Positions 1 to 56,108 of a DNA stretch of 56,108 nucleotides are shown piece after piece. The position numbers and the translations under genes are program-made. The stretch covers positions 1 through 56,108 of the forward strand of contig JAGATY010000045.1 of the NCBI GenBank assembly GCA_017621035.1, given 5' to 3'. Origin of the DNA: Bacteroides sp. (GTDB taxonomy: Bacteria; Bacteroidota; Bacteroidia; Bacteroidales; Bacteroidaceae). Position 1 is the first letter of the stretch, and each line of letters begins with the position of its first letter. The notes beneath the pieces are model-generated. The model was not told where the DNA came from. It saw only the letters and a program-made list of their open reading frames with translations, and did no database searches.

Positions 1-36
1 GAGATAAAATCATAAAGTGGAAGGAAACAGCTAATA

Positions 37-123
37 TTCGGGATTTGGGGAAATCCCCAACTTTTTAGCCCGATTTTGGCCGGTTTTGGGGACAATTTGG
101 GGGATTTCCCGAACTTTTTTCGG
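37..123. repeat. G/C-run inverted repeat near the left edge
   Basis: An inverted repeat pairs a left half (TTCGGGATTTGGGGAAAT, followed by CCCCAA) with a right half (TTGGGGGATTTCCCGAA), separated by a GGCCGG-containing spacer and followed by a T run near 115-121. It could fold as a terminator or be a small palindromic repeat. No gene is supported in bases 1-194. Confidence 0.4.
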
Positions 124-194
124 AATCCTCACAAGATTCTCTGGAAATCCCAAGAATATTCTCGTTTCTTGACAGATTTATTAGGATTCCCCTC

Positions 195-806
195 CTACAA
201 CGCCCCACTTTCCACCAACAGAACAACACGTTCGGTTAGATTGTCTTCTCCAAGGGGGTTGTATTCCTTCTTCAAACTGGCACCGAAAAGAGAGGCGAAG
301 GCTTGATAGAAGCCGGCTTTGAAGGGACCCATAAAGGCCTTTACCAGTTCGTAACCGGTGGAGTGTGTCTGACGGTCGACCAGTTTTATCAGTAGTTTGC
401 CTTGCGAAAAGGTGAGTTTTTTCATGCGTGCAGTGTATTGTTCTTTCAGTCCTTTTTCCACTGCTTTGATGTGACGGTTGCGTTCTTTCTCGGTGGGAAG
501 CGTCATCAGGTACTCATAGGTCTCGATGATGAGGGCGTTGATTTCGTTGGCAATGGGGAGTACTTTCTTGACGTCCCTTACCAGTCGGGTGTATCTTCTC
601 TCTTCACGTTTGTTTTTAAACTTCATGGGTTTGAAGATGTAGACGGTTTTCAGCTTCACCCATGGGATGGTGTCTCCGTCGTAGATGCACATGGGAGTAA
701 GGAAGACGCTTTTCGGTTTCTCCGGCATCATCTTCTTTTCTTGTGCACATAGTGTACCACCGGTGGCTATGAGTAGCAACAACAGTATGTGGAGACGAGT
801 TTTCAT
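195..806 (-). CDS. DUF4294 family secreted protein
   Basis: A 203-residue protein with an N-terminal signal peptide (basic start, leucine-rich stretch, then GGTLCAQ around residues 16-22), so it is exported. The body carries the pattern I recall for DUF4294: a YDGDTIPWVKL segment at about 42-52, then KNKREERRYTRLVRDVKKVLP, and a helical region ending near residue 160. Function is unknown; the family is a Bacteroidota staple. A TACTTTTG box (812-819, minus strand) lies only about 5 nt before the ATG, so the transcript would be nearly leaderless. It is a single-gene unit next to the rubrerythrin gene. Confidence 0.8.
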   Translation of the reverse strand: MKTRLHILLLLLIATGGTLCAQEKKMMPEKPKSVFLTPMCIYDGDTIPWVKLKTVYIFKPMKFKNKREERRYTRLVRDVKKVLPIANEINALIIETYEYLMTLPTEKERNRHIKAVEKGLKEQYTARMKKLTFSQGKLLIKLVDRQTHSTGYELVKAFMGPFKAGFYQAFASLFGASLKKEYNPLGEDNLTERVVLLVESGAL

Positions 807-949
807 GTGGACAAAAGTAACAATTTTGAGTCTTGGGGTTTATATGTTTTTGAGTTTTTAAGTTTGTTTGTTGGTTAGTTCTTTAGTTTTTAGATGGCTA
901 AGGTTTAAGAAATCAGCTAGTTGATGGTTTAATAGTTTGCAATAAAAAT

Positions 950-982
950 CCCCTGCTGTTTCCGTCGCGGGAACAGCAGGGG
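950..982 (-). terminator. Rho-independent terminator of the rubrerythrin gene
   Basis: On the minus strand CCCCTGCTGTT pairs with AACAGCAGGGG around a short loop and is followed by ATTTTTATT. It lies about 30 nt past the rubrerythrin stop codon. Confidence 0.85.
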
Positions 983-1011
983 GAGTTCATATAATCAAGG
1001 TTTTCGAAGAA

Positions 1012-1593
1012 TTACCAGTTTTCTTTCTTAACCTCAAAGTATGCTTGTGCGTGCAAGCAGGCGGGACAAGCCTTAGGTGCTTCCTTGCCGGTGTGCACAT
1101 ATCCGCAGTTGCGGCATTGCCATACAGTTTCTTCTTCCTTAGCGAATACGCTGTTTTCCTCGATGTTTTTCACCATAGCCAGATAGCGTTCTTCGTGTGC
1201 TTTTTCTGCAATGGCGATGTTACGATACATGGCAGCGATGGAGAGGAAGCCTTCTTCTTCGGCCACGTCAGCAAAGTGAGGATAGTCAGCACTCCACTCT
1301 TCGTTTTCGCCGGCAGCAGCAGCTTTCAGATTTTCCAGTGTGGTGCCGATAACACCTGCGGGATAGCTGGCAGTGATTTCTACACAGCCGCCTTCCAACC
1401 ACTTGAACATGCGCTTTGCGTGTTCCTTCTCTTGGTCAGCTGTTTCAGTAAAGATGGCAGCAATTTGCTCGTAACCCTCTTTCTTTGCTACGCTGGCAAA
1501 GTAAGTGTAACGCATGCGTGCTTGTGATTCACCTGCAAATGAGGTCAACAAATTCTTCTCAGTTTTAGTTCCTTTAATGCTTTTAGTAGTCAT
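1012..1593 (-). CDS. rbr: Rubrerythrin
   Basis: A 193-residue non-haem iron protein that reduces peroxide in the cytoplasm of anaerobes, drawing electrons from rubredoxin or NADH systems. The N-terminal ferritin-like diiron domain (about 10-145) shows the repeated E...ExxH ligand pattern (AGESQAR, DQEKEHAKRMF, EKAHEERY). The C-terminal rubredoxin-like domain has CRNCGY and CPACLHAQAYFE, the two CxxC iron knuckles. A longer reading frame begins at 1671, but that lies inside the TATCTTTG promoter box at 1669-1676. I therefore use the ATG of MTTKSIKGTK at 1593, which gives the usual family length. It stands alone between its own promoter and terminator. Confidence 0.95.
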   Translation of the reverse strand: MTTKSIKGTKTEKNLLTSFAGESQARMRYTYFASVAKKEGYEQIAAIFTETADQEKEHAKRMFKWLEGGCVEITASYPAGVIGTTLENLKAAAAGENEEWSADYPHFADVAEEEGFLSIAAMYRNIAIAEKAHEERYLAMVKNIEENSVFAKEEETVWQCRNCGYVHTGKEAPKACPACLHAQAYFEVKKENW

Positions 1594-1668
1594 AATTCTT
1601 CGATTTTTATGGGTTAATGTAATTCTGTAATCTCTTTCTTTCAATCCGGTTGTCCCTGATTGACGATG

Positions 1669-1676
1669 CAAAGATA
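1669..1676 (-). promoter_or_regulatory. Bacteroides -7 promoter box for rubrerythrin
   Basis: TATCTTTG on the minus strand matches TAnnTTTG. It sits about 75 nt before the chosen start and overlaps the longer ORF start, which argues against that start. No clear TTTG -33 box is seen. Confidence 0.6.
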
Positions 1677-1791
1677 GAGAGAAACCTCCACCTGCACCTA
1701 ATTTTTGTTCATCGGATTTTTCTATCGGGTGATAGGGAGAATCTATCTCGCCTTCTTTTTCACCCCTGGTTCGACCGATATGGATGCCTTT

Positions 1792-2667
1792 TTAGAAACG
1801 ATAGCCCAGTGAGATACCTACCTGTAGGGGGTGTATGTTGGTTGCTTTTTCAAATTGATCCAGCTCGATGTCTTTCTCAAAAGCTTTGGTCAGACCGTAT
1901 TGTGCATGCACGCCGAGCAAGAAGTGTGTCCAGTGCATCTTGTAGCCCAATCGGATGCCGGCTTCAAACGACTTACGTTCCAGTTCGCCATTCTCTCTGA
2001 AGGGGTAGTAGTGAACTTGGCTTCCGCCACAGTAGTCGGTAATCTCACCGTCAGATGAGCCGAGGTTGAATCCTACATAAGGGCCTATGCCGACGATGAA
2101 TTTTGTGGTGTTACGCACCCAACTGCCTACTTCAAACATCACAGGAATCTGCATGTGGAGGGGCTTGTGCCAGAATTCACAACCTATGTTGTCTTCAAAG
2201 AAGATGAACGACTTGCCGATTTCCACGGCCGGAGTGATGGCAAAACTGTTGGTAATGTTGCAGGTAAGTCCCAGCGAGAGGTTGACTCCGAAGCCGATAA
2301 ACTCGCTTTCAGAGGAGACGAAACCGTTGATAAGCGGGCTGACACTGACGAAAGGCATGAATGTTCTCTCGGCCGGTTGCATCTTGATGAGCAACTCTTC
2401 ACCCGGCTTAATGGTTGCTGTGGTAGATGGCATGCCTACATAAGAGATTTCCAACTTGCGGGCATCTGCCGGTGCTTCTATCAGGAATTGTCCGTCCACA
2501 TTGGTAATGGTGGCAATGGTGGTTCCTTTTACTTTCACTTCGGCACCCACCATGGGTTGCTTGTCTTGCTTGTGGATGACGGTACCTCTCACTTGAATGG
2601 TTTCTTGTGCACCGACGGCAATCACGCAACAGAGCAGTGCAAACAGCATTAACGAAATTCTTCTCAT
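1792..2667 (-). CDS. Outer-membrane beta-barrel protein with carboxypeptidase-regulatory-like domain
   Basis: A 291-residue protein. The signal peptide (MRRISLMLFALLCCVIAVGAQ) is followed by a CarboxypepD_reg-like beta-sandwich at about 24-95 (VRGTVIHKQDKQPMVGAEVKV, ATITNVDGQFLIEAP, ISYVGM), the same domain found at the front of SusC-like receptors. Residues 105-291 alternate polar and hydrophobic residues in the manner of an eight- to ten-strand PorT-like barrel ending in an aromatic residue (YRF), as outer-membrane barrels do. It is too short for a TonB-dependent transporter. A TACTTTTG box is present at 2696-2703 on the minus strand. The substrate or role is not evident; it may be a structural or adhesin-like barrel. 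Confidence 0.75.
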   Translation of the reverse strand: MRRISLMLFALLCCVIAVGAQETIQVRGTVIHKQDKQPMVGAEVKVKGTTIATITNVDGQFLIEAPADARKLEISYVGMPSTTATIKPGEELLIKMQPAERTFMPFVSVSPLINGFVSSESEFIGFGVNLSLGLTCNITNSFAITPAVEIGKSFIFFEDNIGCEFWHKPLHMQIPVMFEVGSWVRNTTKFIVGIGPYVGFNLGSSDGEITDYCGGSQVHYYPFRENGELERKSFEAGIRLGYKMHWTHFLLGVHAQYGLTKAFEKDIELDQFEKATNIHPLQVGISLGYRF

Positions 2668-2716
2668 AATTACTTTATTTAGGAGTTATCTCCTGCAAAA
2701 GTAGAAGAAATAATTG

Positions 2717-2891
2717 AGAAGTTGTTTTGATTTTATTTTAAAAGTGCTCTTTCTGCTTCTTTGAAGTTCCTTTTCGGTCTCTTTTCCTCCTCTTCTTTGT
2801 CACATAGCACGCTATGCTCCTCAGAAGAGAAGAAAAACATCCTCGAAAAACCTCCTTAAAAGAATGCAGAAATAAATTCAAAACAACTTCT
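2717..2891. repeat. MITE-like 175-bp imperfect hairpin element
   Basis: The ends are inverted: AGAAGTTGTTTTGATTTTAT on the left and ATAAATTCAAAACAACTTCT on the right. The interior continues as an imperfect palindrome (CTTTTCCTCCTCTTC against GAAGAGAAGAAAAAC) centred on AGCACGCTATGCT. A 44-bp element with related ends lies at 10823-10866 and a lone end at 10409-10422. No ORF is present, and it fills much of the 2668-3107 gap. Confidence 0.6.
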
Positions 2892-2940
2892 GAAAGGGCA
2901 ATGATGAGGGGTAGAAATGGAGTAAAAAATAGGAGAGGGA

Positions 2941-3105
2941 AGGGGTGAAGAAAAGAGGGCGAAAAAGGGGGGGGGAGGATGAAATAACGACTGATCCTAC
3001 ATCAGTCGTTATATGATGTAGGATCAGTCGTTATATGATGTGACATCAGTCGTTATCTGATGTTCACCCCCTTCAGAAGCTATTCTGAGAGGGGTCAGAA
3101 GGGTA
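2941..3105 (-). repeat. Operon-end palindromic element, left efflux arm (expanded copy)
   Basis: Directly downstream of the left channel gene. It contains three copies of CAGTCGTTAT and one inverted ATAACGACTGAT at roughly 22-bp spacing, so ATAACGACTGAT/ATCAGTCGTTAT hairpins can form. It is flanked by a G-rich tract (GGGTGAAG and a run of nine Gs) on one side and CACCCCCTTC on the other. Read on the minus strand it matches 24924-25060 at about 90% by eye, except for about 44 extra bases here, equal to two repeat units. It probably also serves as transcription terminator. Confidence 0.75.
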
Positions 3106-3107
3106 TT

Positions 3108-4481
3108 TTACTCACTTCCTCCACCTAAGGCCTGATAGAGTGTAATGATGCTCTGAACCTCGCTGAATCGGTTGGCCACTTGAGAGAGTTGAGCACTGAG
3201 CAGTGACTGTCTGGCAGTGAGTACTTCGAGGTAGGTGGTGGTGCCATGTTCCATCAGCAGTGTGGTGCTTTTCAGAGCTGTTTCCAGTGCACTGACCTGT
3301 TTCTCCAGTAGCAGGCTCTTCTCTCTGCTGGTTTGGCAGGCTGTCAGGGCATTGTTAACCTCGGTTCCTGCGTTAAGCAAGGCCTGTTGGAAGCTGAGTG
3401 CAGCCTGTTCCTGCTGTGCTTTGGCTATCTTCAGCTGGCCCACCAACTTGCCTTGTGCAAACAAGGGTTGGGTAAGCGATGCCACTGCCGAGGCAACAAA
3501 CTTACCGGGGTTGATGATATAGATGCCTGCCGAATTGGTCCAGCCCGCACTACCACTCAGGGTAATGTTGGGGTAGAAGGCTGACCGGGCAGCGTTGGTC
3601 TGGTAGAAAGCTGCTTCCAGTGCACGTTCGGCTGAGCGAACGTCCGGACGTGCCGAAAGCAGCTGAACAGGAACTCCAATAGAAAGTTCTTCCGGTAGAG
3701 AAGCTATGGCGTCGGTCAGGTTGCCACTGCGCGTATAGCTTCTAGGGGTTTCGGCCAACAACATGGCCAACGAGTTCTCCACTTGCTTGATTTGATCCTT
3801 CAAGTCGAGCACGGAGCTTTGTACCTGATAGTAGGTTCCTTCCATCTGGCTGACAGCCGCTTCGTTGGAGAGTCCGGCCTTCATCAGTGCCTTCATCGAG
3901 GCTACACTCTCTTTCCATGCCTGCTCACTTTGCTGCGAAATGGCGAGTTGCTCGTCCAGCATCAGCAGTGTGTAGTAGGTGTTGGCAATACCACTGATGA
4001 GTTGAGAGCGCACGGCCTGACGATAGTCTTGGCTTTGTGCAAGGAGTGCCTTGGACTGCTGCTTGGCATTGCGGATACCTCCAAAGAGATCCAACTGCCA
4101 CGAGGCGGTGACGGGCAGGCTGTAGGTCTGTGTGGCTTTCTGAGTATCGAAGCTGCTGACCGTTCCTTGCGGTGCCAGTGCCAGCTGGGGCAAGTAGGAG
4201 AGTTTGGCCGACAGTAGGGTAGCCTCTGCCTGTTCCACGCGCAATCCGGCGGCCAGGTAATCGGTGTTTTGTGCCAATCCTTTCTCAATGAGTTGCTGCA
4301 GGCAGGGGTCTGTAAAGAGCTTCTGCCAGGGAAGAGCACCCAAACGGGTACTGTCGTCTGCCACAACCTCGGTACCAAACAGATTGTCGGGCACGGTGGT
4401 GGCAGGCTTGTATTTGGTGTAGATGCCGCAACTGCTCAGTGTCAGTAGGGCGGCACACAGGGTTATGAAATGTTTCTTCAT
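3108..4481 (-). CDS. TolC/OprM-type outer-membrane efflux channel lipoprotein (left operon)
   Basis: A 457-residue member of the outer-membrane factor family (NodT/OprM type), the exit duct of the tripartite RND pump encoded just upstream. The lipobox LTLSSC (acylation at about C18) anchors it to the outer membrane. Two OEP repeats follow: an N-terminal half with LPWQKLFTDPCLQQLIEKGL and LRVEQAEATLLSAK, and a C-terminal half with LLSARPDVRSAERALEAAFYQ, FYPNITLSGSAGW and FQQALLNAGTEVNNAL. Its ATG overlaps the stop of a 41-codon ORF (ATGA), indicating translational coupling. It is paralogous to the channel at 23562-24923, roughly two-thirds identical by eye. Confidence 0.93.
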   Translation of the reverse strand: MKKHFITLCAALLTLSSCGIYTKYKPATTVPDNLFGTEVVADDSTRLGALPWQKLFTDPCLQQLIEKGLAQNTDYLAAGLRVEQAEATLLSAKLSYLPQLALAPQGTVSSFDTQKATQTYSLPVTASWQLDLFGGIRNAKQQSKALLAQSQDYRQAVRSQLISGIANTYYTLLMLDEQLAISQQSEQAWKESVASMKALMKAGLSNEAAVSQMEGTYYQVQSSVLDLKDQIKQVENSLAMLLAETPRSYTRSGNLTDAIASLPEELSIGVPVQLLSARPDVRSAERALEAAFYQTNAARSAFYPNITLSGSAGWTNSAGIYIINPGKFVASAVASLTQPLFAQGKLVGQLKIAKAQQEQAALSFQQALLNAGTEVNNALTACQTSREKSLLLEKQVSALETALKSTTLLMEHGTTTYLEVLTARQSLLSAQLSQVANRFSEVQSIITLYQALGGGSE

Positions 4482-4603
4482 ACGTTTGTTTCTTTAAGAT
4501 GTTTCTTTCGGTTGCAAATCTTGTTTTCTACCCGTACCATGATATAGGCAATGCAGAAAGCAATCATTTGCTCTACCAGGAAATCAATGGTCTCGGGATT
4601 CAT
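4478..4603 (-). CDS. 41-residue small protein between pump and channel genes
   Basis: This short ORF lies exactly in the gap between the RND permease stop (4621) and the channel start (4481). Its ATG is 17 nt after the permease stop and its TGA shares ATGA with the channel ATG, a gap-free arrangement typical of co-translated genes. The product begins MNPETIDFLVEQ, has a short hydrophobic stretch (MIAFCIAYIMV, residues 13-23) and ends in a basic tail (NRKKHLKETNV). It could sit as a short amphipathic or membrane helix, by analogy to the small AcrZ subunit of AcrB. I see no sequence similarity to AcrZ. The second efflux operon has no counterpart. The coding call rests on position and coupling, not on homology. 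Confidence 0.55.
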   Translation of the reverse strand: MNPETIDFLVEQMIAFCIAYIMVRVENKICNRKKHLKETNV

Positions 4604-4620
4604 GATTCTATTTGTTTTTG

Positions 4621-7600
4621 TCAACCGCCTGTACCTCGCCTATCGGTCTCCCGAAAGGGGATTTTCCTGTCTGCAAAGCGCAGGCGGTTGAGGGATGCAA
4701 TGGATCGTTTATGCATTTTCACGTTCATGGTAATTCGTTCTTTCTCCAGAAGGAACTGTGCATCGGCCTCTTCGTGCTTGGGTTTGCGCACCTTTTCCTG
4801 CAGATGCTCGAAGATGATGAAGAAGACAGGCACCACAAAGAGCAAGGCCAGTGTACCTACCGTCATACCACCTACAACACCTGTACCGAGTGAAGAGTTA
4901 CCGTTGGCACCGGCACCACTACTAAACATCAGCGGAAGCATACCCAGTACACAGGTCAGTACCGTCATCAAGATGGGGCGGAAACGTACCTGAGCTGCCT
5001 GATAAGCGGCTTCGATGATGCCCATACCCTTGCGACGACGCTCCAAAGCAAACTCAGTAATCAGGATAGCTGTTTTAGCCAACAGACCAATCAACATAAT
5101 CACACCCGTCTGCAGATAGATGTTGTTCTCCAGTCCGAAGAGCTTGGCGAAGAGGAATGAACCCATCAAACCGAACGGCACAGAGAGAATAACGGCCCAA
5201 GGCACGATGAAGCTCTCATACAGACAAGCCAAAATCAAGAAGATGAGTACGACACAGATGACATACACAAAGATGGTTTGGTTACTACCACTCAGCTGTG
5301 CTTCCTCACGAGAGATACCACCAAATTCATATCCGTAACCGGTAGGCAACACCTGTTCAGCTACTTCGGCAATGGCTTTCTGTACTTCACCACCCGAATA
5401 GCCCGGAGCCGGGTTGACGTTGGCACTGATAGAACTGTAGAGGTTAAAACGGTTATCGATTTCTGCACCCTCCACCTTCTTCAAGGTAACAAACTGACTG
5501 ATGGGAGCCATCTCTGTACCGTTGCGCACAAACATGTTGTTCAGTGAGTGTTCATCCAGACGATATTCGGGAGAGGCTTGCAGCATGACACGATAAACCT
5601 TACCAAACTCGTTGTAGTTACTTACGTAAGAACCACCACAATAACTGCCCAATGCACTGAGTACTGTGGCCGGAGAGATGCCTGCACGCTTACACTTGGC
5701 GGCATCCACTTCTACCTTCACTTGCGGGAAGTTCATGGCATAGGTGGTATAAGCCATAGCCACTTCGGGACGTTGGTTCAGTGCCATCAGGAACTTCATG
5801 GCATTTTGGTAGAACACAGCCTTATCGCCACCGGTCTTATCTTGCAGGTAGAGTTCGGTAGAGTTACCCATACCGTAGCCCGGAATCATACCCGGTTGGA
5901 AGGAGAATATTTGTGCCTCTTTGATTGTTTGGAAAGCTGCGTTCAGGCGAGCCATCACTGCATTGCAGCTATGTTCTTCACCGTCACGCTCATCCCAATT
6001 CTTCAGGCGGACAATGATGGTACCGTAGCTGGTGCCTTGTCCGGCCAACAGACCGTAACCGGTAATCTGTGCATAGGTTTCTACCTCGGGCACTTCGGCC
6101 ACAATGGCACCGGCCTTTTCCATAATTGCCTGCGTCTCTTCCAATGTAGAACCGGGAGCAGCACTGACGTTAATCATCATGGTACCCTGGTCTTCCTGCG
6201 GTACGAGCCCCGTCTTGGTAGTAGCCATGAAGTAGATAAGCAGTGCGCAAGAGCATACTAGAGCTACCCAAACCATCCAGCGATGCTTGATGGCGAACAT
6301 CACACCTCTTTTATATTTACCTAACATGGCGTTGTAAGAAGCATTGTAGGCGGCACGTACACGACCGTTGATGCTCTTGGCACTCTTGGTTCCGTCGCTT
6401 GGACGCATCAGCATGGCACAAAGGGCAGGGCAGAGGGTCAGGGCGGAAATCATAGAGATACCTACCGAGGTAGCCATGGTCACACCAAACTGAGTATAGA
6501 ACACACCACTGGTACCACCCATGAAGGTTACAGGTACGAACACAGCCATAAACACAATGGTACAGGTAATAACGGCCATTGTAACATCACCCATAGCTGC
6601 CTTGGTGGCTTGGTAGGGAGAGGTGTAACCGGAGTCGAACTTTTCCTGCACAGCTTCTACCACCACAATGGCGTCATCCACCACCGTACCGATGGCTAGT
6701 ACCAAGGCAAACAGGGTAAGAATGTTGATAGTGAAGCCGGCAGCCGTCAGACAGGCAAATGTTCCTACCAATGAAACAATGATAGAGAGTGAAGGAATCA
6801 GGGTCGCCTTGAAGTCCTGTAGGAAGAAGTAAACTACCAGGATTACAAGAATAATGGCGATAATCAGGGTCTCAACCACGTTGTGAATAGAGGCAAAGAG
6901 GAAGTCGTTGGACGACATCAGGCGTACAAACTTCATGCCTTTGGGCAGGTCTTTCGACATCTCGTCAAGTGCATCAGAGATACGTGCGTTCACGTCTGTG
7001 GCATTAGCTCCGGCCACTTGGAAAGTCATCATCGTTACAGCGGGATTTCCACCGGTCTTACTATGGAAGGCATACGAGAGTGCCCCCAGTTCCACATCGG
7101 CAACATCGCCCAGTCGGAGAACCGAACCGTCTGGGTTGCTGTGTATTACAATCTGCTTGAACTCTTCAACACTCTTCAGACGACCGCGATACTTCATGGT
7201 CAGCTGGAACGTGTTTTCTGAATCTGCACCCAGTGAACCGGTAGGTGCTTCTATGTTTTGTTCACCCAAAACGGCTGTAATGTCAGAAGGCATCAAGCCA
7301 TACTGTGCCATTCGTTCCGGCTTCATCCAGATACGCATGGAGTAGGTGTTACCCATTGCCATCACATCACCCACACCTTCGATACGTTTCAGGGCGGGCA
7401 CAACATTGATGTCGGCATAGTTTCCCAGGAAGTTTTCATCGAATGTACCGTCTTCACTTACCAACGAAACAATCTGAAGGAAGGAGGTTTGACGCTTCAT
7501 GGTGGTCACACCAATCTTGGTTACTTCGGCCGGTAACAAGCCTTGAGCCTGAGCTACACGGTTCTGCACATTCACCTGTGCCATGTCCGGGTCGGTTCCT

Positions 7601-7890
7601 TGCTTGAAGTAAATCTCAATGGTAGCACTACCGGCATTGGTTGCGGTAGAGGTCATGTATGTCATGTTTTCCACACCGTTGATGCTCTCTTCCAGCGGCA
7701 TGATGACAGAGTTCATCACAGCCTGTGCATCGGCACCGGTATAGTTGGCACGCACCATTACGGTAGGCGGTGCAATGTCGGGGTATTGCTCCACAGGCAG
7801 TGTAATCAGTGATATGAATCCCACAATCAGAATCAATATCGAAATGGAGATGGCCATCACCGGCCTTTTGATAAATATGTTTCCTTTCAT
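4621..7890 (-). CDS. RND multidrug efflux permease, HAE-1 type (left operon)
   Basis: A 1089-residue inner-membrane proton/drug antiporter of the AcrB/MexB family, working as a trimer with the adaptor (8016-9128) and channel (3108-4481). Visible family marks are the N-terminal IKRPVMAISISILILIVG helix, QYPDIAPPTV, the TM4 proton-relay pair in GTVVDDAIVVVEAV (D405, D406) and the TM10 lysine in GLLAKTAILITEFA. Two periplasmic porter regions lie at about 40-330 and 560-860. The C-terminus runs about 50 residues past the last helix (KVRKPKHEEADAQ onward) and is basic. The gene is separated from the adaptor by a repeat-bearing spacer and followed by the 41-codon ORF. Substrates cannot be read from sequence. 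Confidence 0.95.
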   Translation of the reverse strand: MKGNIFIKRPVMAISISILILIVGFISLITLPVEQYPDIAPPTVMVRANYTGADAQAVMNSVIMPLEESINGVENMTYMTSTATNAGSATIEIYFKQGTDPDMAQVNVQNRVAQAQGLLPAEVTKIGVTTMKRQTSFLQIVSLVSEDGTFDENFLGNYADINVVPALKRIEGVGDVMAMGNTYSMRIWMKPERMAQYGLMPSDITAVLGEQNIEAPTGSLGADSENTFQLTMKYRGRLKSVEEFKQIVIHSNPDGSVLRLGDVADVELGALSYAFHSKTGGNPAVTMMTFQVAGANATDVNARISDALDEMSKDLPKGMKFVRLMSSNDFLFASIHNVVETLIIAIILVILVVYFFLQDFKATLIPSLSIIVSLVGTFACLTAAGFTINILTLFALVLAIGTVVDDAIVVVEAVQEKFDSGYTSPYQATKAAMGDVTMAVITCTIVFMAVFVPVTFMGGTSGVFYTQFGVTMATSVGISMISALTLCPALCAMLMRPSDGTKSAKSINGRVRAAYNASYNAMLGKYKRGVMFAIKHRWMVWVALVCSCALLIYFMATTKTGLVPQEDQGTMMINVSAAPGSTLEETQAIMEKAGAIVAEVPEVETYAQITGYGLLAGQGTSYGTIIVRLKNWDERDGEEHSCNAVMARLNAAFQTIKEAQIFSFQPGMIPGYGMGNSTELYLQDKTGGDKAVFYQNAMKFLMALNQRPEVAMAYTTYAMNFPQVKVEVDAAKCKRAGISPATVLSALGSYCGGSYVSNYNEFGKVYRVMLQASPEYRLDEHSLNNMFVRNGTEMAPISQFVTLKKVEGAEIDNRFNLYSSISANVNPAPGYSGGEVQKAIAEVAEQVLPTGYGYEFGGISREEAQLSGSNQTIFVYVICVVLIFLILACLYESFIVPWAVILSVPFGLMGSFLFAKLFGLENNIYLQTGVIMLIGLLAKTAILITEFALERRRKGMGIIEAAYQAAQVRFRPILMTVLTCVLGMLPLMFSSGAGANGNSSLGTGVVGGMTVGTLALLFVVPVFFIIFEHLQEKVRKPKHEEADAQFLLEKERITMNVKMHKRSIASLNRLRFADRKIPFRETDRRGTGG

Positions 7891-7904
7891 CTTTTTTTAA
7901 TTAA

Positions 7905-8022
7905 GAATGATGAATGAAGAATGAAGAATTGCCATTCGGTCGATTCTTTTCATCTTTCATTCTTGTTATTTATAAAAATTCTTCATTTTGTCGCATCGCG
8001 ACTATTCTTCATTCTTCATTTA
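7905..8022. repeat. Inverted-repeat spacer inside the left efflux operon
   Basis: The spacer between adaptor and permease genes has AATGAAGAATGAAGAAT-type octamer repeats on one side and ATTCTTCATTCTTCATT on the other, with a small hairpin GTCGCatcGCGAC before the right end. The right end overlaps the last codons of the adaptor. Similar spacers are at 16488-16547 and 20141-20245. Confidence 0.65.
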
Positions 8023-9128
8023 ACTTGAGTTCCTTCTCTCACCAGTCCGGCTCCCTTGGCAATGATTTCTTCGCCCGGTTGCAATCCGCTTGTTACTACA
8101 AACTCACGTCCGTCGTTGGTAGGAGCTACGGTAACAATGGCTGAGGCTGCCTTTCCGTCTACCACCTTATATACAAGATACTTGTCCTGAAGCTGTACTG
8201 TGGCGCTCTGTGGAATAACGATTACATTTTTGTAAGTGCTTGGCATCACAACAGCACCGTTGGCACCACTATGAAGAATCCCACCTTCGTTAGGGAAGAC
8301 GGCACGCACAGAGATACTTCCTGTCTGTCGGTCGATAACACCACTGATGCTTTCAATCTTACCGGAGTGGTCGTAGAGTGTGCCATCATTCAATTTCAGT
8401 TGTACGGGAGGCATGTTCTTGACCGCTTCATCCATGCTTCCAAACTGACGAGTAAGGGCAAGCAGTTGGTTCTCGGTCATGGAGAAGTAGACATACATCT
8501 CTTTGTTGTCACTGATGGTTGTCAGTGCCACACCCATGGAGGGGCTTACCAAGGTACCTTCACGCATGGGCAATGCACCTACCACGCCATCGCTAGGACT
8601 CTTCACCTCGGTGTATGCCAGGCTGTTTTTAGCATTGATTAGTTGAGCTTCGGCTTGTGCTAGTTGTGCTTTGGCAGTGAGGTATTGGTTTTCTGCCGTC
8701 TGCAACGTGTATTGTGATACAACCTTTTGTGCATAAAGCTCTTTGTTGCTGTTGTAAGAAAGTTCGGCTGTGGCCAGTGCTGCTTGTGCCACTTTCACGT
8801 TGGCCTCGGCTGTGTTCAGTGCAGCACGGTAAGGCACTTGATCGATGATGAACAGAGACTGTCCTTTACGTACACGTTGTCCTTCATTGACCATTACCCG
8901 TTGAATAGTTCCCGACACTTGCGGAAGAATGGAGGCGTCGTACCGACCGCGGATGGTGGCCGAGTAATCGGTGCTGAACTCTTTGTCCTGCGGTGTTACT
9001 TTCATAATGGAATAAGAAGAAGATTGATTGACTGCAGCATCCTGTCCCTTCTGCTGGCAGGATGTCATCCACATTGTGCAGCTGATAACCATCATCAGCT
9101 GCAGGCTTTTTCCGTTTAGCTTAATCAT
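8016..9128 (-). CDS. RND efflux periplasmic adaptor, MexA/AcrA type (left operon)
   Basis: A 370-residue membrane-fusion lipoprotein linking pump and channel across the periplasm. The lipobox is MTSC (C24). Domains in order: a first barrel-sandwich half (about 50-95, SGTIQRVMVNEGQRVRKGQSL), an alpha-hairpin (about 95-160, LNTAEANVKVAQAALATAEL and AEAQLINAKNSL), a second lipoyl half (YTEVKSPSDGVVGALP), a beta-barrel (about 205-290) and a membrane-proximal domain ending GLVREGTQVK. It is the first gene of the leftward operon and is divergent from the AraC gene at 9370. The paralogue is at 19025-20140. Confidence 0.94.
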   Translation of the reverse strand: MIKLNGKSLQLMMVISCTMWMTSCQQKGQDAAVNQSSSYSIMKVTPQDKEFSTDYSATIRGRYDASILPQVSGTIQRVMVNEGQRVRKGQSLFIIDQVPYRAALNTAEANVKVAQAALATAELSYNSNKELYAQKVVSQYTLQTAENQYLTAKAQLAQAEAQLINAKNSLAYTEVKSPSDGVVGALPMREGTLVSPSMGVALTTISDNKEMYVYFSMTENQLLALTRQFGSMDEAVKNMPPVQLKLNDGTLYDHSGKIESISGVIDRQTGSISVRAVFPNEGGILHSGANGAVVMPSTYKNVIVIPQSATVQLQDKYLVYKVVDGKAASAIVTVAPTNDGREFVVTSGLQPGEEIIAKGAGLVREGTQVK

Positions 9129-9156
9129 ATGTTCAGTTTTTAATTAAAATCGGTGG

Positions 9157-9164
9157 CAAAATTA
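9157..9164 (-). promoter_or_regulatory. -7 promoter box of the left efflux operon
   Basis: TAATTTTG on the minus strand matches TAnnTTTG about 30 nt upstream of the adaptor ATG. The remaining 200 bp to the divergent AraC gene are very AT-rich and presumably hold the AraC operator, but no palindrome stands out. Confidence 0.5.
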
Positions 9165-9369
9165 GAGCAAGAAAAAAGGACAATAATTACCCATTGTGCT
9201 AAAGAAATAGTCCATTTTCTATAAGAAACATCCTTTAACTATTTTATTATTAGCGAATAATACCATAAGAAAAGAATAAGAGAAAAAAAGAACATTTCTC
9301 TTTCCATAGAAATGTCTTTCTTTGCAGCCATAAAAACGAAAAACGAACTAAGACTAACTGAACAAAAAC

Positions 9370-10287
9370 ATGGAAAATGAAATGATTTACAATGTAGACA
9401 TTGCCGACTTCAAGGTAATGAGTGACAAACTAGAGTATCTAGACGAAAATGTGATGGTATCGCAAACCATCGAGGGACTTCCTAAAGAGCATAGAAGAGG
9501 TGCCAATATGGTACGTATCAAGTTCTTCATGATAGTGAATTGCATCAAAGGAAGCATGAAGATTGAGATTAACGGAACTACTTATCACCTGCAAGAAAAA
9601 GGAGTACTGTTTGTTCTGCCCACCATGGTATTAAGCAATGTGGAACTGAGCAGTGATTACGAAATTCGCTTCATTGGTTTTGCTACCAACTTCCTGCACA
9701 ATGTACTGAGAAAAGACAGAGGAACAGAGAAGGTTATCTATAATGTATATAAGAACCCCATCTTCCACATCGATACCAACGAAGACCTCTCTTTGGTACA
9801 TTACTACAGTACCATCGTCATGAAGAAAATAAAGGAAACCTCTAACCGCTACCGCAAGGAGATATTGCACTGCCTCTTTTCAGCCATGTTCTGCGAAATG
9901 ATGAACGAACTGTTGAGCCGTGTGGATGAAGTAGGAGAGGTACCTGACCGTTTCTTCCGTCGTGCCGGATATGTCTTCAAGAACTTCATAGACGAAGTGT
10001 CGAAAGACGGAGGTGTCAACCGTTCCGTAGCCTACTTTGCCGACCTGTTGTGCTACTCACCCAAGTACGTCTCCAGCGTTGTAAAGCAAGTAAGCGGCCG
10101 CACAGCTCTCGACTGGATAAACGAATACGCCATTCAGCAGATAAAAATTCAGCTGAAACACTCGGACAAATCCATCAAAGAGATTGCAGATATGTTCAAC
10201 TTCTCCAACCAATCCTTCTTTGGCAAATATGTGAAGAAACACCTGGGCGTATCACCTGCCCGCTACCGACACATGTCGGAAGAGTAA
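9370..10287 (+). CDS. AraC-family regulator of the left efflux operon
   Basis: A 305-residue transcription factor. Residues 45-130 look like a cupin-like sensor domain (MKIEINGTTYHLQEKGVLFVLP). The C-terminal 100 residues form the AraC/XylS double helix-turn-helix: first HTH in RSVAYFADLLCYSPKYVSSVVKQ, second in KSIKEIADMFNFSNQSFFGKYVKKHLGVSPARYR, the classical signature. It is transcribed divergently from the adaptor-permease-channel operon, the usual place for a local activator or repressor. It is a distant paralogue of the regulator at 18045-18875. The ligand is unknown. Confidence 0.92.
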   Translation: MENEMIYNVDIADFKVMSDKLEYLDENVMVSQTIEGLPKEHRRGANMVRIKFFMIVNCIKGSMKIEINGTTYHLQEKGVLFVLPTMVLSNVELSSDYEIRFIGFATNFLHNVLRKDRGTEKVIYNVYKNPIFHIDTNEDLSLVHYYSTIVMKKIKETSNRYRKEILHCLFSAMFCEMMNELLSRVDEVGEVPDRFFRRAGYVFKNFIDEVSKDGGVNRSVAYFADLLCYSPKYVSSVVKQVSGRTALDWINEYAIQQIKIQLKHSDKSIKEIADMFNFSNQSFFGKYVKKHLGVSPARYRHMSEE

Positions 10288-10490
10288 CTTCCTTCATGTA
10301 ATAGTTTGAATCAGAGGAAAGATGTCTATAACTAGAAAGAGTTCGGTATAAATTCCTATTCTTCTCAAGACATATGCTTTGCCTACTATTTCTTGCTATG
10401 AAATAGAATCAAAACAACTTCTATTGACAGGACTTATAAATTGGGTTAGTTAGGGAGTCATCACTGATGCCTGATATCCGCTTCCTAAGT

Positions 10491-10802
10491 TCAGAAGTTA
10501 TATTTCCGTTTTGGATTCTTGGGGAACCAACCTTTCTTTACGCGCTCTTCTTGGTCGAACACTTCTTTGATGGTCCAGAAGGAGGAGAAGGCAAAAACAC
10601 CGAGTAGGGAAGAGACCAGAATGTTTTCCGTACAGAGTGAAGCAACTGTTCCGGCAATACCTAACAAGAGAAAAATCCACCAGCAGCGTGTACCCCAGTA
10701 GTACTCAGCTTTGATGACGACGGGATGAAACAGGCCTATAATAAGAAAGGTGGAGATGCCGATAAAGAGCCCGGCAAGATGGTAGTCGTTCAGTATATCC
10801 AT
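10491..10802 (-). CDS. DUF4491 family membrane protein
   Basis: A 103-residue protein with about three membrane helices: residues 9-28 (LAGLFIGISTFLIIGLFHPV), 41-58 (WWIFLLLGIAGTVASL) and 64-80 (VSSLLGVFAFSSFWTI). The last helix is followed by a basic cytoplasmic tail (EERVKKGWFPKNPKRKYNF). HPVVIKAEYYWGTRCWW and the C-terminal EVFDQEERVKKGWF match DUF4491 as I remember it. It is a monocistronic gene of unknown function between repeat elements (10409-10422 and 10823-10866). Confidence 0.8.
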   Translation of the reverse strand: MDILNDYHLAGLFIGISTFLIIGLFHPVVIKAEYYWGTRCWWIFLLLGIAGTVASLCTENILVSSLLGVFAFSSFWTIKEVFDQEERVKKGWFPKNPKRKYNF

Positions 10803-10822
10803 AATTAAAAAGGCTAAAGAAT

Positions 10823-10866
10823 AAGAAGCTGAAATACTACTTTAAAATAAAATTAAAACAGCTTCT
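10823..10866. repeat. Short hairpin repeat related to the 2717-2891 element
   Basis: AGAAGCTG at the left pairs with CAGCTTCT at the right around an AT core. TTTAAAATAAAATTAAAACA next to the right end resembles the left terminus of 2717-2891 read in reverse. A single related end, TCAAAACAACTTCT, is at 10409-10422. Confidence 0.5.
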
Positions 10867-10867
10867 A

Positions 10868-10928
10868 AACACGGACTGAATGGGTGTGTACAGGAAAGCT
10901 TGCCTGTGAACACCCTTCAGTCCGTGTT
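10868..10928. terminator. Long hairpin terminator downstream of the Lrp gene
   Basis: AACACGGACTGAA and CAGTCCGTGTT bracket a second stem (GGGTGTGTACAGG with CCTGTGAACACCC) and an 8-nt loop. It begins about 15 nt after the Lrp stop on the minus strand. A T run on the plus side suggests it can act both ways. Confidence 0.75.
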
Positions 10929-10942
10929 ATTTTTATATGTCA

Positions 10943-11407
10943 TTATTGAGCAGGACAGATGGGGATTGTCTTCTTGATACTTTGTTCCAGCGAAATCAAG
11001 GTTTCGGTGGCAATCACACCGGGAATTTGCTGCATCTTGTTGTTCAGCAAGTCCATCAGATGCTCATTATCGCGTGCATACACTTTGGTCAGCATGGTGT
11101 ACGGGCCGGTGGTGAAGTGACATTCCACAATTTCGGGAATCTTGTTCAATTCTGCCACTACCGATTTGTACATAGAGCCTTTTTCCAGTGAAACACCTAC
11201 ATAGGTACATGTTCTGTAACCCAACGATTTAGGATTTACGTGATAGCCCGAACCGGTGATTACACCCAAATCAATTAAACGTTGCACACGTTGGTGGATA
11301 GCTGCTCGCGATACACCACACTCGGCAGCAACATCTTTAAACGGGATACGTGCATTCAAGGAGATAATCTCCAGAATCTGACGGTCTAGATTGTCTATTT
11401 TTTCCAT
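10943..11407 (-). CDS. Lrp/AsnC-family transcriptional regulator
   Basis: A 154-residue feast/famine regulator. The N-terminal winged HTH (about 5-60) contains LDRQILEIISLNARIPFKD and VAAECGVSRAAIHQRVQRL. The C-terminal RAM/AsnC ligand-binding domain (65-150) includes VEKG-type dimer strands, VVAELNKIPEIVECHFTTGPY and LLNNKMQQIPGVIATETLI. I chose MEKIDNLDRQ at 11407; the longer frame to 11440 would start at the expected transcription start of the TATATTTG box (11449-11456). Effector amino acids and targets cannot be inferred. Confidence 0.93.
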   Translation of the reverse strand: MEKIDNLDRQILEIISLNARIPFKDVAAECGVSRAAIHQRVQRLIDLGVITGSGYHVNPKSLGYRTCTYVGVSLEKGSMYKSVVAELNKIPEIVECHFTTGPYTMLTKVYARDNEHLMDLLNNKMQQIPGVIATETLISLEQSIKKTIPICPAQ

Positions 11408-11448
11408 AATATTAATAAATAAAGTTCGCGTTGTTATCAATCAGTAAG

Positions 11449-11456
11449 CAAATATA
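11449..11456 (-). promoter_or_regulatory. -7 promoter box for the Lrp gene
   Basis: TATATTTG on the minus strand, about 42 nt before the chosen ATG. Confidence 0.5.
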
Positions 11457-11509
11457 GGGCTTTATTTAATATTATCTATGAAAAAGGAAGAAAAAATGCG
11501 GAAAGAATG

Positions 11510-11559
11510 AAAAAAAGTTGGCCAAACGACTGCTTTCTCCTGCATTTCGCTTGGCCAAC
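11510..11559 (-). terminator. Terminator of the FKBP operon
   Basis: On the minus strand GTTGGCCAAGCGA pairs with TCGTTTGGCCAAC and is followed directly by a run of seven Ts. Confidence 0.85.
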
Positions 11560-11642
11560 CTATGTTTACAAAGTGTCAGACATGTTCGGACTTTTTGTTT
11601 CCCGAGGTATCTCTGTCTTGACTTTTGATTCTCTCAGCAGAT

Positions 11643-12545
11643 TTATTTCTTCTTAGCAGTAGGAACGATTTCTACCAATTCTACCTCAAAGATAAGAGCA
11701 GAGAAGGGCTTGATTTCGCCACCGGTTTCGCGTGAGCCGTAAGCCAGTTCTTGCGGGATGTAGAGTTCCCACTTAGAGCCAACAGGCATCAGTGTGAGGG
11801 CTTCTGTCCAACCCTTGATTACTTGGCTTGCGCGGAATTCTGCCGGCTTGCTGTTACCATCCTTGTCCTTACGCTTGTATGAGCTGTCGAACTCGGTACC
11901 ATCGATGAGTGTACCTTTGTAGTGAACTTTCACCTTATCGTTCTTGGTGGGGATAGCACCCTTACCTTCGGTGATTACTTTGTATTGCAATCCGCTAGGC
12001 AGTGTTACCACACCTTCTTTCTCTTTGTTCTCTGCGAGGAACTTCTCACCGGCAGCCTTGTTGTCGGCATACTTCTTCAGCAGGGTGTTTTCTTTTACAG
12101 ACTGCATGTGTGTGTTCATGTAGGCCTGTGCATTGTTCATGGTCATGGCAGCATTTTTGCTCTTGGTGATGCCGTCTTTAAAGCCCTCAATCATCAGTGC
12201 ACGGTTTACTTTCTCTTCTGCATTTGCACCAAAAAGGTCTTCAGAGAGTCTTTCTACCCATTGTACACCAACCATTTGACCGATTTGCAGACCGGCAATG
12301 TAAGCCTTGTCTGACTTTTCAGACTTGTTTACGCCATCATTGTAACCCTTCAGGAACTCAATCATCATGGTTGAGTCAATGCCTTGTTGCATGAAGAATT
12401 GTTCAATGCCTTGTGATTGTGCCAGTGCAAAAGCATAAGACAGAGAGTCGATTTCTGTATTCATTTTGCCCTTGGGGCCTTGTGCGGTGCAAGAAGCCAG
12501 TCCGGCTACAATTGCCATTACCGCCATAAATGTAAATTTTTTCAT
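11643..12545 (-). CDS. FKBP-type peptidyl-prolyl isomerase lipoprotein
   Basis: A 300-residue protein with lipobox VAGLASC (C19), so it is probably anchored in the periplasm or on the outer membrane. An N-terminal FKBP dimerisation domain spans about 30-185 ([24 protein letters not shown]). The catalytic FKBP fold is at 190-296: [55 protein letters not shown] and [10 protein letters not shown]. It follows the second FKBP gene by 14 nt on the same strand, so the two form an operon. The substrate is probably secreted proteins during folding. Confidence 0.93.
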
Positions 12546-12559
12546 GTTGCTTTACCTTA

Positions 12560-13156
12560 TTATTTATTTAATACTTTCAGAAGTTCCACTTCAAAGATGA
12601 GTGTGCTGTGGGGAGGAATCATTTCACCGGCACCGTGTGCACCATAGCCCAGGTCGCTGGGGATGTAGAGTTTCCACTTGGCGCCTTCTGGCATCAGCTG
12701 CAAAGCTTCTACCCAACCGGGGATTACCTGATTTACACCGAAAGTGGCCGGTTGACCACGCTTGATGGAGCTGTCGAACAGTGTACCGTCAATCAGTGTA
12801 CCTTCGTAATGACACTGCACCTGGTCGGTAGCCTTCGCACGTGGAGCAGAGGTGTTACCTTCGTTGATTACCTCATATTGCAATCCGCTGGGCAGCGTAA
12901 CAACGCCTGCACGTTTCTTGTTCTCTTCCAAGAACTGCTTGCCTTTCTCAATGTTCTCGGCATTTACCTTTGCCTCCAGTTCGGCAAAGTATTTGTTCAC
13001 GATGTCGCGTGCTTCTGTGTGTGTAATGGCAGTAGGATTACCATTCAACACGTCACCGATAGCTTTTGCAAAATCCTCTACTGAGATGCCTTTGGCACCC
13101 ATTCCTAACAAATTTTGGCCTATTCCCAGGCCGATAGCATAACTGAATTTATCCAT
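12560..13156 (-). CDS. FKBP-type peptidyl-prolyl isomerase, FklB-like
   Basis: A 198-residue isomerase without a signal peptide, hence cytoplasmic, unlike its operon partner. The N-terminal domain (MDKFSYAIGLGIGQNLLGMG to about residue 85) is the Mip/FklB-like dimerisation part. The C-terminal FKBP domain has [53 protein letters not shown] and YGAHGAGEMIPPHSTLIFEV. First gene of the operon, with a TACTTTTG box at 13176-13183. Confidence 0.93.
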   Translation of the reverse strand: MDKFSYAIGLGIGQNLLGMGAKGISVEDFAKAIGDVLNGNPTAITHTEARDIVNKYFAELEAKVNAENIEKGKQFLEENKKRAGVVTLPSGLQYEVINEGNTSAPRAKATDQVQCHYEGTLIDGTLFDSSIKRGQPATFGVNQVIPGWVEALQLMPEGAKWKLYIPSDLGYGAHGAGEMIPPHSTLIFEVELLKVLNK

Positions 13157-13175
13157 TGTTCTAATTTATGAGCGG

Positions 13176-13183
13176 CAAAAGTA
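13176..13183 (-). promoter_or_regulatory. -7 promoter box for the FKBP operon
   Basis: TACTTTTG on the minus strand, 20 nt upstream of the ATG at 13156. Confidence 0.5.
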
Positions 13184-13228
13184 ACCCTTTTCTTTGAATG
13201 ATAGCTAGTTTGGTTATTTAATTTTTCT

Positions 13229-13582
13229 TTATTCGCCTTCTGAAGAGGCACGGGCTTCGGCCAGCAGAGCCATCAGTTCATTGGAAGAGATGCTCTCTCT
13301 TTCCTCTTTATCATAAATGGTAAGCAGAGTGATGATACCATTTTCCTGGTCAATGCTGTAAGTGTAGGTTATAACACGGGCACCATGACTCTTTCCACGA
13401 TTCTTACTACCAATAGCCATACGCACTTTGCGCAAACCGTTACCAAGGTCTGTTCCGGCTTGGGGATTGGCAAGCAACTCGGCTAACAAGCGAGCGTAAT
13501 CTTGTTTCATCGAGTGATACTTTTTACCAAGACGTTTAAGTTCTTTGGCAAATTTCTTGAGATACTTAATCTTGTAGTTCAT
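13229..13582 (-). CDS. RelE/ParE-superfamily toxin
   Basis: A 117-residue small basic protein: KIKYLKKFAKELKRLGKKY, LLANPQAGTDLGNGLRKVRMA, then RGKSHGARVITYTYSID and LLTIYDKEERESIS, the beta-strand order of RelE-like mRNA interferases. The frame is open to 13612, but MNYKIKYLKKF at 13582 is preferred; it overlaps the end of the upstream gene by 17 nt, as in coupled toxin-antitoxin pairs. The C-terminal tail (SSNELMALLAEARASSEGE) is acidic. Family level only: I cannot tell mRNA cleavage from gyrase poisoning. Confidence 0.75.
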   Translation of the reverse strand: MNYKIKYLKKFAKELKRLGKKYHSMKQDYARLLAELLANPQAGTDLGNGLRKVRMAIGSKNRGKSHGARVITYTYSIDQENGIITLLTIYDKEERESISSNELMALLAEARASSEGE

Positions 13583-13838
13583 AAAGCAACTCTTCTGCAT
13601 CTGGTAATTCAATTCCTTTTCGCTGAGCCGTAAACATCTCGGTCAGTGCTTCCCGCAAGTCGCCCATCAGTTCTTCCTTACTGATATATTCTACTTCCTC
13701 TTGTTTGGGAGCGGCTTGTACCTTTGGGACGAAGCGGTTCAATGTACGCCGAACAGCCTTTATGGCCTCCATATCTTCTATCTGAAAAAGACTGCGAATA
13801 ATATCGGCACGGGCAGCATCAAGTTCCATTGTAGTCAT
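13566..13838 (-). CDS. Antitoxin partner of the RelE/ParE-like toxin
   Basis: A 90-residue acidic protein immediately upstream of, and overlapping, the toxin gene. An N-terminal helical part (DIIRSLFQIEDMEAIKAVRRTLNR) is followed by a linker and an acidic helix (ISKEELMGDLREALTEMFTAQ), a plausible toxin-binding tail. No RHH or HTH motif is certain. The order antitoxin then toxin, the overlap and its own TACCTTTG box (13891-13898) support the assignment. Confidence 0.7.
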   Translation of the reverse strand: MTTMELDAARADIIRSLFQIEDMEAIKAVRRTLNRFVPKVQAAPKQEEVEYISKEELMGDLREALTEMFTAQRKGIELPDAEELLYELQD

Positions 13839-13890
13839 AAGTCATTCCTCCTTTTAGTTAAATCTCTGCTTTTTCGGGCAAAGAACACAG

Positions 13891-13898
13891 CAAAGGTA
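13891..13898 (-). promoter_or_regulatory. -7 promoter box for the toxin-antitoxin operon
   Basis: TACCTTTG on the minus strand, about 52 nt upstream of the antitoxin ATG. It lies back-to-back with the divergent sirtuin promoter. Confidence 0.45.
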
Positions 13899-13905
13899 AG
13901 AAAAG

Positions 13906-13939
13906 TTTGTTCATTTCTCCCCGAGAATCTCTATTTTTG
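13906..13939 (+). promoter_or_regulatory. Promoter of the sirtuin gene
   Basis: TTTG (13906-13909) and TATTTTTG (13932-13939), 22 nt apart, precede the ATG at 13970. Confidence 0.55.
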
Positions 13940-13969
13940 TGGGGAGAATAACTTTTTAAACATTCTGAC

Positions 13970-14668
13970 ATGAAAAACTTGGTTGTTTTATCTGGCGCAG
14001 GCATGAGTGCCGAAAGTGGTATCAGTACCTTTAGAGATGCAGGCGGATTGTGGGACCAATACCCGGTGGAACAGGTTGCCACTCCCGAAGGCTATGCACG
14101 CAATCCCGAGTTGGTAATCCGCTTCTACAACGAGAGGCGTAAACAGTTGCTCACCGTAGAGCCTAATGAAGGACACCTCGGTGTGGCAGCTCTGGAAGAA
14201 GAGTTCAACGTAACGGTAGTGACCCAAAACGTAGACAACTTGCACGAGCGGGCCGGAAGCACACACGTCATCCACCTGCATGGCGAACTGACCAAGGTAT
14301 GTTCCAGCCTCAACCCCAACAATCCTAACTACATCCGCGAGCTGAAGCCCGAAGAGTATGAAGTACATCTGGGCGACCTGGCCGGCGATGGCTCTCAGCT
14401 GCGTCCCTTCATCGTGTGGTTTGGCGAGGCTGTTCCACAGATTGAAGTGGCCATCGACTATGTGAAGCAGGCCGATATACTGGTCATCATCGGCACCTCT
14501 CTCAACGTCTACCCTGCCGCAGGACTGCTACACTATGCCCCTCGCACAGCCGACATCTATCTCATAGACCCCGCACCGGTAGATGCCCATACCCAACGCC
14601 CCATCCACCTCATCCGAAAAGGAGCCTCGGCCGGTGTGAAAGAGTTGCGGGAACTGCTGAAACACTAG
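13970..14668 (+). CDS. Sir2-family NAD-dependent protein deacylase
   Basis: A 232-residue sirtuin that removes acyl groups from lysine at the expense of NAD. NAD-binding motifs GAGMSAESGISTFRD (about 9-23) and TQNVDNLH (85-92), catalytic His in HLHGEL (H104), and GTSLNVYPAAGL near 180 are all present. Odd feature: between HGEL and WFGEAVP the usual four zinc-binding cysteines are missing. Only C111 is seen, and the segment reads SSLNPNNPNYIRELKPEEYE. I recall similar zinc-less sirtuins in Bacteroidota, so the gene is probably functional. It is monocistronic and followed by a hairpin terminator. Confidence 0.9.
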   Translation: MKNLVVLSGAGMSAESGISTFRDAGGLWDQYPVEQVATPEGYARNPELVIRFYNERRKQLLTVEPNEGHLGVAALEEEFNVTVVTQNVDNLHERAGSTHVIHLHGELTKVCSSLNPNNPNYIRELKPEEYEVHLGDLAGDGSQLRPFIVWFGEAVPQIEVAIDYVKQADILVIIGTSLNVYPAAGLLHYAPRTADIYLIDPAPVDAHTQRPIHLIRKGASAGVKELRELLKH

Positions 14669-14702
14669 TCCGCACATCCGGAGAACCAATACTGCACACA
14701 TG

Positions 14703-14736
14703 GCGCCCGAGTGGTACACAGTTACCATTCGGGCGC
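14703..14736 (+). terminator. Terminator of the sirtuin gene
   Basis: GCGCCCGAGTGGT pairs with ACCATTCGGGCGC around ACACAGTT; an AT-rich stretch follows. It starts 35 nt past the stop codon. Confidence 0.75.
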
Positions 14737-14795
14737 AACATTTATTCTGCCCCATCGACACATTAAACCCTCTTCACATCCGCGTTAAAAGGAAA

Positions 14796-14869
14796 GCTGC
14801 ACAAGATGGCATCTTGTGTTGCATAAGATGCCATCTTGTGCAGCATGAGTTGCCATCTTGTGCAACATC
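14796..14869. repeat. Locus-specific palindromic array (AAGATGGC/GCCATCTT units)
   Basis: A perfect 19-bp inverted repeat (GCTGCACAAGATGGCATCT, 14796-14814, and its complement 14826-14844) is followed by a third unit TTGCCATCTTGTGCAA at 14850-14865. It lies in the 14669-14999 gap between convergent genes, beside two ordinary terminators. No ORF is present. Confidence 0.75.
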
Positions 14870-14945
14870 GGTACGTGTGGGGAGAGAAGGAAGAATAAGT
14901 CTCGGGCATCGCCGCATTAAAAGTTCATCGGCTTAGGGGTTTATG

Positions 14946-14978
14946 AAAAAAGGACGCACATTACTGCACGTCCTTTTC
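14946..14978 (-). terminator. Terminator of the DacB gene
   Basis: On the minus strand AAAAGGACGTGCA pairs with TGTGCGTCCTTTT, followed by Ts. It is 22 nt beyond the DacB stop. Confidence 0.8.
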
Positions 14979-14999
14979 TTATATAAACTAAGAAGTGGG

Positions 15000-16439
15000 T
15001 TATTTCACACTAATAATCATGCCATCGCATACTTTGTCCTGGAAGATACGGGCATCGCGACCGGAGAGCATGTTTTGGTTCATGATGGCAAACACAAGCT
15101 CGTGACCGTTGGCAGCAGTGCAGTAACCGGCCAGACAGCTGATGCCTGAGATGGTTCCGGTTTTGGCGTGCACGTTGTTGTATGAGGGAGTGCCTTGCTT
15201 CATGCGGCTCTTCAGGGTGCCGTCTACACCTGCAATGGGGAGCGACTGATAGAGCTTGGGGTAGATGTCTGCACGTGACTTGGCAAAGCGGAGGAAACCT
15301 ACCAGCAATTCGGGAGAGATGCTGTTGTAGTTGGAGAGACCGCAGCCGTCTGCCACACGGTAGTTCTCAGCTCCGAGGCCGATGGAGTCAATCAACGCAC
15401 GCACAGCTTGCAGGCCGTCTTCTGCCGAAAGATGGCGTTTGCCGGTGCTCTGGTGAGCCAGACGAATCAGCATGGCTTCGGTATTCAGGTTATCGCTCTT
15501 CTTCATCAGTTGGTTTACCACCTGTTGCACAGGGGTTTCGTAGGAGAGTACAAGCACTGTATTGTCATCTTTCTCTAACTCGCGAACAGCATAAGTCTCT
15601 TCAAACTTCATGCCGCGAGCCTCAAGTCGGTCTTGCAGGGTTTGCAAGAAGAATCCTTCGGGGCCGAAGATGTTCACTGTTCCTGAGCGTTTGCGTTCCA
15701 CGTTGCCCTTTACAATCAGGTCGTTACCATTCTCCAGCCAGTTGCGCGATGCACTGAAACGTCCGGCATCGGGGGTAGAGGTGGCGGTTTGGTTCACCAG
15801 ATTATAATAGCTGGAAGCAGGCGTGCAGGTGATTTTTGCCGGTTGGCCGGGAGCGGTGGGTTCAGCCTCAACGTCCACACAACCACGGTTCAGCAACAGC
15901 GGAGAGAGATAGGGCTGGTAGTAAGCGGGTGTGTCATCCCATATCCAACCGGTTCCCCAGTAGATGGAGTCTTTGAGAGAGACGTCTCCATAGATACGGC
16001 CTTTCACTTTCTTGAAAGGAAGGGCTGCAATGATGTCGGCAATAGAGTCCATGGAGGCATCATTAAACTCGGGGTCCATACCGCCCACGATGTAGAGGTC
16101 ACCGTTCAGTGTGTTCTTCTTCACCGTACCTTTATAATAGACTTCGGTACGGAAAGGTTCATCGGCTTGCGGTTGTGCCAGTGTGGTGATGGTGGTTATC
16201 AACTTCATGGTAGAGGCCGGGCGTTGCAGCTTGTCGTGATTGTAAGCGTACAGAGGGCAGTCGGCCGTCATGTCATACACATAAATGCCTGCGTGAGAGC
16301 CTTTAGGAAGACAGTGTTGCACCAATGAATCTAAGTAAGACACTACAGGAGTGACTGCCGGAGCAGCCTCCTGTGCATTGATTCCTGTGGGAAGCATGAC
16401 TCCCAGCAGGAAGAGAGAGGATAGAATTGTTTTCTTCAT
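15000..16439 (-). CDS. dacB: D-alanyl-D-alanine carboxypeptidase/endopeptidase (PBP4, peptidase S13)
   Basis: A 479-residue periplasmic enzyme that trims or cleaves peptide cross-links in murein. Signal peptide residues 1-22 (cleavage after INAQ). The penicillin-binding catalytic motifs are all visible: SxxK in RPASTMKL (S76, K79), SxN in VADGCGLSNYN (about 370) and KTG in VHAKTGTISG (about 440). The long insertion between SxxK and SxN typical of S13 enzymes is present (GGMDPEFNDASMDSIADII and onward). It lies downstream of lpd on the same strand, across a repeat-bearing spacer (16488-16547). Confidence 0.94.
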   Translation of the reverse strand: MKKTILSSLFLLGVMLPTGINAQEAAPAVTPVVSYLDSLVQHCLPKGSHAGIYVYDMTADCPLYAYNHDKLQRPASTMKLITTITTLAQPQADEPFRTEVYYKGTVKKNTLNGDLYIVGGMDPEFNDASMDSIADIIAALPFKKVKGRIYGDVSLKDSIYWGTGWIWDDTPAYYQPYLSPLLLNRGCVDVEAEPTAPGQPAKITCTPASSYYNLVNQTATSTPDAGRFSASRNWLENGNDLIVKGNVERKRSGTVNIFGPEGFFLQTLQDRLEARGMKFEETYAVRELEKDDNTVLVLSYETPVQQVVNQLMKKSDNLNTEAMLIRLAHQSTGKRHLSAEDGLQAVRALIDSIGLGAENYRVADGCGLSNYNSISPELLVGFLRFAKSRADIYPKLYQSLPIAGVDGTLKSRMKQGTPSYNNVHAKTGTISGISCLAGYCTAANGHELVFAIMNQNMLSGRDARIFQDKVCDGMIISVK

Positions 16440-16487
16440 TATTATTTAAGTTTGTAAGTTTTTGAATCAGTAAGTTCTTTCTCTAAT

Positions 16488-16547
16488 AAGGAAATGAAGA
16501 ATGAAGAGCCAAGGAACTATTCCATTCTTAACTCTTCATTCTTCATT
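16488..16547. repeat. TCTTCATTCTTCATT inverted repeat between lpd and dacB
   Basis: AATGAAGAATGAAGAG (from about 16492) faces CTCTTCATTCTTCATT (to 16547). This is the same terminal motif as in the efflux-operon spacers at 7905-8022 and 20141-20245. No hairpin with a T run, so not an obvious terminator. Confidence 0.65.
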
Positions 16548-16550
16548 ATC

Positions 16551-17894
16551 TTAAAGTTCCCTGAATATCTCCCCTACCGTGGGATGCGGGAATACGATGC
16601 GCTTCCACTGCTCGGTAGTCAGTTTCAGCTCGATGGCCATACCTGCTAGGGTGATGATTTCAGAAGCCGGGTTGCCCAGCAGGTGTGCGCCCAGTATGGT
16701 GTCATCCTCTGCCAACAGCAGTTTGCACACGCCATTGACACCTTCATTCTCTGCAACAAAACGACCACTGAAAGCCATGGGAAGTTGTTTTACGCGATAG
16801 GCTATGCCCTGTTTCTGCAAGGACTCTTCGGTAGCACCCACGCCGGCAATTTCGGGATTGGTGTAAACTACACCGGGAATGGCACGGTAGCTCATGGAGT
16901 CTTCCTTACCCAGTATGTGATGCACGGCTACTTCGGCTTCACGCACAGCGGTGTGTGCCAGCAAGGAGAAGCCGGTAAGGTCGCCACACACATAAACGCC
17001 GGGTAACGAGGTTTGCATATGAGCATCTACCTGCGGGTTGCCACGTTCGTTCTTTTCCAACGGAAGGTTCTCCAGACCGAATCCTTTCAGTACGGGACGC
17101 CGGCCTACACTCATCAGTAACCGTTCGGCAACCACATTTCCCGTTCCTTCGGCTGTATCATAGTTCACCTGTATGCCGGCCTCACTTTGTGCCAAAGAGG
17201 TTACTTTGGTCTTCAACAGGAACTTAACGCCTCGTTTAGCATACTCGGCACGCAACAGGGCAGAGAGTTCCTTATCCATACCTCCCAGAATCTCATCCAG
17301 CATCTCCACCACCGTTACCTCTACTCCCAAACTGTTGAAGAATGAGGCAAACTCCATGCCGATTACTCCACCGCCAATGATGGCCAATGAAGCGGGCAAC
17401 TCTTTACTGTCGAGTGCATCACGATGTGTCCAATAGGGAACGTTATCCACTCCGGGAATGGCAGGAATAAAGGTCTCGGAACCGGTGCAGAGAAGGAGGT
17501 TGTCACACTCATATACAGCTTCACCACACTGCACATGGTTTTTGTCCAGCACAAAAGCTTCACCCGTCACCATGGTTACTCCGGCAGCTGTTAGTTTGGC
17601 TTTTACACCTAACACCAGCTTGCGCACCACCTTCTGTTTGCGGGCAACAATCTTGGGGAGGTCTGCTTCGGGTGTTCCTTCTACTTTTACGGCATACTTC
17701 TGTGCATGGCGGGCGCTATCCAACGTCTTGGCCGAATAGAGTAATGTCTTGGTTGGAATACACCCTTCGTTTAAGCATACACCACCCAAACTGTGTTTCT
17801 CGAAAATTACTACACTGAGTCCGGCGTGTCCGGCTGCTTCGGCTGCTGTATAGCCTGCCGGTCCTCCACCGATAATGGCAAGTTGATATCTCAT
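16551..17894 (-). CDS. lpdA: Dihydrolipoyl dehydrogenase
   Basis: A 447-residue FAD-dependent disulfide oxidoreductase that reoxidises lipoyl groups of 2-oxoacid dehydrogenase or glycine-cleavage complexes. Features: FAD-binding GGGPAGYTAAEAAG (9-22), redox-active disulfide GGVCLNEGCIPTK (C40, C45), NAD-binding IIGGGVIGMEFASFFNSLG (about 172-190), second FAD motif VYVCGDLTG, and the C-terminal active-site HPTVGE near residue 440. No acyltransferase or E1 genes are adjacent, so its complex is encoded elsewhere. Slightly shorter than typical (about 460). Confidence 0.93.
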   Translation of the reverse strand: MRYQLAIIGGGPAGYTAAEAAGHAGLSVVIFEKHSLGGVCLNEGCIPTKTLLYSAKTLDSARHAQKYAVKVEGTPEADLPKIVARKQKVVRKLVLGVKAKLTAAGVTMVTGEAFVLDKNHVQCGEAVYECDNLLLCTGSETFIPAIPGVDNVPYWTHRDALDSKELPASLAIIGGGVIGMEFASFFNSLGVEVTVVEMLDEILGGMDKELSALLRAEYAKRGVKFLLKTKVTSLAQSEAGIQVNYDTAEGTGNVVAERLLMSVGRRPVLKGFGLENLPLEKNERGNPQVDAHMQTSLPGVYVCGDLTGFSLLAHTAVREAEVAVHHILGKEDSMSYRAIPGVVYTNPEIAGVGATEESLQKQGIAYRVKQLPMAFSGRFVAENEGVNGVCKLLLAEDDTILGAHLLGNPASEIITLAGMAIELKLTTEQWKRIVFPHPTVGEIFREL

Positions 17895-18044
17895 AAGTAT
17901 TATCTTTACGGTTTTGAGGCTGCAAGATACGCAACAATTCGGAAATAAAGGGTTTCTTCCGGCAGTTTTCTTTCTTTTTCCTTGAAAAGAGTGTTTTGCA
18001 AGGCGTAAAATAGGAAGAAGTTTCTCTTACTTTTATATAAGAGT

Positions 18045-18875
18045 CTAAAGTTCATTCCGGTACTTCAGTGGTGAGAGTCCTGTATGCTTCTTAAAGTAAC
18101 GCCCGAAAAAGGATTGGTCAGGAAAGTGGAGGCGGTTGGATATCTCTTGCACGCTGAGATTGGTGGACTTCAACATTGCCTTAATCTCAAGAATAACATG
18201 CTTGTCGATGATGCTTTTGGCTGTAGTACCTGTCACTCGTTGCACCACGGTAGAGAGGTAGCGCGAACTGATACACAGACGGTCGGCATAAAACGATACT
18301 TCCCGCTGTTCGGCACAATGCTCATGGACAAGTTGTACATAGCGCTTGAACAACTCTTCCTGTCTGCTGATGCCTTCCGGCTGACGCGCTAAGAACAGAC
18401 GACGTGTCTTGTCATAGATATCAAGTAGAAAGCTTTGGATGTGGTTGTAAAGGATTTGCTGGCGAAAACAATTCTCGGTATCTAGGTACAGTTCCTCAAT
18501 GAAAGCCAGCATTCGGTTGATACTTCGGATGCGGTCATCAGGCAGAAGTACAGCAGGTGTCTCCTTCAGGAAACGATAGAAGGAGGGATCAAGACGGGTA
18601 GTGACGTCGTGGAAAAGGGTTTGCGGAAAAAGAATGTAGGTCGCCACAAAGTCTTCACTCACTTGTGCGTTACCGATGATGATGCCGGGAATCAGTACCA
18701 TGTGGGTATCTTTTTTAATGTGATACACTTCTGAGTCTATCTCAAGCGTTGCCTCTCCTTGCCGGCAAAGAAAGATGCAAGCCTCTTTCAGTTTGGAAAA
18801 GCGGTTGAGTATCAGCCTACAATCGTCTGTCCGGACGATAAACTCTTGTTCGTCTTTCAGTTCCAATGTTCCCAT
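18045..18875 (-). CDS. AraC-family regulator of the right efflux operon
   Basis: A 276-residue regulator. The sensor domain (1-150) includes LCRQGEATLEIDSEVYHIKKD. The AraC DNA-binding domain at 175-276 has HTH1 VSFYADRLCISSRYLSTVVQRVTG and HTH2 LSVQEISNRLHFPDQSFFGRYFKKHTGLSPLKYR. It is transcribed divergently from the adaptor gene at 19025 across a 149-bp region, mirroring the left operon. TACCTTTG at 18894-18901 is its likely -7 box. It shares only scattered identity with the left regulator outside the HTH, suggesting different ligands. Confidence 0.92.
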   Translation of the reverse strand: MGTLELKDEQEFIVRTDDCRLILNRFSKLKEACIFLCRQGEATLEIDSEVYHIKKDTHMVLIPGIIIGNAQVSEDFVATYILFPQTLFHDVTTRLDPSFYRFLKETPAVLLPDDRIRSINRMLAFIEELYLDTENCFRQQILYNHIQSFLLDIYDKTRRLFLARQPEGISRQEELFKRYVQLVHEHCAEQREVSFYADRLCISSRYLSTVVQRVTGTTAKSIIDKHVILEIKAMLKSTNLSVQEISNRLHFPDQSFFGRYFKKHTGLSPLKYRNEL

Positions 18876-18893
18876 GTCTTCTTGTTTTGACTA

Positions 18894-18997
18894 CAAAGGT
18901 AAGCTCTTTTAGGATGATTTGCGACAAGTAGTTCCGATTTTGAACAATACCAGCTAAATCTGTAACGGGCTTCTGTGAGGAAATCGCCCTACCTTTG
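18894..18997. promoter_or_regulatory. Divergent promoters between AraC regulator and right efflux operon
   Basis: TACCTTTG on the minus strand (18894-18901) points to the regulator. TACCTTTG on the plus strand (18990-18997) points to the efflux operon, about 28 nt from its ATG. No good TTTG -33 box precedes the latter, consistent with dependence on an activator. Confidence 0.55.
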
Positions 18998-19024
18998 CAG
19001 CCGAATTCAAAATGACAAATATCA

Positions 19025-20140
19025 ATGATTAGAATGACGAAAAACCGGACGCTGCTGATGACATTTATCGGTAGCGCAATGCTGTTTGCGGCTTGTAAAG
19101 AGGCTTCTGTCGCACAGCCTGAAGTGGAGTATGCGGTACTCACCGTGACCCCTTCCGACAAAGTATTAACCTCGACCTATTCGGCTACCATACGGGGTCG
19201 GCAAGACATCGACATCTTTCCGCAAGTGTCGGGAACACTTACTCGCCTTTGTGTGTCTGAAGGAGAAGAGGTGCACAAAGGACAAGTGCTGTTTATTATC
19301 GATCAGGTACCTTATCGGGCAGCTCTGAATACCGCCACGGCTAATGTAGAGGCAGCCAAAGCCGGTGTGGCAACCGCCCAACTGAACTATGACAGTGCCA
19401 AAGAGCTTTATGCCAAGAAGGTGATTTCAGAACATCAGTTGAAAACCACCGAGAATGGTTACCTCACAGCCAAGGCACAACTTGCACAAGCCGAAGCACA
19501 AGAAGTGAATGCCAGAAACAGTCTTTCATACACCGAGGTCAAAAGCCCGGCAGACGGTGTGGTAGGCATGTTACCCTATCGCGTGGGTACTTTAGTCAGC
19601 CCGGCCGGAATGCCTCAGCCATTGACTACCGTCAGTGATAACAGTAGTATGTATGTCTATTTCTCCATGACAGAAAACCAGCTGTTGGCTTTGACCCGTC
19701 AATATGGTTCCAAGAAGGAGGCTTTAAAGAACATGCCACCCGTCCGACTCCAGCTGAACGACGGTTCGGTATATGCCGAAAGCGGACATATTGAAAGCAT
19801 CAGTGGGGTGGTAGACCGCACAACCGGTACTGCAGGACTTCGGGCCGTCTTCTCCAACAAGAACGGCTTGCTCTACAGTGGAACTTCAGGCAATGTCTTG
19901 TTACCGAATCACCGCAGTGGCGTGATTGCCATCCCACAAAACCTAACCTTCGAAATCCAGGACAAGACATATGTATATAAGGTAATAGATGGCAAAGCAA
20001 GTGCAGCCCCAGTAGTGGTGAGCCGTGTGAACGGTGGCCAGGAATACATTGTGGAAAGCGGCCTGCAGGCAGGCGATGTGATTGTGGCCGAAGGTGTAGG
20101 GCTGCTGAGAGAGGGAACACCTATAAAAATGAAGAATTAA
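19025..20140 (+). CDS. RND efflux periplasmic adaptor, MexA/AcrA type (right operon)
   Basis: A 371-residue membrane-fusion lipoprotein: lipobox MLFAAC (C24), barrel-sandwich half SGTLTRLCVSEGEEVHKGQVL, alpha-hairpin LNTATANVEAAKAGVATAQL to AEAQEVNARNSL, second half YTEVKSPADGVVGMLP, beta-barrel and membrane-proximal domain ending GLLREGTPIKMKN. MIRMTKNRT offers two in-frame ATGs; either keeps the signal peptide. Very close in layout to 8016-9128, with long identical stretches (IDQVPYRAALNTA; MYVYFSMTENQLLALTRQ). Confidence 0.94.
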   Translation: MIRMTKNRTLLMTFIGSAMLFAACKEASVAQPEVEYAVLTVTPSDKVLTSTYSATIRGRQDIDIFPQVSGTLTRLCVSEGEEVHKGQVLFIIDQVPYRAALNTATANVEAAKAGVATAQLNYDSAKELYAKKVISEHQLKTTENGYLTAKAQLAQAEAQEVNARNSLSYTEVKSPADGVVGMLPYRVGTLVSPAGMPQPLTTVSDNSSMYVYFSMTENQLLALTRQYGSKKEALKNMPPVRLQLNDGSVYAESGHIESISGVVDRTTGTAGLRAVFSNKNGLLYSGTSGNVLLPNHRSGVIAIPQNLTFEIQDKTYVYKVIDGKASAAPVVVSRVNGGQEYIVESGLQAGDVIVAEGVGLLREGTPIKMKN

Positions 20141-20245
20141 GAATTAAGAATGAGGAATTGGCTCCGCATGGCGATTTTTCGCATTCGCTCAACAACGCGT
20201 CTTCATTTCGTTGCGAAGCAACTATCCTTCATTCTTCATTAAAAC
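20141..20245. repeat. Inverted-repeat spacer inside the right efflux operon
   Basis: AATTAAGAATGAGGAATTG on the left and ATCCTTCATTCTTCATTAA on the right surround small palindromes, including TTGCGAAGCAA. The layout equals the spacer at 7905-8022, where the hairpin before the right end is GTCGCatcGCGAC. Confidence 0.6.
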
Positions 20246-20255
20246 GAAGTGAACT

Positions 20256-23200
20256 ATGAACTTAAGAACCTTTATAGAACGTCCGGTACTTTCAGCCGTT
20301 ATCTCCATTGGCATTGTCATTGTGGGACTGATTGGTTTGAAAACACTGCCGGTTGAACAATATCCCGACATTGCACCACCCACTGTTATGGTGATGACCA
20401 ACTATTATGGTGCAAGTGCCGAAACTCTTCAGAAGAGTGTTATCGCTCCGCTGGAAGAAGCTATCAACGGTGTAGAAGACATGACCTACATGACTTCCAC
20501 TGCCACCAATGCAGGCTCCGTGGAAATTATGGTCTATTTCCGCCAAGGAACCGACCCTGACATGGCGGCCGTGAATGTACAGAACCGTGTGGCAATGGCT
20601 ACCGGTCAGCTTCCTGCCGAAGTAACTCAGGTGGGTGTATCTACCATCAAGCGTCAGAATTCCATGCTTCAGGTGTTTACGCTGAGCAGCCCTGACGACA
20701 GTTATGATGAAGAGTTCCTCAGTAACTACATCAGTATCAACCTGAAACCAGAGATTCTTCGCCTGGAAGGTGTAGGCCAATTGGTGGTATTGGGCGGTAA
20801 CTACTCCATGCGTGTGTGGATGAAGCCCGACGTGATGGCACAGTACAAACTGATTCCCTCGGATGTAATTTACGCCTTGGCAGAACAGAACATAGAGTCG
20901 GCTACCGGTGCTTTTGGTGAGAACTCAAAGGAGACTTACCAATACACCATGAAGTACAAGGGTCGTAAGCAGACGCCTGAGGAATTTGGCGAAATTGTAG
21001 TACGCAGTTCGGCAGATGGTGAAGTACTGAAACTGAAAGACATTGCCGACATAGAGTTGGGTATCGACAGCTATTCATATGTGGGTAAACTGAATGGTCA
21101 TCCAGGCATTGGTTGCTTGGTGTTCCAGACTGCCGGAAGTAACGCTACAAAAGTAAACGCCAGCATTGATGCTTTTCTGGAAGAGGCTCGTAAGGATCTT
21201 CCCAAGGGTGTAGAACTAACACAGGTGATGTCCTCCAACGACTTCTTGTTTGCCTCCATCCACGAAGTGGTGAAGACCTTGCTTGAGGCCATCTTCCTTG
21301 TGATTCTTGTGGTGTATATCTTCTTGCAAGATATTCGTTCCACCCTTATTCCGCTGGTCGGTATCGGGGTATCACTGGTCGGTACGTTTGCTTTCATGGC
21401 AATAGCCGGATTCAGTGTAAACCTGATTACGCTGTTTGCCCTCGTGCTGGTCATCGGTACGGTGGTGGATGACGCCATTGTGGTGGTAGAGGCTGTCCAG
21501 GCACGCTTCGACGTAGGATATAAGTCCTCCTACATGGCCAGCATCGATGCCATGAAGGGCATCAGCAATGCTGTTATCACCTCTTCACTTGTGTTCATGG
21601 CAGTGTTCATTCCTGTATCGTTCATGAGTGGAACTTCAGGAACCTTCTACACTCAGTTTGGTCTGACAATGGCGGTAGCAGTAGGTATCTCGGCCATCAA
21701 TGCCTTGACATTAAGCCCTGCCCTCTGTGCCTTGTTACTGAAGCCTTACGTGAATGAAGACGGCACAGTAAAGAATAACTTTGCCGCCCGTTTCCGCAAA
21801 GCGTTCAATGCAGCCTTTTCTACAATGGTTGAGAAATACAAAAACGGTGTTCTGTTCTTCATAAAACGTCGTTGGCTTACCTGGAGTCTGCTGGTTGCTT
21901 CTGTAGTACTGTTGGTATTCCTGATGAGCAACACCAAGACAGGTCTCGTTCCCGACGAAGACCAAGGGGTAGTACTGGTCAATGTCACCACTCCTTCAGG
22001 CAGTTCATTGGCTACTACTGACAAGATTATGGATGAGCTTCGTAAGCGTCTGGAAACCCTTCCGGGACTAGAAAACCTCTCCAGCACCACCGGTTATGGA
22101 TTGATTTCAGGCCAGGGTAACTCAGCAGGTATGTTCATTGTGGGTCTGAAGGACTGGAGTGAACGTAACAAGGATGAGGAGCAGGTGCAAGCAGTCATCA
22201 ATCAGATTTATGCCGTGACCGCTGATGTCAAAGATGCAAGCGTGTTTGCCATGGCTCCGGGTATGATTCCGGGCTATGGTATGGGTAACTCGCTTGACCT
22301 GAATGTACAGGATAAGATGGGTGGCGACCTTGGTGAGTTCAATCGTCACACGTGGGCATACATTGCCGCCTTGAACGAGCGTCCTGAAATTGCACGCGCT
22401 TACTCTACTTTTGCCATCAACTACCCGCAATGGGAGGTGGATGTGAATGCTGCCAAGTGTAAGCGTGCAGGCATTGCACCGAATGAGGTGTTGACTACTT
22501 TGGCCGGCTACTACGGTGGTCAGTATGTGTCCGACTTCAATCGTTTCTCTAAGGTTTATCGTGTGATGATTCAAGCCAATCCAAAGTATCGTCTCGATGA
22601 GGCTTCACTCAACAACACCTTTGTGCGTATGGGCAATGGTGAGATGGCTCCTCTCAGTCAGTTTGTCACTCTGAAGCGTGTCTATGGTGCTGAAACCTTG
22701 AACCGCTTCAACATGTACAACTCCATCGCTGTGAGTGTGATGCCAGCCGAAGGCTATAGTACAGGCGATGCACTGAAAGTGGTGAAAGAGGTAGCTGCCA
22801 GTACTTTGCCGAAAGGCTACGGTTATGACTTTGGCGGCATCACTCGTGAGGAAAACGAAGCCAGCGGTGGTACGGCCATCATCTTTGGTATCTGTATTCT
22901 GATGATTTACCTCATTCTCTGTGCTTTGTATGAGAGTTTCCTGGTGCCGTTTGCCGTCATCCTGTCTGTGCCGGCCGGTTTGATGGGCTCATTCCTCTTT
23001 GCCAAAATCATGGGATTGGAAAATAACATCTACCTGCAGACCGGTTTGATTATGCTGATTGGTCTGTTGGCAAAGACAGCCATTCTTCTTACCGAATATG
23101 CAGCCGAACGTCGTAAGGCTGGCATGAGCCTGACCTCTGCTGCTCTGAGTGCTGCCAAAGCCCGTTTGCGTCCTATCTTGATGACTGCCGGAACCATGAT

Positions 23201-23480
23201 TTTCGGTTTGCTTCCATTGATGGTGGCTACCGGAGTGGGTGCCAATGGTAACCGCTCACTTGGTACAGGTGCTGTGGGTGGTATGGTTATCGGTACCTTG
23301 GCTTTGCTTTTCATTGTGCCTACTCTCTTCATTGTCTTCCAGTACCTGCAGGAGAAGATTCGTCCCAATCAGGCTGAGCCTTCTCACGACTGGCAGATTC
23401 AGGAAGAGTATGTAGAGATGGAAGAAGAGCGCAAGCACCATCTGCTGATGAAGAAGGAAGAGAAAGGAAAGAAGTTTTGA
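20256..23480 (+). CDS. RND multidrug efflux permease, HAE-1 type (right operon)
   Basis: A 1074-residue AcrB/MexB-type proton antiporter. QYPDIAPPTVMV, TM4 GTVVDDAIVVVEAV (D405, D406, the same numbering as the left pump) and TM10 GLLAKTAILLTEYA carry the proton-relay residues. The porter domain includes FRQGTDPDMAAVNVQNRV and PGMIPGYGMGNS. It ends in a charged tail (EEERKHHLLMKKEEKGKKF). About 60-65% identical to the left pump by eye over the first 400 residues, so the duplication is old at the protein level. Confidence 0.95.
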   Translation: MNLRTFIERPVLSAVISIGIVIVGLIGLKTLPVEQYPDIAPPTVMVMTNYYGASAETLQKSVIAPLEEAINGVEDMTYMTSTATNAGSVEIMVYFRQGTDPDMAAVNVQNRVAMATGQLPAEVTQVGVSTIKRQNSMLQVFTLSSPDDSYDEEFLSNYISINLKPEILRLEGVGQLVVLGGNYSMRVWMKPDVMAQYKLIPSDVIYALAEQNIESATGAFGENSKETYQYTMKYKGRKQTPEEFGEIVVRSSADGEVLKLKDIADIELGIDSYSYVGKLNGHPGIGCLVFQTAGSNATKVNASIDAFLEEARKDLPKGVELTQVMSSNDFLFASIHEVVKTLLEAIFLVILVVYIFLQDIRSTLIPLVGIGVSLVGTFAFMAIAGFSVNLITLFALVLVIGTVVDDAIVVVEAVQARFDVGYKSSYMASIDAMKGISNAVITSSLVFMAVFIPVSFMSGTSGTFYTQFGLTMAVAVGISAINALTLSPALCALLLKPYVNEDGTVKNNFAARFRKAFNAAFSTMVEKYKNGVLFFIKRRWLTWSLLVASVVLLVFLMSNTKTGLVPDEDQGVVLVNVTTPSGSSLATTDKIMDELRKRLETLPGLENLSSTTGYGLISGQGNSAGMFIVGLKDWSERNKDEEQVQAVINQIYAVTADVKDASVFAMAPGMIPGYGMGNSLDLNVQDKMGGDLGEFNRHTWAYIAALNERPEIARAYSTFAINYPQWEVDVNAAKCKRAGIAPNEVLTTLAGYYGGQYVSDFNRFSKVYRVMIQANPKYRLDEASLNNTFVRMGNGEMAPLSQFVTLKRVYGAETLNRFNMYNSIAVSVMPAEGYSTGDALKVVKEVAASTLPKGYGYDFGGITREENEASGGTAIIFGICILMIYLILCALYESFLVPFAVILSVPAGLMGSFLFAKIMGLENNIYLQTGLIMLIGLLAKTAILLTEYAAERRKAGMSLTSAALSAAKARLRPILMTAGTMIFGLLPLMVATGVGANGNRSLGTGAVGGMVIGTLALLFIVPTLFIVFQYLQEKIRPNQAEPSHDWQIQEEYVEMEEERKHHLLMKKEEKGKKF

Positions 23481-23561
23481 TTTACTATTTAGCGATTTTA
23501 CGATTTACTATTTAGCAATTTACTATCTACTATTTAGCGATTTACAATTTACTATTTACAG
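23481..23561 (+). repeat. Array of 7-8-bp repeats between permease and channel genes
   Basis: The 81-bp spacer consists almost wholly of variants of yATTTAb (TTTACTATTTAGCGA and similar, about ten units). Stops occur in all forward frames, so it does not code. In the left operon the matching position carries the 41-codon ORF instead. Confidence 0.7.
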
Positions 23562-24923
23562 ATGAAGAAAGCTATATATATAATAGGTGTGGCCGCAACT
23601 CTCAGCAGTTGCGGCATCTACACCAACTACCACAAGGCTGAGGAGGTGCCAACCGCACTCTATGGTGAAGAGGTGGCGGTGGAAGATACCGTAAACCTGG
23701 CTAACTTAAGCTGGCGCGAACTGTTTACCGACCCGCTGCTGCAAGGGCTGATAGAGAAAGGATTACAGCACAATACCGACCTGCAAAGTGCCCGTCTGCG
23801 GGTGGAGCAGGCAGAAGCTTCTCTGCTCTCTGCCAAGCTGGCTTATCTGCCTTCGTTTGCATTGGCACCACAAGGCACGGTAAGCAGTTTCGATAACATG
23901 AAAGCGACTCAGACCTACCAGCTACCTGTTGCGGCCGGTTGGCAGATTGACCTCTTTGGCGGTATTCGCAATGCCAAGAAACAGGCGAAAGCTTTGTATG
24001 AACAGAGCGAGGACTACCGCCAAGCCGTACAGACCGGGGTAATAACAGGCATCGCTAACCTGTACTACACGCTGCAAATGCTTGATGCACAGTTGGCTAT
24101 CAGCGAGCAGACCGAGCAGTCGTGGGGTGAGAGCGTCAACTCCATCCGTGCCCTGAAGGAGGCCGGCATGGCCAATGAAGCAGCCGTGGGTCAGCTGGAA
24201 GCAGCCTGGTACAGTGTGCAGACGTCGGTACTCAGCTTGCGGGAGCAAATCAATCAGGTGGAGAACTCACTTTCACTCCTCTTGGCAGAGGCTCCTCACA
24301 AGATTGAGCGCAACTCAGAAACAATGTTCACCTATCCCACGAAACTGGCTGTAGGTCTGCCGGTTCAGTTACTGGCAAACCGTCCGGATGTGCGTGCCGC
24401 AGAGCGTCAACTGGAGGCAGCCTTCTACAGTACCAATGCAGCCCGCTCTGCCTTTTGGCCCAACATCACGCTGAGCGGTTCGGCAGGCTGGACCAACTCG
24501 GCCGGGACAATGATTATCAACCCGGGAAAGTTTGTGGCAGCTGCTGTGGCTTCACTCACCCAACCGCTTTTCGCTCAAGGTCAACTGATTGCCCGTCATA
24601 AGATTGCCAAGGCCACACAGGAGCAGGCCTCACTCTCCTTTCAACAAGCACTGCTGAATGCGGGAGCCGAGGTGAATGAGGCACTGGTGGCGTGTCAGAC
24701 TTCAAGAGAGAAATCATTGCTGATTGCCAGTCAGGTAACTGCTCTGCAAAAAGCCTATGAGAGCACTTCACTCCTCATGCAGCACGGCAGCACCACCTAC
24801 CTGGAGGTACTCACTGCCCAACAGTCCCTGCTCACTGCCCAACTCCAGCAAGAGGCCAACCGATTTATGGAGATACAGAGCGTCATCTCACTCTATCAGG
24901 CATTGGGTGGAGGAAGAGAGTAA
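23562..24923 (+). CDS. TolC/OprM-type outer-membrane efflux channel lipoprotein (right operon)
   Basis: A 453-residue outer-membrane factor: lipobox ATLSSC (C17), first OEP half LSWRELFTDPLLQGLIEKGL and LRVEQAEASLLSAKLAYLP, second half LLANRPDVRAAERQLEAAFYS, FWPNITLSGSAGWTNSAG and FQQALLNAGAEVNEAL, C-terminus LYQALGGGRE. Last gene of the rightward efflux operon. Its last 72 coding bases are about 82% identical to the left channel gene, less than the noncoding flank that follows. Confidence 0.93.
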   Translation: MKKAIYIIGVAATLSSCGIYTNYHKAEEVPTALYGEEVAVEDTVNLANLSWRELFTDPLLQGLIEKGLQHNTDLQSARLRVEQAEASLLSAKLAYLPSFALAPQGTVSSFDNMKATQTYQLPVAAGWQIDLFGGIRNAKKQAKALYEQSEDYRQAVQTGVITGIANLYYTLQMLDAQLAISEQTEQSWGESVNSIRALKEAGMANEAAVGQLEAAWYSVQTSVLSLREQINQVENSLSLLLAEAPHKIERNSETMFTYPTKLAVGLPVQLLANRPDVRAAERQLEAAFYSTNAARSAFWPNITLSGSAGWTNSAGTMIINPGKFVAAAVASLTQPLFAQGQLIARHKIAKATQEQASLSFQQALLNAGAEVNEALVACQTSREKSLLIASQVTALQKAYESTSLLMQHGSTTYLEVLTAQQSLLTAQLQQEANRFMEIQSVISLYQALGGGRE

Positions 24924-25060
24924 AACCCCCTTCCGACCCCACTCAGAATGCCTTCTGAAGGGGGTGAACATCAGATAACGACTGATGTAGGATTAGTCGT
25001 TATTTCATCCTCACCCCCTTTTTTGCCCCCTTTTCTTCACCCCTTCCCTCTCACTTTTTC
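24924..25060 (+). repeat. Operon-end palindromic element, right efflux arm (short copy)
   Basis: Starts right after the channel stop: CCCCCTTC pairs with GAAGGGGG, then ATAACGACTGATGTAGGATT followed by AGTCGTTAT forms a second hairpin. A pyrimidine tract (CCCCCTTTTTTGCCCCC, CTTCACCCCTTCCCTCTC) follows. It is the inverted counterpart of 2941-3105, about 90% identical over about 130 bases, but with two repeat units fewer. Probably terminates the operon. Confidence 0.75.
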
Positions 25061-25116
25061 ACGCTGGGACTTCAAGCCCTCCGTCTTCCCTAAGAATTGT
25101 CTATTGTTAGCACACC

Positions 25117-25194
25117 CAACCGACAATATTTCCAAAAACTGTCGGTTGGAACCGACAATAATTGATAAAAACTGTTGGTTGGAACCGACAAAAA
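25117..25194 (+). repeat. Tandem 33-bp palindromic units upstream of the AAA_14 gene
   Basis: Two and a half units, each starting CCGACAATA and ending ACTGTYGGTTGGAA, so each unit is an inverted repeat (CCGACA...TGTCGG). The last unit runs into the promoter: TTGGAACC sits where the -33 box would be, relative to TACTTTTG at 25198. An operator or an RNA hairpin array is possible. Confidence 0.7.
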
Positions 25195-25197
25195 CAC

Positions 25198-25205
25198 TAC
25201 TTTTG
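25198..25205 (+). promoter_or_regulatory. -7 promoter box of the AAA_14 ATPase gene
   Basis: TACTTTTG matches TAnnTTTG, 24 nt before the ATG at 25229 and directly after the palindromic array. Confidence 0.6.
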
Positions 25206-25228
25206 TGCCGTAAACAAACGATAGTGAT

Positions 25229-26401
25229 ATGGAAAACTTATTTGAGAAATCGCGTACAAAAGTGTCTGAAGTGTCAATCGATTATGTGCGTAAGATTCAC
25301 GATGACATTGCTTGGGACGACCGAATGGTTGCTATTGTCGGTGCACGAGGTGTGGGAAAAACCACTCTGATATTGCAACATATCAAGTTGTATGACAACG
25401 ATTTAACAGCACTTTATGTCACGGCTGACGATTTGTGGTTTACCTCACATACGTTGGTTGAACTGGCTGACACTTTTTATAAGAACGGGGGGCGTACACT
25501 TTATATTGATGAGGTACACCGCTATCCCAATTGGTCAATAGAGCTGAAAAACATCTATGATACCTACAGCCGATTGAAGATTGTTTATACCGGCTCATCC
25601 ATCCTTGACATCCGACGAGGTGGAGCCGACCTGAGCCGTCGCCAGTTAGAGTACACCATGTATGGACTCTCGTTTCGTGAATACTTGCAACTGGCTTACA
25701 ACATGAATTTACCAGTCTATACGCTGGAAGATGTAGTGGCACATCGCGTAGAATTTCCTATAGGAGAGCATCGCCCCATTGCTCTGTTTAAGGAATATAT
25801 GAAAGGTGGCTATTACCCATTCTTCTCGCAAAGAGATAGTTATACAAGATTGCAGCAGATTGTGAGTCAAGTACTGGAAGTGGATATACCTAAGTATGCT
25901 GAATTGACACTGACCACTATCGAGAAACTGAAACGACTGATGTATGTCATTGCACAGAGCGTTCCCTTTAAACCCAACTTCTCAAAGTTAGGACGTGACC
26001 TGGAATGCCATCGCACATCAATAAGTGACTTGATATTGTTACTCGACAAGTCACACTTAGTACAGATATTACGTGATGACAGTTTTGGAGTCAGCTCATT
26101 AGGAAAAGTAGACAAAGTTTATCTGGGTAACACCCATTTGGCATATGCTCTAAGCGATACAACACCCGATGTAGGCAACTTACGCGAAACAGTCTTTCTC
26201 ACTTCAGTTCGCCCCAAATATGACATCATGGCCTCATCTGTGTCCGACTTCAAGGTTGGGAAATACACCTTTGAGGTAGGTGGAAAGAATAAGAAACAGA
26301 AACAAATACAAGGTGTGGAAAACGCCTTCGTGGTGAAAGACGACATTGAATACGGTTACCTGAATGTCATACCGCTTTGGATGTTTGGATTCTTGTATTG
26401 A
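25229..26401 (+). CDS. AAA_14/DUF4143-type ATPase
   Basis: A 390-residue P-loop ATPase. Walker A GARGVGKTT (38-46), Walker B TLYIDEVH (90-97), then TGSSILDIRRGGADLSRRQ (sensor region, about 125-145) and YTMYGLSFREYL, the AAA_14 hallmarks. The C-terminal half (about 205-385) is the DUF4143 domain: a winged-helix-like segment (FKPNFSKLGRDLECHRTSISDLI) and a PD-(D/E)XK-like end (DFKVGKYTFEVGGKNKKQKQI). The family is common and often strain-variable in Bacteroidota; its biological role is unsettled. Monocistronic, with a hairpin terminator at 26493-26532 shared with the convergent gene. Confidence 0.88.
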   Translation: MENLFEKSRTKVSEVSIDYVRKIHDDIAWDDRMVAIVGARGVGKTTLILQHIKLYDNDLTALYVTADDLWFTSHTLVELADTFYKNGGRTLYIDEVHRYPNWSIELKNIYDTYSRLKIVYTGSSILDIRRGGADLSRRQLEYTMYGLSFREYLQLAYNMNLPVYTLEDVVAHRVEFPIGEHRPIALFKEYMKGGYYPFFSQRDSYTRLQQIVSQVLEVDIPKYAELTLTTIEKLKRLMYVIAQSVPFKPNFSKLGRDLECHRTSISDLILLLDKSHLVQILRDDSFGVSSLGKVDKVYLGNTHLAYALSDTTPDVGNLRETVFLTSVRPKYDIMASSVSDFKVGKYTFEVGGKNKKQKQIQGVENAFVVKDDIEYGYLNVIPLWMFGFLY

Positions 26402-26492
26402 CAGCTTCATTTAAAGTACACCTTTAAATCCGAAAACCTTCCTCCGCTTCCGCAATACTTTAAAACTTATGGAGGGGGTGAGCGTTAATGAA

Positions 26493-26532
26493 ATCCGCCA
26501 AGTTTCCTGGTAGAGTAAGAAACTTGGCGGAT
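26493..26532. terminator. Bidirectional terminator between convergent genes
   Basis: A perfect 14-bp stem ATCCGCCAAGTTTC/GAAACTTGGCGGAT with a 12-nt loop, lying between the AAA_14 stop (26401) and the GH13 stop (26539). T-rich bases follow on the plus side. Confidence 0.75.
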
Positions 26533-26538
26533 GGTTTA

Positions 26539-28248
26539 TCAATCAGTCACTTGCTTGATGATGGCAATACTGTTCTGGTAACCGGTGAATTTTGCAATAC
26601 CGTCTTTAACAGTTGCGCGGTTGCCGGTGTAAAGGTCCTCTACGGTTACACCATCTTTAAAATAGGGAGCAACAGAAATCTTACCGTTGGTTTCGGGACG
26701 AAGACGGATAATCAGTGTCTCCTCTCCGGCTGTGCGGGCACAGGTGTGATTGTCGATAACGGTTTGCTTGCCGCTGATGAGGGAGGGGTGAGCCTTACGT
26801 ATGGTTCCCAACTTCCGGAAGTGACGAAGCAGGGTGGAATCTATCTTCTCCCAATTCATGTCAGAACGGAAGGCTTGGTCGCTGTCCACATTATACTGTG
26901 CATCACTCAGTTCCCGACCTGTTTCATCGCCATAGAAGATTTGAGCGACTCCGGGAGAGAGTAAAAGAGTGGTGGCACAGTTCATCATGTTGCTCATGTT
27001 GGTGTCTCGGTTGTATGAGTTGTTCAAGTAACTGAAAGGATGCCAGTTACGATAAGTAGCCACACTGTCGGCATAGGCTTGCCAAGTATAGACGATGTTG
27101 TCCAAATCGCCCTGCTTAGGAAAGTAGAAGTTCACCATACTGGAGAAGCCGGCCTCAGCATACTGCGGTTTATAGTCAATGGAAGCACAATCAAAGTCTC
27201 CGGTCATATAGAACTTATCTGTCCACGCAGAGGCTGCCTCTTCGGGATGGGCAGCTCTCCACTTCAGGAGTGCTTGGTTGCAGGCTTCATTCAGTTCTTT
27301 CCATCTGTAGAGGTGAACATTCTCCACAATGTCACACCGAAAACCATCTATGCCGAACTCTTCCACCCACGAAGCAATCCAGGCAATGAGGTATTGCATG
27401 GGGTACCACTGATGGTCTTTCCGTAAGTGTCGGGCAGAGGGATTCACCCACGCATTGTTGGCGGTACCCTCTTGTTTCCACTTCCGCTTTAAGAAGGCGG
27501 GAATCTTAACAGGCGTGTTACTCTCATCCTTGAAGTCGGGCATTCCAAACAGGGTCGCTTGCAGTGGGTCACTCTCATCCCAATTCTCATCAGGCATACG
27601 TACCCAGCCTCGGTCATACCACCCTTTCCAATGGTGGCGGTTGGCAAAGAAGTCATCAAAGCTCCACGTCCGAATGTGTTGAGAAGCCTCCTGTTCACTC
27701 AGTCCTGTCTCAGCAAAGCCATACTGAACGGCATCCAGCAGTGTAGGATAGCCGGGGTCGTTGAGGTTGGCACCCAGCATCACCCTGATGCCCTGTGCGT
27801 GAAGCGTGTTTACCAACTCACGAAACTCTTCCACTGTTCCGTAATTCTTGTCAATCTGTGTATAATCAAGCGGATAATAGCCGTGATAACCGTAATGAGG
27901 GAAGTCGTTTATGGAACCGCTGCCCGACATCCATCCGTGTATCTGCTCGTAGACGTCAGTCATCCAAACCACATCTACCCCCAAATCGGTAAAGTAACCC
28001 TCCTTGGCTTTCCGGAGCATTCCTTTGAAGTCTCCACCATGGAAAGTGGCCGCATTAAGCTGTTCACTTCCATAATCTACCACTCTTCCGTAATTGACAT
28101 CGTTGCCTGTGTCGCCATTACAGAAACGGTCTGTTATCACAAAGTAGACTGTAGCATTTCGCCAGTCAAATGTTTTCAAGTCTGTTGCCAACACCATTGG
28201 CAACGAGACGAGGCTCAACAAGAAGCCGCATAAAAGCTTTTTCATCAT
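26539..28248 (-). CDS. MalS-like GH13 alpha-amylase-family protein with altered active-site motifs
   Basis: A 569-residue exported protein (signal peptide about 1-21). The fold marks agree with periplasmic amylase MalS as I recall it: VYFVITDRFCNGD (34-46), TFHGGDFKGM, EQIHGWMSGSGSINDFPHYGYHGYY, PGVAQIFYGDE and SDMNW. The conserved catalytic regions differ from MalS. Region I reads VMLGANLNDPGY (D and NH lost, 156-167). Region II GFRCDIVENV keeps nucleophile D306 but has N for H. Region III is MTGDFD (D351 where the acid/base E is expected). Region IV is NNSYNRDTN, where D415 can be the stabiliser only if three residues are inserted. It may have changed specificity or be inactive. TAACTTTG box at 28265-28272. 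Confidence 0.8.
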   Translation of the reverse strand: MMKKLLCGFLLSLVSLPMVLATDLKTFDWRNATVYFVITDRFCNGDTGNDVNYGRVVDYGSEQLNAATFHGGDFKGMLRKAKEGYFTDLGVDVVWMTDVYEQIHGWMSGSGSINDFPHYGYHGYYPLDYTQIDKNYGTVEEFRELVNTLHAQGIRVMLGANLNDPGYPTLLDAVQYGFAETGLSEQEASQHIRTWSFDDFFANRHHWKGWYDRGWVRMPDENWDESDPLQATLFGMPDFKDESNTPVKIPAFLKRKWKQEGTANNAWVNPSARHLRKDHQWYPMQYLIAWIASWVEEFGIDGFRCDIVENVHLYRWKELNEACNQALLKWRAAHPEEAASAWTDKFYMTGDFDCASIDYKPQYAEAGFSSMVNFYFPKQGDLDNIVYTWQAYADSVATYRNWHPFSYLNNSYNRDTNMSNMMNCATTLLLSPGVAQIFYGDETGRELSDAQYNVDSDQAFRSDMNWEKIDSTLLRHFRKLGTIRKAHPSLISGKQTVIDNHTCARTAGEETLIIRLRPETNGKISVAPYFKDGVTVEDLYTGNRATVKDGIAKFTGYQNSIAIIKQVTD

Positions 28249-28264
28249 AGCATGTTTTTGCCGG

Positions 28265-28272
28265 CAAAGTTA
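28265..28272 (-). promoter_or_regulatory. -7 promoter box of the GH13 gene
   Basis: TAACTTTG on the minus strand, 16 nt upstream of the ATG, within the 67-bp gap after the LuxR-type gene. Confidence 0.5.
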
Positions 28273-28315
28273 TTGCAGCCATCCAACCCATGCAATACTG
28301 ATTTATAACCACGCC

Positions 28316-29089
28316 TCAGAACAGCTTCATGGCAGCTGCAGCCTTTATGGCCTCCAGCGAATTGCTGACATCCAACTTCTCCAAGATGTTTTGTCGGTGT
28401 CGGTTTACGGTATGGATGCTTATCCCCAGCTTAGAGGCAATCAGCTTGCTGGAGAATCCTTCGCGAATGAGGTGTAACACCACTTTCTCGCGGTCGGTCA
28501 ATATTTGTGAGCGCTGGTCGTTGAATGAGAGCCTGAAGATTACTCCCGTTTCATTATTGATTATCCCGGGAGAGATACCTATCTCAAAATCCTGATTGCT
28601 GGAGAGGTTGTAGCAACACAATATCAGCCACACTTTACCATGCGGAGAGAGTTGCAGCACCTGGGTGGAGTTGTCGATATACACATATCTATCCTTCCGA
28701 TTCTTGACACGAATGCGGCACCGTGCCACAAACTTCTGTTTCTCTTCATTCGGAAACTTGTCAACATGTTGAAAGAAGTTATACTCAAGCATTCGCTTAT
28801 CCACCAAATCTTCCGGGTGAAGCCGATTATAGATGACATCCTCGTCGCTGGAGTTTACCTTTCTTACCATCCTATCCTCCTCGGTTATTCCCAAGAGGCG
28901 GGCAAAAGAGCCTGCAATGATATAACTCGTATCGGCAGAAGCATCTGTAATCACACAGCAGGCATTGGTCACACCTATCATTCCCTTGATTCTCTCCTTG
29001 CACACCTCTACCACTGCGGCATCAAGGCTTTCACACTCCAGATGCTGACTGCTATAGAAACTGTTCAATTCCTTTCTTAAAACATCCAT
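28316..29089 (-). CDS. LuxR-type regulator with PAS-like sensor domain
   Basis: A 257-residue regulator. Residues 45-185 look like a PAS sensor (CCVITDASADTSYIIAGSFARLLGITEEDRM, then RCRIRVKNRKDRYVYIDNSTQVL). The C-terminal 60 residues are a LuxR/FixJ HTH: LTDREKVVLHLIREGFSSKLIASKLGISIHTVNRHRQNIL. There is no receiver domain, so it is a one-component system. It lies just upstream of the GH13 gene on the same strand and may control it. TACCTTTG box at 29119-29126. Ligand unknown. Confidence 0.85.
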   Translation of the reverse strand: MDVLRKELNSFYSSQHLECESLDAAVVEVCKERIKGMIGVTNACCVITDASADTSYIIAGSFARLLGITEEDRMVRKVNSSDEDVIYNRLHPEDLVDKRMLEYNFFQHVDKFPNEEKQKFVARCRIRVKNRKDRYVYIDNSTQVLQLSPHGKVWLILCCYNLSSNQDFEIGISPGIINNETGVIFRLSFNDQRSQILTDREKVVLHLIREGFSSKLIASKLGISIHTVNRHRQNILEKLDVSNSLEAIKAAAAMKLF

Positions 29090-29118
29090 ACGTGTCTACT
29101 TAAAACTATTCTCAGAGA

Positions 29119-29126
29119 CAAAGGTA
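29119..29126 (-). promoter_or_regulatory. -7 promoter box of the LuxR-type gene
   Basis: TACCTTTG on the minus strand, 29 nt upstream of the ATG. Confidence 0.5.
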
Positions 29127-29216
29127 AGCATAAACTTCAGAAGCATCCCCTGTTTTCCTGAAAAACTAACTTCTTGTTCCGATGCTTCAGAAAAGCTATG
29201 CTGCTGCCTCTTTATA

Positions 29217-29410
29217 ACTCTCCTCACCCTTTCCGAGAGGTTTCAAGCCGCTACACTCTCCGTTATCTCTATCCTACTCATTTGATACTGCTTCGATATA
29301 TATTCGGTAAAGTACTGGAAATCTAAGGGTATATCAATGAAATATCGAAGCAATATCAAATAGATAATGCAGAAGGTAGGGAGAAAAGGGGTGGAAGGTG
29401 AGGAGATGAA
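29217..29410. repeat. Large imperfect palindrome in the gap before ychF
   Basis: The core ATTTGATACTGCTTCGATAT (from 29280) faces ATATCGAAGCAATATCAAAT (to about 29360). The outer arms TCTCCTCACC and GGTGAGGAGA extend the symmetry to about 190 bp. It occupies most of the 29090-29514 gap, with the ychF promoter just to its right. No ORF. Confidence 0.6.
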
Positions 29411-29442
29411 GAGCAGTTGCAGTCCGGCAGAAGAAAAAATAA

Positions 29443-29474
29443 TTTGGTTCTCCGCTCGGCTTGCACTATCTTTG
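29443..29474 (+). promoter_or_regulatory. Promoter of ychF
   Basis: TTTG at 29443-29446 and TATCTTTG at 29467-29474, exactly 20 nt apart; ATG at 29515. A near-consensus Bacteroides housekeeping promoter. Confidence 0.75.
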
Positions 29475-29514
29475 CAGGCAATAAAGCGAGTATAATAGTA
29501 AAACGAAATAAGCA

Positions 29515-30618
29515 ATGGCATTAAAAGCAGGCATTGTCGGCTTGCCGAATGTGGGCAAATCGACTCTTTTTAATTGTTTGAGTAGCGCCAAGGCGCAAGC
29601 AGCAAACTTCCCCTTTTGTACCATCGATGCACAGATGGGACAGGTATCTGTACCGGATGAGCGACTGACAAAACTGGCGGAAATTGTACACCCGGGGCGC
29701 ATTGTTCCCGCTGTGTGTGATATTGTAGACATTGCAGGACTGGTGAAAGGTGCCAGCAAGGGTGAGGGACTAGGTAACCAGTTCCTGGGTAACATCCGCG
29801 AGTGTGATGCCATCATCCATGTACTGCGCTGCTTCAACAATGATAACATTGTGCACGTGGACGGTTCGGTAGACCCTGTGCGCGACAAGGAAATTATTGA
29901 TACTGAGCTGCAACTGAAGGACCTGGAGACAGTGGAAAACCGCATCAAGCGCGTAGAGAAAGTAGCCAAAGTGGGTGGCGACAAGGCTGCCAAGATTGAA
30001 TATGAGCTGCTGGTTCGCTATAAAGATGCCCTGGAACAGGGGTTGAGTGCCCGTACCGTGACTTGCCAAAACGAGGATGAAGAGGCTTGTGCCAAACAGA
30101 TGTTCCTGCTCACCACCAAACCGGTACTCTACGTCTGCAACGTGGATGAGGCCAGTGCTGCCACCGGTAACGCATACGTGGAACAGGTGCGCCAAGCCAT
30201 TCAGGGTGAGAATGCAGAGCTGATTATTATCTCTGCACAAACCGAAGCAGACATTGCCGAACTGGAAACCTACGAGGAGAAGCAGATGTTTCTGGAAGAT
30301 TTGGGTCTGAAGGAGAGCGGATGTAACCGTCTTATCAAAGCCATCTACAGCCTGCTGAATCTGGAAACCTTCATCACTGCCGGGGAAATGGAAGTGAAGG
30401 CCTGGACCTACAAGAAGGGTTGGAAGGCTCCACAGTGTGCAGGCGTTATCCACACAGACTTTGAAAAGGGCTTCATCCGTGCCGAGGTAATCAAGTACGA
30501 CGACTATATTAAGTATGGTAGTGAAGCTGCTGTACGCGAAGCCGGTAAGATGGGTGTGGAAGGTAAGGAGTACATTGTACAGGATGGTGACATCATGCAC
30601 TTCCGCTTCAACGTATAG
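29515..30618 (+). CDS. ychF: Redox-regulated ribosome-binding ATPase YchF (OLA1 family)
   Basis: A 367-residue Obg-like P-loop NTPase that binds the ribosome and prefers ATP. G1 GLPNVGKST (8-16), G3 DIAGLVKGASKGEGLGNQFL (about 70-90), a coiled-coil insertion (about 125-160) and C-terminal TGS-like domain (FITAGEMEVKAWTYKKGWKAPQCAGVIHTDFEKGFIRAEV). Length is the family norm. Universal housekeeping gene heading a rightward run. Confidence 0.96.
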   Translation: MALKAGIVGLPNVGKSTLFNCLSSAKAQAANFPFCTIDAQMGQVSVPDERLTKLAEIVHPGRIVPAVCDIVDIAGLVKGASKGEGLGNQFLGNIRECDAIIHVLRCFNNDNIVHVDGSVDPVRDKEIIDTELQLKDLETVENRIKRVEKVAKVGGDKAAKIEYELLVRYKDALEQGLSARTVTCQNEDEEACAKQMFLLTTKPVLYVCNVDEASAATGNAYVEQVRQAIQGENAELIIISAQTEADIAELETYEEKQMFLEDLGLKESGCNRLIKAIYSLLNLETFITAGEMEVKAWTYKKGWKAPQCAGVIHTDFEKGFIRAEVIKYDDYIKYGSEAAVREAGKMGVEGKEYIVQDGDIMHFRFNV

Positions 30619-30700
30619 AAGTAACTCAAGAAGTTATCGCTTCGCTAGGAGTTAAAACAGTTAAGTAGACAAATCATTCATTGACATAGCAATCATTCTT

Positions 30701-31585
30701 ATGCTTCCTCTCTCCATTCACTGGAATCCTGACCCCGAGCTGTTCTCTCTTTTGGGTGTCTCTGTACGCTATTACGGGCTGCTGTGGGTTGTAGGTATTG
30801 CACTGGCCTATTTGGTTGTGCGCCAACAATATAAAGATAAGAAGCTGGCTGACGAGAAGTTCGACCCGCTGTTTCTTTACTGTTTCATCGGTATTTTGGC
30901 CGGAGCCAGACTAGGGCACTGCATCTTTTACGACTGGGCCTACTATCAGAACCACTTTCTGGAGATGATACTCCCGATACGTTTCCTCCCTGACGGGGGC
31001 TGGAAATGGACAGGTTATGCCGGCTTGGCCAGTCATGGAGGTACTTTAGGGCTGATGTTGGCCTTGTGGCTCTATTGCCGTAAGGTGAAGATGCACTACA
31101 TGGATGTGGTGGACATGATTGCCATTGCCACCCCTATCTGTGCCTGCTGCATCCGTTTGGCCAATCTGATGAACTCTGAAATCATTGGCAAGGCAACTGA
31201 TGTACCTTGGGCATTTGTCTTCGAGAGGGTAGATATGGTGCCTCGTCACCCCGGCCAACTGTATGAAGCGCTGGCCTATTTCCTCTTCTTCTTGGGCATG
31301 GTCTACCTCTATCGCAGAGGATTGAAACAGCGCCAGCAGGCCTTGCAGCCAGAGTTTGGAGTGAACAAACCGAAAGATTTACCGCTGGCATACCCCTATC
31401 ACCGAGGCTTTTTCTTCGGCCTCTGCCTTGCTGAGATATTCACTTTCCGCTTCTTCATTGAGTTTTTGAAAGAGAATCAGGTGGAATTTGAAGAGGGCAT
31501 GGCACTGAACATGGGGCAATGGCTGAGCATACCGTTTATACTTGTCGGCCTCTACTTCATTTTCTGTTACGGGCGAAAGAAATAA
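30701..31585 (+). CDS. lgt: Prolipoprotein diacylglyceryl transferase
   Basis: A 294-residue inner-membrane enzyme transferring diacylglycerol from phosphatidylglycerol to the lipobox cysteine. Multiple membrane helices; signature residues in [16 protein letters not shown] (about 108-123, catalytic His region), [23 protein letters not shown] (about 150-175) and [13 protein letters not shown] (about 185). Followed after 21 nt by a small lipoprotein gene, itself a predicted Lgt substrate. Confidence 0.95.
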
Positions 31586-31606
31586 TCTTAAAAACAAACA
31601 ATACCC

Positions 31607-31948
31607 ATGAAAAGAATCATCCTCCTTTGTGCCACTGCACTTATACTTTGCGCCTGTGGCACAACAAGCAACAAGAGTGACCAAAAAGAGTGGAAAGAGA
31701 CCATCGAAAACCTCTCGGAAAAAGTGAAAGAAGCTATTGATGAGGCTGACAGTGAAACTGTTGAGGAGCTGAAAGAGGCTTACGAAGAGCTGAAAGCACT
31801 GGGCGACAAACTGACCGATGAGCAAAAAGAAGAACTCAAAAAACTGAAGAAACTCATCAAGGAGGCCGAGAAAGAGGCTAAAGAAGCCAAGAAAGAGGCC
31901 AAAGAGGTGATAGAAGAGGTCAAAGACGCTCTGAAGGAATTGAAGTAA
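31607..31948 (+). CDS. Small coiled-coil lipoprotein
   Basis: A 113-residue protein. Signal peptide with lipobox LILCAC (cysteine near 17). The rest is an almost uninterrupted charged helix, rich in Glu and Lys with heptad-like spacing (ETIENLSEKVKEAIDEADSE; KKLIKEAEKEAKEAKKEAKE). It resembles short Lpp-like or spacer lipoproteins in layout only, and lacks an obvious C-terminal Lys for murein attachment (ends LKELK). Co-oriented with lgt 21 nt upstream; parE has its own promoter downstream. Function unknown. Confidence 0.75.
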   Translation: MKRIILLCATALILCACGTTSNKSDQKEWKETIENLSEKVKEAIDEADSETVEELKEAYEELKALGDKLTDEQKEELKKLKKLIKEAEKEAKEAKKEAKEVIEEVKDALKELK

Positions 31949-31964
31949 GGTTCTTCCCTGATTT

Positions 31965-31996
31965 TTTGTACACTTGCAAAATTCTCCCTATTTTTG
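31965..31996 (+). promoter_or_regulatory. Promoter of parE
   Basis: TTTG (31965-31968) and TATTTTTG (31989-31996) are 20 nt apart. The box overlaps the TTG that opens the longer parE frame, supporting the ATG at 32036. A small GCCTG/CAGGC hairpin lies in the leader. Confidence 0.75.
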
Positions 31997-32035
31997 CCGG
32001 AAAGCCTGCAGGACAGGCATATTGCAATACAATCC

Positions 32036-33955
32036 ATGGAAGATAACAATAACAAAACATTGCTGCCGGAAGAAGCAGTAATCCCTGATAACGGTGTGCA
32101 GTACACCGATGAGAACATTCGTCACCTGGACGACATGGAGCACATCCGTGTGCGCTCCGGTATGTACATTGGTCGGTTAGGAGACGGGCAACAGAGTGAC
32201 GACGGTATCTATGTACTGCTGAAAGAGGTGATGGATAACTCCATCGATGAATTTAAGATGGGGGCCGGTAAGAAGATAGAGGTGACCATTGAGGAGAATC
32301 TTCGCGTCAGTGTACGTGACTACGGTAGAGGCATTCCGCAAGGAAAACTCATCGAGGCTGTCAGCAAACTGAATACGGGAGGCAAGTATGACTCTAAAGC
32401 CTTCAAAAAGAGTGTCGGCCTCAATGGTGTCGGTATCAAAGCGGTAAATGCCCTGAGCAGTCACTTTGAAGTAGCCAGTTATCGGGACGGGAAAGTTCGA
32501 CGTGCCATCTTTGAAAAGGGAGTACTGCTGAGTGACGAGACGCAGGAGAGCACGGAAGAGACCGGTACCTACATCTTCTTTGAACCGGACAACACCCTGT
32601 TCCTCAACTACTCTTTCCAGAACCAGTTTGTAGAGACGTTGCTGCGTAACTACACCTACCTGAACACCGGCCTGACGTTTGTCTATAACGGTCAGCGCAT
32701 TGTCTCCCGCCATGGTTTGGAAGACCTGCTGAAGGACAACATGACGGCTGAAGGGTTGTATGACATTGTCCATCTGAAGGGTGAAGACATTGAAATAGCC
32801 TTCACGCACACCAATCAGTATGGCGAAGAGTACTACTCTTTTGTCAACGGTCAGCACACCACACAGGGCGGTACTCACCAAAGTGCTCTGAAAGAACACA
32901 TTGCACGCACCATCAAGGAGTTCTTCAACAAGAACCAAGAGTTTGCCGACATCCGAAACGGTATTGTGGCAGCCATTGCCATCGACGTGGAGGAGCCTAT
33001 GTTTGAGAGCCAAACCAAGACTAAGCTTGGCAGTAACAACATGTGGCCGGTCGTACCGCAAGAGAACAAGCCTGCCGGGCCTACCGTCAACAAGTTTGTG
33101 GGTGACTTCATCAAAACCGAAGTGGATAACTACCTGCATAAGCACCCGTTGGTAGCCGAGGTGATGTTGCAAAAGATACAAGACTCTGAAAAAGAGCGTA
33201 AAGCCATTGCCGGTGTCACCAAGCTGGCCCGTGAGCGTGCTAAAAAGGCCAACCTCCATAACCGTAAGTTACGCGACTGTCGCTACCATTTGAATGACGG
33301 TAAAGGCAAAGAGCAAGAGGCAGAAAGCTGCATCTTCATCACCGAGGGCGACTCTGCCAGCGGCTCCATTACCAAAAGTCGCGACGTCAATACGCAGGCT
33401 GTCTTCTCCCTCAGAGGTAAGCCTCTGAATACTTTTGGCCTCACCAAGAAGGTGGTCTATGAGAATGAAGAGTTCAATCTGCTGCAAGCAGCCCTCAATA
33501 TAGAGGACGGCATAGAGGGTTTACGTTACAACCGCGTGATTGTAGCCACCGATGCGGATGTGGATGGTATGCACATCCGCCTGCTGATGCTCACTTTCTT
33601 CCTGCAATTCTTCCCCGACCTGATTAAGAAAGGGCATGTCTATATCCTGCAAACACCTCTCTTCCGTGTGCGTAACAAGAAGAAAACCAACTATTGCTAC
33701 ACTGAAGAAGAGCGCTTGGCTGCTATAGAAGAGCTGGGTCCCAACCCGGAAATCACCCGATTTAAAGGTTTGGGTGAGATTTCTCCAGACGAGTTTCGCC
33801 ACTTTATCGGCAAGGACATACGCCTGGAACAGGTCTCTTTGCGCAAGACCGACCTCGTGAAAGAGTTGCTGGAGTTCTACATGGGCAAGAACACCATGGA
33901 ACGTCAGAACTTCATCATAGACAATCTGGTCATTGAAGAAGATGCCGTACAATAA
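32036..33955 (+). CDS. parE: DNA topoisomerase IV subunit B (type IIA topoisomerase ATPase subunit)
   Basis: A 639-residue protein starting at MEDNNNK. GHKL ATPase domain: [13 protein letters not shown] (Mg/ATP-binding Asn), [26 protein letters not shown] and QTKTKLGS. Transducer domain follows. TOPRIM domain: [11 protein letters not shown] and [17 protein letters not shown] (metal-binding DxD), then [12 protein letters not shown]. The lack of a long insertion and the IDNLVIEED ending fit ParE; GyrB is the alternative, and the partner parC is not in this window. Followed by coaD after 16 nt. Confidence 0.9.
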
Positions 33956-33971
33956 TCCTGTAAGAACCATC

Positions 33972-34439
33972 ATGAAAAGAGCCATATTCCCGGGGACATT
34001 TGACCCCTTTACCATAGGACATGAATCCATCGTACGCCGGGCACTGACGTTTATCGATGAAGTAGTCATAGCCATCGGTATCAACGAAAAGAAGCATACC
34101 CACTTTGCTATCCAACAACGTGAAGAGATGATTCGTCGGTTTTATAAAGACGAACCGCGTGTCAAGGTGGCTTCCTACAGCAGTCTTACCATTGACTTCG
34201 CCCGTGAAGTGGAAGCCAACCTCATCATCCGTGGCATCCGCACGGTAAAAGACTTTGAGTATGAGGAGACCATTGCCGACATCAACCGCAAGCTGACCGG
34301 CATAGAGACCATCCTGCTCTTTACCGAACCGGAGATGACCTGTGTAAGCTCCACCATTGTGCGTGAGCTGATGAGCTATGGTAAAGATGTAAGTCGCTTC
34401 CTCCCCAAAGGGATGCTCCCAGACGAAAAAGAATTTTAA
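33972..34439 (+). CDS. coaD: Phosphopantetheine adenylyltransferase
   Basis: A 155-residue enzyme making dephospho-CoA from 4'-phosphopantetheine and ATP. Nucleotidyltransferase motif [10 protein letters not shown] (TxGH) at the N-terminus, [22 protein letters not shown] in the middle and the C-terminal signature [22 protein letters not shown] longer frame opens at 33933, but [13 protein letters not shown] is the family start. Between parE and the S41 protease gene, co-oriented. Confidence 0.96.
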
Positions 34440-34451
34440 ACAAATCAACTG

Positions 34452-36053
34452 ATGAAAAGAATCCTCCTGTTCAGCATAGCCTGCCTCTCTCTGCTGGTCT
34501 TACATGCCCAACGCAGCAATCATGCTTTGCGTAAACTTCAGATGGCCGAATTTGCCATTGCTCAACTGTATGTAGATACTGTGAATGAAGACAAACTCGT
34601 GGAGCAAGCCATCATCAAAATGCTGGAAGAGTTAGACCCGCACTCCAACTACAACACTGCCGCTGAAGTGAAGAAGATGAACGAACCGTTACAAGGAGGG
34701 TTTGAAGGCATTGGCATTCAGTTCCAGATGGTGGAAGATACTCTGCTGGTGATTCAGCCCGTCAGTGGAGGCCCGTCAGAAAAAATAGGTATTCTGGCAG
34801 GCGACCGCATTGTTGCGGTGAACGATACAGCCATTGCCGGTGTGAAGATGGGCACGGAAGAGATTATGTCCCGTCTGAAAGGTCCTAAAGGCACTCAGGT
34901 GGCACTTACCATCGTACGTCGAGAGGTGAAAGAACCGCTACTCTTTACCGTCAAACGTGACAAGATTCCTATCTACAGCCTGGATGCTGCCTACATCATT
35001 CAGCCCAAGATAGGGTACATACGCATCAATCGCTTTGGAGCCACCACTATGGAGGAGTTCTCTGAGGCAGTGAAGAAGTTGCAAAAGCAGGGAATGCAAG
35101 ATTTGATACTGGATCTGCAAGGGAATGGAGGCGGGTATCTGAATGCCGCCATCGACTTGGCTAATGAATTTCTTCACCCCAAGAACCTGATTGTATATAC
35201 CGAAGGACGTGCCTCACGCCGGAGTGATTTCCATGCCAAAGGAAATGGTAAGTTGCGCGAAGGCAGACTGGTGGTACTGGTAGATGAGTATTCGGCCTCT
35301 GCCAGTGAGATTGTTACCGGTGCTATACAGGACTGGGACAGAGGAGTGGTTGTTGGTCGACGCACTTTTGGTAAAGGACTGGTACAGCGTCCTATCGACC
35401 TGCCCGACGGCTCTATGATACGCCTTACCGTTTCACGCTACTATACCCCCTCCGGCCGTTGCATTCAAAAGCCTTATGAGAAAGAGGAGGCAACTGGAGA
35501 AACCATGCGTGAGAAGTATAACCAAGACCTGATAGAGCGCTACAACCGGGGTGAGTTGATGCACGCAGACAGTATTCACTTCCCCGATTCGCTGAAACGG
35601 GAAACCATTCGTTTGGGGCGCACCATCTATGGAGGAGGAGGCATCATGCCCGACATCTTTGTCCCCATCGACACGTTGGAGTTCACTGATTACCACCGTC
35701 AATTGGTTGCCAAGGGGGTTGTTATCAAGGCTACCACAAGCTACATAGAGAAACATCGCAAGGAGTTGCAGCGTAAATATAAGAAGTTTGAAACCTTCAA
35801 CGAGAAATTTACTATAGACGAAGCCTTCCTACAAAACCTGCGGACTTTGGCTGACAAAGAGAAGATTACCTTCAACCAGGAGCAGTATAACCATTCACTC
35901 CCTCTTCTGAAAAACCAGCTGAAAGCACTTGTTGCCCGCGACTTGTGGGACATGAATGAATACTTCCAAGTAACAAATACCACCGACCGTGTGGTACAGC
36001 AAGCGCTGAAAGTACTTAATGATGGCAGATACGAAGAGCTAATCTGTTTCTAA
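34452..36053 (+). CDS. S41-family C-terminal processing peptidase
   Basis: A 533-residue periplasmic serine protease (signal peptide 1-19, cut after LHAQ). PDZ domain at about 78-168 (GFEGIGIQFQM, VQPVSGGPSEKIGILAGDRI). Tail-specific protease core follows: GYIRINRFGATTMEEF, DLQGNGGGYL, catalytic SASASE (281-286) with VDEY before it and FGKGLVQ carrying the general-base Lys (K308). The C-terminal 150 residues are a helical extension. Begins 12 nt after coaD, last gene of the parE-coaD run. Confidence 0.93.
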   Translation: MKRILLFSIACLSLLVLHAQRSNHALRKLQMAEFAIAQLYVDTVNEDKLVEQAIIKMLEELDPHSNYNTAAEVKKMNEPLQGGFEGIGIQFQMVEDTLLVIQPVSGGPSEKIGILAGDRIVAVNDTAIAGVKMGTEEIMSRLKGPKGTQVALTIVRREVKEPLLFTVKRDKIPIYSLDAAYIIQPKIGYIRINRFGATTMEEFSEAVKKLQKQGMQDLILDLQGNGGGYLNAAIDLANEFLHPKNLIVYTEGRASRRSDFHAKGNGKLREGRLVVLVDEYSASASEIVTGAIQDWDRGVVVGRRTFGKGLVQRPIDLPDGSMIRLTVSRYYTPSGRCIQKPYEKEEATGETMREKYNQDLIERYNRGELMHADSIHFPDSLKRETIRLGRTIYGGGGIMPDIFVPIDTLEFTDYHRQLVAKGVVIKATTSYIEKHRKELQRKYKKFETFNEKFTIDEAFLQNLRTLADKEKITFNQEQYNHSLPLLKNQLKALVARDLWDMNEYFQVTNTTDRVVQQALKVLNDGRYEELICF

Positions 36054-36077
36054 CTCGGTCAGCTCCTCACCATTGGG

Positions 36078-36677
36078 TCATTCACCAAACAGCCATTTGT
36101 TCAGCCAACGGTTGATGTAGATGTTGGCTACGGCACATCCGGCACCCAAGACAGCACCGGTCAATACATCACTGGGATAGTGTACTCCCTCATTCATGCG
36201 GGACACACCTACCGAACACGCCCATACTGCCGAGGGAGCAATTACATACCACTTGGGATACTTCACACAGAGCGAAGTAGCCAGTGCAAAAGCTGTAGAG
36301 GTGTGACCGGATGGAAATGAGGGGCTATCCTCTCGACTATACGGGTGCACACGGTCGGGATATTTCTCATAGGGTCGTTCCCTATCAATCAGATACTTCA
36401 TGCCATAGGTCACAGCAAAAGCACCTGCCACACTGGTACCTATATATACCGCATCTTTCAACAATGCTTTGTCATCCTTTATCCAGGCAGTTACGGCCAT
36501 AGCCACTGGTACACCAATGGCTACATAAGGCTCTGTTTTTGAGATTACCTTATTGTAGTTGCGAATAAACTTTCCATCCCAACTGTTAATCCGGTGCACG
36601 GTATTGATATCCCAATTCTGTGCCTGCATTCCCAGACAGAGGAGAGAAAAGAGGCTTATGAGTGTTATTCGTTTCAT
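36078..36677 (-). CDS. PAP2-family phosphatase
   Basis: A 199-residue exported protein (signal peptide to about residue 20, QAQ). The three acid-phosphatase motifs are intact: KYLIDRERPYEKYP (KxxxxxxRP), PSFPSGHTSTAF (PSGH) and SRMNEGVHYPSDVLTG (SRxxxxxHxxxD). Likely removes phosphate from lipid or undecaprenyl pyrophosphate-type substrates at the membrane. It converges with the S41 gene, 24 nt apart, with no clear terminator. TATATTTG at 36700-36707. Confidence 0.9.
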   Translation of the reverse strand: MKRITLISLFSLLCLGMQAQNWDINTVHRINSWDGKFIRNYNKVISKTEPYVAIGVPVAMAVTAWIKDDKALLKDAVYIGTSVAGAFAVTYGMKYLIDRERPYEKYPDRVHPYSREDSPSFPSGHTSTAFALATSLCVKYPKWYVIAPSAVWACSVGVSRMNEGVHYPSDVLTGAVLGAGCAVANIYINRWLNKWLFGE

Positions 36678-36699
36678 GTGTTTGCAGCTTTAGACCCTG

Positions 36700-36707
36700 C
36701 AAATATA
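36700..36707 (-). promoter_or_regulatory. -7 promoter box of the PAP2 gene
   Basis: TATATTTG on the minus strand, 22 nt before the ATG. Confidence 0.55.
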
Positions 36708-36758
36708 GCTGAAATCTGCCTCTTGCAGGTTTTTATTATGGAATTATTTCTTTAATTG

Positions 36759-36790
36759 TTTGTTTTATCTAGGTATTTCCTCTATTTTTG
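36759..36790 (+). promoter_or_regulatory. Promoter of the sdh/frd operon
   Basis: TTTG (36759-36762) and TATTTTTG (36783-36790) with a 20-nt spacer; leader of about 65 nt to the sdhC ATG. Confidence 0.75.
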
Positions 36791-36860
36791 CCAGATATTA
36801 AAGTTTCTAAGCTTTAGAAAAACATTGTCTAACTATTAAATAATTTAAATTCAATCATTT

Positions 36861-37568
36861 ATGTGGTTAAGTAATTCATCTGTAGGAAGGAAAGTGGTGA
36901 TGAGTGTTACCGGCATCGCCCTTGTCCTGTTTCTGACGTTTCACATGGCGATGAATCTTGTTGCATTGTTCTCGGCAGAGGGCTACAACATGATTTGTGA
37001 GTTCCTGGGTGCAAACTGGTACGCTTTGGTAGCTTGCGTTGGCTTGGCTGCCTTGTTTGTAATTCACATTATCTACGCCTTCTGGCTGACTATGCAAAAC
37101 CGCAAAGCTCGCGGTTCTGAGCGTTATGCTGTAGTAGAGCGTCGTAAAGAGAAAGTAGAATGGGCTTCTCAAAACATGCTCGTTCTGGGTATTATCGTAA
37201 TTGTAGGTCTGGCACTCCACCTGGTACACTTCTGGGCTAAGATGCAGTTTGTTGAAATCCTGCATGAAACTGGTGCGCATGTAGATGTTGCTACCATGGC
37301 CAATGCTACCAACGGTGCTTACTACATCCAGCAAACTTTCAGCTGCTGGGTTAACGTAGTGCTTTACCTGATTTGGTTAGCTGCTATCTGGTTCCACCTT
37401 ACTCACGGTTTCTGGAGCTCTATGCAATCATTGGGCTGGAACAACAAGACATGGATCAATCGTTGGCAATGTATTTCCAACGTTTATGCAACCATCATCG
37501 TGTTGGGCTTTGCTGCTGTAGTAGTAGCATTCTTCGTTAAGTCACTTTGCTGCGGAGGAGCTTGCTAA
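36861..37568 (+). CDS. sdhC: Succinate dehydrogenase/fumarate reductase cytochrome b subunit
   Basis: A 235-residue membrane anchor with five helices, the Bacteroides/Wolinella-type diheme cytochrome b558 of complex II, which passes electrons between menaquinone and the iron-sulfur subunit. Histidines in helices (FHMAMNLVAL, VIHIIYAFW, LALHLVHFW, WFHLTHGFW) are candidate haem ligands. Start MWLSNSSVGRKVVMSVTGI is typical. First gene of the operon; codon choice is that of a highly expressed gene. Confidence 0.94.
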   Translation: MWLSNSSVGRKVVMSVTGIALVLFLTFHMAMNLVALFSAEGYNMICEFLGANWYALVACVGLAALFVIHIIYAFWLTMQNRKARGSERYAVVERRKEKVEWASQNMLVLGIIVIVGLALHLVHFWAKMQFVEILHETGAHVDVATMANATNGAYYIQQTFSCWVNVVLYLIWLAAIWFHLTHGFWSSMQSLGWNNKTWINRWQCISNVYATIIVLGFAAVVVAFFVKSLCCGGAC

Positions 37569-37663
37569 ACAGATATTAGTCGACGAGTGGACCGGTTAAA
37601 GGTCTGCAAGTAGACACATTTTTATCATACATCATTCATAATTCACAATTCAGAAATAGCATT

Positions 37664-39610
37664 ATGACTAAGATAGATTCTAAGATTCCGGCAGGACCGG
37701 TGGCCGAGAAATGGACAAACTATAAGGCTCACCAAAAACTTGTTAACCCTGCCAACAAGCGTCGTTTGGATATCATCGTAGTGGGTACAGGTTTGGCCGG
37801 TGCCAGTGCAGCTGCATCACTCGGTGAGATGGGTTTCCGCGTATTTAACTTCTGTATTCAAGATTCACCTCGTCGTGCGCACTCCATTGCAGCACAGGGT
37901 GGTATCAATGCAGCAAAGAACTATCAGAACGATGGTGACTCTGTTTACCGTCTGTTTTACGATACAGTAAAGGGTGGTGACTACCGTGCCCGTGAAGCTA
38001 ACGTTTATCGTTTGGCTGAAGTATCTAACAACATCATCGACCAATGTGTGGCACAAGGTGTTCCTTTTGCACGCGAATATGGTGGTACACTGGACAACCG
38101 TTCATTCGGTGGTGCTCAGGTATCTCGTACCTTCTATGCCAAGGGTCAGACCGGTCAGCAGTTGTTGCTGGGTGCTTATTCTGCACTGAGCCGTCAGGTA
38201 GGTGTAGGTACAGTGAAGTTGTACACTCGTTATGAAATGCAAGACGTGGTAGTTATCGATGGCCGTGCTCGCGGTATCATTGCTAAGAACCTTGTAACCG
38301 GCGAGTTGGAACGTTTTGCTGCTCACGCAGTAGTCATTGCTACCGGTGGTTACGGTAACGCTTACTTCCTCTCTACCAACGCTATGGGTTGTAACTGTTC
38401 TGCTGCTATGGCTTGCTACCGTAAGGGTGCTTGGTTTGCCAACCCTGCTTACGTACAGATTCACCCCACTTGTGTTCCCGTACACGGCGACAAGCAATCT
38501 AAGTTGACTTTGATGTCAGAGTCTCTGCGTAACGACGGTCGTATCTGGGTTCCCAAGAAATTGGAAGATGCCAAGAAATTGCAAGAAGGTACACTTCAGG
38601 GTAAAGATATTCCTGATGAAGACCGCGACTTCTACTTGGAACGTCGTTATCCGGCCTTCGGTAACTTGGTTCCGCGTGACGTTGCCAGCCGTGCTGCTAA
38701 GGAACGTTGCGACAAGGGCTATGGCGTAAACAACACAGGTTTGGCCGTATTCCTCGACTTCAAGTATGCTATCGACCGTTTGGGTAAGGATGTGGTTGCT
38801 GCTCGCTATGGTAACCTCTTCGATATGTATGAAGAAATCACTGATGACAATCCGTACGAAACCCCGATGATGATTTATCCTGCTATCCACTATACAATGG
38901 GTGGTATCTGGGTAGACTACGAACTGATGACCTCTATCAAGGGTCTGTTCGCCATCGGTGAATGTAACTTCTCTGACCACGGTGCCAACCGTTTGGGTGC
39001 ATCTGCATTGATGCAAGGTTTGGCTGATGGTTACTTTGTATTGCCTTACACCATCCAGAACTACCTGGCCGACCAGATTACAGTTCCTCGCTTCTCAACA
39101 GATCTGCCTGAGTTTGCTGCTGCAGAAAAGGCTATCCAAGACAAGATTGACTGGATGATGGGCATCCAAGGTAAGCGCTCTGTAGACTCAATCCACAAGG
39201 AACTGGGTCACATCATGTGGGAATACATGGGTATGGGTCGTACCGAAGAAGGCTTGAAGACCGGTCTTGCCAAGCTGAAAGAAATCCGCAAGGTATTTGA
39301 GAAAGACCTCTTCATCCCGGGCAGCAAGGAAGGCATGAACGTAGAGCTGGACAAGGCTATCCGTTTGTGGGACTTCATCACCATGGGCGAACTCGTTGCT
39401 TACGATGCTTTGAACCGTAACGAATCTTGTGGCGGTCACTTCCGTGAAGAGTACCAGACAGAAGAGGGTGAAGCTAAGCGTGACGACGAGAACTTCTTCT
39501 ACGTTGCTTGCTGGGAATACCAAGGCAGCGACGAAAAAGAACCCGTCCTCCTGAAAGAACCCCTGGTTTACGAAGCAATCAAGGTACAGACGAGAAATTA
39601 TAAATCATAA
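37664..39610 (+). CDS. sdhA: Succinate dehydrogenase/fumarate reductase flavoprotein subunit
   Basis: A 648-residue catalytic subunit with covalently bound [23 protein letters not shown] (about 35-54) is the FAD-binding motif; [20 protein letters not shown] has the covalent His region ([11 protein letters not shown]); active-site segments include HPTCVP and [12 protein letters not shown], and [20 protein letters not shown]. It interconverts fumarate and succinate, the main anaerobic respiration step in Bacteroides. The gap to sdhB is unusually long because of an inserted small gene. Confidence 0.96.
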
Positions 39611-39625
39611 ATAACGTTGTTGGTA

Positions 39626-40051
39626 GTCGACAAGTTAACAAGTTGACAAGACACAAGGAAAAAGAAGGTAATGGTGAAAAGTCATAAGGATTTGCTGGTA
39701 TGGCAGAAAAGTATAGTTTTTGTAAAAGAACTCTATACTGTGACTCAATCGTTCCCGAAAGAAGAATTATATGGAATAACATCCCAAATGAGGCGTGCTG
39801 CGGTTTCCATTCCATCCAATATTTCAGAAGGATATGGAAGATGCCACGACAGAGAGTTGATACATTTCTTATATATTTCATTAGGTTCTGCTGCTGAAAT
39901 AGAAACTCAACTCATCGTTTGCAAAGAAATCGGACTGTTGCCCGATGACAAATATAAATTCTTCATGGATAGTATTTCAGAGATAATCAGAATGCTGTCG
40001 GCTCTTGTTAACAAACGGGTTTCAACCTCGTCAACTTGTTAACTCGTCAAC
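39626..40051 (+). mobile_element. IVS-like element: inverted octamer-repeat ends bracketing a four-helix-bundle gene
   Basis: The left end (39626-39650) is a run of CAAGTTRA octamers. The right end (40027-40051, with more units to 40060) is the complementary run YAACTTGT. They pair over 25 positions with 22 matches and 15 contiguous. In the sdh transcript this would be a long stem enclosing the ORF, the same plan as 23S rRNA intervening sequences that encode S23 proteins. The right repeat also encodes the last residues of the protein. It sits wholly between sdhA and sdhB. Confidence 0.6.
39671..40042 (+). CDS. Four-helix bundle protein (S23/IVS family)
   Basis: A 123-residue helical protein: KDLLVWQKSIVFVKELYTVT, then FPKEELYGITSQMRRAAVSIPSNISEGYGR (the family hallmark R-A-SIPSNI-EG), FLYISLGSAAEIETQL and IGLLPDDKYKFFMDSISEI. 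This matches the 23S rRNA intervening-sequence protein family, related to the Avd accessory proteins of diversity-generating retroelements. It has no known link to complex II. The AT-rich third-codon usage differs from the neighbouring sdh genes. Its final residues (STSSTC) are encoded by the right inverted repeat. Start ATG at 39671 follows AAAGAAGGTA. Confidence 0.88.
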   Translation: MVKSHKDLLVWQKSIVFVKELYTVTQSFPKEELYGITSQMRRAAVSIPSNISEGYGRCHDRELIHFLYISLGSAAEIETQLIVCKEIGLLPDDKYKFFMDSISEIIRMLSALVNKRVSTSSTC

Positions 40052-40075
40052 TTGTCAACTCAAAATATTAAAATT

Positions 40076-40831
40076 ATGGACAAAAACATATCATTTACAT
40101 TGAAGGTATGGCGCCAAGCAGGTCCGAAGGCTAAGGGCGCTTTTGAAACATACCAGATGAAAGATATCCCGGGTGATACTTCATTCCTGGAAATGCTCGA
40201 TATCTTGAACGAACAACTCATCTCCGAAGGTAAGGAACCTGTTGTATTTGACCACGACTGCCGCGAAGGTATCTGCGGTATGTGTTCACTCTACATCAAC
40301 GGTCATCCGCATGGCCCTGCTACCGGTGCTACCACTTGCCAAATCTACATGCGTCGTTTCAAAGATGGCGATACCATCACTGTTGAGCCTTGGCGTTCTG
40401 CCGGTTTCCCGGTTATCAAAGACTTGATGGTTGACCGTACTGCTTACGACAAGATTATGCAAGCCGGCGGTTACGTAAGCGTTCGTACCGGTGCTCCGCA
40501 AGATGCCAATGCCATCCTTATCCCGAAACCCATTGCAGACGAAGCTATGGATGCTGCCAGCTGTATCGGTTGTGGCGCTTGTGTAGCTGCATGTAAGAAT
40601 GGTTCTGCCATGTTGTTCGTTTCAGCCAAAGTTAGCCAGTTGAATCTGTTGCCGCAAGGCAAGCCCGAAGCACTTCGCCGTGCTAAGGCCATGTTGAGCA
40701 AAATGGATGAGCTGGGCTTCGGTAACTGTACCAACACACGTGCCTGCGAAGCCGAGTGCCCGAAGAATGTTTCCATCAGCAACATTGCCCGCCTGAACCG
40801 CGACTTCATCAAGGCTAAGCTGAAAGACTGA
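40076..40831 (+). CDS. sdhB: Succinate dehydrogenase/fumarate reductase iron-sulfur subunit
   Basis: A 251-residue subunit carrying three Fe-S clusters: the [2Fe-2S] site in [13 protein letters not shown], the [4Fe-4S] site in [11 protein letters not shown], and further cysteines in [12 protein letters not shown] for the second high-potential cluster. Start [11 protein letters not shown] at 40076; the frame is open from 40052 within the repeat, but no good start lies there. Electron conduit between the SdhA flavin and SdhC haem. Last gene of the operon, followed by a strong terminator. Confidence 0.95.
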
Positions 40832-40864
40832 TTCGCTCCTTTCTACATTTGATTAATATCAACA

Positions 40865-40907
40865 GAAGCCTCTCCACCGGAATCTATACTCCGGTTGGAG
40901 GGGCTTC
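40865..40907 (+). terminator. Terminator of the sdh operon
   Basis: GAAGCCTCTCC-ACCGGA pairs with TCCGGTTGGAGGGGCTTC around an 8-nt loop, followed by TTCTTC. It begins 34 nt past sdhB. Confidence 0.85.
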
Positions 40908-40957
40908 TTCATAGGGCTTACCCTGAATTCAATATGGTACTAACAAGATACATCTGC

Positions 40958-41059
40958 CGCGTTTGTTCCGCACAAGTGTGGAGCGCGGTGGACACAAGTG
41001 CGGAGCAAACGCCACACTTGTGTGGAACAAACGCGGGACTTGTGTGGAGCAAACGCCAG
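40958..41059. repeat. Locus-specific palindromic array (CACAAGTG/CACTTGTG units)
   Basis: CGCGTTTGTTCC...CACAAGTGTGG (40958-40981) faces CCACACTTGTG...GGAACAAACGCG (41012-41035), a 24-bp stem with one mismatch. Extra partial units GACACAAGTGCGGAGCAAAC and ACTTGTGTGGAGCAAACGCC occur inside and to the right. It lies between the sdh terminator and the polysaccharide-cluster terminator, in a 476-bp gap with no supported gene. Confidence 0.75.
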
Positions 41060-41231
41060 TTTTTCAATCTACTGCACCTGATTTTTTGCCTGTTTCTCGA
41101 TAAATAGTTACGTATCTAGTGACTCAAGATTGCCACAGATAATCAATCGAAAAATGTACCGAAACTATTACTGTCTGCTAAATGCAAAAATACTGTTCTT
41201 CGGATGCTTACTTCCTCCCATGAAAACAGCA

Positions 41232-41273
41232 TAAAAAAAACAGCCGGACATCTCCCGAAGGAGTGCCCGGCTG
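41232..41273 (-). terminator. Terminator of the polysaccharide cluster
   Basis: On the minus strand CAGCCGGGCACTCC, loop TTCG, GGAGATGTCCGGCTG, then eight Ts or more. A UUCG-capped stem with a U tract, about 35 nt past the last gene. Confidence 0.92.
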
Positions 41274-41307
41274 CCGTTTAAAACATGTAACCGCTGTTAC
41301 TCTGTCA

Positions 41308-42120
41308 TTATCTTAATAATTTTTTATAGACCCATGCTCGAAAGCTGTTTGGTATTATACGTGCAGTAAAACGAATGAAAGTATTCCTTATAAGTTCTTT
41401 ATGAGAAATGAATCTTCTTTCATGAAGCATTTTTTGGAAGCGAAGTTCATCTTTGGCATACTTCCAACCGCCCCGTCGCTTAAACATATCCGGTGAGAAG
41501 CGGAAATACAATAAGCTTTCCTGAATGTTGTGAAACTTCGCCCCATTCATCAACATACGTACCCACAGATAGTAATCCTCAAACAAAGGGAAATGTTGAT
41601 AGCCACCGGCTGCCAGTACCGCACTCTTTTTAAACATCGCTACCGGATGGTTAATCGGGCAACGAAGCTTGGCATAATTATAAAGTTCAGCATGTGTTTC
41701 CGGTAATTTTCGTACCGAAACCACGTTATTTACTTCACCCTCAAACTCCTCTATCCAAGCACTTACAATATCCACTTCCGGATGTTCTTCAAAAACTTGT
41801 ATCTGTCGTTCAAATCGGTTCGATTTAGCAATATCGTCTGTATCCATTCTGGCTACAAGCTCATGTGAACAATGTTTCAATCCTTCGTTTAAAGCCTTGC
41901 CCAAACCTTGGTTTTGGGGTAGTTGGATTACCTTTATCATAGGAACTTCATTTTGATATTTTTTTATGATAAGGTCTAACTCTGTCGTTAAAGAGCCATC
42001 TTTGATTAATACTATCTCAGGGGGTATTAAAGTCTGATTAAGTATGCTAGCAAGACTTTGTTCAAGGAATATTGGTTGCTCTTTAATATACACAGATAAT
42101 AGAACAGAAAAATTAATCAT
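41308..42120 (-). CDS. Family 2 glycosyltransferase
   Basis: A 270-residue GT-A enzyme, with FSVLLSVYIKEQPIFLEQSL at the start, IVLIKDGSLTTELD and the metal/nucleotide-binding ARMDTDDIAK around residue 92-101; ED-type acceptor motif FEDYYLWVRM near 180. It probably adds one sugar to the lipid-linked repeat unit on the cytoplasmic face. Last gene of the leftward cluster; its start abuts the previous stop by 1 nt. Confidence 0.9.
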   Translation of the reverse strand: MINFSVLLSVYIKEQPIFLEQSLASILNQTLIPPEIVLIKDGSLTTELDLIIKKYQNEVPMIKVIQLPQNQGLGKALNEGLKHCSHELVARMDTDDIAKSNRFERQIQVFEEHPEVDIVSAWIEEFEGEVNNVVSVRKLPETHAELYNYAKLRCPINHPVAMFKKSAVLAAGGYQHFPLFEDYYLWVRMLMNGAKFHNIQESLLYFRFSPDMFKRRGGWKYAKDELRFQKMLHERRFISHKELIRNTFIRFTARIIPNSFRAWVYKKLLR

Positions 42121-42121
42121 C

Positions 42122-43069
42122 TTATTTAACTTTAGAAATGTAATTGGTTATTTTGCCATTTGTTACATATAGGGCTAAGACATAAATCGATTTTAGAATA
42201 TGGATTTTAAATATCGGCAAGATTCTTAAATGATTTTTCTTTATGGATTCAACGAGATTATTCTTTCTACTGAGCGGCCATTTGAACGATGAGTTGGAAT
42301 AAAGCAATAAAAACATTGCACTTATTTCATCTTTTATTTGGCAATAGAATGGTTGTTTACTCAAATAATCTTCAATAAAGATACCGGCTCTCAATGTTTC
42401 TTCTGCGTATTTTTTATTTCTGATATGAGAGGCTGATTGTGAATATTGGATATAGTTATATATTGGATAATTAATTCCCTTAATTCTTTCTGCTTTTGAT
42501 ACGATTTGGATAAATATAGCAGCATCTTCACCGATCCTTATATCCACAGGTGTTTTGATAGAATCGTCAAACAATTCTTTACGATAGATTTTACCACATA
42601 GTTCCCATCCACATCTACCTGTCAATACTTTTTTGAGATATGATATTTTACCCAATTCATTAAAGAAAATTCTTGTTCTCTTTAATAGCTTATTATCTTT
42701 CAGTATATTAAAGCACGCAACAAAAATATCAGCATCCTCATTTTTCTCTATTTCATTTTTTATCAGTTCAAATGCTCCAGAGTCTAATGTATCATCCACA
42801 TCCAAGAACATAATGTAATTTCCTGTTGCTTTTGAAATTCCATATTCACGCGCTTTTGCAGCACCTTGATTGATTTGAGAATATACTTTAATTCTAAAGT
42901 CTTGCGCTGCGTATGCTTCCAATACTCTCAGTGAGCCATCTTTACTTCCATCATTTACGAATATAGCCTCCCAATTAGACAAGCCTTGCACTTTTAATGA
43001 ATTCACACATGTTTCAATATACGGTTGTGAATTATAACATGGTATTATTACAGAAATCAAAGGTTGCAT
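42122..43069 (-). CDS. Family 2 glycosyltransferase
   Basis: A 315-residue GT-A enzyme: LISVIIPCYNSQPYIETCVN, FVNDGSKDGSLRVLEAY and MFLDVDDTLD (DxD, about 92-101), then RIGEDAAIFIQI near 190. The C-terminal half is more variable and AT-rich. Starts 3 nt downstream of the GT4 gene stop. Donor and acceptor unknown. Confidence 0.9.
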   Translation of the reverse strand: MQPLISVIIPCYNSQPYIETCVNSLKVQGLSNWEAIFVNDGSKDGSLRVLEAYAAQDFRIKVYSQINQGAAKAREYGISKATGNYIMFLDVDDTLDSGAFELIKNEIEKNEDADIFVACFNILKDNKLLKRTRIFFNELGKISYLKKVLTGRCGWELCGKIYRKELFDDSIKTPVDIRIGEDAAIFIQIVSKAERIKGINYPIYNYIQYSQSASHIRNKKYAEETLRAGIFIEDYLSKQPFYCQIKDEISAMFLLLYSNSSFKWPLSRKNNLVESIKKNHLRILPIFKIHILKSIYVLALYVTNGKITNYISKVK

Positions 43070-43072
43070 TGT

Positions 43073-44197
43073 TTATTCTTTTATTACGCTTTCAAACAAA
43101 TCAATCCATTTTTTCATTACTGTTTCTTGCGAGTATTGCTTGGAGGCTTCGTAGGCACACTTTCCTCCTTGCTTTCTCATGTCTTCATTTTCCATCCACT
43201 TCATCAATGCGGCAGCCAATGCTTTTGTGTCACCATTCGGTACCAAACTGCCAAAAGAATCTTTAATGACATCCATTGGGCCACAGGGACAGGCAAAAGA
43301 AACAAGCGGCAAACCGCAAGCCATCGCTTCAATCAAGACCATGGGAAGACCTTCGTATCTAGAAGACATAACGTAAATGGAACTTCTCAGATATTCCTTT
43401 TCTATTTCCGAGATGGCTGGCATTAGTTTGATGGAAGCGATATTTTTACTTTGTATTTGTTTTTCCAGTTCGTGCTTGTCACCATTGCCAAAGATGTAAA
43501 GTTCCCATTCGGGAAACTTCTCTGTTACCAGTTTCCAAGCATCAATCAGCAAATCAAAGCCCTTCTGAAAACTAGCCCTGCCTGCACTTATCACTCGTCT
43601 GGAAGTACAAGAAGACTTCTCGGCAGAAATATGAGGTATAAAATTAGGGATTACACATATATTGTCCAGATTTCCCCATTGCAGCTTATCTTCATCCGTC
43701 AATACGACAAAACGATGATAGTTTCGTATCACGGTAGTCCATCGCTCTGTCCTTCTTTTTTGCACCCATTTCATCAATGGATTCTTAGCCTCTATCACTT
43801 TTATGTATTTGGAGAAATGGTATTCAAGAATCTTTTTGCTACCGTCCTTGATTTTGTATAAAAAATCAAAGTCTCTGTCAAACATGGAAATACAGATGTC
43901 CGGCTTCTCTTTGTATAACAGGGCCGTCAGTTTCTGTTCATGTATTTTCTTCTTGAATTGTTTTTTGATGAGCCTATATATTATATTCCTGTCTTTATCT
44001 TCATCGTAGTTGATTCCCAAATCATAGAATTTTATCTTATTTGAAAATGGAAAGAAGTGTTTTTGACCTCTTTGCTCGGTCGTAACAATGGACACATCAT
44101 AATTTAGGACATCAGCCAGATAATTGGCTTTATTCATCAATATTCTTTCCATTCCACCTGAATTAGAGGTGGAATTAATGGAGTAAATGATTTTCAT
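43073..44197 (-). CDS. Family 4 glycosyltransferase
   Basis: A 374-residue GT-B retaining enzyme. SNSGGMERILMNKANYLAD (glycine-rich acceptor loop, about 11-30), VISAGRASFQKGFDLLIDAW (start of donor domain, about 205) and MSSRYEGLPMVLIEAMACGLPLVSF containing the EX7E motif. Part of the leftward cluster, 3 nt from each neighbour, so cotranslation is likely. Specificity cannot be read. Confidence 0.92.
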   Translation of the reverse strand: MKIIYSINSTSNSGGMERILMNKANYLADVLNYDVSIVTTEQRGQKHFFPFSNKIKFYDLGINYDEDKDRNIIYRLIKKQFKKKIHEQKLTALLYKEKPDICISMFDRDFDFLYKIKDGSKKILEYHFSKYIKVIEAKNPLMKWVQKRRTERWTTVIRNYHRFVVLTDEDKLQWGNLDNICVIPNFIPHISAEKSSCTSRRVISAGRASFQKGFDLLIDAWKLVTEKFPEWELYIFGNGDKHELEKQIQSKNIASIKLMPAISEIEKEYLRSSIYVMSSRYEGLPMVLIEAMACGLPLVSFACPCGPMDVIKDSFGSLVPNGDTKALAAALMKWMENEDMRKQGGKCAYEASKQYSQETVMKKWIDLFESVIKE

Positions 44198-44200
44198 ATA

Positions 44201-45247
44201 TTAGTCAAAAATACACTTAAAAGGTATGACACCATGCATATTGGTCGGTTGTAAACAAATAAACAAGTAGAATAATACAGAAGATAGTAATAATGCTTCT
44301 CCTCTATTACGATTGTTTTTATGGATGATAGAAGCGATGTACATATTTATATAAAGCAAATAGAACGAAAGTCTCAGCAATAAATGATATTCTATGAAAA
44401 GAATATACATACATACCCCAAACATATAGAGTGTTAGTATAGATTTTTCTTTTATGTAGTTTTCGTTATATAAAATATATAAACTTATAAGTACATAAAA
44501 CAACATGATAAGAGAGAAACCTATTACCTCAGGTTCCATTCTTTCAGAAAGCAAAAAATGCTGATAATTTTCAGGTAGAGGAAGGGTAGTCATCAGTATA
44601 TTTCCTAAATTTCGGAAAACCCCTTTTAAATATAAAAAATATAAGACTATAATAATTGCACTCCATTTTTTGGGTGATATCCGTATGTATGATAAAGGAA
44701 TTATTACTAATAAGAAAAAGGCAGAGGTGTGTATAAAAAAAACTACAACAATAATTCCGAGTATAGCTATAATATATTTTTTTTGCTCTATATATTTCAA
44801 CAAATATATGAATACACTTATAGCTAATGCTTGTCTTACTTGATTAGCAGCCATGAATTGAAACTGAAAACATAGCGAAAATAATATGCCTTGCCATAAT
44901 ATCCCTTTGTAAACAAAAGCCTTAAATAGGAAGAAGTAAGTCAAAGCAGACATAGCAGATAATGTTAACAAATATCCTTTTTCAAAATTGGAAAATATAC
45001 GTGAAAGGGAATAATAAAGAGGCTCTACATGGGATGAATATCCAGCGTTGATTTCTTTATATATAAGAACATAATTTGCATAATCAAATCCTATATCATC
45101 TCTAATCGACCAAAAAAAAACAATAAAACAATAAGTAAAAGCTATTAAAATTGGTTTGTTTCTATTGGGGATATGTGTTGATATATATGCAAAAAATACC
45201 GAGAAAGAAAAGAATATAGTATAGATGAAGAAACTATATACAGACAT
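44201..45247 (-). CDS. EpsG/Wzy-like polysaccharide polymerase
   Basis: A 348-residue, very hydrophobic protein with about ten membrane helices (for example FFIYTIFFSFSVFFAYIST and IIAILGIIVVVFFIHTSAFF). The motif SIRDDIGFDYANYVLIYKEI followed by EPLYYSLSRIF and NQVRQALAISVFIYLLKYI is the EpsG pattern of polymerases that join repeat units in the periplasm. Strongly AT-rich, as Wzy genes usually are. It is the only polymerase candidate in the cluster. Confidence 0.8.
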   Translation of the reverse strand: MSVYSFFIYTIFFSFSVFFAYISTHIPNRNKPILIAFTYCFIVFFWSIRDDIGFDYANYVLIYKEINAGYSSHVEPLYYSLSRIFSNFEKGYLLTLSAMSALTYFFLFKAFVYKGILWQGILFSLCFQFQFMAANQVRQALAISVFIYLLKYIEQKKYIIAILGIIVVVFFIHTSAFFLLVIIPLSYIRISPKKWSAIIIVLYFLYLKGVFRNLGNILMTTLPLPENYQHFLLSERMEPEVIGFSLIMLFYVLISLYILYNENYIKEKSILTLYMFGVCMYILFIEYHLLLRLSFYLLYINMYIASIIHKNNRNRGEALLLSSVLFYLFICLQPTNMHGVIPFKCIFD

Positions 45248-45274
45248 AATTTATTCAATATGGGAAATTATAAT

Positions 45275-46390
45275 CTAACTCAATAACAAATCACACAACA
45301 CATCCAAATTTCTTTTATATTCAGTTTGCCCAGAAGTCAAATAAGTGAATATGTATTTCTCTCTTATATTCTTATCTATATTTGAGTAATCAATCAAATC
45401 ATAATCATCGCAATCTAAATTGAAGATTCTCTTTCCTAACAGATTCGTCAATAAATTCATCCGTTCCTTAAACACCGTAACGCTATTATATCCATCGGTG
45501 GTAATAAAAGCGATAGGCTTGTCAGCTAATACCGCATACGATATAGAGTTACTGCTATGCAACAATACGAGTGATGAATGAATGATGAGATTATCAGTCT
45601 GATATTTTATTATTTGCCGATTTCCAAACTCTTCACCAGTATAATCCGATTTCGGATGGGCGGCTATCACAACCGGCATCTGATACTTATTCTCTAAATA
45701 ATCAAAGAAGCGATTCAATGCAGCTTGATATTTCTTTCCATCCGGCATTTCTTTATAGTTGAAGAAATACTTAAAGTCTGGATGATAGGGAAAATAGTTG
45801 TCACAAAACACGATATAGTCTTTATCCAACAGCTGGGTGTGCGTTTCAAATTTAAAACGCTCGTAATCGGGATGATTAATCATTCCCGTTCTATTAACAA
45901 TGGCGGAAGAAGACAGATAATGCTCAAAACCTCTCACATGATGCCATTTGTTGTAGCATCCAAGAATTAAGGATTTAGCTTTTCCCTTAATGATTCTCGC
46001 AAATGCGGATGAAAAAAGTCTTTTCAGCTTCTTTTGAAATGATTCCCGAAGTACTGTATTAGCATAAAAATCAATCTTGACAGTATTGCATTTCTTGTCT
46101 GATAGTAACTTATAGATTTTTCGAGTATGCCAATTTTTGATGCACTCCACAATGAAAATGGTGTGGTTTATATCCACTTCATTCAAACACCGGTGAAAAT
46201 CATTGTATGTATTTATTTTATTGACATATGCGGCATCGATTGAGTCAACGATTCTCATTCCAGGAAATACATATTCCGATATATCCCACACTTCTACATG
46301 AAAGCCGGCTTGACGTAATTCTTCTATGTAGAATATCTCCCTTCTTCTTTTGGTAAACGGTTCGTGATCAATTAGGACAATATTCTTCAT
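45275..46390 (-). CDS. Probable GT-B transferase of the nonulosonic-acid locus (unrecognised family)
   Basis: A 371-residue protein, start MKNIVLIDHEPF chosen at 46390, one base after the upstream stop; a longer frame to 46435 overlaps that gene. I do not recognise the family with certainty. Layout suggests two Rossmann-like halves: FYIEELRQAGFHVEVWDIS at the start, and VVIAAHPKSDYTGEEF plus LIIHSSLVLLHSSNSISYAVLADKPIAFITT in the second half. The last is reminiscent of sialyl-/Kdo-type capsule transferases. Given its place next to the NulO synthesis genes, it may transfer that sugar. The role is inference. Confidence 0.55.
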   Translation of the reverse strand: MKNIVLIDHEPFTKRRREIFYIEELRQAGFHVEVWDISEYVFPGMRIVDSIDAAYVNKINTYNDFHRCLNEVDINHTIFIVECIKNWHTRKIYKLLSDKKCNTVKIDFYANTVLRESFQKKLKRLFSSAFARIIKGKAKSLILGCYNKWHHVRGFEHYLSSSAIVNRTGMINHPDYERFKFETHTQLLDKDYIVFCDNYFPYHPDFKYFFNYKEMPDGKKYQAALNRFFDYLENKYQMPVVIAAHPKSDYTGEEFGNRQIIKYQTDNLIIHSSLVLLHSSNSISYAVLADKPIAFITTDGYNSVTVFKERMNLLTNLLGKRIFNLDCDDYDLIDYSNIDKNIREKYIFTYLTSGQTEYKRNLDVLCDLLLS

Positions 46391-46391
46391 A

Positions 46392-47957
<1,566 letters not shown>

Positions 47958-47961
<4 letters not shown>

Positions 47962-48713
47962 TTTGAATTGTTTTTGATTTGTTGAATCATAGAATTATAA
48001 CACTCAGGATTGTCCTTCAAATATGTCACAATCTCCTGTATTGTAGGATATGGATTGTTGGCACATAGTTCGCCATAGATATTTCGTGCATTTTCAAAGT
48101 CTTCCGGAGTATCGATGGTAAGACGAATGTTCTTATTGCCCAAAAGACATTCCGGGCCAGGAATCCAATTTATATTGAAACTTTCCGGATGTACATAAAT
48201 GTAATTAGTCACATGTTCATGATACAAAGATTCATCAGTGAGGTTGGCCACCTTCTTCAATGCCTTCAAGGTTACATATTCCGTCCAAAATCCATAATGG
48301 GTCTTGATGGATGGCGTACCGTCAATGTCAAAACTTATATAATCTACAGTATTGTCCGATTTTTCAATATGTGCCACAAGCTGCCTAATTGAATCTAATT
48401 CCAAAAAAGGATTATCAGAACAAATTCTGATTATGTATTCTGCACCAACAGCATCCGCCGCATCAATGAATCGTTGCAATACATCATTTTCCGAACCACG
48501 ATAGCAGATAACCCCATGTTGTTTGGCAAAGTTTTTCAATACATCATTTTCTTCTCCTTTTGATGTAGCAATCACAATCTCTGTATTTTCAATTTGTGAT
48601 AGCTTTTCTATTAGGAGTTCCAATATAGACTTCCCATTGTAAAACGGAAGTAGTATTTTCTGCGGCAAACGGGTTGATCCCATTCGTGCCTGAATAATGA
48701 AATGACACTTCAT
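47958..48713 (-). CDS. spsF: SpsF-like cytidylyltransferase
   Basis: A 251-residue nucleotidyltransferase: FIIQARMGSTRLPQKILLPF (4-23), VIATSKGEENDVLKNFAKQHG, CYRGSENDVLQRFIDAA, RICSDNPFLE and IRLTIDTPEDF near 215. These are the SpsF/CMP-sugar synthetase marks. As no separate CMP-sialate synthetase is present, it probably activates the nonulosonic acid with CTP. Its end overlaps the NeuB start by 4 nt. Confidence 0.85.
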
Positions 48714-48730
48714 AATTTTATATGTAATAG

Positions 48731-50254
48731 CTAATTATGTTTGATTTTGGTATATAAAATTCCCTTTATCTGTTTTCGTTCATCTAATGAAAGGCCTAAC
48801 ATCCAAACAGCTGACAATGAAGAGGATATGGAGATAAGTGCTGTAAAAATAAAATTCACAGCGAATTCAGATAATGCAAACAAAAAAGATATAGGAATGA
48901 TAGCGGAAAGCAGAGTGACACTCATGATTCTAAGCAAAATCTCTTTCACATAATATTTTATATCCAGCAACAACTCAGCCTTTGCTATACGCAACAACAC
49001 CAAGACATATACTACCGACAAACCGATGGATATAATGTAAGGAGCATACACATTGGGAATGTATTCCAAGCAAATGTAAGACAACGGAACATTCAGCAGT
49101 AGTACAACGGTGGAGGTACTTTGATATTTTCGCAGTTTGTTGGCAGCCTGGAATACTGCAATGATTTGATTCACAGAGGTTTCTATTAGTAATACAATCA
49201 GCAGACACTTTATAATGGTTGGTGTATATGATGGAACCACTCCAAGCCATAATTGCAACATATCGTCAATACATAGCAGCACTGGAAGGCACAACACAAG
49301 CAAGAGATAATAGGCGAGTCTTGCACTGCTAAACACTAGTTTCCACATTTCGTCCATTTTCCCTTCGGCATAAAGCTTGGTGATTTGTGGACGTGTTGCC
49401 ATATAGATGTTGTTGATGAATTGGGAAATGAAACCATTAACCTGCTGTCCGATGGTGTGGGCCGCATTAACAACAGTACTGAAGAACAGGTTCAACACGA
49501 TGTTGATACCTTGATTTCTCAATATGAGAGCCACTGTTCCCAACATGTTCCAGCCTGAATAGGTCAGTAAGGATTTACATAATGCTGAATCCCAGTTCCA
49601 TTGGAATGAACAACCTATAAGCCTACGTTTCCCATATTGCCAATATATCAGAAAGAGGAAAATGGCTACAAGAAAGATTGTCCCTGCGTAGAGAATCAGC
49701 TTGTCGCATGCAAACCATAACAGGATAAATACACACAATAATTTTGAAACAGCTTCAATAATGCTGATATAGGCAAAAAATACCATCCTTTCCCATGCAA
49801 TGATGGCAGCATTATAGGGAATGGTCATAATGTTTGCCATAAAAGTGAAGACTGAAAACTGAAAAACCAAATTGGCTGCCTCCATCCTTTCTGCCGGGAT
49901 ATTCATCTTGTAGTTAAGAAACCATAAACCGAGAGTTTCAACTAAAACAAACAGAATGCAGGCAATACCTCCGAAAACGACTGTAGTCATGCTGAACACA
50001 TGACGTAACCTATCATAATCTTTCCGCCCTATTTCATATGCTAAAAAACGTTGTGCTCCAGATGATAATGATCCACTAAGGAAAGAAAACAAGGTAACAA
50101 TCCCTCCTACTACATTGTATATGCCATAGTCTTCAACTCCCAGTACTTTCAGTATTACTCGTACCGCAAATAGATTGATTGCCACAATCAGTATCATGCG
50201 GAAATAGAGAAACAAGGTGTTTTGGGCTATACGCTTATTTTCAGTTGTAGACAT
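48731..50254 (-). CDS. wzx: Wzx-type polysaccharide flippase
   Basis: A 507-residue MOP-superfamily transporter with about 12-14 membrane helices, which flips lipid-linked repeat units to the periplasm. N-terminal RIAQNTLFLYFRMILIVAIN and YGIYNVVGGIVTLFSFLSGSLSSGAQRFLAYEIG (about 45-75) are typical. The C-terminus is shortened to a charged tail. Second gene of the leftward cluster. Confidence 0.9.
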   Translation of the reverse strand: MSTTENKRIAQNTLFLYFRMILIVAINLFAVRVILKVLGVEDYGIYNVVGGIVTLFSFLSGSLSSGAQRFLAYEIGRKDYDRLRHVFSMTTVVFGGIACILFVLVETLGLWFLNYKMNIPAERMEAANLVFQFSVFTFMANIMTIPYNAAIIAWERMVFFAYISIIEAVSKLLCVFILLWFACDKLILYAGTIFLVAIFLFLIYWQYGKRRLIGCSFQWNWDSALCKSLLTYSGWNMLGTVALILRNQGINIVLNLFFSTVVNAAHTIGQQVNGFISQFINNIYMATRPQITKLYAEGKMDEMWKLVFSSARLAYYLLLVLCLPVLLCIDDMLQLWLGVVPSYTPTIIKCLLIVLLIETSVNQIIAVFQAANKLRKYQSTSTVVLLLNVPLSYICLEYIPNVYAPYIISIGLSVVYVLVLLRIAKAELLLDIKYYVKEILLRIMSVTLLSAIIPISFLFALSEFAVNFIFTALISISSSLSAVWMLGLSLDERKQIKGILYTKIKHN

Positions 50255-50282
50255 TATTTAAACTATTTGAATTACCGCACAT

Positions 50283-50831
50283 TTATAAGTCGAATCCTTT
50301 AGCTTTATATGTATCTCTTTCTGTAAATGAAAATTCACCTATTTCATGTATAGTACCTTCTTTGTAAATAAAATAAGTTCTTCCTTTTCCACCATTATAT
50401 TTTTGAAAATAGGCGTTGCATTCATTAACTAACAGTTCTCCAATAGTTTCATCTAACCCAAAACAATTCATAATGCGATTGAAAGAATCTTTCACGTGAG
50501 ATCTGCTATTCGGTTTAGGTGAGATTTCATTGATTTCCTTCAATAAATGCTTGATGAATTTTCGACAATTCGTTTTATTTTTTCTGTCAGAAAAAGCCTG
50601 TATTATTTCTTCTTTCAGTATTTCTTCTTCACGTGAGCCCACTTTAGAATTGAAACGTACACCTCTGTCAGAATTAAGAGAAATCAAAGCTTCAACAGAT
50701 ATTCGCTTTCCTTTAACCTTCTTGTAACTTATCTTATGAAGGTGAATATCTTGGTCAGAATCCCATTTCAAAGGTAGATTTTCAAAATGATTATCTATCC
50801 TTATTTTTTCTCCTGTTATTAGGGCTATCAT
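50283..50831 (-). CDS. Hypothetical protein at the head of the polysaccharide cluster
   Basis: A 182-residue soluble protein of unrecognised family. The N-terminal part is rich in charged strands (MIALITGEKIRIDNHFENLPLKW; YKKVKGKRISVEALISL), the middle is helical and basic (EEIIQAFSDRKNKTNCRKFIKHL), and the end is compact (YFQKYNGGKGRTYFIYKEGT). No signal peptide or membrane segment. It is 28 nt upstream of wzx, so possibly cotranscribed. It is not a recognisable UpxY/NusG-like or UpxZ regulator, which normally open Bacteroides capsule operons. No function assigned. Confidence 0.6.
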   Translation of the reverse strand: MIALITGEKIRIDNHFENLPLKWDSDQDIHLHKISYKKVKGKRISVEALISLNSDRGVRFNSKVGSREEEILKEEIIQAFSDRKNKTNCRKFIKHLLKEINEISPKPNSRSHVKDSFNRIMNCFGLDETIGELLVNECNAYFQKYNGGKGRTYFIYKEGTIHEIGEFSFTERDTYKAKGFDL

Positions 50832-51232
50832 ATTGGTTCTTTATGTAAACATCATAAACTACCACTATATTATCTATCTCCTTGGAGAAATATCATTCGG
50901 GAAAGAATGTTTGTAAGTGTTCCAATAACGTCCTTACAGAAAACGATGTTTTAGACCCCTATCCCGAGAGATACATACTATTTGAAGGACTATGATTTTA
51001 TAGGTATGGTTTGGTAAGAGTCGTAGACGTCCTATTTTCCGCACGCCACCACTATATCGGCTGTAAAACAGTCGGTAACAAAGTCTTTAGTACGTGATAG
51101 GATTTAAGATTTAACATCTGTTTTTATAAAAGCATGGGAGATTCAGTTTCCAATCCACTTGTTCCATGCGTAAACCACCATTACAGCCTAACCTTGTCAA
51201 TCAAAAGTTACGGTCATAAAAATTATTCAAAA
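50832..51232. other. 401-bp gap between the polysaccharide cluster and the addiction island
   Basis: Nothing certain is seen. Short open stretches on the minus strand (for example encoding FVTDCFTADIVVACGK near 51040-51090 and SFSVRTLLEHLQTFFPE near 50895-50950) lack starts and are interrupted, so they may be decayed coding DNA. A small CGGCTG/CAGTCG hairpin is at 51058-51075, and copy C of a three-copy element ends this gap (51163-51219). No TAnnTTTG box was found for the cluster. Confidence 0.4.
51163..51219. repeat. Downstream element, copy C
   Basis: CCATGCGTAAACCACC, CAGCCTAACCTTGTCAATCA and AAGTTACGGTCAT match in order the elements at 52395-52455 and 54468-54530. It lies 13 nt past the stop of the gene at 51233. 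Confidence 0.55.
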
Positions 51233-51502
51233 CTACTCTTTATCATCCCTCAGGCACTGCATGAAAGCCACCATCCAGACTTCCTTGGGTGAAGAATCTT
51301 TCTTGCCGGCTTCGGCCAATTGCAAGTAGAACTTGTAATATGGGGAAAGGAAGTTGCGGGCGGTTTCGTCCTTCTTCAGATTGGGGCTGATATAGAGGTC
51401 GAGCGTCTTGCATATCTTCAGCATATCGGCCTTGGCGTTGACAGCAAGAGTGCTTGCCAAAGATAGATTTGACTTGAAATCGGTATTAGTAATGGTTACC
51501 AT
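51233..51502 (-). CDS. Small hypothetical protein
   Basis: An 89-residue mostly helical protein (LASTLAVNAKADMLKICKTL; FYLQLAEAGKKDSSPKEVW), no signal peptide, no recognised domain. ISPNLKKDETARNFLSPYYKFY is a possible conserved centre. Leftward like the rest of the island and followed by copy C of the downstream element. It could be a small cytoplasmic accessory protein; no function is claimed. Confidence 0.5.
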   Translation of the reverse strand: MVTITNTDFKSNLSLASTLAVNAKADMLKICKTLDLYISPNLKKDETARNFLSPYYKFYLQLAEAGKKDSSPKEVWMVAFMQCLRDDKE

Positions 51503-51622
51503 CGTGAATGGTTAAGGGGGCTGAAAGTTGGCTTGCAGAGCGGGGCTGCGCAAGCAGAGGTGGTTGTTCTATGTCACAACGACATAGAATAGTATGATTA
51601 TTTATTGGTTATTCGGATGGGA

Positions 51623-52129
51623 TTACTTTTGGAGTTCACCAATGAACTCTATATAGGTATTTTTAATAATGTCTTGTTGTGGATGATTTCTGCTAAATAT
51701 CAATGAAGAGTAATACATGTTTCCTTCTGCATTGATAATTCCATCCATCTTCAAGAAACGCAAATCTTTATTATTTTTCAAAAACCATCTATTGAATAGG
51801 GCATGTCTAGCTGCTTCACGACTATCCGAGGTGTCACATACAAAAGCCAAAATGTTTAATTTGTTTGTAAGGAAATTGGTAATGATGGTCATCAGTGTTT
51901 TTTCGACGGAAACGTCATACTCAGCGTGCAACTAATTAATTTCTTCAATCACCAGCTGATACATATTAGGCAAATCAAGTGTCTTATCCAAAACAAAAGT
52001 AACGGCATAATTCAATCCTTTATCTGTTGAAAAACGAAGAACCTCTTTCTTCTCAAACAAATAAAAGACTCTGTAGGGAGTGACTGTATTGATTTCGCTG
52101 AGTGATACGATGTCCATTTCCGTATTCAT
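51623..52129 (-). pseudogene. DUF6169 family protein split by an in-frame amber codon
   Basis: Two adjacent pieces in the same frame, 65 residues (52129-51935) and 102 residues (51931-51623), are divided only by TAG at 51932-51934. Joined, they give about 168 residues with the layout I recall for DUF6169: FSTDKGLNYAVTFVLDK, MYQLVIEE, then ILAFVCDTSDSREAARHALF and WFLKNNK. A single substitution would restore the frame, so this is either a fresh nonsense mutation, readthrough, or a base-call error. It lies 4 nt downstream of a 48-codon gene on the same strand. Function of the family unknown. Confidence 0.7.
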
Positions 52130-52133
52130 CCTA

Positions 52134-52280
52134 TCATTCTCCTATTCGCCCCAAGACAATACCTTTCTTAACAAGAGTTTCATAGGGTTCTTTTGTGCGA
52201 ATCCACCTGACGACCTCCCGTTTGTCTGCAAGCATTTTCTTGGCTGAATCAATGGCCTTTTTCTTAGCTAAACTATTCAT
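52134..52280 (-). CDS. 48-residue basic protein paired with the DUF6169 gene
   Basis: MNSLAKKKAIDSAKKMLADK, followed by a WIRTKEPYETLVKKGIVLGR segment and ending IGE, strongly basic. Its TGA is 4 nt from the DUF6169 ATG, so the two form a unit. The short size plus larger partner recalls a toxin-antitoxin arrangement, but neither product has a recognised toxin fold. No other start improves it. Confidence 0.6.
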   Translation of the reverse strand: MNSLAKKKAIDSAKKMLADKREVVRWIRTKEPYETLVKKGIVLGRIGE

Positions 52281-52394
52281 TGTCTAGTATTTTTGAATAA
52301 TCTCTGCAAATTAAGTATTAAATACGGTTACTACAACAATTCTACCATAATTTTGTTGGCGTAAGCATTATCTTATCAATGTCCATTTCTCCCC

Positions 52395-52455
52395 GAAATA
52401 TGTAAATCACCTCATCAGCGTAACCCTGCCAATCAGCAAGCTACGTTCATGGTGG
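52395..52455. repeat. Downstream element, copy B
   Basis: TGTAAATCACCTCATCAGCG, TAACCCTGCCAATCAGCAAG and CTACGTTCATGGTGG in order; immediately downstream of the gene at 52458. The minus strand offers a weak GTAGCTTGC/GGGTTAC stem. Confidence 0.6.
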
Positions 52456-52457
52456 TA

Positions 52458-52682
52458 TCAATTTTGTTTCTTCTTCTCCATCAATCTCTCCACCTTCTTT
52501 GCCCACTCCTTGGTGCGACGTTCATTACCTTGCAGCTTCAGACTCACACTTTCTGTCAAATTTTTGACAGCATCCATACGAGCTTTGAGAAGAGCCAGCT
52601 CGGTGGTAAGATGGCGGAGTTCGTCTTCCGGTATGGTGGTTGTGTTCTTTTCAAGCAGCCAGAAGTTGGCGAAAAATGACAT
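52458..52682 (-). CDS. Short coiled-coil hypothetical protein
   Basis: A 74-residue protein from MSFFANFWLLEKN. A hydrophobic N-terminus is followed by a long helix (LRHLTTELALLKARMDAVKN; LQGNERRTKEWAKKVERLME) with heptad spacing, ending in a lysine cluster. A start at 52703 is also possible. No family recognised. Confidence 0.5.
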   Translation of the reverse strand: MSFFANFWLLEKNTTTIPEDELRHLTTELALLKARMDAVKNLTESVSLKLQGNERRTKEWAKKVERLMEKKKQN

Positions 52683-52785
52683 AGATAAAAGGCGAAATGG
52701 CAAAGTGATAAAATAAGTGTATTTGGATTGGATATATCTGTCAATGCGCCATTTGGGAAGCTTACCAAATTTGAGCGTTTACAGT

Positions 52786-53535
52786 CTATCTCCACGACAT
52801 ACCAATATCCCAATGTACTGCATACATAGGTTTAGTCTTATCCGGTGGCAAATTAAATTCCTCCAACACGAGCTGATAAGCTTGCGGAAATTCCTCCAGC
52901 CATTTCCCGACTGCCACTTCGAAAGAATCTGTATTTATATTATAGAACACACGCCCTCTTGGTTTATCCTGATAGGCACCAATATAAGGTCCTTGTCCGT
53001 TATTCTGATATTTTTGTTTCCTGTATTCCTTTTTCCAGACATCTTCATGCATTTCTGAGCAAGTGATTCTTCCATCAGAAGCATTGGCTTTAGTATAATC
53101 GCTTAGTCTGTGCGATACTACTCCAAAAAGAGAGTTATTTACCCGATTATACCAAAACAGCCCCACCTTTGGTTCAGCATCTTTTCCACGGTTTGCTGCC
53201 ATCAAAGCCATAACAGATGCGTAATCATCTTTAGAAAACTCCCCAAGTTTAAACGATGGAGTCTTATCTGATGATTCTTCGGGCAAATTTACCTTGACAG
53301 CTACCACTACCAAAGACTCAGCATCAGAAACATAATACAGGAATTCATTGTATGATATCTTTCGCTGCCAAAGCCCCTTCAATTTACCGTCAAGTGCAAT
53401 GGGATCACCAATCCCTTGCTCTGGATGGAGCAAGGCATCTTTCAGAATCTTTTTTATCCTTTCTGCCTTCTCCGGGTCAGTAACCTTGATTGTCTGAAAG
53501 CACTTAAGAGCATTGGGAGAAAATTCAATTTTCAT
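52786..53535 (-). CDS. YoeB-like toxin with a long C-terminal extension
   Basis: A 249-residue protein. Residues 1-82 resemble Txe/YoeB mRNA interferases: IKKILKDALLHPEQGIGDPI, LDGKLKGLWQRKISYNEFLYY (the GIG.P..L...G.W.R.I pattern). YoeB itself is about 85 residues; here about 165 more follow, with KLGEFSKDDYASVMALMAAN, GPYIGAYQDKPRGRVFYNIN and YQLVLEEFNLPPDKTKP. The extension has no recognised fold. The toxin-like part lacks the C-terminal His-Tyr typical of YoeB at its normal end, so activity may be altered. Starts 2 nt after the antitoxin stop. Confidence 0.7.
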   Translation of the reverse strand: MKIEFSPNALKCFQTIKVTDPEKAERIKKILKDALLHPEQGIGDPIALDGKLKGLWQRKISYNEFLYYVSDAESLVVVAVKVNLPEESSDKTPSFKLGEFSKDDYASVMALMAANRGKDAEPKVGLFWYNRVNNSLFGVVSHRLSDYTKANASDGRITCSEMHEDVWKKEYRKQKYQNNGQGPYIGAYQDKPRGRVFYNINTDSFEVAVGKWLEEFPQAYQLVLEEFNLPPDKTKPMYAVHWDIGMSWR

Positions 53536-53537
53536 GA

Positions 53538-53789
53538 CTATAACGAATCTATATCAACCTCTATATGCTCACCACTCTTCCACTGTTCAATACCTGCAGC
53601 GACTTCACCAAACATTGTTGAAGACGCCAAAATACTCTCTGTCGCCTTAATGGAGTTATACTCCTCCAGTGAAATCAAAACAGCAGCCGTATTGCCTCTA
53701 TTTATAAGCAAGGCCTCATTATCATTGATAGTAGATTCTATATAGCTTCTAACATTAGTTCTAAAGTCTGTGATGGTGGTTGTCCTCAT
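53538..53789 (-). CDS. Phd/YefM-type antitoxin
   Basis: An 83-residue protein, start MRTTTITDFRTNVRSYIEST chosen at 53789 because the frame to 53840 crosses the promoter box. LLINRGNTAAVLISLEEYNSI is the YefM/Phd hallmark; the acidic C-terminal tail (EQWKSGEHIEVDIDSL) would wrap the toxin. It is the first gene of the pair and likely represses its own promoter. Confidence 0.88.
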   Translation of the reverse strand: MRTTTITDFRTNVRSYIESTINDNEALLINRGNTAAVLISLEEYNSIKATESILASSTMFGEVAAGIEQWKSGEHIEVDIDSL

Positions 53790-53808
53790 TGCTCCTCCTT
53801 TTTTAGAT

Positions 53809-53835
53809 GCAAAAGTATGTACAACATTCCGTACA
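53809..53835 (-). promoter_or_regulatory. Promoter and operator-like palindrome of the YefM/YoeB-type pair
   Basis: TACTTTTG on the minus strand (53809-53816) is the -7 box. Directly upstream TGTACaacattccGTACA (53817-53834) is a palindrome suited to an autoregulating antitoxin. Confidence 0.55.
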
Positions 53836-53911
53836 AGCAAATATTATGTTATCTTTAACACTCTGTCACTCGCCGACCTATCTGCCAACTTCTGCGCAAG
53901 TATCCAGCCAG

Positions 53912-54220
53912 TCAATTTTGTCGTTCTCCCAACATTTTGACCGTATCCATTACATTGAGATTGACCATTTTCTTCTTTGCAGAACGAAAGAATGGAATTG
54001 ATATGGTTTCCGCAAGTGGTTCTTGAAAGAACAAATATCCTATAGGTACATAATTACTCTTAGCAAACTTTTCTGCTTGGCTGAGAGTTGGATTTTGCTC
54101 ACCTTTAAGCCACTTTTCAAACTTTACGTCTTTCTTGCAGTATTCGTTTACATCAAGACCTCTCCTTTCAATCCCCGATGAAGGAATTTTAGGATTGATA
54201 TGTATTCTTTGTATACCCAT
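53912..54220 (-). pseudogene. Truncated HTH/ImmA-IrrE-type protein (N-terminal remnant)
   Basis: 102 residues remain. FEKWLKGEQNPTLSQAEKFA and SNYVPIGYLFFQEPLAET are the N-terminal part of the Bacteroides-type HTH plus ImmA/IrrE metallopeptidase family, which normally runs to 350-400 residues with an HExxH motif. Reading past the TGA gives LAGYLRRSWQIG, so TGA stands where the family has Trp (ERQ-W-L). A further stop comes soon after, so the peptidase domain is gone. Confidence 0.65.
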
Positions 54221-54224
54221 AGAA

Positions 54225-54395
54225 TTACTGCTTTTTAAGATTCATAATCAAAGTTGCCAAACGTTCTACATTTACTTCAATACGGGCACGTTCCTTCCTG
54301 CGGTCTTCCAGCGAAGGCTGTTGCTCAATCTCAGCAAGGAACATTTTTGCATCCTTGCCAAACAAGATGGGAGTATTACGTATTGGTCTTGCCAT
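54225..54395 (-). CDS. 56-residue protein paired with the HTH/ImmA remnant
   Basis: MARPIRNTPILFGKDAKMFL, then a charged helix (EDRRKERARIEVNVERLATL) ending MNLKKQ. It stops 4 nt before the next ATG, so the two were one operon. From memory, small MARPI...TPIL.GKDA proteins precede such HTH/ImmA genes in Bacteroides. It survives intact although its partner is truncated. Confidence 0.7.
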   Translation of the reverse strand: MARPIRNTPILFGKDAKMFLAEIEQQPSLEDRRKERARIEVNVERLATLIMNLKKQ

Positions 54396-54467
54396 AATCT
54401 TAATATTTAATCACTGCAAAATAACAAAGAATTTGCGTAATATATCCTATTTGGAAAAGATTATTGA

Positions 54468-54530
54468 CGGATGCAATGTTAATCAATACAGCATGTAATC
54501 TTGCCAATCAACAAGTTACGTTCGTAGTGG
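54468..54530. repeat. Downstream element, copy A
   Basis: TGTAATCTTGCCAATCAACA then AGTTACGTTCGTAGTGG, starting about 20 nt past the stop of the gene at 54551. Best core match to copy B (about 25 of 31 bases by eye). Confidence 0.6.
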
Positions 54531-54550
54531 GATTAAAATAATGTTTGATT

Positions 54551-56108
54551 TTATTTTGCCTGAACTATCAGGTATTGATTGATGTTTCTAGTCTCTTTGT
54601 TGAAGTCTACCCCTATTTTCACCAAGCGACGGCCATCCAAACTGTAGGGGATGAGGTAGCCTTTTTCATCAATCTGCTTCAGAGCCTCTTCAGCACTGCC
54701 ATTCAGTTTGAATTCAAACACATAGACGGCATCCTTAGCCTGTACCACGGCATCGGCACGGCCACGGGCACTGCGAACCTCGCTCTGGATGAATTGTCCC
54801 ATCAGCGTGAAGATGATGTGGAAGATGACCTGATAGTGGCGTTCGGTGTTGTCACTCAGTTCGTAAGGAATTCCTGCGAAGAACACCTTCATGCGTTCCA
54901 TAAAAGCGTCCACTTCACCGGCACGAAGTTCGCGCATAAACTTGGCAATGTGGAACCCTGTCTCAGCATTGGTAACGTCGGTATAGTAAGGCACCAGGAA
55001 GTTTAGAAAACCGTAACGTACTTCATCGTTCGGGAAGCCCAGCGTATAGAGAAGTACTTCCTTGTCATAGTCCTTGATGGTGAGGTAACCACTTTGGTAT
55101 ATCATTGGAAGTGGGTTGTTGGCTTCTGCACGGTATTCTGAGAAAGCAGCAGCGTCCACCTCTACCCCATTTATCAAGAGACGAAGGTCGTAGTCACTCT
55201 GTTTCAGCAGGTCGGCCAGATAGGTGGGTGTGCCGGTTTGGAACCAGAAGTTGGAAAGCATTCGCGACTTGAAGACATTCAACACACTGAATGGATTGAA
55301 CACGCCCGGACAATGGGGGAAGAAGTGGTAACCGTCGTAACGGTGTGTCATCTCCTGCACCATCTCATCGAAAGTCATCTTATTGGCTTGTGCCAAAGTT
55401 TCAATTTCCGGTGTAAACACTGCCAGCAGTTCATCCTTTGTTATACCACAGAGGGTGGCATAGTCAGGCCAGGTGCTAATGTCCTGCAATTGATTCAAGT
55501 CGCTGAATACGCTGACTTGTGCAAATTTGGTTACACCGGTCAGCAGCACAAAACGCAGGTAGCGGTCGGCACTCTTTAGTACACCATAGAAAGCTTTCAG
55601 TGTACGACGGTACTCTTCCAGCAGCGGTTCGTTTAGGATGGCTTGAAGTAATGGCTTGTCATATTCATCAATAAGTACAACAACCTGCCGGCCGGTCTGC
55701 TCGTAGGCACGACGGATAACTCCGGCAAAACGTACAGCCAAGGAATCTTCACTCTCTTTCCTGCCAAACAAAGCTTCCCATTGGCACAGGTATGTATTCA
55801 GTAGCAGTTGAAGTGCTTCCGGAGTAGTATATTTCTCCGCATTCAAGTCTAGATGCAGTACCGGATATTCTTTCCACTCCATCTCCAGCTTCTCAATAGC
55901 GAGTCCCTTAAATAGTTCTTTCTTTCCCTGAAAGTAAGCTTCAAATGTGGTAAGGAGCAGACTTTTGCCAAAACGACGGGGACGGCTCAGGAAGTAAGGC
56001 TTTCCCTCATTAGCAATACGGTAGACCATGGCTGTCTTATCTACATAAAGATAACCATTGCTACGAATCTCCTCAAAAGTCTGAATGCCTATTGGCAGCT
56101 TACGTTCC
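54551..56108 (-). CDS. AAA-ATPase-like/PD-(D/E)XK nuclease-superfamily protein, 5' end beyond the window
   Basis: At least 518 residues; the frame continues through 56108 (ERKLPIGIQTFEEIRSNGYL upstream of the first ATG), so the true start is outside. The AAA-ATPase_like domain (about 20-290 of the visible part) includes YLSRPRRFGKSLLL-type Walker A (PRRFGKS), VLIDEYDKPLL (Walker B) and LLTGVTKFAQVSVFSDLNQL. The C-terminal domain (about 400-500) has RADAVVQ, VYVFEFKLNG and IGVDFN, the PD-(D/E)XK-like DUF1703 end. The family is abundant in Bacteroidota; its role is unproven. Confidence 0.9.
   Translation of the reverse strand, partial: ERKLPIGIQTFEEIRSNGYLYVDKTAMVYRIANEGKPYFLSRPRRFGKSLLLTTFEAYFQGKKELFKGLAIEKLEMEWKEYPVLHLDLNAEKYTTPEALQLLLNTYLCQWEALFGRKESEDSLAVRFAGVIRRAYEQTGRQVVVLIDEYDKPLLQAILNEPLLEEYRRTLKAFYGVLKSADRYLRFVLLTGVTKFAQVSVFSDLNQLQDISTWPDYATLCGITKDELLAVFTPEIETLAQANKMTFDEMVQEMTHRYDGYHFFPHCPGVFNPFSVLNVFKSRMLSNFWFQTGTPTYLADLLKQSDYDLRLLINGVEVDAAAFSEYRAEANNPLPMIYQSGYLTIKDYDKEVLLYTLGFPNDEVRYGFLNFLVPYYTDVTNAETGFHIAKFMRELRAGEVDAFMERMKVFFAGIPYELSDNTERHYQVIFHIIFTLMGQFIQSEVRSARGRADAVVQAKDAVYVFEFKLNGSAEEALKQIDEKGYLIPYSLDGRRLVKIGVDFNKETRNINQYLIVQAK

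Follow-up and report, generated by a model that had tools for sequence, protein, structure and literature searches.

The insert between sdhA and sdhB in the window, which here means the whole analysed stretch of 56,108 nucleotides from Bacteroides sp. contig JAGATY010000045.1, was interpreted as a mobile, largely selfish element with inverted arrays of short repeat units as its ends. The S23 protein encoded within it most likely binds the unit of its own arrays and would in this way keep or spread the cognate elements; we assign a probability of about 0.65 to this reading. The element would measure about 440 bp and consist of a left short-unit array, the S23 gene and a right inverted array. 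S23, a relative of Avd, would most likely bind either the stem or a single strand of its array unit, the gene-less hairpins that carry this unit would be non-autonomous derivatives of the element, and the classical intervening sequence (IVS) would be an element of this type located within 23S rRNA. The sequence comparisons that argue for this reading comprise a homologous unit running from array to array, the tendency of the repeat unit to follow the protein lineage, empty sites, insertions, apparent gene-less derivatives and purifying selection on the S23 genes.

The element in the sdhA-sdhB spacer

The features of the element are given in Table 1. The earlier note on this DNA had described a four-helix-bundle frame between two subunits of complex II, inverted arrays pairing at 22 of 25 positions, and a right array that encodes the last residues of the frame. 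All three descriptions were confirmed: the spacer contains a PF05635 gene, the arms at 39625-39650 and 40027-40052 pair in inverted orientation over 26 nt at 88%, and the stop codon of the S23 ORF (40040-40042) falls within the right array (40022-40061). The octamer-pair pattern, with up to three mismatches, occurred five times in the window, four of these in the element, at an expectation of 0.51. In the predicted fold of the spacer RNA the two arrays form a terminal stem (z = -3.28), and none of 100 shuffled sequences was as stable. A known structured RNA was ruled out at the element as Rfam gave no match over 39400-40200.

Table 1. Positions of the element, its parts and the host genes in the window.
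Feature	Position	Strand	Basis
sdhA (succinate dehydrogenase/fumarate reductase flavoprotein, upstream host gene)	37664..39610	+	FAD_binding_2, Succ_DH_flav_C; ORF
sdhA-sdhB spacer, 465 bp, contains the entire element	39611..40075	+	
Left arm, array of octamer ACAAGTTR	39625..39650 (clean units 39630-39650)	+	
Inner-left core GTTGACAAGACACAAGG, common to gene-less hairpins of the window's genome	39642..39658	+	
S23/IVP four-helix-bundle gene, 123 aa	39671..40042	+	PF05635, TIGR02436, AlphaFold, structure matches
Right arm, YAACTTGT-type octamer array, overlapping the last S23 codons	40022..40061	+	
Right-arm inner end CCTCGTCAAC, common to gene-less hairpins	40026..40035	+	
sdhB (iron-sulfur subunit, downstream host gene)	40076..40831	+	Fer2_3, Fer4 domains; ORF

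The S23 protein

The window S23 protein matched PF05635 (23S_rRNA_IVP) with 132.9 bits and TIGR02436 ('four helix bundle protein') with 130.1 bits, the cut-offs being 33.8 and 24, respectively. Its AlphaFold monomer model consisted of four helices with a pLDDT of 95 and had the S23 four-helix-bundle fold, with TM-scores of 0.89 to 2gsc and 0.80 to 2rld. The modelled fold also resembles that of Avd from diversity-generating retroelements (TM 0.77 to both 4dwl and 8ub7). The PHROG Avd profile was matched at 9.4e-9 and the match to the bAvd profile was below its cut-off; S23 genes are presented as Avd relatives in an excerpt of PMC10053308. Unlike a diversity-generating retroelement, the 465-bp element holds no reverse transcriptase, template repeat or variable repeat, and its neighbours are sdhA and sdhB.

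The near-invariant polar residues of S23, Q39, R42, S46, N50, E53 and E76, likely mark a functional surface or the core of the protein. The S23 genes evolve under purifying selection: of 18 pairs, 13 had a computable dN/dS, which was 0.05-0.14, with dS of several pairs near or past saturation; the ratio was undefined due to saturation in the other five. A Xanthomonas S23 protein was reported as a pentamer (PMC4990558, as excerpted), and by analogy with this protein, Xcc0516, the window S23 should form pentamers. An anti-phage defence gene was ruled out, PADLOC giving no match.

Inverted arrays around S23 genes

S23 genes from several phyla were generally bracketed by inverted short-unit arrays. 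The stem score was determined as the ungapped pairing of the arms over 200-nt flanks, with the cut set at 12 or higher. The 63 S23 loci of the controlled test were chosen by protein alone and every available locus was included, among them four with less than 100 nt of flank, the near-duplicates L057/L059 and L047/L050, and three very short frames (L055, L072, L078). A score of at least 12 was reached by 37 of these 63 loci. The controls that reached it were 2 of the 75 neighbouring genes, 1 of the 315 dinucleotide-shuffled sequences and 5 of the 311 mispaired flanks. At a score of at least 14 the corresponding values were 31/63, 0/75, 0/315 and 3/311.

The shuffle and neighbour controls cover the 63-locus set alone; the following sets, tallied by eye from the scores, are without controls of their own. 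Bracketing was observed at the stem cut in 23 of 27 S23 loci of the genus and in 15 of 16 copies on cyanobacterial plasmids. The 16 plasmid records were taken, mostly from among the first entries, out of 39 that contain S23, and L163 and L164 represent one site. Ten genomes from several phyla gave 18 of 30 loci (some already among the 63), and in the class of L076's genome all 10 newly listed loci were bracketed, two of them from G099, which is also represented in the 30-locus set. The loci below the cut, 26 of the 63 and 12 of the 30, included distant, broken and contig-end cases as well as intact ones (L235, L256).

The array unit was mostly 7 or 8 bp long and varied between S23 lineages. 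Some units were A+T-rich (L002, L003, L115), as would be expected if short-period repeats of A+T-rich spacers paired accidentally, but others were G+C-rich (L156, L246, L265). The neighbour-gene, shuffle and mispaired-flank controls of the 63-locus set, the octamer expectation of 0.51 and the complete absence of the reversed octamer pattern from the window's genome led to the rejection of chance pairing, the probability of which is practically negligible.

Array unit and protein lineage

The array unit tends to go with the S23 protein lineage, as judged by comparing array k-mers and protein identities. Of the 101 loci used, 74 had a stem and entered the comparison; here, as in the other protein comparisons, frames of at least 80 aa were taken, i.e. 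all but L055, L072, L078, L110 and L114. At unrelated sites, 7 of the 8 pairs whose proteins were at least 70% identical had an array k-mer overlap above 0.2, as had 4 of 9 pairs at 60-70% identity; these 17 non-syntenic pairs were mostly cyanobacterial or of the AGCTACRA type. The sharing amounted to about 10% of 147 pairs at 50-60% identity and to 1% or less below 40%. In the Mantel test with non-syntenic pairs p was 0.007, and rho was small (0.098). Within a genome, paralogues carried different units, and by eye the six S23 copies of G099 had six units.

Units of the five S23 genes of the window's genome were matched by 18 of the 49 other arrays analysed there. With random sets of five S23 genes from other taxa the mean was 0.9 and the maximum 3, and with sets from within the genus 3.5 and 10, respectively. 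The 49 arrays are those of a total of 50 that remain when the right arm of the window element is set aside. One of the 18 matching arrays fits the window's own unit and none fits that of L005.

Evidence for movement

The S23 loci L163, L165 and L167, found in three Nostocales plasmid contexts, share 78-81% DNA identity from -32/-49 to +12/+14 bp of the S23 ORF. Beyond that block only short array pieces match, and therefore the shared block extends from array to array. The same pattern of homology was detected with L155/L158 and L159/L162. A closely similar version of the operon that carries the element in L167 and L173 is found in L161; it lacks the element, and no clear duplication marks the empty site. 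The S23 gene of L171, otherwise almost identical to that of L167, is split by a 180-bp gene-less element with inverted arrays of the same heptamer, and L170 is a 170-bp deletion derivative that retains both element ends. Matches to the gene-less Nostocales element numbered 101 and were distributed over 43 plasmid records; in 27 of these records a match extended over 80% or more of the query. On a Calothrix plasmid (L276) the element is flanked by two fragments annotated as RarA fusions, as if splitting one gene.

The six aligned copies of the gene-less Nostocales element (L274-L278 and L171) have shared ends, and GATAA follows the right end in 6/6. The GATAA of L171 was already present in the uninterrupted S23 gene before the insertion, and the adjacency suggests a target preference of this gene-less element. 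Apart from a TTCTA microhomology and an ambiguity of 0-1 bp, no clear target-site duplication was detected at the empty site, at the L171 insertion or in the six gene-less copies. The lack of a clear target duplication and the fixed neighbour are reminiscent of IS200/IS605 elements. The fixed GATAA resembles the target choice of a dedicated transposase, and both features speak for hairpin arrays that are moved by another enzyme (IS200/IS605, RAYT or similar) with S23 as cargo or accessory. Due to the fixed GATAA neighbour, a transposase acting in trans is possible for that cyanobacterial gene-less family. Overall, S23 as a passenger is considered rather unlikely.

The sole near-identical S23 pair in one genome, L057/L059, lies inside an identical block of 6.3 kb and not in an element-only copy. 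All the Bacteroidota S23 pairs compared except L099/L100 share flanks well past the arrays, which indicates that the site is conserved rather than new there.

The sdh site in related genomes

The sdh site was examined in 70 of the 87 genus genomes with an SdhB match; among the other 17, G042 gave a weak unrelated match. The S23 element was present at the site in 7 of the 70 congeners and absent in 63, thus the spacer comparison suggested in the earlier note revealed that the gene is not universal at this position. The sdh-site S23 of G000, G040 and G063 carries the octamer AGTTRACR, and that of G094, G015, G089 and G045 carries AGTTTWTR, the G045 case having been deduced from the ends of two contigs. 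At the same position a gene-less AGCTACRA hairpin was found in G041, a degenerate hairpin (by eye) in G083, and a different kind of insert, 102 bp long, in the spacer of G071 (L144). The spacer length was 6-42 bp in 60 of the 70 congeners, where the values of 6-13 bp depend on the start-codon choice of the script, and 28-38 bp in 24 of the 30 in the first set examined.

Altogether 19 of 106 S23 loci were flanked by SdhA or SdhB, and they belong to Bacteroidaceae, Prevotellaceae, Paludibacteraceae and Dysgonomonadaceae. The arrays were retained in these orthologous loci, with a stem score of at least 11 in all 18 that do not run into a contig end, and neither of the two outcomes by which the earlier note would be refuted was thus observed. 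In the S23 protein tree, which included 15 of the 19 loci, the sdh-site proteins nearly formed one clade, with 3 label changes, and the flanks are syntenic. Such a picture could be produced by vertical inheritance with frequent loss, without any current movement at the site. However, the S23 proteins of G094, G015 and G089 group with those of Prevotellaceae (support 100/98), whereas the SdhA fragments of the same genomes are 91-92% identical to that of the window and 84-86% identical to those of Prevotellaceae. L079 suggests a second mismatch of S23 and SdhA histories: its S23, which was left out of the S23 tree, is 66% identical to the window's in the best segment, and its partial SdhA, a short row in the SdhA tree, is 76% identical and groups with L047/L050. 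Loss alone would demand that the ancestor had carried two lineages next to each other at a single site, and we regard this explanation as doubtful. The discordance would be best explained by site-faithful, homing-like horizontal re-entry, for which recombination via the conserved flanks is a possible route.

The recurrence in the same spacer over four Bacteroidales families, the sense orientation and the predicted terminal stem can also be read as signs of a domesticated post-transcriptional switch, in which RNase III would cut the stem and S23 would bind, setting the SdhA:SdhB ratio. RNase III does excise the Coxiella IVS, according to the portion of PMC4990558 that deals with it. A role of this kind for the host is quite improbable given that just 7 of 70 congeners have the site occupied, that S23 lineages with other units occupy other spacers, and that the histories of S23 and the host genes are discordant at the sdh site. 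Movement of a largely selfish element remained the preferred interpretation.

Gene-less hairpins in the window's genome and genus

The octamer pattern GTYAACTYGTYAACTYGT, with up to two mismatches, gave 111 matches in the 2.64-Mb genome of the window and none when reversed. In a subset of the listed octamer matches, at least 15 pairings within 150 nt (14 hairpins) were in the polarity of the S23 arms and one was in the opposite polarity; nine of those 15 consist of two 18-mers 15-17 nt apart. A sample of 350,806 bases of this genome, 82% of which is covered by ORFs of at least 100 aa, contained 50 short-period arrays, counting every unit; 43 of them were located outside such ORFs.

Twelve gene-less octamer hairpins hold the core GACAAGACACAAGG..CCTCGTCAAC, i.e. 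the inner ends of the window element fused together with the gene absent. The core search covered the octamer-chosen loci (L006-L035) plus 20 stretches not so chosen and resulted in 19 matches, of which 12 were flanked by arrays as judged by eye and 7, all with 5 mismatches, were not; the reversed pattern gave 5. As in MITE-like families, the gene-less copies therefore share both ends with the coding element, in these 12 hairpins as well as in L170. The core is close to the array unit itself, and so part of the core match may be array. Owing to the fused inner ends, at least some of the gene-less hairpins resemble deletion derivatives of the element; alternatively, the element may be a hairpin that acquired a gene.

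Four further arrays were noted in the window. The stretch 7905-8020 is an inverted array of a different unit (GAATGAAGAATGAAGAAT ... ATTCTTCATTCTTCATT) with the same architecture minus the gene, and 16493-16547 is a short hairpin of the heptamers AATGAAG / CATTCTT. The array GTTTTTGAGTTTTTAAGTTT at 846-888 has its best match in AGTTTWTR, which is the unit of the second S23 lineage at the sdh site (L103), and the long ATTTACTATTTAG heptamer array at 23479-23559 is by eye like the unit around the L005 S23 of the same genome.

In the genus, a window-like S23 was present in 11 of 18 genomes with at least 10 octamer matches vs 14 of 81 others (p = 3.6e-4). S23 bracketed by that octamer was found in 3 of the 18 (G000, G040, G063), and S23 with other units in 8 (G015, G016, G032, G045, G069, G089, G094, G095); the remaining 7 are without a window-like S23, including G055, which is 99% complete. 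A strict link between octamer count and window-like S23 was therefore rejected, the association being significant yet not strict, and weaker for octamer-bearing S23. The 15 of 18 octamer-rich genomes without an octamer-bearing S23 indicate that hairpin number is not simply tied to the cognate gene. Either the hairpins outlive their gene, or they are served by a protein with another unit or by another enzyme; some of the assemblies are incomplete.

The same 15 genomes could be expected if S23 were cargo of a foreign transposase. Nevertheless, no Y1_Tnp match was obtained in the window's genome (91% complete) despite the 111 octamer matches, and Y1_Tnp was found in 4 of 18 octamer-rich vs 16 of 81 other genomes (p = 0.76). 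The absence from this genome and the lack of enrichment argue against a RAYT or IS200-type engine here, and a Y1/RAYT transposase was rejected as the driver in the genus. The agreement of the units with the S23 protein and the strong purifying selection on S23 are likewise at odds with a passenger.

The window's genome resembles REPIN-RAYT systems, as outlined in part of PMC3116915, in that inverted short repeats form dispersed extragenic hairpin pairs, gene-less members reach high copy numbers and a distinct repeat type accompanies each protein. In contrast to RAYT, a Y1 HUH transposase, S23 is a four-helix bundle, and its ends are degenerate short-unit arrays, whereas REPINs are built of single REP palindromes. 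PF01797 had 0 matches in G000, the window's genome, and no association with it was observed in 99 genomes.

RNA setting and relation to rRNA intervening sequences

Of 88 scored S23 loci, 74 lie between two frames of one direction, the neighbours being taken as long open frames, and S23 is in sense to its co-directional neighbours in 68 of the 74, or in 24 of 27 collapsed sites. The RNA-family scan of twenty S23 loci yielded tRNAs only, and that of a further 14 yielded one IVS, in addition to tRNA, tmRNA and RtT matches. In this IVS, L268, a full-length LSU rRNA match encloses a broken S23 frame together with inverted heptamers that reach a stem score of 21; it is thus a true intervening sequence, inserted in what we take to be helix 45.

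These data divide the interpretation put forward in the earlier note. The proposal that an IVS-like element resides in an mRNA has good support, as the true IVS has the same plan with S23 between inverted heptamer arrays, and the proposed mobility gains support from the empty site, the array-to-array homology and the discordance between S23 and host genes. The supposed preference for structured RNA genes was not borne out, since the loci are found predominantly between co-directional frames. As a separate observation, two S23 genes of one Candidatus Uhrbacteria genome, L253 and L262, are located near one tmRNA gene.

Intervening sequences are known as possible selfish elements. The window element shares with the 23S rRNA IVSs ends that pair, in the predicted fold, into a stem around the ORF, but it is located between sdhA and sdhB and not inside an rRNA gene. 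In Coxiella and Leptospira, too, the S23 frame lies inside the stem, and the Coxiella IVS has short tandem heptamers upstream of an S23 ORF whose protein is probably not made (the IVS passages of PMC4990558). In contrast, the window element resides in an mRNA spacer, has an intact frame and is accompanied by scattered gene-less hairpins of its unit.

Possible routes of movement and wider relations

Movement via an RNA or cDNA route, with a reverse transcriptase supplied in trans, is proposed as a tentative guess because the elements are mostly in sense between co-directional genes, lack a clear duplication of the target, and code for an Avd-like protein without any known enzyme. Movement as single-stranded DNA has a similar likelihood, and neither of the two would be called probable at present.

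With somewhat less than even odds, S23 genes and their arrays may constitute one multi-phylum class of bacterial mobile elements without a recognisable recombinase, in which each S23 lineage would read its own 7-9-bp unit, gene-less hairpins would have given rise to many of the heptamer arrays (STRR and related ones) that have long lacked an explanation, and IVSs would be the members residing in rRNA. If so, the function of S23/IVP, the origin of rRNA IVSs and the intergenic heptamer arrays of cyanobacteria, Bacteroidota and others would be joined in one system, and the class would represent a new mobile element with a helical bundle of 120 residues as its sole gene.

STRR is reportedly the subject of a 1990 paper, and Elhai is said to have worked on small dispersed repeats. 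The cyanobacterial STRR and the TAACTGA and GGGAATC/GGGGA(C/T)T arrays have the same period as the arrays studied here and are intergenic, and they have been described on their own (PMC4679880, PMC4692102, in the parts concerned). The main text of these two articles gave no hit for 'S23' in a text search. Cyanobacterial S23 genes carry heptamer-type arrays like those, and the STRR, TAACTGA and GGGAATC arrays may accordingly be arms of S23 elements. No report linking S23 to inverted short-unit arrays outside rRNA was found in the open-licence literature searched. Other papers mention S23 genes in rRNA inserts found in CPR bacteria (PMC11270868) and in cas loci (PMC3936711). If the proposed class exists, the latter, like our L157 and L160, would be insertions into operons and not CRISPR parts. 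The S23 elements L157 and L160 differ in their units and come from two cyanobacterial plasmids, on each of which the element separates cas6 from cas4.
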